A stretch of DNA of 31,433 nt, from positions 1-31,433 of the IMG/VR virus record IMGVR_UViG_3300002835_000714; one strand, given 5' to 3'. The notes beneath the pieces are model-generated. The model searched no databases. It was not told the DNA's origin and saw nothing but the letters and a program-made list of their open reading frames with translations. Positions 1 through 31,433 of the stretch are shown here, piece by piece. How positions within the stretch are numbered: the first letter of the stretch is position 1; every line of letters begins with the position of its first letter. The translations under genes were made by a program, and so were the position numbers. This DNA comes from a virus.

Positions 1-80
1 TTCAGCTTCTACTTCTTTAACAGGCGCAGCGTTGTCCTCAAACAATGCCTTAATTTTTAAAATTGCTTCCTGTGCGTTCA
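1..80 (-). CDS. Partial 5' end of a scaffold-like gene
   Basis: An ATG at position 80 opens a frame that runs off the low-coordinate end of the window; only about 26 residues are visible (MNAQEAILKIKALFED, then AAPVKEVEAE). The start lies 38 bases after the stop of the capsid protease gene. A short acidic, helical start directly after a prohead protease fits a capsid scaffold, whose gene usually follows the protease and precedes the major capsid gene. The assignment rests mostly on position; a head decoration or unknown protein is also possible. Confidence 0.5.
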
Positions 81-118
81 TACTTTTTTTATTATATAGT
101 GAAAAAATGAAAAGTTTA

Positions 119-712
119 TCACTTAACTTGTGATAATATTTTTTTGATAGCATCAACCATTGATGCAACCTTGTTAACTTCTTTAGGTTTGTAGTTAAAT
201 AAACCCTCTACGCTAAAGCCCATAATCTCACCATTCTTTACTTTAGACCAAGCGTCCTCATTATCTACAATCATACTACCAAACCAACTTCCCTCTGGTG
301 CATCCTCAAAGCCTTTCATTGGCATAATGCCACGCGAAGGGTCTGAAATAAAACTCTCAAATAATGTAACCCCTTCAAAGGCTGCATTTGAATTGTGCAT
401 TAAATTCACATTACTTTGGAAGCCTTTTTTGAAAAACTTTTGTACAATTTTAAGAATAGTATCACGACTAAAAGCCACATAGTAGTCGCCATAAGTAGCA
501 TCACTCCTAAAAATTGGCGTGTCAGCCAACATAATAGCGCCCGAAATAATACGACGATCTTCATTTGTAACTTCAAATTTTTGAGTTTTATTAAATGCGT
601 TCCAATTCTTTTGAATTGCAGGACTATCAACTAAGGAAATAAAATCAACTTGTGAATCGTCATTGACATCCTCTGTAATATCCAACATATATATTGGTAA
701 TTCTTTATTCAT
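119..712 (-). CDS. Prohead serine protease, XkdF-like
   Basis: A 197-residue protein that resembles the XkdF-type putative serine proteases that mature phage capsids. It opens with the typical IYMLDITED and FISLVDSPAI segments (about residues 7-33), which in this family precede the protease core. Candidate catalytic residues are His106 in NLMHN and Ser167 in GFSVEG, the same order and spacing as in the family. Its role would be to cleave the scaffold and perhaps the coat protein inside the prohead. The scaffold-like gene follows it, which supports the call. It sits just after the tape measure gene, an unusual place for a head gene. Confidence 0.75.
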   Translation of the reverse strand: MNKELPIYMLDITEDVNDDSQVDFISLVDSPAIQKNWNAFNKTQKFEVTNEDRRIISGAIMLADTPIFRSDATYGDYYVAFSRDTILKIVQKFFKKGFQSNVNLMHNSNAAFEGVTLFESFISDPSRGIMPMKGFEDAPEGSWFGSMIVDNEDAWSKVKNGEIMGFSVEGLFNYKPKEVNKVASMVDAIKKILSQVK

Positions 713-746
713 AATACTAAATAGTTTTTTTTTAATTATTTATCGT

Positions 747-3035
747 TTACTGAAACCTTGCCCTGTTCTGTATCTCTTGCTCTCTTTGTTGAGAATTTGA
801 AATATCACTTTGTATTACATAAGCACGAACAGATGGCGAACTTCCGCCACCACCGCCTGTTGATCCACCACCGCCTCCTGTATTTGGTGCGCCACCGCCA
901 CCCCCTCTGCCCATATCAGGCAATGAACCTCCGCCTGTTGATGGCATTGATGGACTTGGAATGTCAATAAAACCTGGATCTGAACTTCCCGCAGGAATGT
1001 TAGGCGTTTTTACTGCTACAATTCTTTTAACATTATCTAAACCCATTTTAATTGCAGCTGCCGCAGCAAGAATACCTAATGGCACACCAACAATAGGAAT
1101 TTTTGATAATGAAGTAAATGCACTTGTTGCAGACATATAAGTATCAATAGTAACCGCAGCAATAGCGGCAGCCTTACCCGCAACTGTATGTTCTCCGACT
1201 GCCTTTGCAACGTTCTTTAATGTAGAACTAATTTTTTGTGCAATTTCTGCGCGTTCGGCCGCCTCAGCTTTACCAATTTCAATTCTTTTTTTACTTAAAT
1301 CTGCTTCTACTTTAGTATATTCTTCATTACTAATTTTACCATCAGCATAAAGTTTTTTATTTAATGCAAGTGCATCATCAATACCTTTTTTTCTTTCTTT
1401 AAATGATAATGTTTCATTATTAATTACAGCGTCTAATCTGTCTTTTTCTTTGTTTTGAGCTTCTTTTGTAAATTTATCATCTATTATGGCAAGTTCTACG
1501 CCGTACTTTTCCTTTAGCGCAGCAATTTTTTCTTTCTTTTGTGTTTCTGTATAATCTGCGTTATCTAAAACTGCTTTTGTATCTGCTTTTAATGCTTCAT
1601 CTAATGCAGCAACTTCTTTTTCTTTGCCTTCTTTAAATGTTGCAATACGTGTTTCAGATAAAGTTTTTTGTAAATCCTCTTCAAACTTTTTATTTTTTTC
1701 TTCTGTATCTTTTTTTATCTTATCGTCAATTACACCTATTTCTTTTTGATATGCTTCTTCAGTTACTTTTTTAAGTTCGTTTTTTGTTTTAGTATCAACT
1801 TTTAAAGCATCAATTTCAGCAATACGTGCATTGTAATTTATTTCAGCTTGCTTCTTTGCCTTGTCGTCTTCAGAAGTAATTTCAGCCAATGCCTTTTCAT
1901 TCTGTAAATCAATAAGCATTTTATTAGCCGTCTTAGTATCTGCTTCTACTTGCTTATTTACTTCATCACGTTTCTTTTTAGCTTCTTCTCCCGCCTTTGC
2001 AGTTGCGTCAGCAGTTTTTTTATTATACTCAGCCGTTAAAACTAATTGCTCAACTTTTAAATCTTTAAATTGTTTATTTTCTTCTTCTGTAAATTTACCT
2101 TTAGTTTTTAAACTTTCTCTTAAAGTATTTAATTCATTCTCAACTCTTTTTTGACTTAATTTATATATTTCATCTTCAGAACCACCTTGCGCTTTTAAAA
2201 TCTTTATTCTATTTGCAATATCCTCATTTGCTTTTTTATTAGCAGCCGATAATTTATTTAAGTTTCTTTCTGCCTCACTTGTAACCCCAATAAAGTCTGT
2301 AAATTGTTCTACTAATGCACCTACTCCTTTTGCTAATGCACCAAGTGGGCTTTTCTTAATCCAATCTGCAATAGCATCAAAATTATTTATAACTAAACCT
2401 AATAAAACTACAAGCGCACCGATACCTGTTGCAACAATAGCACCTTTTAAAACCTTAAATCCCTGACTTGTTTCAACTGTTGCAACTCCAAAAGCCTTTT
2501 GAACAACGACTGCCGTTTTAGTTGCAGCATTGTTTAATTCTTGAAATATTGTTGTACTTTTAATTACTGCGCCTAATTGTCTAAATGAATCAACGCTTTC
2601 ACCAACTGCTTGTAAACCTTGTGATAATGCCATTGCAGCATTTACTTTCAATAATGCTTTTTCAACGTCTTTATTTTCATTTCCAAACAAAGCCATTGCA
2701 CCTTGAAGCGCACTAAAGCCACCTGCAACCCCTGCTAAAGAAGAAGCAACCGCCTTAAACTTTGCATCTGGATTGAAGGCATCTGTTAACGCCTTAGCAT
2801 CACCGATTCTATCTTTTAAGTCAGCCGCACGTTTAGCAGCAATAACTGCTTCTTTTGAAGTTGCACCAAACTTGTCAGCCATTAAACCAACTTGCGCTTG
2901 TGCTTCTTTTAACTGCGTTCTTAAACTTTTTACTGAAGTATCTGTTGCCTCAAACGCTTTGTCTAATTTCTGTACGTCCTGAGTAGCTTGATTGACGTCT
3001 GTGGTGACCTTTATACCAATTATTTCTTCTGCCAT
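747..3035 (-). CDS. Tail tape measure protein
   Basis: A 762-residue protein with the usual tape measure build. The first 130 residues are Ala/Gln/Lys-rich helix; a hydrophobic stretch lies near residues 195-220 (GAIVATGIGALVVLLGLVIN); then comes a long Lys/Glu coiled coil from about 245 to 610; another hydrophobic patch lies near 645-670; a Gly/Ser/Pro-rich linker ends in VRAYVIQSDISNSQQREQE. That last segment closes many tape measure proteins of Bacteroidetes phages. It would set tail length; at about 0.15 nm per residue the tail would be roughly 110 nm (inference). Its start overlaps the stop of the upstream tail gene by one base. Confidence 0.88.
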   Translation of the reverse strand: MAEEIIGIKVTTDVNQATQDVQKLDKAFEATDTSVKSLRTQLKEAQAQVGLMADKFGATSKEAVIAAKRAADLKDRIGDAKALTDAFNPDAKFKAVASSLAGVAGGFSALQGAMALFGNENKDVEKALLKVNAAMALSQGLQAVGESVDSFRQLGAVIKSTTIFQELNNAATKTAVVVQKAFGVATVETSQGFKVLKGAIVATGIGALVVLLGLVINNFDAIADWIKKSPLGALAKGVGALVEQFTDFIGVTSEAERNLNKLSAANKKANEDIANRIKILKAQGGSEDEIYKLSQKRVENELNTLRESLKTKGKFTEEENKQFKDLKVEQLVLTAEYNKKTADATAKAGEEAKKKRDEVNKQVEADTKTANKMLIDLQNEKALAEITSEDDKAKKQAEINYNARIAEIDALKVDTKTKNELKKVTEEAYQKEIGVIDDKIKKDTEEKNKKFEEDLQKTLSETRIATFKEGKEKEVAALDEALKADTKAVLDNADYTETQKKEKIAALKEKYGVELAIIDDKFTKEAQNKEKDRLDAVINNETLSFKERKKGIDDALALNKKLYADGKISNEEYTKVEADLSKKRIEIGKAEAAERAEIAQKISSTLKNVAKAVGEHTVAGKAAAIAAVTIDTYMSATSAFTSLSKIPIVGVPLGILAAAAAIKMGLDNVKRIVAVKTPNIPAGSSDPGFIDIPSPSMPSTGGGSLPDMGRGGGGGAPNTGGGGGSTGGGGGSSPSVRAYVIQSDISNSQQREQEIQNRARFQ

Positions 3036-5104
3036 TAATTCGTGTTTATTACTTTTAATAAATTAACCTGTGTCGTTTGATATGCCATTGGGTTATAACC
3101 ATCTACTTTATTGAGCCTAAATAATACCCCATTGATCCATATATATTTGCTAAAATCCAGATTGTAAATATCTAAAGTATTTAGATACATTTTGCAAGAC
3201 AATAGCTTGCTTTCAATATCTGTAATCTCTAATATGTATGGCAAATGATATGTATTAAATAAATTATCTGTTGGGTATGTAGTTGCAGGGAATTGTAACT
3301 CTTTTGGAACTCCAAAATTAATATCAATAGTCGGAGTATTTGGATCGTTTAAGTGTCCTGCATATCCGTATGAAGTTAAGGTTGCTAAATTACTACCTGT
3401 GCCATTACTACCACTTTTAATATGCCAACTTGAAACGCCTGTTATTTTCTTAGCTATTAAAATACGAATAACGCTATCCATCGGGTCTTCATTTGTATTA
3501 TTATTTGATAGCTTATAAATTTCACTATGATATTTATCTTTTCCTGTATGCAATCTTAATACTGACGGCGCGAATATAATCTGCGTTGTAGCTGTGTCTT
3601 TTACATAATCAAACTCTGAATCGTATAAATTATCACCATAGCTTTGTCCGTATTTCTTTAAATAGTTATCATTATAATAATCTGAATCGGGCGTATATTT
3701 ATAAGCGTAATATCTTGCGTTTAATTGCGACATAGGTTTAATAGACATAGAAGAACCTAAGTCAATCTTTTGTGACCAATCTAAACTATTTGTAACGGCT
3801 GAAGAATAAAAATTAATATAAGGCGCTACATTTATTTGTTTATCATTTAAGTTATCCTGATATACATAAAGATTAAACATTTTGCATACAGATAAAAAAA
3901 AGTCTTTTTGGAATACTCCCTTTGGTAAATTCTCATTTATAGATATTACACCATTGTAAGCTACATCTGTTATCTGGGAAGTTATTTGAGATAAATTTAT
4001 TGAAGCGCTTGAAATCGTTACTATGTAAGTGTTTGCCGTTATAGGTACGCTTATTTCAATACGCACTTGGTTTGTATTTAAAATATTTCCTTCATAATCA
4101 AAGCTAAAACTGAAAGGGTTATTAGCTGAAGAAGTATTTTGAGTAAAGGCTTGAACCGATACCCCGCCAATATATAATGTAGCCGTAATAGAAGAAGCCG
4201 CATCTGTTTGATATGTTCCTGCTATTGAAGCAATCGTTCTAATCGTCTTTGTGCCATCAGTATATGTAAATATACTTTTTCCCGCATTCTCTGTAAAATT
4301 AAGTAAAGTCGTAGTATCAAAAGGAAGGTTTGCATTTCTTGCGGTAGGTGTATTACTATTTAATAGTATTTGTGATATTGTTTTTGTTCCTAAAATAAAT
4401 CTATCATTCGCACCTCTTATCCCCTGACTATTATTAGGTATGATTAAACTCTTGAAAAAACTTGTATCAAAAAATGCACAATCTAATGTATATGTAGTTC
4501 CTTCAAATATTTTATCAATATATTCTTTTACATATAAAGCCGGTCTGAGTGTTGAAACGCTAAAGTCATCTTTATTGCTTGATACATCTCCGTAATCAAT
4601 CAATGGATAATAGTACCCAGAACCATTTATAACATCCCAACTATCTTCAATTTCAGTTACGTTATATGTATGATCGTGTTCACTAAAATCCAAATCTTCT
4701 AAACGCTTGTTTCCTAATTCAGTTATAAAACCACCTAATTCACCAAAGACTGCGCATTGATATTGTATAACGTTATTGTTTATAACTATTTCAAGCATAC
4801 GAATAACGCCTTTAAATATCTGTATTTTATCTACATAGACCTCGCACTTTGCAGCCTGTGATGGCGTAAAGTTTGTGTTTACATTAGGCAAATCAATATT
4901 ATGTTCACTTGCCATTCCTATTTCAAAAGCAAATCCTAAAATCTTATTATTCTTTGCAGTTGCAGGAATAGATATAGTTCTACTGAATGAAGTATTACGG
5001 CTGCCAAAATCCCTAACGTCATCAATGGCATAAGTAAAGTCTGTACTTATATCCTGTAATAAATCAATTACTTCGTCTTCAATATATATTTCAGTTCTTA
5101 TCAT
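3035..5104 (-). CDS. Large tail protein, probable baseplate or tail-tip
   Basis: A 689-residue protein, beta-rich by composition (many Ile, Thr, Ser, Tyr, Asn), with no signal peptide or membrane segment. It starts with TEIYIEDEVIDLLQDIS and then SRTISIPATAKNNKILGFAF, a pattern I associate with tail proteins found next to the tape measure in Bacteroidetes phages. The gene lies between another tail gene (at 5104) and the tape measure (at 3035), with one-base overlaps on both sides, so the three are translationally coupled. By position it should belong to the tail tip or baseplate, like distal tail or hub proteins. The exact role cannot be read from the sequence. Confidence 0.6.
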   Translation of the reverse strand: MIRTEIYIEDEVIDLLQDISTDFTYAIDDVRDFGSRNTSFSRTISIPATAKNNKILGFAFEIGMASEHNIDLPNVNTNFTPSQAAKCEVYVDKIQIFKGVIRMLEIVINNNVIQYQCAVFGELGGFITELGNKRLEDLDFSEHDHTYNVTEIEDSWDVINGSGYYYPLIDYGDVSSNKDDFSVSTLRPALYVKEYIDKIFEGTTYTLDCAFFDTSFFKSLIIPNNSQGIRGANDRFILGTKTISQILLNSNTPTARNANLPFDTTTLLNFTENAGKSIFTYTDGTKTIRTIASIAGTYQTDAASSITATLYIGGVSVQAFTQNTSSANNPFSFSFDYEGNILNTNQVRIEISVPITANTYIVTISSASINLSQITSQITDVAYNGVISINENLPKGVFQKDFFLSVCKMFNLYVYQDNLNDKQINVAPYINFYSSAVTNSLDWSQKIDLGSSMSIKPMSQLNARYYAYKYTPDSDYYNDNYLKKYGQSYGDNLYDSEFDYVKDTATTQIIFAPSVLRLHTGKDKYHSEIYKLSNNNTNEDPMDSVIRILIAKKITGVSSWHIKSGSNGTGSNLATLTSYGYAGHLNDPNTPTIDINFGVPKELQFPATTYPTDNLFNTYHLPYILEITDIESKLLSCKMYLNTLDIYNLDFSKYIWINGVLFRLNKVDGYNPMAYQTTQVNLLKVINTN

Positions 5105-6318
5105 TATCTAAATTGACTATTTAAAAACTTACCAACTTCAACCTCTAAATCAAAATTAAAGATTCCGTCTGCTATCTGGTATTTGTATTGGTAGTTTGTA
5201 TTTCTTATTGTGATAGGAAAAAACGCACCCTGTACTTCCATATAAACAATAGACGAAGCTACTAATTGAGCAAGCCACGCATAATCTTGGTCGTCAACCC
5301 AATCAGAAGTTAAGTTATAAAAATCGTAATGCTGAATAGCAAAGTTGTACGTAGTTTCATTGTATTTGTTGTACGTATCAATGTTTGTCATTTCACCATT
5401 TGATAGCTGATAAGGATTGCGCCTGTATGAAGTTCTGGCAAATTCACTTCTTCGCCTATTGACAAGCCTGAATGCCATTGTATCGTATCCGCCAAGTCTG
5501 TTAAGGAAGTGAAGGTTATATTGTCTGTACTTGGGGTTACATATTTGTCTAAATCGTAGTACCCTTGTGGTCGCTGCGCCGAGTGATATGTAAACATTAT
5601 ATCCATAAGTATTTTCTGTTATTATTGTTGAACCATAAAAGGTATTGATTGCAGCCGCTTGAAAATTAAATAAATTAAATTCCCCTGTAAAAGTTAAAGC
5701 GCCACTAACCGCAGTTCCTAAAGTTCCATCTTCATTTGTAGGCTGAACCCAAAGGCTATATGAACCGCCTGTTATCTTTAAGAAAGTAATAAAAAATTGA
5801 TCCCCGTACTCAATCGTAATATTGCTATTATCCCTGTCGCTTAACCAATCGTCCGTGTAATTCTCAATCAATAAATTATCATAGTAATTAGAAAGCACTA
5901 AAGGTACATTTCCATTCTCTGTAAATATATCCCCAAATAAAGGTGAATAGTAATTGTATGCAGAAAAAGAACCAGACGCCAAGTTAGCAGTAACAGTTCC
6001 GTTTAAATCTTCCCCTACCTTAACTTGATAATCAACTTTTATTTTATCATTGGACGCAACCAATACGCTACTGCCTGAAGGCTCAAAGTAATTAGTAACG
6101 TATGCCCTCACCATTGGTGATGCGTTAAAAACTCCATAGCTACCTTCCGCACTTGGCGAAGGATATATTTTGTTTCTACTTACTTGTGCATTATTTATAA
6201 AAACATCATACACGAATTTAAAGTTTGTAGTTCCTACGTTTGTAGAAGATGCAACAAACCAAAGGTCTTCGTGCATTGTTGGATATGTTGCCGGTGTACT
6301 ATTTATTGTTATAGCCAT
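5104..6318 (-). CDS. Tail-associated structural protein
   Basis: A 404-residue protein that is rich in Asn, Tyr, Thr and Ser, with no membrane segment. It begins MAITINSTPATYPTMHEDLWFV; a start of this type (an early PxxY..N..W segment followed by FKFVYDVF) recurs in structural proteins next to the tape measure in Bacteroidetes phages. The C-terminal 60 residues contain YKYQIADGIFNFDLEVEVGK, again beta-rich. The gene overlaps the previous one by 20 bases and the next by one, so it is part of one tail operon. A distal-tail or receptor-contact role is plausible, but I cannot name a function. Confidence 0.55.
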   Translation of the reverse strand: MAITINSTPATYPTMHEDLWFVASSTNVGTTNFKFVYDVFINNAQVSRNKIYPSPSAEGSYGVFNASPMVRAYVTNYFEPSGSSVLVASNDKIKVDYQVKVGEDLNGTVTANLASGSFSAYNYYSPLFGDIFTENGNVPLVLSNYYDNLLIENYTDDWLSDRDNSNITIEYGDQFFITFLKITGGSYSLWVQPTNEDGTLGTAVSGALTFTGEFNLFNFQAAAINTFYGSTIITENTYGYNVYISLGAATTRVLRFRQICNPKYRQYNLHFLNRLGGYDTMAFRLVNRRRSEFARTSYRRNPYQLSNGEMTNIDTYNKYNETTYNFAIQHYDFYNLTSDWVDDQDYAWLAQLVASSIVYMEVQGAFFPITIRNTNYQYKYQIADGIFNFDLEVEVGKFLNSQFR

Positions 6319-7030
6319 TATTTTCCATTTTATTTCCTATTTGTCTAATTTGAAGTTGAACATCACCACCAAAAGAGAATGCCATTGTAGTAAAAAATTC
6401 TTTATTAAATATTGCTTTTACTGCATTATCAAAATATGAAGTAGTTTTTAAACCATCTCTTTTGATTGCTGAAGCTGTTGCGTATGCTAATATCTTTAAA
6501 GAATCTGCTTTATTAACAACCTTTTTTAGCTTTTTACTTTTAGTTTGGGTTTTTGTTAATTTATATTTTTGTGTTTCCCCAAAAGTCTTAGCCTTCCCTA
6601 ATCTATACCATTTCAATATAGAAGTAGCCATCTTTTTATTTGCATAAGGTGTTTTATAACTATATGGTGAATCAGACTTAACCTTTTTAGGCTTAGCATT
6701 ATCACCGCCGTAACCGCGTACACCTTTATTTATATACTTATAATAAACAGATGCGGGGTTATCTAAATCATATCCTAACCACATTTCATAGTCATTGCCA
6801 AACTTTGTAACTTTTGGCACAACTAACTCCCCTATTTTACCAGAAGCTATTGAACCGCTTTTTGTTAAGTTCTTTTGCACTTCGTCATTGAACAATTTAC
6901 CATAAAACATTAGCATTTGTTCAGCTATTGGATAATCAATTATTCCTGAATCAACTATATCGTATTGTTCACCAATTCGTTTTAGAAATCCGTCTCTGAT
7001 TGCTTTTGCCTGTGCTTTTGCTTCACTCAT
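6299..7030 (-). CDS. Phage structural protein, possible tail component
   Basis: A 243-residue, very basic protein with a Lys/Thr-rich middle (KLTKTQTKSKKLKKVVNK, about 155-172). The N-terminus is helical and the FGNDYEMWLGYDLDNPASVYYKYINKGVRG segment, split here as FGNDYEMWLGYDLD and VYYKYINKGVRG, resembles head-tail or neck proteins of the HK97 gp10 type, where a similar stretch precedes a basic region. It is the first gene after the terminator at 7067-7092 and starts a block with the tail genes that follow. The evidence for a precise role is weak; a tail component or neck protein is my best reading. Confidence 0.45.
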   Translation of the reverse strand: MSEAKAQAKAIRDGFLKRIGEQYDIVDSGIIDYPIAEQMLMFYGKLFNDEVQKNLTKSGSIASGKIGELVVPKVTKFGNDYEMWLGYDLDNPASVYYKYINKGVRGYGGDNAKPKKVKSDSPYSYKTPYANKKMATSILKWYRLGKAKTFGETQKYKLTKTQTKSKKLKKVVNKADSLKILAYATASAIKRDGLKTTSYFDNAVKAIFNKEFFTTMAFSFGGDVQLQIRQIGNKMENNGYNNK

Positions 7031-7066
7031 ATCCTTAAATAGCTAAAAGGTATTAGAATACCACAC

Positions 7067-7092
7067 AAAAAAAACCCCCGCTATTAACGGGG
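7067..7092 (-). terminator. Intrinsic terminator after the tail chaperone
   Basis: On the minus strand a stem CCCCG (7092-7088 region) pairs with CGGGG across a 7-base loop and is followed by one G and eight T residues (plus-strand A run 7067-7074). It lies 24 bases after the stop at 7116 and before the start at 7030. It would separate the chaperone transcript from the tail block, or let through only part of transcription. Confidence 0.85.
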
Positions 7093-7115
7093 ATTCACAA
7101 AAAAACACAACTAAA

Positions 7116-7292
7116 CTATAATCTTTTAGACTGCTCTCGGTCGTAGGAATTTTTAGCTTTCATATACGCCATAGCATTCAGGAACTCTATTGTATTCATT
7201 TCAAAGACTTCTTTAATTCCGATATTTTCTTGGGCGGCAACAAGGTAACAGGTATAATGCCATCCATAGACTTTGATAAAAGCTCCACCACC
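7116..7292 (-). CDS. Frameshift extension of the tail chaperone (gpT-like)
   Basis: This is the -1 frame that would be entered from the chaperone gene at the slippery heptamer GGGTTTG (7298-7292). The frame stays open for 58 codons after the shift and ends at 7116. The predicted extension begins GGAFIKVYGWHYTCYLVA and ends EFLNAMAYMKAKNSYDREQ, giving a fusion of about 251 residues. A short G form and a rarer GT form made by -1 slippage are the rule for siphovirus tail assembly chaperones encoded before the tape measure gene. An internal ATG at 7199 (27 codons, ATGA overlap with the chaperone stop) could instead start a tiny separate protein, but the frame is open far upstream of it, which favours frameshifting. 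Confidence 0.7.
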   Translation of the reverse strand, partial: GGGAFIKVYGWHYTCYLVAAQENIGIKEVFEMNTIEFLNAMAYMKAKNSYDREQSKRL

Positions 7293-7870
7293 AAACCCGC
7301 TTCCGTTTGTTTCATCCCCGCCTTCGTCATCTCCGCTATCATATAGTCCTGAGAAACTTCTATCCAATTTTTGTAAACTTGATAAAAAAAAACCAACGAA
7401 TGATATACGTCCACAAACTTAGCCTCTTGCATATCTGCTGAATATTGTTCGTGCTTACTCGCATCATATTTATCGTCAACCCATTTTCCAAACCAATTAC
7501 GCCTCTGGGGTATAACCATTGAAGCGGCTATCTTATGTAAGTTTGCTAAAGTATCTTTGCTAAATACCTTGCTTTCTATATACCTTGCCGCAGGCATATT
7601 TTTAATATTGTAATTTATTCTGTAACGCTTTTTATTGATCTCAATATAATCAACAGGCTTGCCTTCAATAGATTCGTTTAAAAACTCTAACTCTTTACGC
7701 AATTCCTTTAATGCGCTTATTGAAAGGCTATCTATTTGGTGTTCTGTTAGCCCTGTTACAATACAAAGCCTATGCACTTCCGCATCTAATTCAGTCCAAT
7801 CCTTATCAGGGTTTGTTATCGTTGGCATTAATTGTTGATACTGCCAAAGGGTTAATTCATTCCATTTCAT
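7196..7870 (-). CDS. Tail assembly chaperone, gpG-like
   Basis: A 224-residue protein starting MKWNELTLWQYQQLMP. The W.ELTL.QYQ.L start followed by a helical domain and an IPVTLLPPKK tail fits tail assembly chaperones of Bacteroidetes phages. In lambda-like phages such proteins bind the tape measure and tail tube before assembly. The gene lies upstream of the tail block and contains GGGTTTG in the right codon phase (gcG GGT TTG, residues 191-193), which would give a longer -1 frameshift form. Its start overlaps the preceding mini-gene by 14 bases and a terminator follows the frameshift extension. The chaperone call is by position, architecture and the frameshift signal, not by clear sequence identity. 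Confidence 0.6.
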   Translation of the reverse strand: MKWNELTLWQYQQLMPTITNPDKDWTELDAEVHRLCIVTGLTEHQIDSLSISALKELRKELEFLNESIEGKPVDYIEINKKRYRINYNIKNMPAARYIESKVFSKDTLANLHKIAASMVIPQRRNWFGKWVDDKYDASKHEQYSADMQEAKFVDVYHSLVFFYQVYKNWIEVSQDYMIAEMTKAGMKQTEAGLVVELLSKSMDGIIPVTLLPPKKISELKKSLK

Positions 7871-8015
7871 AGCACGAAGTTAAATATATTTCATCAATAT
7901 CTGTGTCCTTTTCTAAGATTTCATCAATCTTATTTAAGACATCAGCACAATTAAAAGGCTGCCCTGTTTTGCATTGCTGATCCACCCAATCCCGAAGTTC
8001 AATTAATTCTTTCAT
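7857..8015 (-). CDS. Small protein of unknown function (52 aa)
   Basis: An ATG at 8015 opens a 52-codon frame (MKELIELRDWVDQQCKTGQP start) ending in TGA at 7857. The start overlaps the stop of the previous gene as ATGA (8015-8012), and the end overlaps the chaperone start by 14 bases, so it fills an otherwise empty 140-base gap in a tightly packed operon. The product is acidic and probably helical, with two Cys (residues 15 and 22). I do not recognise it. Confidence 0.65.
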   Translation of the reverse strand: MKELIELRDWVDQQCKTGQPFNCADVLNKIDEILEKDTDIDEIYLTSCYEME

Positions 8016-8368
8016 AAAAATTTTTTTAATCCGTTAGCGCTTGTCATTATTGCCTCTGCTCTTTGTGTAAGGCTTTCAATCTGGCTTTCTAATTCCGCCC
8101 GATCCTTTGTAATATAGTACCCGTTTGAAGTACCCATTACAGGAAGTATGCCCTCTGAACGAATGAAGTTAATTATTTTTCTTAATCTGGGTTCGCTAAA
8201 TAACTTGATGCCATACCTATTTTTGTTTTCGTTTATTGCGTTTACAATATCCGCAGCCTTAATAGGATTTACTTTAGTCTTAGTGCTTAACCCTTTGATA
8301 ATTAAAGGCACAAGTTTCTTTTCATCCTCTGTCATTACTTTTGTAATTTCCTCAAAGTTAGTAATCAT
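8012..8368 (-). CDS. Winged-helix-like phage protein, unknown role
   Basis: A 118-residue protein. Residues about 15-85 look like a compact helix-rich domain with a GLSTKTKVNPIKAADIV segment and RLRKIINFIRSEG followed by GTSNGYYITK; the order helix, helix, recognition-like helix and a beta turn with GYYIT fits a winged helix. The last 30 residues are a Glu/Gln/Ala coiled-coil segment. Such small winged-helix proteins occur in Bacteroidetes phages without a known job; it might regulate late genes. It is coupled by ATGA overlaps to an 18-codon frame upstream and the 52-residue gene downstream. Confidence 0.5.
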   Translation of the reverse strand: MITNFEEITKVMTEDEKKLVPLIIKGLSTKTKVNPIKAADIVNAINENKNRYGIKLFSEPRLRKIINFIRSEGILPVMGTSNGYYITKDRAELESQIESLTQRAEAIMTSANGLKKFL

Positions 8369-8421
8369 ATTTTTTTACTTTTGATTTCATTAACAATAGC
8401 CTGTATTAGCCAATAGTTCAT
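8365..8421 (-). CDS. Micro-ORF of 18 codons, coupled at both ends
   Basis: ATG at 8421 opens MNYWLIQAIVNEIKSKKI and stops at 8365. The start overlaps the stop of the upstream gene as ATGA (8421-8418) and its stop overlaps the next start as ATGA (8368-8365). The peptide is an amphipathic, basic-ended helix. It may be a true mini-protein or a coupling leader that carries ribosomes from one gene to the next. No homologue is known to me. Confidence 0.4.
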   Translation of the reverse strand: MNYWLIQAIVNEIKSKKI

Positions 8422-8612
8422 AGTCTATATTTTATTCTTATTAGCATTCCAAGTTCTGTATCGTTAGAATGCTTGGTTACTAATTTACGAATATTTGCTA
8501 ATTCAAACTCATTTTCAGCAATAGTTTTTTCTAATCTTTGTATTTTTTCAATAAGCCCTTCTATTTCTAATTTATCCAGAAGGGATTGTTTTAACTCGTA
8601 ATTACTTTTCAT
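8418..8612 (-). CDS. Small coiled-coil protein of unknown function
   Basis: A 64-residue protein made almost entirely of heptad-rich helix (LDKLEIEGLIEKIQRLEKTI, then NEFELANIRKL), predicted to dimerise as a coiled coil. There is no signal peptide or membrane segment. It overlaps the preceding gene by 11 bases and the following micro-ORF by four. I do not recognise the family; it lies in the block of small genes between the terminase and the tail chaperone. Confidence 0.55.
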   Translation of the reverse strand: MKSNYELKQSLLDKLEIEGLIEKIQRLEKTIAENEFELANIRKLVTKHSNDTELGMLIRIKYRL

Positions 8613-8772
8613 ATTGGTTTATTTTAGTTTGAGCAATTTGGTTGTCGGCTTCTTTATCAGCCTCAACGTCTTCCTCGTCCTCGTCTTCCCAATCGCAATG
8701 GTCTAAGCATTCAGGACAAATTCCGATCTCCTCAAAATTAGTATGTGCGCCGCAGCAAGTTGAATAAGGCAT
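8602..8772 (-). CDS. Small zinc-ribbon-like protein
   Basis: I chose the ATG at 8772 (MPYSTCCGAHTNFEEIG) because the upstream extension overlaps another mini-gene and the conserved-looking part starts here. The 56-residue product has Cys residues in CCGAH and CPECLDHC, spaced like a zinc ribbon (about residues 6-26), followed by a strongly acidic Glu/Asp tail (WEDEDEEDVEADKEAD). Small proteins starting MPYSTCCGA with a second CxxC are common in phages of Bacteroidetes. Zinc binding is predicted; function is unknown. Confidence 0.6.
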   Translation of the reverse strand: MPYSTCCGAHTNFEEIGICPECLDHCDWEDEDEEDVEADKEADNQIAQTKINQYEK

Positions 8773-8774
8773 AG

Positions 8775-8903
8775 TTATAAATTTTCTATTAAAGCCGTTA
8801 ATAATAAAGCGCCGCCCATTATATACCAGAACCATTTTCCGCTTAGGCTTTCTGCTTTGTATTGCTCGTTTCTTTTTTCCTGTAAGGTTTTCAATCTGTT
8901 CAT
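8775..8903 (-). CDS. Small single-span membrane protein (42 aa)
   Basis: An ATG at 8903 opens 42 codons ending at TAA 8775, just before the ATG of the zinc-ribbon gene at 8772. The N-terminal half is charged (MNRLKTLQEKRNEQYKAES); the C-terminal half is one hydrophobic span (WFWYIMGGALLLTALIENL). This type of protein is usual in phage membrane or superinfection functions, but nothing assigns a role. It follows a GC-rich hairpin region. Confidence 0.55.
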   Translation of the reverse strand: MNRLKTLQEKRNEQYKAESLSGKWFWYIMGGALLLTALIENL

Positions 8904-8921
8904 AGTTGTATATTTAAAATT

Positions 8922-8952
8922 GTGCGTTAAGCAGGCGCACCCCTGCGGGGGT
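8922..8952 (-). other. Two overlapping hairpins in a leader
   Basis: Two stem-loops share bases 8939-8940 and so exclude one another: GTGCG (8922-8926) with CGCAC (8936-8940), and ACCCC (8939-8943) with GGGGT (8948-8952). They lie between the stop at 8956 and the start at 8903. No T run follows, so this is not a simple terminator; it may tune expression or protect mRNA. Confidence 0.45.
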
Positions 8953-8955
8953 TAT

Positions 8956-9390
8956 TTATGCCTCTTTTAAAGTTACGAAACTTTCAGTAAATTCTTTAGG
9001 AGTACCTCTAAAAAATTCTGTTTGGCAATGGTCATTATGATAAGCCACATATTCAATCGTTCTATCTGATTTAATTATAATATCATATAAATAATCTTCA
9101 GAACATTTGCTTCTGCTATTTAATGAATAGATATAAACATTACCCGCGCCGTCTTTCATCTTGGCGATTAATTGGGCTGCTAAACATCCCGCGCCATTAA
9201 ATACTAATGTGTCATCTTTAAGACCTAAGCCATTAACTACATAGCCTTTAGATAACCATTCAGCGGTTTCTAATGGATGCCCTTCAGGGTAGCCATCATA
9301 TTGGCAATAGATTAATACAATCTCATTGCTTGTTATTGAGTCTTTTTGTTTGTACTGCTCAATAATTCTGTACGTGCTTCTTGTTCCCAT
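8956..9390 (-). CDS. Conserved phage protein of the MGTRS type
   Basis: A 144-residue soluble protein starting MGTRSTYRI with the segment LIYCQYDGYPEGHPLETAEW (about residues 26-45). A start MGTRS followed by a QYDGYP segment recurs in phage and plasmid proteins of unknown function, and I recognise that pattern but no activity. The Cys residues are scattered and no catalytic triad stands out. It is the first gene after the promoter at 9416-9450, with a leader of only about 20 bases, so it may be made early. Confidence 0.55.
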   Translation of the reverse strand: MGTRSTYRIIEQYKQKDSITSNEIVLIYCQYDGYPEGHPLETAEWLSKGYVVNGLGLKDDTLVFNGAGCLAAQLIAKMKDGAGNVYIYSLNSRSKCSEDYLYDIIIKSDRTIEYVAYHNDHCQTEFFRGTPKEFTESFVTLKEA

Positions 9391-9415
9391 AATTTTTAGT
9401 TTTTGTTTTGTTATA

Positions 9416-9450
9416 CAAATATACAGCTTTTATACATATTTTATACATTT
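9416..9450 (-). promoter_or_regulatory. Promoter copy 1 (TATATTTG element)
   Basis: On the minus strand TATATTTG (9423-9416) matches the Bacteroidetes -7 consensus TAnnTTTG. A 35-base block covering this element and the region where a -33 element should lie is 30/35 identical to the block at 21026-21060. Transcription should start near 9409, about 20 bases before the ATG at 9390. Confidence 0.75.
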
Positions 9451-9464
9451 ATAGGCACTATATT

Positions 9465-9495
9465 ATAAGCGGTAAATATGATGGATAAGCGGTAA
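9465..9495. repeat. Two direct repeats ATAAGCGGTAA, 20 bp apart
   Basis: The 11-base sequence ATAAGCGGTAA occurs at 9465-9475 and 9485-9495, a repeat of 20 bases, about two helical turns. The copies lie upstream of promoter copy 1, at roughly -55 and -75, directly after the terminase stop. This is the arrangement of an activator binding pair. A near-copy (TAAGCGGCAA, 21096-21105) lies at the same distance from promoter copy 2. Confidence 0.6.
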
Positions 9496-10647
9496 TTAGG
9501 CAAAAGCGTACCGCCCTGATCCCCTTTTAAGGTTGAAATTTTGCCACGCTAAAGCCAATGCCATAACGCAATCGTCGTGGAAGCCTGAAGGCGCTGAATA
9601 GCGAACCCCGTTAGCCGTGAACTGATATTCAAATACATCTAATTCGTCAACAATTACCCCCTCTGGGTAACCTATCTTGCCCTGTTGTATCGCCTGCGCT
9701 AATCCCTCCATTAATTGCTGCTTAGATTGACTTGTAAACTTTAATCCCTCAATATTTACCCCTTCCCTTATTAGGTCTTCAAGTATGGGATCACCTACGC
9801 CTGTGCTATCTGCCAATATAGGCGCAATAGGAAGCCTTTTAATGTTTGCCTTAGTATTATGCCAATCCATCTGGAAGCGGTCAAAATAAGCCACGTTACC
9901 CCCATTGTCAAGCCCTACGATAACGGTGAAGTCAACAGACTTGGCAAGGTCAATCCCATAAGCCACAATTTGCTGCGCTGATATTGGTTTAATACATCTT
10001 TTAATAAAGGCATTACCAAACGGGTTAGCGCTATTCTCGGCGGGGTTTGCAAGATATTCCTGTTCAAATACTACTTCCGGCAACTGCAATCTTGCCTCGT
10101 CTATTTCCCTTGTATTAATATAGGGATTGTCATAGGTACTAAATTTAAAACTGCGCCAATCATTTTCGCCCTGTTTCATAAACATTGAGTAAAAGAAATT
10201 CTTACCTCTGGGCGTAGATAGGAAAACCGCCTTGCCTTCATAATCAGTTAAGGTTGGTCGGATGCTATTTTGCCACCCTGATTCTAAGTCAGGGATAAAT
10301 GCCGCCTCGTCTATAATTACTAAATGAAACTTGCGCCCTCTTAAATTATCTAATCGTTCCCCTGTAAAAAATTCAATAGATCCGTTGTTAGGGCAATAGA
10401 TTTTTAGGTTGCTGATATTGTTTTTAAATGGGATAGCAGCTGTTAGCCTTTCAAAAAATGCCTTAGCCAATTTATAAGTCGGTGTTATGTATGCAACTTG
10501 TCCGCCTGTGATTGCTGCCTTAATTCCCATTATCTGGGATAGTTCTGATTTACCAAAACGCCTTCCGCACATTACGACAATAAAACGCCTATCGCATTCT
10601 AATATCTTCTTTTGATTAATATGGGGGTTTGGTAATTCTATGCGCAC
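9496..10647 (-). CDS. terL: Terminase large subunit
   Basis: A 383-residue protein with the ATPase and nuclease parts of a terminase large subunit. The Walker A motif GRRFGKS is at residues 28-34, Walker B with its catalytic glutamate at IIDEAAF (D113, E114), and the coupling motif STPRGKNF near 144. The nuclease part shows acid residues in AYGIDLAKSVDF (about 230), ADSTGVGD (about 272) and FHDDCVMALA (about 360). It would power DNA packaging and cut the concatemer. The start is GTG at 10647, which overlaps the TAG stop of the small subunit gene (TAGTG), so the pair is coupled. Confidence 0.93.
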   Translation of the reverse strand: MRIELPNPHINQKKILECDRRFIVVMCGRRFGKSELSQIMGIKAAITGGQVAYITPTYKLAKAFFERLTAAIPFKNNISNLKIYCPNNGSIEFFTGERLDNLRGRKFHLVIIDEAAFIPDLESGWQNSIRPTLTDYEGKAVFLSTPRGKNFFYSMFMKQGENDWRSFKFSTYDNPYINTREIDEARLQLPEVVFEQEYLANPAENSANPFGNAFIKRCIKPISAQQIVAYGIDLAKSVDFTVIVGLDNGGNVAYFDRFQMDWHNTKANIKRLPIAPILADSTGVGDPILEDLIREGVNIEGLKFTSQSKQQLMEGLAQAIQQGKIGYPEGVIVDELDVFEYQFTANGVRYSAPSGFHDDCVMALALAWQNFNLKRGSGRYAFA

Positions 10648-11012
10648 TATAAAATAGTTTTGCCTTCAACAAATACAACCTCAATCTTTGTATCTTGTTG
10701 AATATCATATTGTTCTTTAGGCTTCCCATAAACTCTGGTCAGTAAAGTATCTAAACTATATAGGCTTCCTTTTTGTAGGCTTTTGTTCATAGCGCCTGCA
10801 ATCGTCTTTTCTAATATTGTTGCCTTTGGGTTTTTATAAACTGCGTTTAGTTCTTCCATATCCATTGACATCATTACTTGGATTGTGTCGTTTATTTCGC
10901 TTAGCTTATAACCTTGTTCTTTGAGTAGGCTAACATATTTACGAGGACGTCCGTTTAGGTTACCCGATTCACCTTTTTTAAATTGGTGTTCAATTATATC
11001 TTGACTTGCCAT
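10647..11012 (-). CDS. terS: Terminase small subunit-like protein
   Basis: A 121-residue protein starting with a FKKGESGNLNGRPRK segment (about residues 11-25), the DUF5681-like start seen in many phage small proteins encoded just before the large terminase subunit. The middle is helical and the tail carries KIEVVFVEGK. Position and coupling to the large subunit make it the likely DNA-recognition subunit. The sequence alone does not show a clear DNA-binding fold, so this is a moderately firm call. Confidence 0.7.
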   Translation of the reverse strand: MASQDIIEHQFKKGESGNLNGRPRKYVSLLKEQGYKLSEINDTIQVMMSMDMEELNAVYKNPKATILEKTIAGAMNKSLQKGSLYSLDTLLTRVYGKPKEQYDIQQDTKIEVVFVEGKTIL

Positions 11013-11022
11013 TGTGCTGTTT

Positions 11023-12048
11023 TTATGCTGTTTTTAACCATTGTAAATATATTTGGTTAGATATATTAGCCATCATTACGGGTAAAACAGATCTACCCAT
11101 AGTTGAAATTGCATTTGTATCTAAAAAATTATAATCCTTTGGAAATGTAGAAAGTAATCTTACTTCTTCTATATTTAATTTTCTTTTTTGTAACGGGTGA
11201 ACAACAGAAGCTGCGCCCGTGCTTGTTGTTTCAGTTATTGTATAACAAGGCTTATTTAAAGAAGGCTTACAAAGATTAAAGTATTTCTTTGACGCACCTC
11301 CTATTGCTACCTTATCCCATTCTTCTATTAGGCAAGGAACTAATTTAATATCAGACTTTAAATCCCAATATTTTTTAGTTATAGAGAAAGTAGTTTGAGG
11401 GCAATCAAATTCTAAATCTAATTTAGGTTTTTTAATATCCTTTCTTAAGCCTATTACAAATACTCTATTCCTTATTTGCGGAATTCCCATAGAAGCTGCA
11501 TATAAAAGAAATACTTGTACATTGTATTCCTTCGACATTCTTTGTACTATATTTTTTAAATATATTTTAGCATTACCCTTAGCTAATCCGCTTACATTTT
11601 CTAATAAAAATACCTTAGGCTTTAATTTCTCTATTGTATCGCAATAAATATAAACTAAATCATCTTTAACTTGTTGCTTGCCTTCATATTCGGATACCTT
11701 ACCCCATAGCTTTTCCCTTGCTCCTGAAGTACTAAAAGCCGCACAAGGTGGGCTGCCGTCTAATATATCTAATTCATATAACTCCTTTGGTAAATCTTCT
11801 CTTTTATTAAACTCTCTAATATCTTCTAAGTAAAAGTACTTCGGGTTATGATTAGCTTTATATATTTTAGAATAATGTTCCGTAAATTCTACCCCGCCTA
11901 AATGGTTAAAGCCAGCTAACTTATAACCCATTGTAGATCCCCCGCCGCATACGAATGTCCCAAAAACTTTCATATCGTTATTAGGTACAACTAAATTATC
12001 GGATAAATTCCATTCTAAAGGGAAAATATTTTTTGTTATTTTCGGCAT
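11023..12048 (-). CDS. dcm: C5-cytosine DNA methyltransferase with motif X arginine
   Basis: A 341-residue C5-cytosine methyltransferase that adds a group from an S-adenosylmethionine-type cofactor to C5 of cytosine. Motif I is FGTFVCGGGSTMGYKLAGF (29-47); motif IV carries the catalytic Cys102 (DGSPPC); motif VI has ENV (150-152); motif VIII is QIRNRVFVIG (191-200). The target recognition region lies at about 205-300, including CYTITETTSTGAASVVHP. Motif X reads MGRSVLPV (317-324): the Asn usual there (GNSV in M.HhaI) is Arg319. The gene overlaps the CmoA-like gene by 13 bases and lies directly upstream of the terminase genes. It may protect phage DNA; see the finding on carboxymethylation. 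Confidence 0.85.
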   Translation of the reverse strand: MPKITKNIFPLEWNLSDNLVVPNNDMKVFGTFVCGGGSTMGYKLAGFNHLGGVEFTEHYSKIYKANHNPKYFYLEDIREFNKREDLPKELYELDILDGSPPCAAFSTSGAREKLWGKVSEYEGKQQVKDDLVYIYCDTIEKLKPKVFLLENVSGLAKGNAKIYLKNIVQRMSKEYNVQVFLLYAASMGIPQIRNRVFVIGLRKDIKKPKLDLEFDCPQTTFSITKKYWDLKSDIKLVPCLIEEWDKVAIGGASKKYFNLCKPSLNKPCYTITETTSTGAASVVHPLQKRKLNIEEVRLLSTFPKDYNFLDTNAISTMGRSVLPVMMANISNQIYLQWLKTA

Positions 12049-12680
12049 ATATAGCCTTTAAAGTTTAATGATTGAAAAAATGGCTCTATTATATTAAAAC
12101 CTGCTTCCTTTAATAATTCTATATTTTGATTAGAATTTAAATTATTCATTAACTTTCTTAAATCTACTTCTTTACTTAATATTTCTTCAGCCGTAAAGGA
12201 TTGCTTTTTATTATCATAATTAGAGAACGTAAAACATTCCTGTATTACGCCGTCATTACAAATCTCTTTTTCACAAAATATAAACGCCCCATTAATAGTT
12301 AAAGAATTATATACCTTTTTTAATATATCTGTTCTTTTATTAATATCTATAAATTGTAATGTAAATACTGAAAGTATTATATTTGACTTAGGCAATATAA
12401 AGTCTTTATTAGTAATATCTTCTTTAATTAGTTCGCAATTCGTTTCTTTAATAAATTGAGAATCAATTATATCATACCCAATACACTTACTATTATATTT
12501 TTTATTTACTTTATCTAATAATCTACCCGTTGTACATCCTAAGTCTATTACAATAGTTTCCTCTTTAGTAAAAAAGGAACATAGATTAAGTATTAAATAA
12601 TCTAATAAATCATAACCCTTAATAGAATTATTAATATGGTTATCAAAATCTTTTACAGTATCAAAGCTAAATTTATTCAT
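12036..12680 (-). CDS. CmoA-like methyltransferase, possible carboxy-SAM synthase
   Basis: A 214-residue class I methyltransferase fold. The SAM-binding motif is VIDLGCTTGRLL (44-55), followed by the acidic loop GYDIID (68-73). Aligned by eye with E. coli CmoA, it shares KGY near the N-terminus (CmoA PGY), the FTLQF motif (106-110), EK (137-138), FTAEEILSK (162-170; CmoA YSELEISQK) and AGF...FFQSLNF (193-207; CmoA AGF...WFQCFNF). CmoA makes carboxy-SAM from SAM and prephenate. In this alignment the residue matching CmoA Arg199 is Glu171, a caution. No partner CmoB gene is present. It overlaps the cytosine methyltransferase gene, which suggests a shared pathway. A plain small-molecule methyltransferase is the alternative. 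Confidence 0.7.
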   Translation of the reverse strand: MNKFSFDTVKDFDNHINNSIKGYDLLDYLILNLCSFFTKEETIVIDLGCTTGRLLDKVNKKYNSKCIGYDIIDSQFIKETNCELIKEDITNKDFILPKSNIILSVFTLQFIDINKRTDILKKVYNSLTINGAFIFCEKEICNDGVIQECFTFSNYDNKKQSFTAEEILSKEVDLRKLMNNLNSNQNIELLKEAGFNIIEPFFQSLNFKGYICRK

Positions 12681-13206
12681 TTCCTATAAGTTTCCATATT
12701 GCCATTTCCGGCGTAGATGCTATTTTAGATAATGCTTCTTTAACTATTAAATATTCTTCTTCAGTATATTTTAAATTAATCGTCATTGAATCCTCTATAT
12801 CATCAATATTTATTTCTTTATTTTTATCTGAATAATCCCCATTGTCAAAGTTTGGTATATCTAAACCCCAATCGGTTAATTCTTCTGCATCCCAATTATT
12901 CGCAAGGTCATCCCAATCCCATTCGCCATAACCTACATTATCCTTTACAATAAACTCTTTTTGCTGCTGCTCATTCCAATCAACTATATCAACATTAATT
13001 TCTTTTATTCCTGCTTCCTTTATTGCTTTTAAACGCATATTGCCACCAAGTACAACCATATCTTTATTAACTACAATAGGTCGGACGTTAAGCATATCTG
13101 GAAAGTCCTGTATTGACTTTACTAATTTTCTAAACTTGTCATCTTTAATTAAACGTGGGTTATTAGGGTTAGATATTACTTCCGTAATCTTTACTTTTTT
13201 TATCAT
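12673..13206 (-). CDS. ParB/Srx-like N-terminal domain protein
   Basis: A 177-residue protein with a ParB-type domain in residues 1-85: SNPNNPR (12-18) and VVLGGNMRLKAIKEAG (51-66) are the typical box motifs. The C-terminal half is acidic (WDAEELTDWGLDIPNFD; DKNKEINIDDIEDS) and ends in a helical part. In phages this domain is often fused to, or lies next to, DNA methylases and can act as a nuclease or DNA-binding module. Here it overlaps the CmoA-like gene by 8 bases, so it belongs to the DNA modification block. A role in plasmid-like partition is unlikely as no ParA gene is present. Confidence 0.75.
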   Translation of the reverse strand: MIKKVKITEVISNPNNPRLIKDDKFRKLVKSIQDFPDMLNVRPIVVNKDMVVLGGNMRLKAIKEAGIKEINVDIVDWNEQQQKEFIVKDNVGYGEWDWDDLANNWDAEELTDWGLDIPNFDNGDYSDKNKEINIDDIEDSMTINLKYTEEEYLIVKEALSKIASTPEMAIWKLIGNE

Positions 13207-13216
13207 AGGTTTTTAT

Positions 13217-13339
13217 TTACCTGCCCTGACCTCTATATAATTTTGGTTTTGGGCTATGTTTATTAAAAGATTTCTTAGCGTGTCCGCGCTTTCTTTTACC
13301 AAAGTTAACCTTTTTTGAATCACTTTTAACTTTTGCCAT
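13217..13339 (-). CDS. Small basic protein (40 aa)
   Basis: An ATG at 13339 opens 40 codons ending at TAA 13217. The product is very basic (MAKVKSDSKKVNFGKRKRGH, then AKKSFNKHSPKPKLYRGQGR), with no hydrophobic span. It overlaps the HNH gene end by 14 bases and fills the gap before the ParB-like gene. Short Lys/Arg-rich proteins starting MAK and ending in YRGQGR are common in Bacteroidetes phages; nucleic acid binding is likely but unproved. Confidence 0.6.
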   Translation of the reverse strand: MAKVKSDSKKVNFGKRKRGHAKKSFNKHSPKPKLYRGQGR

Positions 13340-13526
13340 CTAACTTTTTTTTATGTTCTTGAATTAAAAATTCTATATAATGCTTTTTATCCCCGTATTC
13401 AATATGGCAAGTCCTACAAACTGCCATCAAGTTTTCAATCTTATCCGCATCTGTGCTTCCCCCCATTCCCCTTCTATGTATGTGGTGAATATCTACTGCT
13501 CTACTTCCGCAAACCTCACAGGGCAT
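13326..13526 (-). CDS. HNH endonuclease
   Basis: A small HNH nuclease. From the ATG at 13526 it has 66 residues: zinc-binding CEVC (3-6) and CRTC (37-40), the HNH core VDIHHI (His14-His15), Asn32 in ENLM and His41. The frame is open upstream without ATG, GTG or TTG back to a TAA at about 13598, and the upstream codons read YLKHFGYSGEDF, which looks like the usual N-terminus of this family; so the true start may be a rare codon such as ATA at 13583. HNH proteins near terminase genes often help packaging by nicking DNA. It could also act on host or rival DNA. Confidence 0.8.
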   Translation of the reverse strand: MPCEVCGSRAVDIHHIHRRGMGGSTDADKIENLMAVCRTCHIEYGDKKHYIEFLIQEHKKKLDGKS

Positions 13527-13582
13527 AAAATCTTCACCGCTATAACCAAAATGCTTTAAATATATTTTAGTATGGTTTTTTA

Positions 13583-14137
13583 TTACAAATCTTCTTTATG
13601 GTATAAATACTCACTATCTTCTGTATGTACTGCGCCTGTCATTAATTTGCCCGAAGCGTCTTTATGTGTTTCCCCTGTCCAAAGCACTCCGTCTTTTGTG
13701 TAATGGGGAACGCCTACTGCAAATTTTTGCTTATCTATTTCCGCAAGTTTTCTTTGCGCCCAAGCTATGCCTTCATCACCACCCCAAGCTAACCACATTA
13801 AAGCACCACAATCTTCTTTAGGATCACCTTTACTATTTTCCCTATGCCTTTCAAAACTTGACATCCTTGCTATCGTTTCTCTTGATATGTTTTCGCCCTT
13901 AGCTAATTGATTAGCCCTTGTCCAACCTACTAAAGTTCCGCAACCTCTGTCGTTTTCTTTTTTAATATTTAATGCCCTACGAGCGTTTGACTTTGCCGCC
14001 TCTGGATAATCGTTATAACTATTAACCATTGAAACCCTGATTGCAGCCCATACGCTTTGCGCCTTTTCTTCGGTATCAAAGATGCAAGCACCTGATCCTA
14101 TTCTATATTTTCCATTTGAACATTTAATTACCGGCAT
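13583..14137 (-). CDS. Phage protein with a recurring helical domain
   Basis: A 184-residue protein. Residues 1-33 (MPVIKCSNGKYRIGSGACIF) form a short beta domain often seen at the start of phage proteins of this sort. The central part (about 40-125: YPEAAKSNARRALNIK, RGCGTLVGWTRANQLAKGE, DCGALMWLAWGGD) resembles the helical domain attached to some phage prohead proteases and other phage proteins. The last 45 residues contain TKDGVLWTGETHKD. No catalytic residues can be proposed. It overlaps the glycosyltransferase gene by 14 bases. Function unknown; a head-related role is a weak guess. Confidence 0.5.
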   Translation of the reverse strand: MPVIKCSNGKYRIGSGACIFDTEEKAQSVWAAIRVSMVNSYNDYPEAAKSNARRALNIKKENDRGCGTLVGWTRANQLAKGENISRETIARMSSFERHRENSKGDPKEDCGALMWLAWGGDEGIAWAQRKLAEIDKQKFAVGVPHYTKDGVLWTGETHKDASGKLMTGAVHTEDSEYLYHKEDL

Positions 14138-15131
14138 TTCCTATTAGTTTATTATAAATAGCAAATCGGCTCTTATTTACAACGTGTAAGTTGAAGTTAG
14201 TATTGCAATAATCATAAAGCGCTTCGCCGTAATGTGTTCTCGCGTCCTTATCATTAACTAAAAGTTTGATCCAATAATACCAATCCTTTTGACTATTGAC
14301 GTGGCAGGCAGGATAAAATCCCCTGTAAGGATGAACGTTGCTTACAATAGCAGGGTTTTTCTTTGATGCCGTTTCTAATACCTTCAAATTAGATTTCATT
14401 GAATTAAACTTATTGTCAACCAATGGGATAAGGCTTATATCTGAATCACAATAGGCAGCCATATATTCCGTAACGTGATTAAAGTTATATATCGTTGGGT
14501 TTAATTTAAGTCCATTTGTAAAGGATGCTATCATACCATCCCAGATATGCTTTTCGCCTTCATTGTAACCGGCTATAATTGTACGCACAGGAAAGTTTAT
14601 TCGCTTCATTGGGTTGCGCAATATCTCTAAGTCTTTGCCGTGCGTTCCTGAACCGGACCAGAATAACCTAACAAGGTCGGAAGGCTTTTTATCTAATAAG
14701 AATTGTTCTTCGCCGAATGGTATTGCGTTAGGTAATATTTCAACATTCTGATTTAAGTTATAAATTTCTGCTGCTAATCTTTCGTGCGTGCAAGTGCAAA
14801 GGTCTGCTATTCTTATCCAAGCAATTATCTGTTCACTTACTTTATTTTCTTTATATGATTCCGAAAGTATATGCGAAGCACCCAAATCCCAATGGTCGTC
14901 ATTATCCACAATTAATTTGAAGCCGTATTTTATTCGCCATTCAATCATTTGCTCTGGCGTTACATTATGCAGCATTCTATTCATTACAACAAGGTCGTAA
15001 TTATTTGAAACCACTTCCTCGTTTATTACGTCAGTCATTAAGCAATAATCTTTTTGCATATTGACTATCGGCATCAGGATTCTATGATAAGATACGCCGC
15101 TACTTTTGGACGCTATTGCTAAAATTCGCAT
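14124..15131 (-). CDS. Glycosyltransferase, GT4-like (GT-B)
   Basis: A 335-residue protein with the build of a GT-B glycosyltransferase. The N-terminal half begins RILAIASKSSGVSYHRILMP and contains KLIVDNDDHWDL; the C-terminal half has FWSGSGTHGKD (about 200) and a C-terminal SNLKVLETASKKNPAIVSNV (about 270-290) that matches the donor-binding E region of GT4 enzymes. It should transfer a sugar from a nucleotide donor. The neighbour is a GT2-type enzyme with a 13-base overlap. The acceptor is unknown: host surface glycan, virion protein or modified DNA base are all possible. Confidence 0.75.
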   Translation of the reverse strand: MRILAIASKSSGVSYHRILMPIVNMQKDYCLMTDVINEEVVSNNYDLVVMNRMLHNVTPEQMIEWRIKYGFKLIVDNDDHWDLGASHILSESYKENKVSEQIIAWIRIADLCTCTHERLAAEIYNLNQNVEILPNAIPFGEEQFLLDKKPSDLVRLFWSGSGTHGKDLEILRNPMKRINFPVRTIIAGYNEGEKHIWDGMIASFTNGLKLNPTIYNFNHVTEYMAAYCDSDISLIPLVDNKFNSMKSNLKVLETASKKNPAIVSNVHPYRGFYPACHVNSQKDWYYWIKLLVNDKDARTHYGEALYDYCNTNFNLHVVNKSRFAIYNKLIGNAGN

Positions 15132-15793
15132 CTAAGTTTTTTTTCTGTATGGTATATAGGTTGATACTTTTCCCAAACCGCTTGCGCCCTTTGTAAACTC
15201 GCGTCTTTCATAGCCCTGTACTCTGTGCCATTGCCAACGTCGTGTCCGATATGTTCACTTCTTAAATCCGGTAGGTAGTAATTTGTAAACCCTGCAATAG
15301 TTGCCCTTTCTGCAAAATCTCTGTCTTGCATTCCATAAGGATCATACGCTTCATTGTAACCGCCAATCGCATCAATCAATTCCCTTGTTATAAAATTATC
15401 ACCAAAGGGGGTATGAGTTTTATGTACTCCGTCAACTAATGGTGGTAGTTCCTCAACGCAATGTATTCCAATAATGCCTGTTTTTGGTACACGTTTTGCA
15501 AACATAACCCAATTTGACAACCAATTCTGTGGAAGCAATATATCATTTGCTAATAAACAAACGCCGTCATATTGTTTTGTAATTTTAAAACCTGCATTAA
15601 CTCCCGCGCCTATCCCTCTTTTAGTTTTTGATAAATCATAACCTGTAAAGGGATATTTAAAATTTACTTGCTCGCTTCCGTTATCTATTAAATAACAGTC
15701 AGCATCATATCCAGAATTAAAAAAGTTCTGGTCTATTATTCGCTGCGTTAAATCGTTTCTATTTTGGGTTAATAAGAGTACGGCTATATTCAT
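15119..15793 (-). CDS. Glycosyltransferase family 2-like
   Basis: A 224-residue GT-A glycosyltransferase. The N-terminus AVLLLTQNRNDLTQRII is the usual nucleotide-sugar start, with YLIDNGS (about 34-40) and a metal-binding-like LLANDILLP (about 79-87) where GT2 enzymes have DxD. GGYNEAYDPYGMQDRDFAER (about 145-164) is the acceptor-side ED motif. It probably moves a sugar onto the same acceptor as the neighbouring GT4-like enzyme. The start overlaps the end of the acyltransferase gene by 35 bases. Confidence 0.8.
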   Translation of the reverse strand: MNIAVLLLTQNRNDLTQRIIDQNFFNSGYDADCYLIDNGSEQVNFKYPFTGYDLSKTKRGIGAGVNAGFKITKQYDGVCLLANDILLPQNWLSNWVMFAKRVPKTGIIGIHCVEELPPLVDGVHKTHTPFGDNFITRELIDAIGGYNEAYDPYGMQDRDFAERATIAGFTNYYLPDLRSEHIGHDVGNGTEYRAMKDASLQRAQAVWEKYQPIYHTEKKLRCEF

Positions 15794-16316
15794 TTGTTCC
15801 TATTTTTCTTGCAGGCACGCCCGCGTATTTACTAAATTCTTCAGAAGTACCTTTAAAAAAAGCGCTTGCACCAATCATACAACCCTGTTCAATTATACTA
15901 AACTGATGCAGTACGGCATTCAATCCTATATTTGAATATTGTTTAATAACTGAATGTCCACCTATTTTTGCGCCGCAGCTTATTGTAACATTTGAATAGA
16001 TAAGACAATCGTGTCCAATATGCGCGTGTTTCATAATAAAACAATTATCCCCTATTGTAGTTATATCTTTTGTTCCTGCATCTATTGTAACTAATCCTGT
16101 AATAATATTATTATTGCCAATAGTAACTAAGCCTCTTTTTATTTGACCTTTCTGCATAATTTTTAAAGTGCCATAATCTTTTATTTGTTCTTCATACTCC
16201 CAATACTTTTTATGCTCAGCGGGATCGCCAATAATACAATAAGCACCAATATAATTATTGTCGCCTAAGATAACATTTTCACCAATAATGGCGGTTGGGT
16301 GTATAAAGTTTGCCAT
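15759..16316 (-). CDS. Hexapeptide acyltransferase, LpxA-like
   Basis: The start is taken at ATG 16316 (MANFIHPTAIIGENVILGDN), just after the previous stop, rather than the earlier in-frame ATG at 16331. The 185-residue protein is a left-handed beta-helix made of hexapeptide turns, such as IIGENVILGDNNYIGAYCII and MKHAHIGHDCLIYSNVTIS. The IHPTAIIG start and a central loop with GDPAEHKKYWEY are like LpxA, the UDP-N-acetylglucosamine acyltransferase, but the protein is shorter than LpxA and lacks its C-terminal helical domain. It probably acylates or acetylates a sugar nucleotide used with the glycosyltransferases. Exact substrate unknown. Confidence 0.75.
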   Translation of the reverse strand: MANFIHPTAIIGENVILGDNNYIGAYCIIGDPAEHKKYWEYEEQIKDYGTLKIMQKGQIKRGLVTIGNNNIITGLVTIDAGTKDITTIGDNCFIMKHAHIGHDCLIYSNVTISCGAKIGGHSVIKQYSNIGLNAVLHQFSIIEQGCMIGASAFFKGTSEEFSKYAGVPARKIGTNEYSRTLINPK

Positions 16317-16317
16317 A

Positions 16318-16539
16318 TTATTGTTTTTCAAACCATTTATATAATTTCATAATCATTTCAAATTTACACGAGCCGCACCAAACAGATACAATAAAATTAG
16401 GATCTAAATAAGATCTGTAAATATGCTCATACATTTTGAGGTCATTCAATTCAAGGTTTCTAATAAAACCATTCTTCGCACTTTCAAAATTACTTATGTT
16501 AGCAATTAGCCATTCTCTATGCTCTTTTTTTATTTCCAT
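16318..16539 (-). CDS. Small CxxC-containing protein
   Basis: A 73-residue protein with VSVWCGSCKFEMIMKLYKWF near the C-terminus (about 51-70), a CxxC pair that could bind zinc with other residues or act as a redox pair. It overlaps the preceding membrane gene by 10 bases. Similar short proteins with a C..C...MI...L.W tail turn up in Bacteroidetes phages beside a small membrane protein with KPFNCGSC, as here. Function unknown. Confidence 0.5.
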   Translation of the reverse strand: MEIKKEHREWLIANISNFESAKNGFIRNLELNDLKMYEHIYRSYLDPNFIVSVWCGSCKFEMIMKLYKWFEKQ

Positions 16540-16769
16540 AGCTTCCAGATTAATTTAGAAACAATAGGCGCTAAAAAACCTGCTATAAACATTGTTGAAG
16601 TAATATTTTGTATTAATTCAGGTAGGAAATAGTGTATTGGTGCAATCCACGCAGCCAAGCAACTTCCGCAATTAAAGGGCTTGTAATTAACTCCCCATTT
16701 AATTGGTAGGTTATGAATCTCAGTAAAAAATAATGATGCACAGATAGCAGTTAAAATTGATAAAATCAT
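16530..16769 (-). CDS. Small membrane protein with Cys pair
   Basis: A 79-residue protein with three hydrophobic stretches: ILSILTAICASLFF (2-15), the middle CGSCLAAWIAPIHYFL (34-49) and TMFIAGFLAPIVSKLIW (58-74). The KPFNCGSC segment (residues 30-37) lies between helices one and two and could hold a metal. It is coupled to the sigma-like gene (ends overlap by four bases) and the CxxC protein. The membrane location is clear, the role is not. Confidence 0.55.
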   Translation of the reverse strand: MILSILTAICASLFFTEIHNLPIKWGVNYKPFNCGSCLAAWIAPIHYFLPELIQNITSTMFIAGFLAPIVSKLIWKLWK

Positions 16770-17257
16770 TTTCTAATATTTGTTTTCATTTGTTTTTTGG
16801 TTTTATTTATCGTCCTAACTATTGACATATAAGGAATGCCTGTTTTTCTACTTAATTCTTTTGCATTCTTTTTAAAATCAATAGCATATAGTTTTAAAAT
16901 CTCTTTGTTATACCAATGCAGCCCTTCCAGATTCTTTTCAAGTTTATCAACTAAATCTGATTTGTCAAAATTAACTTCCGCTTCAGTATCATTATCAACG
17001 TACTCTGTATAATTTCTATAACTCTTATAAAAATTACTTCTGTCGCTTTTAATCATATTTAGCATTATTCGTACTATATAAAATTTAAGTTCATTCCTTT
17101 CATACATTCCAATTAACTTATCCTCATTCATTTCGCAAAGAACTAAAAAAACTTCTGCCTTCAGGTCATATTGCAACTCCTCTGGATGCATCTTAGCAAA
17201 GGCGTCATTAACTTCTTTTAAAGTCCAATACTCGGCTAAAATTTTATTTTTGACCAT
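16766..17257 (-). CDS. Sigma-factor-like helix-turn-helix protein
   Basis: A 163-residue all-helical protein. The N-terminal domain (VNDAFAKMHPEELQYDLKAEVF, about 14-35, and KFYIVRIMLNMIKSDRSNFY near 78-97) resembles sigma region 2, and the C-terminal part has ELSRKTGIPYMSIVRTINKT (about 134-153), like a region 4 helix-turn-helix. Short sigma-like proteins of this type are common in Bacteroidetes phages and are thought to steer host RNA polymerase. It might recognise the two 35-base promoter copies, which is inference. It overlaps the VRR-NUC gene by 22 bases. Confidence 0.6.
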   Translation of the reverse strand: MVKNKILAEYWTLKEVNDAFAKMHPEELQYDLKAEVFLVLCEMNEDKLIGMYERNELKFYIVRIMLNMIKSDRSNFYKSYRNYTEYVDNDTEAEVNFDKSDLVDKLEKNLEGLHWYNKEILKLYAIDFKKNAKELSRKTGIPYMSIVRTINKTKKQMKTNIRK

Positions 17258-17550
17258 TCAATCAATGCGGGTTTGTTTTCTATTTCGCTACAAATATAAA
17301 CAATTCCTCCACATTCATAAATATCTTTTAACCGATCCTTTTGTTCTGGGCTTAGCTTATCACCTATCTTTTTAATCTCAACGGCTACATAAGTACCCTT
17401 TTCCGTGTACCCTTGCAAGTCAGCCCATCCTTTTTGAATAGTACCTTTACGCTTGCCGAAGGGTATATTGTTAACTCTATTTAAGCGCCAACCAATTAAT
17501 TCAAGATTCTTTTTTGCCCACTTCGTTAGGTCGTTCGCTGATATATCCAT
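17236..17550 (-). CDS. VRR-NUC domain nuclease
   Basis: A 104-residue VRR-NUC protein, a stand-alone PD-(D/E)xK-type nuclease. GWADLQGY (41-48) carries the active-site Asp44, VAVEIKK (55-61) the Glu58/Lys60 pair, and KLSPEQ (65-70) the Gln. This family, named after virus-type replication and repair nucleases, is thought to act on branched DNA such as Holliday junctions. It lies in the replication and recombination block, between a small unknown gene and the sigma-like gene. Confidence 0.85.
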   Translation of the reverse strand: MDISANDLTKWAKKNLELIGWRLNRVNNIPFGKRKGTIQKGWADLQGYTEKGTYVAVEIKKIGDKLSPEQKDRLKDIYECGGIVYICSEIENKPALIEWSKIKF

Positions 17551-17698
17551 TTATTTTGTTATAAAATTCTTTGTGAAATAATAATCTATTTAGCTTTGGT
17601 TTAACCTCTGTATATGAAGCATAAAAGTCAATAAAGTTATCCGTATAACAATACTTTCGTGTTCCGTAATAGGTGTATTTAACTTGATAAATTTTCAA
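17501..17698 (-). CDS. Small protein of unknown function, TTG start
   Basis: A 65-residue frame whose best start is the TTG at 17698 (reads M/LKIYQVKYTYYGTRKYCYTD); a second TTG lies 12 bases upstream. There is no in-frame ATG. The upstream gene ends at 17679, so the start region overlaps by about 20 bases. The product is basic and Tyr-rich with a beta-rich start (KIYQVKYTYYGTRKYCYT), as in small phage DNA-associated proteins. It overlaps the VRR-NUC gene by 50 bases. I do not recognise it. Confidence 0.45.
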   Translation of the reverse strand: MKIYQVKYTYYGTRKYCYTDNFIDFYASYTEVKPKLNRLLFHKEFYNKINGYISERPNEVGKKES

Positions 17699-18422
17699 AG
17701 TACTTGACAAGGGCTAATTTTTTACATTGTAATTCAATAAAGTCTTCGTTCTTAATTTGCTTACTAAACTCCTTTGCATCCTTTGGGTGCATTCTATTTA
17801 GCCTGTATAAATTGTCATCACTTACTACCTTAATCGTTTCCATTATCTGCTCATTTGTAAAAGAAATTTTACCCTGTTTCATAAGGATCATAAAAACTTT
17901 ATCAGCATTGAATAACCTATTGAAGTCCTCACGCTTGCCAGATAGCCATTCCTGTTTTGTAAACTCAACAATTTCATCTTCAGTTAATTGCTTTACCGGT
18001 TCTTCTGGTGGCGGTGGGATATTTTTACGCACTTGGTTAGCTTTTGATTTATAGGCATTCATTATCCCTGATATGTATTTAGGGCTGAATTTTTCGTAGT
18101 GTTCAATATTGCAATCAAACTTACCCTGTACTGCCATCTTAAAAGCTATGCGCATTTCCTGTATTGTAAAAAATGGGTAGGTCGTTCGTATATAATCTTC
18201 AATCACTTCTAATTCTGTTACATCTGGAAGCCGCGTCAATCCTATTAAAGTAAATATGTAGGCTAAGTTCTCGCGTAGGGTAACAGGGCTAATAAGGTTT
18301 AGCTTATCCCCCTTAAAGGCTTCAATAATTGGTAAATCTTCTTTACTGATTAACCCATTTGGCAAGGTCTTCCATTCGTTTGCGACTTGTGGCAGTTGCG
18401 TCAGTATTTTTTGAATTTCCAT
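17679..18422 (-). CDS. Possible replication protein, helicase-loader-like
   Basis: A 247-residue helical protein that begins with an 80-base overlap with the DUF4373 gene. The middle (residues about 55-125) contains LTRLPDVTELEVIEDYIRTT, RIAFKMAVQGKFD and EHYEKFSPKYISGIMNAYKS, a pattern seen in phage proteins that follow a DUF4373 gene. There are Pro-rich IPPPPEEPVK (about 140) and a helical end. Helicase loaders often follow initiator-like genes, so a loader or primosome role is plausible. No Walker motif is present, which weakens this. Unknown function is the safe call. Confidence 0.5.
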   Translation of the reverse strand: MEIQKILTQLPQVANEWKTLPNGLISKEDLPIIEAFKGDKLNLISPVTLRENLAYIFTLIGLTRLPDVTELEVIEDYIRTTYPFFTIQEMRIAFKMAVQGKFDCNIEHYEKFSPKYISGIMNAYKSKANQVRKNIPPPPEEPVKQLTEDEIVEFTKQEWLSGKREDFNRLFNADKVFMILMKQGKISFTNEQIMETIKVVSDDNLYRLNRMHPKDAKEFSKQIKNEDFIELQCKKLALVKYFENLSS

Positions 18423-19008
18423 ATTTATTTTTATTTTGTAACCAAGTATTTATTCTGCGTTTAATATCAAAAAACTTTTCTGATTGATAACGTTGCTTCC
18501 CATTTTTATCAGCTTCAGTCCAATACATTACAAAGTTATCATATTCATCCCCTAAATTACTTTTAAAAATTTGAACTTCATCTATAAAATTTATATTTTC
18601 TTTTATTTCCTTTCCTTTTCTTTCCTTTGCATTACCCTCCCCAATGGCCTCCCTAATAGCATCCCCATTTTTCCACCTATTTTTTGCACCTGCCTTGCCG
18701 CTTTCGCTTAATTTCAATCTAAGTTCTAAGTGATCCTGTAATCTATGCGACCAGAACTCCCCTGATTCAATAGTAAATAAATCAAAGTTCATAAGTACGC
18801 CGTTTACTTTTACATCTGTGCAATGCATCTGCATAGCTAATACAGGGATTAACTCCAATGGTAGTTTCCCGCCTGCGTTCGCTAATTGCTCAATAAGATA
18901 CCAATAAATGCCATAGCCCTCCATTCCTAATTGATGCCTAAGAAACAAAATCTTAGTATCATTTGCCGCGTTATAATCGTGGCTAAAATAATATGTACTG
19001 CTTTTCAT
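18343..19008 (-). CDS. DUF4373/Lin1244-like replication protein
   Basis: A 221-residue protein whose first 100 residues match the DUF4373 or Lin1244/Lin1753 N-terminal domain: YYFSHDYNAANDTKILFLRH, then GMEGYGIYWYLIEQLANAGG and a KLPLELIPVLAMQMH strand. The domain is a winged helix found at the start of phage replication initiators. The C-terminal half is charged and ends in NTWLQNKNKYGNSKN. It lies between a DnaA domain IV protein and a possible loader, a neighbourhood that fits replication initiation. A structured leader precedes it (19019-19063). Confidence 0.75.
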   Translation of the reverse strand: MKSSTYYFSHDYNAANDTKILFLRHQLGMEGYGIYWYLIEQLANAGGKLPLELIPVLAMQMHCTDVKVNGVLMNFDLFTIESGEFWSHRLQDHLELRLKLSESGKAGAKNRWKNGDAIREAIGEGNAKERKGKEIKENINFIDEVQIFKSNLGDEYDNFVMYWTEADKNGKQRYQSEKFFDIKRRINTWLQNKNKYGNSKNTDATATSRKRMEDLAKWVNQ

Positions 19009-19018
19009 AAATAAAAGA

Positions 19019-19063
19019 GCCCTCAGATTTGCAGGAAATTGCAGTTCCTACGCCTCCTCGGGC
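19019..19063 (-). other. Structured leader before the DUF4373 gene
   Basis: In the 86-base gap before the start at 19008, the minus strand holds a GCCC (19063-19060) with GGGC (19022-19019) outer stem and an inner GGAA/TTCC stem within 19034-19048, followed by a T-rich stretch TCTTTTATTT. It is not a clean terminator and has no tRNA features. It may be an mRNA element or part of an origin; I cannot identify a known riboswitch. Confidence 0.3.
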
Positions 19064-19095
19064 AATATTTTTGATTAAAGGATTCTGCAATAATC

Positions 19096-19521
19096 CTATT
19101 CTTTTACAAATTTACTAAAATTTTCAATCTCTTTTTCAATTTCATCAACTTTTTCTTTATACCATTCTTCGGTATCCATTAGGTTTTCAGCCGTTTTTAT
19201 GTTATAAATAACTGTCGTATGGTCGCCAACGCCTATCAATTTAGCTATTTCGTTAAGGGATAATTGAGTGTATTTCTTCAAAATATAAGCCGCCGCCTTG
19301 CGTCCAAATATAACGCTCTGGCTTCGGTTCTTAATCTGGATATTAGTATCAAATACGTCCTCAACTAATTCAACTAATCTATGCGGCATAATGGTTGTAG
19401 AGATTGATCCTATTGCAAGCTCGTCTGTTATCAAATTATTTTTTACTAATTCTTTATGAAACATACGCAAACTTCTTAGTTGATCCTTGTAACATTGTAT
19501 TAAATTGTTATTAAATTCCAT
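19096..19521 (-). CDS. DnaA domain IV-like DNA-binding protein
   Basis: A 141-residue protein whose C-terminal half is the DNA-binding domain IV of DnaA: RSQSVIFGRKAAAYILKKYT (66-85), SLNEIAKLIGVGDHTTV (88-104) and an I..I...EN helix. The GVGDHTTV signature matches the DnaA box recognition loop. The ATPase and helicase-binding domains are absent; residues 1-60 are a short unknown helical part. It would bind DnaA-box-like sequences, either to mark the phage origin or to interfere with host DnaA. Its place beside the DUF4373 gene favours an origin role. Confidence 0.85.
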   Translation of the reverse strand: MEFNNNLIQCYKDQLRSLRMFHKELVKNNLITDELAIGSISTTIMPHRLVELVEDVFDTNIQIKNRSQSVIFGRKAAAYILKKYTQLSLNEIAKLIGVGDHTTVIYNIKTAENLMDTEEWYKEKVDEIEKEIENFSKFVKE

Positions 19522-19524
19522 AGC

Positions 19525-19749
19525 TTAAAATAAATCGTCATCTGTTAATGATTTAGTTTCCTGTACTTGACCTGTTGGTGCTACATAATTGTCCTCATAA
19601 ATTTTATAGTCAGGCTGCGAATTTTTATCCTTGTAGGAATTAACCCACATATTGTAGCGCTGCCCATTGATTGTAAATTTAATTACTTCTTTGCCGTCCT
19701 TAGTCTTGTTTATCCAAGCGCCGAACGATTCTTTTTTTACTTCTGTCAT
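19525..19749 (-). CDS. SSB-like small protein with acidic tip
   Basis: A 74-residue protein. Residues about 9-52 (GAWINKTKDGKEVIKFTING, WVNSYKDKNSQPDYKIYE) form a small beta-rich fold, perhaps OB-like. The end reads SLTDDDLF, an acidic-hydrophobic tip like that of bacterial SSB (DDDIPF), through which SSB calls in partner proteins. It lies between the ERF-region genes and the DnaA-like gene. I infer a single-strand DNA binding role; another small DNA protein is possible. Confidence 0.5.
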   Translation of the reverse strand: MTEVKKESFGAWINKTKDGKEVIKFTINGQRYNMWVNSYKDKNSQPDYKIYEDNYVAPTGQVQETKSLTDDDLF

Positions 19750-19750
19750 T

Positions 19751-19963
19751 TTATATTTGGTTTGTAGATTCTTCTGAATCCTGATTAAAAAATACTGCTT
19801 TAAATTCTGAATGCTTTTCCCAATGGTTTATAAAGGTAAGCAATTCTTTGTATGCTTCCTCATTATACCAAGCGTAATGATATACTTTTGCAAGTAGCAT
19901 CTGGCGTTCCATTGGTAATAAATTTTGCATTCCTTCTTCTAAGTCCTGGTAGGTTTGTTGCAT
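19751..19963 (-). CDS. Small helical protein of unknown function
   Basis: A 70-residue, acidic, helical protein (MQQTYQDLEEGMQNLLPMER start) that starts one base after the ERF stop codon and ends next to the SSB-like gene. The tight packing in a recombination operon suggests a partner of the annealing protein, for example a helper, but the sequence shows no motif. I do not recognise it. Confidence 0.45.
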   Translation of the reverse strand: MQQTYQDLEEGMQNLLPMERQMLLAKVYHYAWYNEEAYKELLTFINHWEKHSEFKAVFFNQDSEESTNQI

Positions 19964-19964
19964 T

Positions 19965-20516
19965 TTATTTATTTTGGTTTGCTAATATGATTCTATGAGC
20001 CTTGTCGTATTGCTCGTTCGTAGTGTAAGCGCTAATCTTTATAGCCTGTTTGCTTTTCAGGTTTTCATCCCAGATAGTATTTTCCAGAAGGGCAATTAAC
20101 TTCATTCGCTTTTCCTCGCCAACTTCGTCCTTATGTTCATTGGTTGAATCAGCGTCCTTAGTGTCATCTATTGCAAACAATCCATTAAGGGCGTACTTGC
20201 GTGCGTAGGAACTTGCCGAGCCTGTAATCTGCGCTGCGTCCATTCCTTTTTTTACTTCTTCTTCGCGCGCCCATCCGTAAACTTTTATGGGTAACTCCTC
20301 GTTATTTTCATCTATTAACATAGCAGTTGCCTTTACATATACTCGGTCAGCTACTTGTACGATTTCATCACTAATAAGCAGCGCGCAATTATTTTTAAAT
20401 AATATTGGTTTTACTGCTTCAATGATATCTTCTGCGCTTCGGTATTTATATTTCCCAAAGGCATTCATTTGGTTTTTAGGCGCTTTTAATTCCGCCTGAA
20501 TTTTTACTAATTTCAT
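19965..20516 (-). CDS. erf: ERF-family single-strand annealing protein
   Basis: I take the ATG at 20516 (MKLVKIQAELKAPKNQMNAF), which is the usual start and clears the previous stop at 20527. The 183-residue protein has the ERF-type annealing core: FGKYKYRSAEDIIEAVKPIL (20-39) and GSASSYARKYALNGLFAIDD (99-118), the hallmark segment of the family. ERF proteins pair complementary single strands in phage recombination and genome circularisation. It is the largest gene in the recombination operon and is followed by small helpers and an SSB-like protein. Confidence 0.9.
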   Translation of the reverse strand: MKLVKIQAELKAPKNQMNAFGKYKYRSAEDIIEAVKPILFKNNCALLISDEIVQVADRVYVKATAMLIDENNEELPIKVYGWAREEEVKKGMDAAQITGSASSYARKYALNGLFAIDDTKDADSTNEHKDEVGEEKRMKLIALLENTIWDENLKSKQAIKISAYTTNEQYDKAHRIILANQNK

Positions 20517-20526
20517 AGGTTTGTTT

Positions 20527-20778
20527 TTAATAGTCGCCATATTCCTCAAACTTTTCAGTCCATTCGGACATTGGGGTATATGACATTTTAGGTAAATTAA
20601 ATTTAGGTTGCTGTAAAAGATGCGGGTAATATTTTGCTTTAAATTCTTTTAATTCCTGTTTAGCTTCTTTATACCTTTGGAATCTTTGACGCGCATTTGC
20701 TTCTGTTGATAACTCAAATAACCATTCTAAATAACTAACATTGTTTCTTAGTTTTTCTAATTCGTAAAGAGTATTCAT
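20527..20778 (-). CDS. Small helical protein of unknown function
   Basis: I use the ATG at 20778 (MNTLYELEKLRNN), 5 bases after the stop of the previous gene, rather than the upstream in-frame ATG that overlaps it. The 83-residue product has a helical, Arg/Lys/Glu-rich N-terminal part (RQRFQRYKEAKQELKEFKAK) and a basic-aromatic tail ending EEYGDY. It sits just before the ERF gene in the early operon. Function unknown. Confidence 0.55.
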   Translation of the reverse strand: MNTLYELEKLRNNVSYLEWLFELSTEANARQRFQRYKEAKQELKEFKAKYYPHLLQQPKFNLPKMSYTPMSEWTEKFEEYGDY

Positions 20779-20782
20779 TTTT

Positions 20783-20992
20783 TTAATTTTCAGGTTCAAA
20801 AAATATTTCTTCTAAAATTTCTTTTTTCGGTTTTAAAGAACCGCCCTGTGCTAAGATTAAAAACTTTTCATAAGCGTTTTCTTTAATGTGGCTTCCCGAA
20901 TCAGATATATAACTATCGTCTTCGGTAGTGTAATAAAAAATGTCTTCGGGTTTACCATATTTGGCTTCCCCAATAAATTTAAAACTTTTCAT
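20783..20992 (-). CDS. Small protein of unknown function, first in operon
   Basis: A 69-residue acidic protein (MKSFKFIGEAKYGKPEDIFY start) with a predicted beta-rich N-terminus and a helical, Glu-rich end. It is the first gene after promoter copy 2 with a leader of roughly 25 bases, so it should be among the first products of the replication operon. I do not recognise a family. Confidence 0.5.
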   Translation of the reverse strand: MKSFKFIGEAKYGKPEDIFYYTTEDDSYISDSGSHIKENAYEKFLILAQGGSLKPKKEILEEIFFEPEN

Positions 20993-20999
20993 AGTATTT

Positions 21000-21023
21000 A
21001 TGCCGTTGGTTTTATTACGGCAT
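21000..21023 (-). promoter_or_regulatory. Leader hairpin next to promoter copy 2
   Basis: The inverted repeat ATGCCG (21000-21005) and CGGCAT (21018-21023) surrounds the expected transcription start near 21019 and lies just before the ATG at 20992. It could be an operator that blocks polymerase or a 5' hairpin that stabilises the transcript. Only a six-base stem supports it. Confidence 0.45.
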
Positions 21024-21025
21024 CA

Positions 21026-21060
21026 CAAATATACATCTTTTATCCATATTATGTACACTT
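21026..21060 (-). promoter_or_regulatory. Promoter copy 2 (TATATTTG element)
   Basis: On the minus strand TATATTTG (21033-21026) matches TAnnTTTG. The 35-base block is 30/35 identical to 9416-9450. It follows a terminator (21077-21103) directly and would start the replication and recombination operon, with transcription from about 21019. Confidence 0.75.
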
Positions 21061-21076
21061 TATTAATTATTTATGC

Positions 21077-21103
21077 AAAAAAAAGCCACTTATTTTAAGC
21101 GGC
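21077..21103 (-). terminator. Intrinsic terminator of the exonuclease operon
   Basis: On the minus strand GCCGCTT (21103-21097) pairs with AAGTGGC (21091-21085), one pair being G-U, across a 5-base loop, and is followed by eight T residues (plus-strand A run 21077-21084). It is 25 bases after the stop at 21128 and just upstream of promoter copy 2. Confidence 0.85.
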
Positions 21104-21127
21104 AATACCTTATATATATAAATTTAT

Positions 21128-21382
21128 TTATATATCTTCTTCAGTATCAAACATTTCAGCGTGTAATTCATTAATCACTTCGGCAATAATTTCAAGCGAC
21201 TGCCTTCTAATTTTTTTAATCTTATTTCCCTCAATTTTTGAAATCAAAGTAAGATCAATTTCATCAACTGCATTGATAGCATAATAGGCACAGGAAATTA
21301 AATCACTTCTCGTAGTGCTTTCAGCATCTTCCCATTCTAATTCCTCAATAGGTTCGGCATCAGGTTTAACTTCTTCTTCCAT
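21128..21382 (-). CDS. Small acidic protein of unknown function
   Basis: An 84-residue, very acidic protein (MEEEVKPDAEPIEELEWEDA start) with a helical core (SDLISCAYYAINAVDEIDL and IRRQSLEIIAEVINELHAEM). It is the last gene before the terminator at 21077-21103 and starts four bases after the previous stop. Similar acidic proteins sit beside phage exonuclease genes; DNA mimicry is conceivable but unsupported. Confidence 0.5.
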   Translation of the reverse strand: MEEEVKPDAEPIEELEWEDAESTTRSDLISCAYYAINAVDEIDLTLISKIEGNKIKKIRRQSLEIIAEVINELHAEMFDTEEDI

Positions 21383-21385
21383 TTT

Positions 21386-21571
21386 TTACAATTTTAAAAG
21401 TGCTTCATCCGGTCTTTCTACTTCAGATATTTGCAATCTTTGTCCACCTCTGATTGACGCTAACATTCTTGTTATTTGGCTTTGTATTGCATAGTAATCT
21501 TGTAATTTATTTACTAACCAAATCTCTTGCTCTTGAGCAGACCACTTACCAAATCCTTTAGGCATTTTCAT
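21386..21571 (-). CDS. Small protein of unknown function
   Basis: A 61-residue protein (MKMPKGFGKWSAQEQEIWLV start) with helical segments and a basic middle (MLASIRGGQRLQISEVERPDE). It starts two bases after the exonuclease stop and ends four bases before the next start, so it is coupled to both. No recognised domain. Confidence 0.5.
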   Translation of the reverse strand: MKMPKGFGKWSAQEQEIWLVNKLQDYYAIQSQITRMLASIRGGQRLQISEVERPDEALLKL

Positions 21572-21572
21572 A

Positions 21573-22319
21573 TTATTTATCGGTTTTTGAATGATAGTGA
21601 TTGCAGGTTTTACATTTATATTGAATCCTTGTTAATCCTGTTGCAGTTACTACTTTATTATTTTTTATTAAATCATCTGATCCGCACTCTGGACAACTTC
21701 CCCTGTCTTCACCAAATATAACGCCATAATGTGTTTTTGGTTCAATATGCGCGCTTAATAATTTAAAAACCTTTTCAAGTAATACTACATCCTTTTTGCA
21801 ATACTTAATCATTGCTTCCATTGCCACCTTATCCTTATTTAAAAGAATGTTTTTCCAAAGGCTATATTCAGTTTTAATTTTTTGTCCTAATCCTAAAAAA
21901 TCCGCTATGTAATTCAACCTGTTAGAATTGAATCTAAACTTTTGACGCGCAACTTTTAAGGTATCAATCGTTGTATATTTTGGGAACATAGATATATTGT
22001 GAAATAAGCATCTTGTCCTGATCCAAGCCAAGTCAAATTTATCGCCATTGTGTCCAACCATTTCGTTAGAAACATTCGCAACCTCAATAAATTGTTCAAG
22101 CATTCGTTTATCATTTTGCTTAGCATCCCATTGAAGGGCATAAACTTCTTTCTCATCTTCCCATTTATAACAGATACAAATAATTGCACGTTCTTGAATT
22201 ATGTTTGAGTAATCTATATTTTTTTTATAGCCTGCTTCCCAGAACAATCCGATATTCGGTGAAGTTTCTATGTCAAAAAATAGTCTGCGGCGTTTGGTTT
22301 TTAGGTTTTTGTTTGTCAT
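21573..22319 (-). CDS. DEDDy 3'-5' exonuclease with zinc ribbon
   Basis: A 248-residue exonuclease of the DnaQ/DNA polymerase B type. FFDIETS (14-20) gives Asp16 and Glu18, GHNGDKFDLAWI (89-100) gives the second acid residue (Asp96), and YCKKDV (173-178) holds Tyr173 and Asp177, the DEDDy signature. The C-terminal CPECG (209-213) and CKTC (236-239) form a zinc ribbon, probably for DNA binding. There is no polymerase domain, so it acts alone, perhaps in recombination or DNA end processing. Start overlaps the endolysin stop by one base. Confidence 0.85.
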   Translation of the reverse strand: MTNKNLKTKRRRLFFDIETSPNIGLFWEAGYKKNIDYSNIIQERAIICICYKWEDEKEVYALQWDAKQNDKRMLEQFIEVANVSNEMVGHNGDKFDLAWIRTRCLFHNISMFPKYTTIDTLKVARQKFRFNSNRLNYIADFLGLGQKIKTEYSLWKNILLNKDKVAMEAMIKYCKKDVVLLEKVFKLLSAHIEPKTHYGVIFGEDRGSCPECGSDDLIKNNKVVTATGLTRIQYKCKTCNHYHSKTDK

Positions 22320-22783
22320 TAATAGGGTTTGTATTTTGTTTTTCCTGCTTCTTTATATGCTTTCAAAACTTGTTTCCTTTGCTTACCGCTACTTTCGTAG
22401 GAAACGTGAACCCAATCAGGGTTTTCATTTGTGCCAAATTCCCAAATTAATTGGTCAAATTCTAAATTGTCTTTAATAAAATTAAATACCATTTTATTAG
22501 TTACCCCGTGCGGCGTCCCGTCCATATCAATATCAATGGCTTCGCCCTGACAATGTTGGCTTGTTAATGATCCGCCGATACATTTATTTAACTCAACCGA
22601 ACGATACCCAGAACTCAAATTAATAGGGCAACGAAAATTCAATCTAATAGGCTCAAAAACCCTTTCAGCTAATAATCTAAAGTTTGCAATATGGGCTTCT
22701 GTTGGCATATTTGATATGCCGTTGCGCTTCGCTGATTCGCTTCTAATTACTTCTGATAAATCTAAATGTTCACTTAACTTCAT
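22319..22783 (-). CDS. Endolysin, peptidase M15-like
   Basis: Start is the ATG at 22783 (MKLSEHLDLSEVI); the upstream TTG extension is less likely. The 154-residue protein is a D-Ala-D-Ala-type peptidase (M15_3-like). The zinc motif SQHCQGEAID (75-84) supplies His77 and Asp84, and DWVHVSY (123-129) supplies His126. SSGYRSVELNKCIGGS (57-72) is the usual substrate-side segment. It would cut peptidoglycan stem peptides at lysis. There is no signal peptide, so a holin should let it reach the wall; candidates lie just upstream. Confidence 0.85.
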   Translation of the reverse strand: MKLSEHLDLSEVIRSESAKRNGISNMPTEAHIANFRLLAERVFEPIRLNFRCPINLSSGYRSVELNKCIGGSLTSQHCQGEAIDIDMDGTPHGVTNKMVFNFIKDNLEFDQLIWEFGTNENPDWVHVSYESSGKQRKQVLKAYKEAGKTKYKPY

Positions 22784-22826
22784 AAAATACAATTAAATAA
22801 ATAAAATAATGTTGATATATATAAAA

Positions 22827-22844
22827 TGCTAATTATAGTTAGCA
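22827..22844 (-). terminator. Hairpin with short T run before the endolysin
   Basis: TGCTAA (22827-22832) pairs with TTAGCA (22839-22844) across a 6-base loop; on the minus strand this is followed by TTTT and then an AT-rich stretch. It lies between the stop at 22859 and the endolysin start. It is AT-rich and thus a weak terminator; it may act as an attenuator that lowers endolysin mRNA. Confidence 0.5.
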
Positions 22845-22858
22845 CCCTTTTTTCATAA

Positions 22859-23074
22859 TTAGTCATTCTTTTTAAATATCTTTTCAGCCGTTGTTAAACC
22901 TAAACATCCAAAAGCTAAAGCAGATACGGCATAAACTAATGCCTCGCTCGGCGCTTTTGATAACTCGCTAAAGCTATTATGATACATTGTAACGCACAGG
23001 GCTATAACGCATAATAATCCACATAAACGCTTCATACTTAATCTGCCATTGTCTTCTGTAAAAAATTGTTTCAT
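22859..23074 (-). CDS. Small two-span membrane protein, holin-like
   Basis: A 71-residue protein with hydrophobic helices at about 16-31 (RLCGLLCVIALCVTMY) and 45-62 (ALVYAVSALAFGCLGLTT), joined by a short polar loop and ending in a basic tail (AEKIFKKND). This is the architecture of class II holins, which gather in the inner membrane and release the endolysin. It starts one base inside the stop of the upstream gene (TAATG). Two other small membrane proteins nearby compete for the holin role. Confidence 0.55.
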   Translation of the reverse strand: MKQFFTEDNGRLSMKRLCGLLCVIALCVTMYHNSFSELSKAPSEALVYAVSALAFGCLGLTTAEKIFKKND

Positions 23075-23469
23075 TATTTTAAACTTTGAAATTGTAAAAC
23101 TATTATTGCTATTAAAATTATCTTTTGCGCGAAGTCGTACTTTTTGTCTTTTTGGACTTCGGTTTCTCTTTTGTAATAAGTGTTTCTATTTGCTTCATAT
23201 TTCCACTTCCAATCATAGAACGAATCTTTGACCAAAAATATTGTATTGTATAAGCTATCATATTGCGAACGTTTTATTTTTAAACTATCCTTTGCTAAAC
23301 TTAAATCCTGATTGAATTTATTAAAAGTTTTATTAATCTGTTCTCCTTGTTTTAAAGTCATTATAACAACTGTATCTTCGCCTATCTTTTTAGTAATTGG
23401 ATATTGGCAGTAACATAAATTTGCCACCGGTATCAATACTAACAGAATCCAACTTGCTTTTAACTTCAT
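23074..23469 (-). CDS. Secreted coiled-coil protein with membrane end, spanin-like
   Basis: A 131-residue protein with an N-terminal hydrophobic stretch ending LCYCQ (about 5-22) that looks like a signal peptide or anchor, a long charged coiled coil (about 40-110, KFNQDLSLAKDSLKIKRSQY and NRNTYYKRETEVQKDKK), and a C-terminal span IILIAIIVLQFQ. It overlaps the end of the preceding secreted protein by 80 bases, as spanin gene pairs often do. It may bridge inner and outer membranes during lysis. No spanin family match is known to me; treat as a candidate. Confidence 0.45.
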   Translation of the reverse strand: MKLKASWILLVLIPVANLCYCQYPITKKIGEDTVVIMTLKQGEQINKTFNKFNQDLSLAKDSLKIKRSQYDSLYNTIFLVKDSFYDWKWKYEANRNTYYKRETEVQKDKKYDFAQKIILIAIIVLQFQSLK

Positions 23470-23707
23470 TTAATTCAATTTTTAAATCTTTAATTTCTCC
23501 CTTCATTGAAACGATTGTTGCAACTGCTTTCGTAACTAATTCAGCTTCTTTCTTTGTTGCTGCTTCCTGAACCAGAACTGATCTATTATTTGTTTGTGTA
23601 ACCTTTGACATAAGTTGTTCAAACTCACGCTCTTGTATAAGTTCATCACTTGATTTTTGTGCTGATACACTACATCCAAATAAGAATAGAATAAATAAAT
23701 ATTTCAT
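23390..23707 (-). CDS. Putative lipoprotein, spanin-like
   Basis: A 105-residue protein with an N-terminal hydrophobic stretch and the signal end LFILFLFGCSVSAQ; the LFGC at 9-12 is a possible but atypical lipobox (the second residue is Phe). The rest is a charged coiled coil (VLVQEAATKKEAELVTKAVA, EIKDLKIELNEVKSKLDS). It starts one base inside the upstream stop and its last 80 bases overlap the next gene in another frame. It would be a small outer-membrane-type partner of the protein that follows (inference). Confidence 0.45.
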   Translation of the reverse strand: MKYLFILFLFGCSVSAQKSSDELIQEREFEQLMSKVTQTNNRSVLVQEAATKKEAELVTKAVATIVSMKGEIKDLKIELNEVKSKLDSVSIDTGGKFMLLPISNY

Positions 23708-24009
23708 TATTTAATTTTTTGAATCTTACCTAATTGCTCTAATGTTGAAAGTTTAGTTGTAGCTGAAGCCAATGATGAATCGCAACGGCGCAGGGCGTCG
23801 CTTACCAAATCAACACGGCTTTCTAATTTTTCAATCTTGCGACCTTGCCCTTCAATCTGATTGTTAAACGTTCCTCTTATGTCAATATATAAAACTGAAA
23901 TTCCAATAATTACTAAAAACATAGTGCCAACCACAGGGTTTTTACTAAAGTCTTTAAAACTTATTGGAAGCGGATTTGCTGAAACGTCTAATTTTTTACT
24001 CGTTGCCAT
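23707..24009 (-). CDS. Single-span membrane protein with coiled coil
   Basis: A 100-residue protein with a cytoplasmic-like N-terminus, one hydrophobic span near 28-44 (TMFLVIIGISVLYID) and a C-terminal coiled coil (GRKIEKLESRVDLVSDALRR). This is the general form of inner-membrane spanins and of phage membrane anchors. It lies between the anchored protein at 24567-24019 and the lipoprotein-like gene. Function unknown; part of the lysis block by position. Confidence 0.45.
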   Translation of the reverse strand: MATSKKLDVSANPLPISFKDFSKNPVVGTMFLVIIGISVLYIDIRGTFNNQIEGQGRKIEKLESRVDLVSDALRRCDSSLASATTKLSTLEQLGKIQKIK

Positions 24010-24018
24010 TCTATTGTA

Positions 24019-24567
24019 TTATAACTTTAAATAGAATCCGAAGCCATAATTCACGGATTGACCTGTTTTTAAATTTAAGCCAATTAAAGCCCTATCCTTG
24101 ACCTTAAGCATTACGCCTACGCCTACCCCTTGCAAAGACTTATCCTGTCTTAAATCGGCTAATAAGCCCAAATAAAGGGCATTCTTAGGTTTGGGGGTGA
24201 TTGTCCTTGTTTCAATTATGGTCTTTTCGCTTAAATTAGCGCTGAATCCCCTGCCAATGATCTTGTTCTGGGTAATCGTATCTTGAATAAATACGACATT
24301 GTTTGTATCTAAGCGAATCGTATCTAAATACGAATAAACACGGCTATAATCGGATATTATTTTTATTGTATCGTGTACCGGAATAAATACAGAATCGGTT
24401 TTAATGATATACGAATATATATCACTTCCCTTTTTGTATTTAGTAAAAGTCTTTTGTTGGTAAAGCGTATCTGTCTTTACAATAACTGAACTTTTATAAG
24501 TTGGATTTGTAATTAAAAATAAAATAACTACAACCAATAAGACTGCAATTACAAAATTTTTAATCAT
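24019..24567 (-). CDS. Anchored beta-rich protein of unknown function
   Basis: A 182-residue protein with an N-terminal membrane anchor (MIKNFVIAVLLVVVILFLIT), a Tyr/Asp-rich extended middle (KTDSVFIPVHDTIKIISDYS) and a beta-rich C-terminus (VGVGVMLKVKDRALIGLNLK) that looks like a small outer-surface barrel or sheet. It starts 8 bases inside the previous gene's end. In Bacteroidetes phages such proteins recur near holin and endolysin genes, suggesting a cell envelope task, but the function is unknown. Confidence 0.5.
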   Translation of the reverse strand: MIKNFVIAVLLVVVILFLITNPTYKSSVIVKTDTLYQQKTFTKYKKGSDIYSYIIKTDSVFIPVHDTIKIISDYSRVYSYLDTIRLDTNNVVFIQDTITQNKIIGRGFSANLSEKTIIETRTITPKPKNALYLGLLADLRQDKSLQGVGVGVMLKVKDRALIGLNLKTGQSVNYGFGFYLKL

Positions 24568-24739
24568 CTTTTACTTTTTTAGTTGCGTTATAGTAATAGC
24601 GTATTGCCATCACACCAGAGATAATTGCAATCAAACCGGCAAATAAAGTAACTACGGGTTGAATTGTTGAAATACTTACAATAGCGCTTAAAACGCTTAT
24701 TCCTGTGCCTATGTCGGCTTGATTGCTATGCGGTGTCAT
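24560..24739 (-). CDS. Holin-like small membrane protein (59 aa)
   Basis: An ATG at 24739 opens 59 codons (MTPHSNQADIGTG start) ending at TAA 24560. Two hydrophobic stretches follow one another: ISVLSAIVSISTIQPVVT (14-31) and LFAGLIAIISGVMAIRYY (32-49), then a basic-acidic tail (NATKKVKDD). Size, two-helix shape and charged tail fit a holin. It overlaps the following gene by 8 bases and starts one base before the stop of the upstream gene clears (ATG 24739, stop 24740). One of three holin candidates in the block; I favour this one. Confidence 0.6.
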   Translation of the reverse strand: MTPHSNQADIGTGISVLSAIVSISTIQPVVTLFAGLIAIISGVMAIRYYYNATKKVKDD

Positions 24740-24880
24740 TTAGTCTTTTTTATCTTCTTTTGGCGCTTGTTCGTCTTGAATTTGCTTAAACCATTGTAGT
24801 AAAGGCACTCCGTATTTAGTTGGAAGTTCCTGACAAAATTGGTTTAGTTCTGTTAATTGTTGTTCGTTCAAAGTAATCAT
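24740..24880 (-). CDS. Small polar protein of unknown function (46 aa)
   Basis: An ATG at 24880 opens 46 codons (MITLNEQQLTELNQFCQELP start) ending in TAA at 24740, directly before the ATG of the holin-like gene. The product is soluble, Gln-rich, with one Cys and a lysine-rich end (KEDKKD). It fills the gap after the membrane gene that ends at 24886. No motif; a lysis-block helper by position only. Confidence 0.6.
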   Translation of the reverse strand: MITLNEQQLTELNQFCQELPTKYGVPLLQWFKQIQDEQAPKEDKKD

Positions 24881-24885
24881 AGTGT

Positions 24886-25293
24886 TTATTTTAAAATTAA
24901 TAATATTGTCAAAATTAGTATTTTTATCAATGCCGAAGTATATTCAGGTTTTATTTTTATAAGTTCTGCAACTTTGCGAATAAATTTATCTGTGTCAGCC
25001 GTTACCCCTACATAAAATGCAGGTCTTTTTAAAACAATAACATTGCAAAGAATGTCAAAGCCAAACCAAAAAGCAGTTGCAAATAAAAACATTGACCAAA
25101 AACCATAAAGCGACCAAACCAAAACATAAACTGAAATATGGTTTATACCCTTCCAAAAATGCCACTTCTTATTTTGCTCGTATGCTTCCTGTGGTTTTAT
25201 TTCGTAAAGGTCACGTTCTTTAAATTGATGCTTTTGATATAAAACCCAACTAATTAAATGAACTAAAAATACTATGGTTAAAAATATAGTCAT
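24886..25293 (-). CDS. Membrane protein of unknown function
   Basis: A 135-residue protein with hydrophobic spans at about 2-18 (TIFLTIVFLVHLISWVL), 53-80 (ISVYVLVWSLYGFWSM and FLFATAFWFGFDIL) and 121-134 (IKILILTILLIL), separated by charged loops (KHQFKERDLYEIKPQE). Likely an inner-membrane protein with three or four spans. It overlaps the fibre stop by one base, so it is coupled to the fibre gene and precedes the lysis genes. No known family. Confidence 0.5.
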   Translation of the reverse strand: MTIFLTIVFLVHLISWVLYQKHQFKERDLYEIKPQEAYEQNKKWHFWKGINHISVYVLVWSLYGFWSMFLFATAFWFGFDILCNVIVLKRPAFYVGVTADTDKFIRKVAELIKIKPEYTSALIKILILTILLILK

Positions 25294-27392
25294 TATTTTA
25301 ATTCTAATTGTTTAACTTTTTCTTCTAATATTTCAATTTTTTCCATTGCTTCTTGCAATGCTTTAATTGCTTTAATTTCAATAATACTTGTTTTTACTGA
25401 TTTCCAAGTTTCTTCTGAATCTCTTTCACTTGAAATATATACAAGATTTGGACTTATTTTTTCAACTTCTTGTGCAATAAACCCAATTTGTCTTAATGCT
25501 TTTTCGCCTTCTAATTCAACATCTTCTTTATATTTAAAGTTTACAACACGAAGGTTTTTAATATCTTCCCATTGTGAATTTGCTGATTGTATTTCTGTTT
25601 TATATTTTTCATCTGAAATTATTGGGCCATAAGTTCCTGTTCTTGAACCATAAGTTCCATCCGAATAAATTATTGCTTTATTATTTGTAGAATCATCACA
25701 GTTTAAAAATCTTGCACTTGTATTATTAGGTGTTGAATTTTTAAATTGGATATCTACTATGTAAGTAGATGCAGGAGATGCTGCTATATTACTTATGTAA
25801 GCAGTATAGCTATTAGCTGTATTGGCTACTAATTCGTGATATCCGCCTGTAATATCATTATAACTTCCGTTATTACTTGCTTTCAAATAACCCCCACTTG
25901 TAAGACGCGCTTTTTCTGCAGCAGATATATCAAATAAAATTTCAGAAGCATCAATAGTTAATCTTTTATAAACTGTATTAGCATTATTAACGGCAGTAAT
26001 ATAAGGACCATTTGCATCATTATCTATATTAAACATATTAGTTCCATTACTAACTTGTAAAAGACCACCCGTAGATGAAGTTTTACCTATTAATACATTA
26101 CCTCCTCTTGGATTTAATGCTAAACTATAATATGTTGCAGCGCCTGTATAATCTTGTGATTGTAGCCATTTAACTGCACCACCTGTTCCACCAAATAATA
26201 AACCGCCACCTGTATTATCTCTAAACATTACTTGTGTAGTTGTATCACTTACATAAGTATCAGCTATATCTAACTTAGCATTTGGACTACTTGTATTTAT
26301 TCCTAATCTAATATTTGTATTATCCCAAAATAAATTTCCGGAACTATTAAAAGCAGAAGTTCCATTTCCAAAAGGGATTCTACCGGCAGTTAAAGTTGCT
26401 ATTCCTGTGCCACCATTTGCAACAGATAAAACATTTGTAAGTGTTAAACTTTTAATAGTTGTTACGCCTGTACTTCTTACAATACTTAAAGGGGTTTCAA
26501 TTAAAGAACCTGCATCTGTAAAAGTTCTTATAAATAAATCTGCACCTACATTTGAACCTGATTCAGTCCCTGAAACTTCAATATTAAACCTATTGCTATT
26601 GTCAGAACGGAAACTTAAAGTTTTTGCAACTGAAACGTCAGCATCTAAATTTGCAATCAATGCAGTTGCGCCGCCGTCAATATGTAGTTTTGTTAATGGG
26701 TTTGCAATACCAATACCAAATTCCCCTGTTTGTAAAATTGTAATTAATTCAGCACTATTCGCTTCGCTAAATATTCTAAATCTATGGTCGCTTTGTACAT
26801 TACCCGCACTCCATTTGTTAGTTCCGTTTGATGCAAAACCTAAATAAGCATTGTTTGTTGAAGTTGCGTTTAAACGTCCTATAATGCCCGAACCAAAAAC
26901 ATCCAAAGGCGTTGTAGGTGATGCGGTAGCTATTCCTAATCTGTTATTAGTATCGTCAAAAAATAGGTTTGAATTATCTTGTGTTAAAGCACCTGAAGCA
27001 CCAATAAAAGGAACTGATCCAGAAGTTAATGCAGTTGTAATTGTTAAGGTCGCAACAGAACCAACTAAAGTAATAGTTCCGTCAAATCCATTCGCATCAC
27101 TAAATACTAATGAATTAATAATGTTAGGTGATAATATTACATAAGCACTTAAACTTGTATCGTATCGATATATAATGTTTGTATCTAATGCAATATAAAT
27201 AGTATCTGCAACGCCCACCAAAGGGAATGCAGCAAGGTTTGCATATTCCTCAACAGTTCCCGTAAACAAAGACGCCATTTGTGATAGCGTAATCTTTTTA
27301 CTTATGCCCGTTGTAGGGTCGCCTATAATCGTAAGGTCTGATAAATCTGGCGCAAGTTCTGTCGCTAATTGATTAATTTTTTTTGATTCCAT
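25293..27392 (-). CDS. Tail fibre with S74 self-cleaving chaperone
   Basis: Start is the ATG at 27392 (MESKKINQLATELAPDLSDL), one base into the previous stop (TAATG), rather than the upstream TTG. The 699-residue fibre has an N-terminal domain with TIIGDPTTGISKKITLSQMA, then repeated turns such as NRLGIATASPTTPLDV and IRLGINTSSPNAKLDI, a beta-rich shaft and a C-terminal intramolecular chaperone from residue 592: ISDEKYK (Ser593, Lys596 or Lys598 the self-cleaving pair) followed by helical VKTSIIEIKAIKALQEAMEK. After trimer folding the chaperone is normally released. It should recognise the host surface. Confidence 0.8.
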   Translation of the reverse strand: MESKKINQLATELAPDLSDLTIIGDPTTGISKKITLSQMASLFTGTVEEYANLAAFPLVGVADTIYIALDTNIIYRYDTSLSAYVILSPNIINSLVFSDANGFDGTITLVGSVATLTITTALTSGSVPFIGASGALTQDNSNLFFDDTNNRLGIATASPTTPLDVFGSGIIGRLNATSTNNAYLGFASNGTNKWSAGNVQSDHRFRIFSEANSAELITILQTGEFGIGIANPLTKLHIDGGATALIANLDADVSVAKTLSFRSDNSNRFNIEVSGTESGSNVGADLFIRTFTDAGSLIETPLSIVRSTGVTTIKSLTLTNVLSVANGGTGIATLTAGRIPFGNGTSAFNSSGNLFWDNTNIRLGINTSSPNAKLDIADTYVSDTTTQVMFRDNTGGGLLFGGTGGAVKWLQSQDYTGAATYYSLALNPRGGNVLIGKTSSTGGLLQVSNGTNMFNIDNDANGPYITAVNNANTVYKRLTIDASEILFDISAAEKARLTSGGYLKASNNGSYNDITGGYHELVANTANSYTAYISNIAASPASTYIVDIQFKNSTPNNTSARFLNCDDSTNNKAIIYSDGTYGSRTGTYGPIISDEKYKTEIQSANSQWEDIKNLRVVNFKYKEDVELEGEKALRQIGFIAQEVEKISPNLVYISSERDSEETWKSVKTSIIEIKAIKALQEAMEKIEILEEKVKQLELK

Positions 27393-27841
27393 TAAAAAGT
27401 ATAATTTGAAGGTACTTGACACCTATTGTTAATAAATGGCACGGTTAATGTTGCATCTAATTTTACGCCTGCTAATAAATCAGGATCACTTTCTGTATAA
27501 AATGTAACGGGTAAGTTTTGACTTAAAGTCCAAGTTACAATAGAATAATCTTCTGGGTATCTTAGCTGCGCCACTACATCACCCGCAACCTGTGTCATAT
27601 CTGATAAAACTTCCGTTTCGTTTGTTTCTTCCATAAGCATACGATCCATAAAGTAAAGACTAAATGAGAAAGCTATTTCCTTAGCGCCATAATTTGCACC
27701 CGTTAACGTAAAAAACATAGCAGGATAAGTTACCTCGCCATTGCTTAAACGTTCCCAGACATCACCAAAATAGACGTAATTAATTTGCTCGTGGTCGTTG
27801 CCTATCTTTGTTAATTCTTTCACTATTTGATTTAGTGTCAT
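27392..27841 (-). CDS. Tail-completion or neck-type structural protein
   Basis: A 149-residue protein with mixed alpha/beta content: NQIVKELTKIGNDHEQINYV (3-22), an aromatic segment MFFTLTGANYGAKEIAFSFS (43-62) and a strand-rich TLTVPFINNRCQVPSNY end. It lies between the head connector and the tail fibre, which is where tail-completion or minor neck proteins are encoded. The overlap with the small basic gene (27780-27908) makes the start slightly uncertain. The role is by position. Confidence 0.5.
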   Translation of the reverse strand: MTLNQIVKELTKIGNDHEQINYVYFGDVWERLSNGEVTYPAMFFTLTGANYGAKEIAFSFSLYFMDRMLMEETNETEVLSDMTQVAGDVVAQLRYPEDYSIVTWTLSQNLPVTFYTESDPDLLAGVKLDATLTVPFINNRCQVPSNYTF

Positions 27842-27908
27842 TCTTTTTTGCTTTTTCCAAATAAACTTTTAGTTTAGTTTGGTTTTTTATTGTTACTTGT
27901 TTACTCAT
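27780..27908 (-). CDS. Small basic protein (42 aa), overlapping frame
   Basis: An ATG at 27908, four bases after the connector stop, opens 42 codons (MSKQVTIKNQTKLKVYLEKA, then KKNDTKSNSERINKDRQRPR) ending at TAA 27780. It overlaps the next gene by 62 bases in another frame. Without it the 70-base gap would be the largest in this block. It is very basic and has no known motif. It could be real, or the gap could be just leader. Confidence 0.4.
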   Translation of the reverse strand: MSKQVTIKNQTKLKVYLEKAKKNDTKSNSERINKDRQRPRAN

Positions 27909-27911
27909 ATA

Positions 27912-28505
27912 TTAGCAGCAACCAATATTTCCCTGATACCTTTCTTCAAAAGTTTTTTTATTCTTACCCTCATAATCGTCATTGCAACAAGCATCACCTA
28001 AATACATTGAAACCGAGTAACCCTCATTGTCAGGTTTAATTGAATCAATGCCACTACCAAAGTTTAAATAATTAGGATAAGAAGCGTTGTTTTGTTTCAG
28101 GTACTTTATTAATCTTTGTTTATAAAATTCTGCTCTTGCTCTGTATCTATTTGCCACGTCAATCATATCCTGCATTGAAGGGCTTTCCTGATTCTCGCCT
28201 GTCTTTCTTATTAAACCCTTATTGTAAAACTGATATGATAATCCCTGTGGAAGCTCTGACATAACAAAATAAATTAAACAATCTACAATGTAGTCGTCTA
28301 ATAAAGTTGTCTGTAATTGTGTATATGTATTTGCATCTACTGCCGTTTGTAATTCATTGTACAATGCCGAACCTAAAGCGGGCAAAATATACATATCTTG
28401 CGCGGTCTTAATTTCAGGCAATACTAATTTTTCTTCTACGTTAGCGTGAAGCCCTGTTCTATCTTTAATAGATTGTACTGATATGAATAATGTGTTTTTG
28501 CTCAT
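27912..28505 (-). CDS. Head-tail connector-like protein
   Basis: A 197-residue helical protein that begins with SIKDRTGLHANVEEKLVLPE (about 12-31), followed by IKTAQDMYILPALGSALYNEL and then a helical middle and a Cys-rich end (DACCNDDYEGK, NIGCC). An early helical bundle of this type directly after the portal gene is typical of connector (gp6-like) proteins in phages of Bacteroidetes. It would sit between portal and tail and complete the DNA exit channel. The four Cys near the C-terminus (two CC pairs) could form a small metal or disulfide patch. Confidence 0.65.
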   Translation of the reverse strand: MSKNTLFISVQSIKDRTGLHANVEEKLVLPEIKTAQDMYILPALGSALYNELQTAVDANTYTQLQTTLLDDYIVDCLIYFVMSELPQGLSYQFYNKGLIRKTGENQESPSMQDMIDVANRYRARAEFYKQRLIKYLKQNNASYPNYLNFGSGIDSIKPDNEGYSVSMYLGDACCNDDYEGKNKKTFEERYQGNIGCC

Positions 28506-28506
28506 T

Positions 28507-30285
28507 TTATTTTCTTGTTACTATATTTGAAACCCATTCGTGTCTGCAACTTGGGGAATGTTCATTAGTATTTGGTTTTGTGTACCAACCACCTCCGCGA
28601 TCCCAAACAGAATATCCTAAACGCGCACTAATTGTTTCTATTTCAGAACGGCTATACATTTTGTCAGCAGTTAATAAATATTTACAAAAAGGTCTGCTTG
28701 TATCTATATCTTTATTTGTAAAGCCTTGCTTCCACTCATAAGAATATCTAATTAGTAACTCTTTTGTTTGTGGTTTAATTTTTGTTAATATATCGTTTAA
28801 TGGTTCTGTTAATGTATGCTCAATAATTGTATTGCTATCAATCCCCTCGCCAATTACATATTCGCTTGGTTGAATATACCCGTTTGCTATTAATGTTTTA
28901 ATAACTTGCTTGATAGTATCTTCGCTTTGTTCAAGCGTTGTAGCTAATACCTCTGGCGTTATTCTTTTATCCTTAGACATCAAATCAAGCACATTCGCCT
29001 GTAATTGGTTTACCTCTGCAAATATTTGATATTCAGAATCGTCATCAAAGCGCGTTCTTGATCTCCAAACATTAAAGCTATCCTTTGCGTCGCCAAACTC
29101 AAAAAACACGCTAAATTCGTCTGAAAACTGCGTTTGTTGGGCAACGGGTTGGTATTTGCTAATATCAATCCCCGCCTTTTCAAGTAACCACTCTTTCGGC
29201 GCTATTTCTTTTAGTATGTTTTCAGTAAACTCAAAGCCAATAGGCTCGGTTGGAATTATAAGTAATTCAGGTTCTGCAATCCCTTTGTATTTAGCTAACA
29301 TATTAAACACACTTTCAAGGTGCATCTGCTTGCTATTTACATAGGTGTTTTTAAATATCTCGTAACCATCCCTCATCTCCGAACGGCTGCCTAATTTACC
29401 CGCCTCTGCAATACCAAAGATTGACGGCGTTGTAATTTGATGCCCTGAAAATATATTTGTCTGGATCAACGAATCCACACGCCCGAAATCCTCTTTTGTA
29501 ATATCAGAAGTTCCCAGATCATCAACTATTGGCTTCCTTGCGCTATCATTAACGAAAGCTAAAATAAACTTTTTGCCATCTGATCCGCTAAACCTACTTG
29601 TAAAACGCTTTTCAATATTACGCTTTTCTTCATCCGAAGGTTCGCCATTAGGAAGGGTAATTAATTTACTTGCGCTGAATCCTGTTTGCGCATTACCTAA
29701 TACGTGCTTAGAAATCTCAATGTCTGATTCAATATAATTAAGCGCACCAAAGTAACCAGGCAATGAATAAAAGCCCATATTTGGGCGATATTCTTTAATA
29801 TAAAGTATTTGTTTACCTACGGGGTTATTGGCATTAAAGGCAGGATATACCATAGCTTTTTCGTTTCTGTCATCCCATTTTTCTTTATACCAAAATTGAG
29901 TATTGTCTTTATTAGTTCTAATCTTAGTATAATCGCAATGCCATACTTCAGATAATTGCTTTGTTACTGACCATATAATTTCTAAATAATATCCACCAAA
30001 TAATTCAGCATCTAAGGAAACTTTGCGGGTCAAGTCATTAAGACTTTCCATTCTGTTAACCTTTTGAATAAATGCCTCTGCCTCTGGACTGCCTTTCCAA
30101 CCATTTGCGCTAATATAGTGAACCTTGCTTTTTACAATCGCATTATGTTTAGCTGACTTGTTGAATAGGTCAACCAAATAATTTGGATAGTCATTGCGGT
30201 CGCCATACTGAATATAGCCCTCGCCCTTCTTTTCTTTAAATTCAGGCTGCTTAGCTTCCGCGAATGTTAATACTCTTAAATCCAT
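28507..30285 (-). CDS. Portal protein with MuF-like C-terminal part
   Basis: A 592-residue protein. The first 380 residues fit a portal: EKKGEGYIQYGDRNDYPNYL, DLTRKVSLDAELFGGYYLEI and the crown region after NMGFYSLPGYFGAL. Residues about 400-470 include a helix-turn-helix-like segment (RITPEVLATTLEQSEDTIKQ) unusual for a portal. The last 60 residues (RPFCKYLL, GYSVWDRGGGWYT, SPSCRHEW) match the conserved end of MuF-type minor head proteins. So portal and minor head functions may be fused. It forms the ring through which DNA is packed. It starts one base into the previous gene's stop. Confidence 0.75.
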   Translation of the reverse strand: MDLRVLTFAEAKQPEFKEKKGEGYIQYGDRNDYPNYLVDLFNKSAKHNAIVKSKVHYISANGWKGSPEAEAFIQKVNRMESLNDLTRKVSLDAELFGGYYLEIIWSVTKQLSEVWHCDYTKIRTNKDNTQFWYKEKWDDRNEKAMVYPAFNANNPVGKQILYIKEYRPNMGFYSLPGYFGALNYIESDIEISKHVLGNAQTGFSASKLITLPNGEPSDEEKRNIEKRFTSRFSGSDGKKFILAFVNDSARKPIVDDLGTSDITKEDFGRVDSLIQTNIFSGHQITTPSIFGIAEAGKLGSRSEMRDGYEIFKNTYVNSKQMHLESVFNMLAKYKGIAEPELLIIPTEPIGFEFTENILKEIAPKEWLLEKAGIDISKYQPVAQQTQFSDEFSVFFEFGDAKDSFNVWRSRTRFDDDSEYQIFAEVNQLQANVLDLMSKDKRITPEVLATTLEQSEDTIKQVIKTLIANGYIQPSEYVIGEGIDSNTIIEHTLTEPLNDILTKIKPQTKELLIRYSYEWKQGFTNKDIDTSRPFCKYLLTADKMYSRSEIETISARLGYSVWDRGGGWYTKPNTNEHSPSCRHEWVSNIVTRK

Positions 30286-30659
30286 TATTGTCTTATTTTA
30301 TAAGTGTCTGTTGTTGAATATTCAGTAAACGACATAGCCGTTCCGATTAGTTCCATTATGCCTGATTCAAGCATATTTAAACCCACAGGATTTGTATTGG
30401 TTGGGCTTGCTTGCTCATATATTTCATAGTCGTATTGACCATTCAAAGAAGATGCAAAGTTAGTATCTGTAACAATACTAAATTCATTGTACCTATCCTT
30501 GTACAAACTTATGTCTGTATTATTTAGCTTAACAAATTTAACCTCAGTATTTGCGCTTCTGTTAGTGAACACAAACAAATAATTAGGGTTAGTTAATAAC
30601 TCCTTTTCAGTCAATGTTAAAATAATATTTTGCGTCTGCCCTTTCGTTAACCTCATCAT
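30285..30659 (-). CDS. Conserved small structural-type protein
   Basis: The chosen start is the ATG pair at 30659/30656 (MMRLTKGQTQNIILTLTEKE); an upstream in-frame ATG at 30674 adds five residues and cannot be excluded. The protein has a repeated beta-strand character: NPNYLFVFTNRSANTEVKFV and FSIVTDTNFASSLNGQYDYE. A RLTKGQ start followed by an NYLF.F strand is common in proteins encoded just before the portal gene in Bacteroidetes phages. Probably a virion or assembly protein; function is unknown. Confidence 0.5.
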   Translation of the reverse strand: MMRLTKGQTQNIILTLTEKELLTNPNYLFVFTNRSANTEVKFVKLNNTDISLYKDRYNEFSIVTDTNFASSLNGQYDYEIYEQASPTNTNPVGLNMLESGIMELIGTAMSFTEYSTTDTYKIRQ

Positions 30660-30693
30660 ACTACTAAATAGCAAAAATTTGAATTTGTTGCAG

Positions 30694-30714
30694 TTAGGGG
30701 ATAAATAACCCTAA
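30694..30714 (-). promoter_or_regulatory. Inverted repeat TTAGGG/CCCTAA in leader
   Basis: TTAGGG (30694-30699) and CCCTAA (30709-30714) form a perfect 6-base inverted repeat with a 9-base loop, a few tens of bases before the first gene of the head block. It may be an operator or leader hairpin. Confidence 0.4.
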
Positions 30715-30738
30715 TATGTAAAGCTATTACTTTACCGC

Positions 30739-30763
30739 GTTATAACATCAGTCAAGTTATAAC
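30739..30763. repeat. Two copies of the palindrome GTTATAAC
   Basis: GTTATAAC, itself palindromic, occurs at 30739-30746 and 30756-30763, 17 bases apart. Close palindromic repeats in a gene-free control region suggest a protein binding site. Confidence 0.4.
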
Positions 30764-30776
30764 TTTACTTATTTGC

Positions 30777-30786
30777 GTAGTACTAC
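30777..30786. promoter_or_regulatory. 10-bp palindrome GTAGTACTAC
   Basis: A perfect 10-base palindrome within the intergenic region upstream of the head operon. Short, so it could be chance, but it lies close to two GTTATAAC palindromes. Confidence 0.3.
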
Positions 30787-30811
30787 TACTAACATTTAAC
30801 ATATTTTGTTA

Positions 30812-30838
30812 CAAATACCTATAAATCAGTAGCATATT
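30812..30838 (-). promoter_or_regulatory. Weak promoter candidate for the head operon
   Basis: On the minus strand an AATATG block is followed after 15 bases by GGTATTTG (30819-30812), close to the TATATTTG and AATATG pattern of the two conserved promoters but with a different -7 start and 2 bases more spacing. The head operon needs a promoter here because the terminator at 31005-31038 closes the upstream gene. Confidence 0.35.
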
Positions 30839-30878
30839 CGCCCTAATTCCATTACAACATTTTACATATTGTACCTAA

Positions 30879-30894
30879 AACATTGTACAATGTT
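30879..30894. promoter_or_regulatory. 16-bp perfect palindrome
   Basis: AACATTGTACAATGTT at 30879-30894 is a perfect 16-base palindrome. It lies upstream of the head block in a region free of genes, so it is a good operator candidate for a dimeric repressor or activator. Confidence 0.6.
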
Positions 30895-30961
30895 CCCAAT
30901 TCGGTAACAAGTTCTCTAATAGAAAACTTTATAAATCAATAATGTATCATATAAAGGATAA

Positions 30962-30994
30962 AATGAGCCGATAATGAGCGATATACGGCTCATT
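30962..30994 (-). terminator. Second hairpin downstream of the tail-tube gene
   Basis: AATGAGCCG (30962-30970) and CGGCTCATT (30986-30994) form a perfect 9-base stem; the loop holds another AATGAGCG. On the minus strand a T-rich stretch follows. It may be a back-up terminator after the one at 31005-31038, or a regulatory hairpin with half-sites. Confidence 0.55.
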
Positions 30995-31004
30995 AATGAT
31001 CTAT

Positions 31005-31038
31005 AAAAAAAACCGCCGAACGAATTAACGAACGGCGG
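31005..31038 (-). terminator. Strong intrinsic terminator of the tail-tube gene
   Basis: On the minus strand CCGCCG (31038-31033) pairs with CGGCGG (31018-31013) across a 14-base loop and is followed by eight T residues (plus-strand A run 31005-31012). It begins 24 bases after the stop at 31062. Confidence 0.9.
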
Positions 31039-31061
31039 CAAACCTATAAACCTATGAAAAC

Positions 31062-31433
31062 CTATGCGCCTGCTGTTTCTAAAACAGAATAAACTGCTTG
31101 TGCAACGCTTGGTGCTAATGCAGGCTCAGAACCTGTAAAAGTTAAAGTGAAACCACTTCTATCAGCTTGCGCAGTACCGGTAGATGCTGCATTTGCAGTC
31201 ATATCAATACCACGAGTTTTTCCTAAATACCAATAAATGCCGTTGCTATCTTTTGCAACTGCCACTAAACTATTTTGCGCTAACAAAAGTAATTCATTTC
31301 TTGTATTGGTTTGTAATTTGTTTAAAATTATTTGTAGTTCTTGACCATAAACAACTGTTCCGTTTGCAACAGAAGCAGTCATAGTTTGATTGAACATTGA
31401 AGTATCTTTAACTAAAGCATACTTCCAAAAACG
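31062..31433 (-). CDS. Partial 3' end of a tail-tube-like gene
   Basis: The frame is open to the high end of the window; about 123 residues are visible. The internal ATG at 31397 is not the real start, because the reading frame continues upstream (RFWKYALVKDTSM). The visible part has a beta-rich pattern: NGTVVYGQELQIILNKLQT, ELLLLAQNSLVAVAKDSNG, YWYLGKTRGIDMTAN and SGFTLTFTGSEPALAPS. A Q.L...I.KL...R.E...LA....V.V.D.NG..W.LG pattern recurs in tail-tube or similar structural proteins of Bacteroidetes phages. A strong terminator follows. The N-terminal part is missing. Confidence 0.55.
   Translation of the reverse strand, partial: RFWKYALVKDTSMFNQTMTASVANGTVVYGQELQIILNKLQTNTRNELLLLAQNSLVAVAKDSNGIYWYLGKTRGIDMTANAASTGTAQADRSGFTLTFTGSEPALAPSVAQAVYSVLETAGA

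Follow-up and report, generated by a model that had tools for sequence, protein, structure and literature searches.

A predicted DNA-carboxymethylation cassette in a phage of probable Bacteroidota host, and the co-occurrence of CmoA with a motif X arginine in related methyltransferases

The window analyzed here, the whole stretch of DNA under study, is a linear virus record of 31,433 bases. A large terminase gene close to the gene pair described below, together with portal, tail, and Erf genes elsewhere in the window, identifies it as a tailed-phage genome. The pair consists of two overlapping reading frames, which encode a homolog of the carboxy-SAM (Cx-SAM) synthase CmoA and a DNA cytosine C5-methyltransferase (C5-MTase) resembling CmoX (Table 1), and which lie where the first-pass annotation had placed them. 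Apart from the adjoining gene for a ParB-N-domain protein, the surroundings comprise an HNH gene, a small-terminase-like gene (DUF5681), and the large terminase gene. The overlap of cmoA and cmoX is kept in 13 of 13 relatives examined, in which a purine-rich, ribosome-site-like AAAGG or AAGGG precedes the second ATG. Both facts argue that the overlap is not due to chance, and it probably reflects translational coupling of the pair.

Table 1. The overlapping gene pair and its direct neighbor, with positions in the window
Feature	Position	Strand	Characteristics
CmoA-like carboxy-SAM synthase	12036..12680	-	214 aa; TIGR00740, SpCmoA homology, AlphaFold2 fold
CmoX-like DNA cytosine C5-carboxymethyltransferase (predicted)	11023..12048	-	341 aa; nucleophile Cys102 in SPPC, Arg319 in motif X
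Overlap of both reading frames, 13 bases	12036..12048	-	same overlap in relatives
ParB-N-domain protein adjoining the pair	12673..13206	-	PF02195 E 2.8e-5; phrog_498 E 1.7e-26

The first experimental demonstration of a protective DNA carboxymethylation mark was reported in December 2025 for Synechococcus phage S-B43, in which CmoA and the C5-MTase homolog CmoX make 5-carboxymethylcytosine (5cxmC) (Yang et al., Nat Commun, 7 Dec 2025; PMC12783734). In this phage, SpCmoA makes Cx-SAM from SAM and prephenate, SpCmoX has the target motif GC and was shown to protect against HhaI, and CmoY ligates glycine to the modified base, so that the end product is glycyl-5cxmC (PMC12783734). The same study listed 5,615 CmoX candidates, defined by SPPC plus Arg, as well as 4,257 CmoA, 2,251 ligases, and 1,660 ParBc neighbors, partly from IMG/VR (PMC12783734). 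The window pair is a member of this published class, and this kind of system is thus not new to science; the window CmoX may itself be among the published candidates.

The best curated match of the CmoA-like protein is TIGR00740 (CmoA), which it matches over its full length with an E-value of 2.8e-22. Its score of 79.5 bits lies below the equivalog cut-off of 193.3, and so does that of the proven active SpCmoA (115.6 bits), which indicates that the cut-off excludes phage enzymes. The best sequence matches in the PDB are the CmoA/YecO entries 4gek, 4iwn, and 1im8 (E about 1e-12 to 1e-13). The same three entries are the top fold matches (Z 26.6-27.2) of an AlphaFold2 model with a pLDDT of 92.7, the best being E. 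coli CmoA with a Z of 27.2 and 1.9 A over 210 residues. Thus, the resemblance to CmoA that had been noticed from the letters is confirmed by profile, PDB sequence matches, and fold. With SpCmoA, the window protein shares 33% identity over the full length.

E. coli CmoA (PDB 4gek/4iwn) and the window CmoA share the fold, a full-length alignment, and the SAM-binding core, but they differ at the position of Arg199, which holds the carboxyl group in the E. coli enzyme (PMC3663124). In this column, the window protein has Glu171 and SpCmoA has Glu188. The first-pass annotation had identified Glu171 correctly and counted it against activity; this caveat falls, because SpCmoA is active with a glutamate at the same place. 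In both phage proteins an arginine follows four residues later, one helical turn on (R175 in the window, R192 in SpCmoA), and R175 may take over the role of Arg199. A further difference from E. coli is that the window CmoA has no CmoB partner. The lack of a CmoB-like gene in the window, which had also been listed as a caveat, is no surprise, given that CmoB is a tRNA-acting enzyme whose place is taken by CmoX.

The second protein is a full C5-MTase as initially proposed (PF00145, E 2.2e-42). Its top PDB sequence match is 8yf3, the structure of SpCmoX with Cx-SAM (E 1.2e-29). This entry is also the best fold match of the AlphaFold2 model (pLDDT 90.6) with a Z of 33.7, a lead of only about 2 over DNMT1 (31.5) and M.HaeIII (31.2). 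Sequence identity to SpCmoX is only 29%. Nevertheless, all cofactor contacts and the nucleophile named for SpCmoX, namely F25, E47, F48, D69, C98, and R350 (PMC12783734), are kept and align with F32, E54, F55, D76, C102, and R319 of the window protein. Arg319 lies in a motif X reading GRSV, as had been described, and its counterpart Arg350 contacts the carboxymethyl group of Cx-SAM and is required by SpCmoX; the wild-type enzyme took only Cx-SAM, and an R350N variant took neither cofactor (PMC12783734). With S99-P100-P101-C102 and with Arg319 at the R350 position, the window protein has the features by which CmoX candidates were defined by Yang et al., and the overlapping cmoA-like reading frame places a cmoA gene in the same genome.

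The window thus shares with S-B43 the cassette idea of a Cx-SAM synthase beside an SPPC-type C5-MTase with a motif X arginine. It differs in belonging to another phage, probably of a Bacteroidota host, in having a ParB-like neighbor, and in that no CmoY was found in the window. A positively charged residue at the same motif X position is also known from M.MpeI N374K, a DNA carboxymethyltransferase accepting Cx-SAM (as cited in PMC12783734), although this enzyme was engineered, carries Lys, is CpG-specific, and belongs to another MTase branch.

The relation between the motif X residue and CmoA was followed across relatives gathered by a CmoX search and a separate CmoA search of viral contigs, with no selection on motif X. 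Where motif X could be read in SPPC-type relatives, it has Met in 79 of 79 without CmoA and Arg in 35 of 35 with CmoA, counts that overstate independence because many rows are near-copies. CmoA is absent from the whole contig in 18 Met-type contigs longer than 30 kb. A distant lineage with GFPC in place of SPPC and located beside CmoA has Arg in 30/30 loci, in the form of GRTI or a GRTI-like motif, whereas GNSV or GNAV is present in five of its relatives without CmoA, all of which come from named phages. An SFPC-type MTase beside CmoA in locus L155 also has Arg. In a tree of 48 proteins, four changes separate Arg from other residues and all four independent pairs agree, for which a sign test gives a p of 0.125 (n=4 cannot reach p 0.05). 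The Arg clade of the window (100/100 support) lies inside a Met clade and apart from the SpCmoX clade. Separate gains of Arg are likelier than losses, although the tree alone cannot tell gain from loss. The window CmoX seems to descend from an ordinary phage MTase of the Met type and to have acquired the use of Cx-SAM independently of SpCmoX.

The pair also co-occurs in other phages, as had been suggested for checking: of the 73 CmoA loci, 65 also contain a C5-MTase, and in most of the remaining eight the contig breaks off close to cmoA. Two CmoA-linked C5-MTases are exceptions without Arg, one in L017 (L017:8811-10472) with a motif X of CSGIPP and one in the Staphylococcus phage SPbeta-like (L201:4669-5667) with VGGV. 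These enzymes either use another carboxylate contact or are not Cx-SAM users.

Several loci widen the range of such arrangements. The GFPC/GRTI C5-MTase lies directly upstream of cmoA at L136:1805-2920 and in about 30 similar loci (L147, L149, L161), and this lineage may be a separately evolved carboxymethyltransferase; GFPC-type CmoA-linked enzymes fall outside the published SPPC-based search criterion. In L106 (4998-7184), a reading frame of 727 residues with two C5-MTase domain matches adjoins cmoA and a cmoY-like gene, and its Arg-type domain accounts for one more separate change in the tree. Alcaligenes phage Afa-NA1 (L202:3953-4705 and 7178-8497) encodes CmoA and no C5-MTase, with a D12-class adenine MTase nearby, a possible and quite unproven lead towards carboxymethylation of another base.

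A natural replacement of the pair is found in the sister phage L032, which lacks cmoA and has a single GMSV-type MTase exactly where the window has cmoA and cmoX. On either side, the DNA of both phages is similar, with 87% identity over 9427-11083 and 81-82% over 12673-15816, and the MTase of L032 is 48% identical to the window CmoX. Conversely, phage L007 has nearly the same pair (CmoA 95%, CmoX 97% identical) with a large terminase that is only 61% identical. Together, these two cases indicate that the pair moves as a unit. The GMSV-type phage C5-MTases (L032, L036, L033) are the closest relatives of the window CmoX outside the Arg clade (46-50% identity), and some also have a ParB-like neighbor; they differ in having Met at motif X and no CmoA and are presumably 5mC makers. 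The ParB-like family occurs in 42 of 73 CmoA loci and the neighbor is kept at 82% in L032, which has no CmoA; the ParB-N-domain protein belongs with the C5-MTase neighborhood and not with CmoA. Cellular relatives are found in only two Flavobacterium genome contigs (46-49% identity), and a Bacteroidota host is suggested for the window phage.

CmoA needs prephenate as its co-substrate, and chorismate mutase and DAHP synthase both act on the route to prephenate. In two related cassettes, a gene with fused DAHP-synthase and chorismate-mutase domains (DAHPS-CM) sits between cmoA and the Arg-type MTase: L024:1229-2188 (PF00793 E 1.7e-27, PF01817 E 3e-13) and L146:3821-4819 (PF00793 E 2.3e-28, PF01817 E 1.3e-12). 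A dedicated search for DAHPS-CM genes in viruses found four, each immediately adjacent to an Arg-type CmoX, the other two being L193:94-1065, which is cut upstream so that cmoA is not visible, and L194:608-1579. A lone chorismate mutase lies between cmoA and the C5-MTase in L017:8561-8833 (PF01817 E 9e-10) and L140:5634-5897 (PF01817 E 9.2e-20). A gene at the same place in L144 was rejected as a chorismate mutase and encodes a UDG-superfamily protein. The phage DAHPS-CM genes probably boost prephenate for CmoA. In the window, a search for chorismate mutase found none, and the phage would draw on host prephenate. Chorismate and DAHP go unmentioned in the main text of the S-B43 study (PMC12783734).

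The pair is very probably a compact DNA-carboxymethylation cassette, in which CmoA would make Cx-SAM and CmoX would use it to make 5cxmC in phage DNA. This had been the central proposal of the first-pass annotation and is supported by homology to both S-B43 enzymes and by the retained arginine and other listed contacts. Briefly, as in SpCmoA, the window CmoA would convert SAM and host prephenate into Cx-SAM. By analogy with SpCmoX, the window CmoX would flip the cytosine, Cys102 would attack C6, and the carboxymethyl group would be transferred to C5, while Arg319 would hold the carboxylate and in this way select Cx-SAM over SAM. The overlap would keep both enzymes co-produced. The 5cxmC would be laid down at a short DNA motif and would probably shield the phage DNA from restriction, as suggested by the HhaI protection shown with SpCmoX.

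An ordinary 5mC MTase beside an unrelated SAM-dependent methyltransferase, with a neutral Arg319 and with SAM as the cofactor as in vertebrate DNMT3, would fit the Met-type relatives, which are presumably SAM users, and the two distant CmoA-linked MTases without Arg. The occurrence of Arg in SAM-using DNMT3 enzymes had been raised as a caveat. Its weight is reduced by the fact that Arg tracks CmoA without exception in this MTase family, both exceptions being distant MTases. Since Arg goes with CmoA in each of four separate lineages, since SpCmoX and its R350N variant show the cofactor dependence described above, and since prephenate-synthesis genes occur in the same operons of related cassettes, an ordinary 5mC MTase is very unlikely. 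Even less likely is a role of the window CmoA in tRNA modification, with its Cx-SAM serving that pathway as it does in E. coli and with the MTase adjacent by accident. Bacterial CmoA serves tRNA cmo5U, and PHROGs label the family of the window CmoA 'tRNA methyltransferase', but the invariant overlap, the C5-MTase in most CmoA loci, and the lack of a CmoB-like gene in the window speak against it.

More weight, though still as a doubtful possibility, is given to 5cxmC being only an intermediate that is further changed by a ligase encoded by the host or beyond the window, or by a non-homologous enzyme. S-B43 does end with glycyl-5cxmC (PMC12783734), the linear record may be incomplete, and two glycosyltransferases and a hexapeptide transferase are encoded 2-4 kb upstream of the pair (14124-16331). 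However, both glycosyltransferases are kept at 81% in L032, which lacks CmoA, and these transferases were rejected as specific partners of the mark. Moreover, a CmoY-type, Asn-synthase-like ligase (PF00733) gave no match in the 31.4-kb linear and maybe incomplete record of the window, and a search over the full length of 17 other viral contigs with CmoA found none in 16. One of these contigs is a near-copy of the window, and their records may likewise be incomplete. Because no such ligase was found, 5cxmC is probably the end product in the window phage. In Erwinia phage Alexandra (L200:3435-6750) and Yersinia phage fHe-Yen9-02 (L203:3974-6220), CmoA is followed by an Asn-synthase/QueC-like putative CmoY. 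These loci also encode a protein that looks racemase-like by eye and has no Pfam match, with an additional DUF1611 in Erwinia, a hint that the hypermodification may use an amine different from glycine.

Beyond the single cassette, the evidence tips towards a broader picture in which phages switched C5-MTases from SAM to Cx-SAM several separate times, each time with CmoA and a motif X arginine, with an origin of the window enzyme apart from the published one, with unligated 5cxmC as the final base, and with related cassettes carrying their own prephenate-making enzymes. The split of motif X between Arg with CmoA and Met without it, the natural swap in L032, and the prephenate-supply genes in related cassettes are new here. 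DNA carboxymethylation in nature has so far been measured in a single cyanophage and would thereby extend to a second enzyme lineage in probable Bacteroidota phages. If changes from Met or Asn to Arg recurred together with CmoA, a motif X arginine plus CmoA would be a usable signature, and the Arg and Met sisters would be ready enzyme pairs for tests of the cofactor switch. As to the source of prephenate, a question left open by the published work, chorismate mutase and DAHP synthase encoded by phages would provide an answer in at least some of them.
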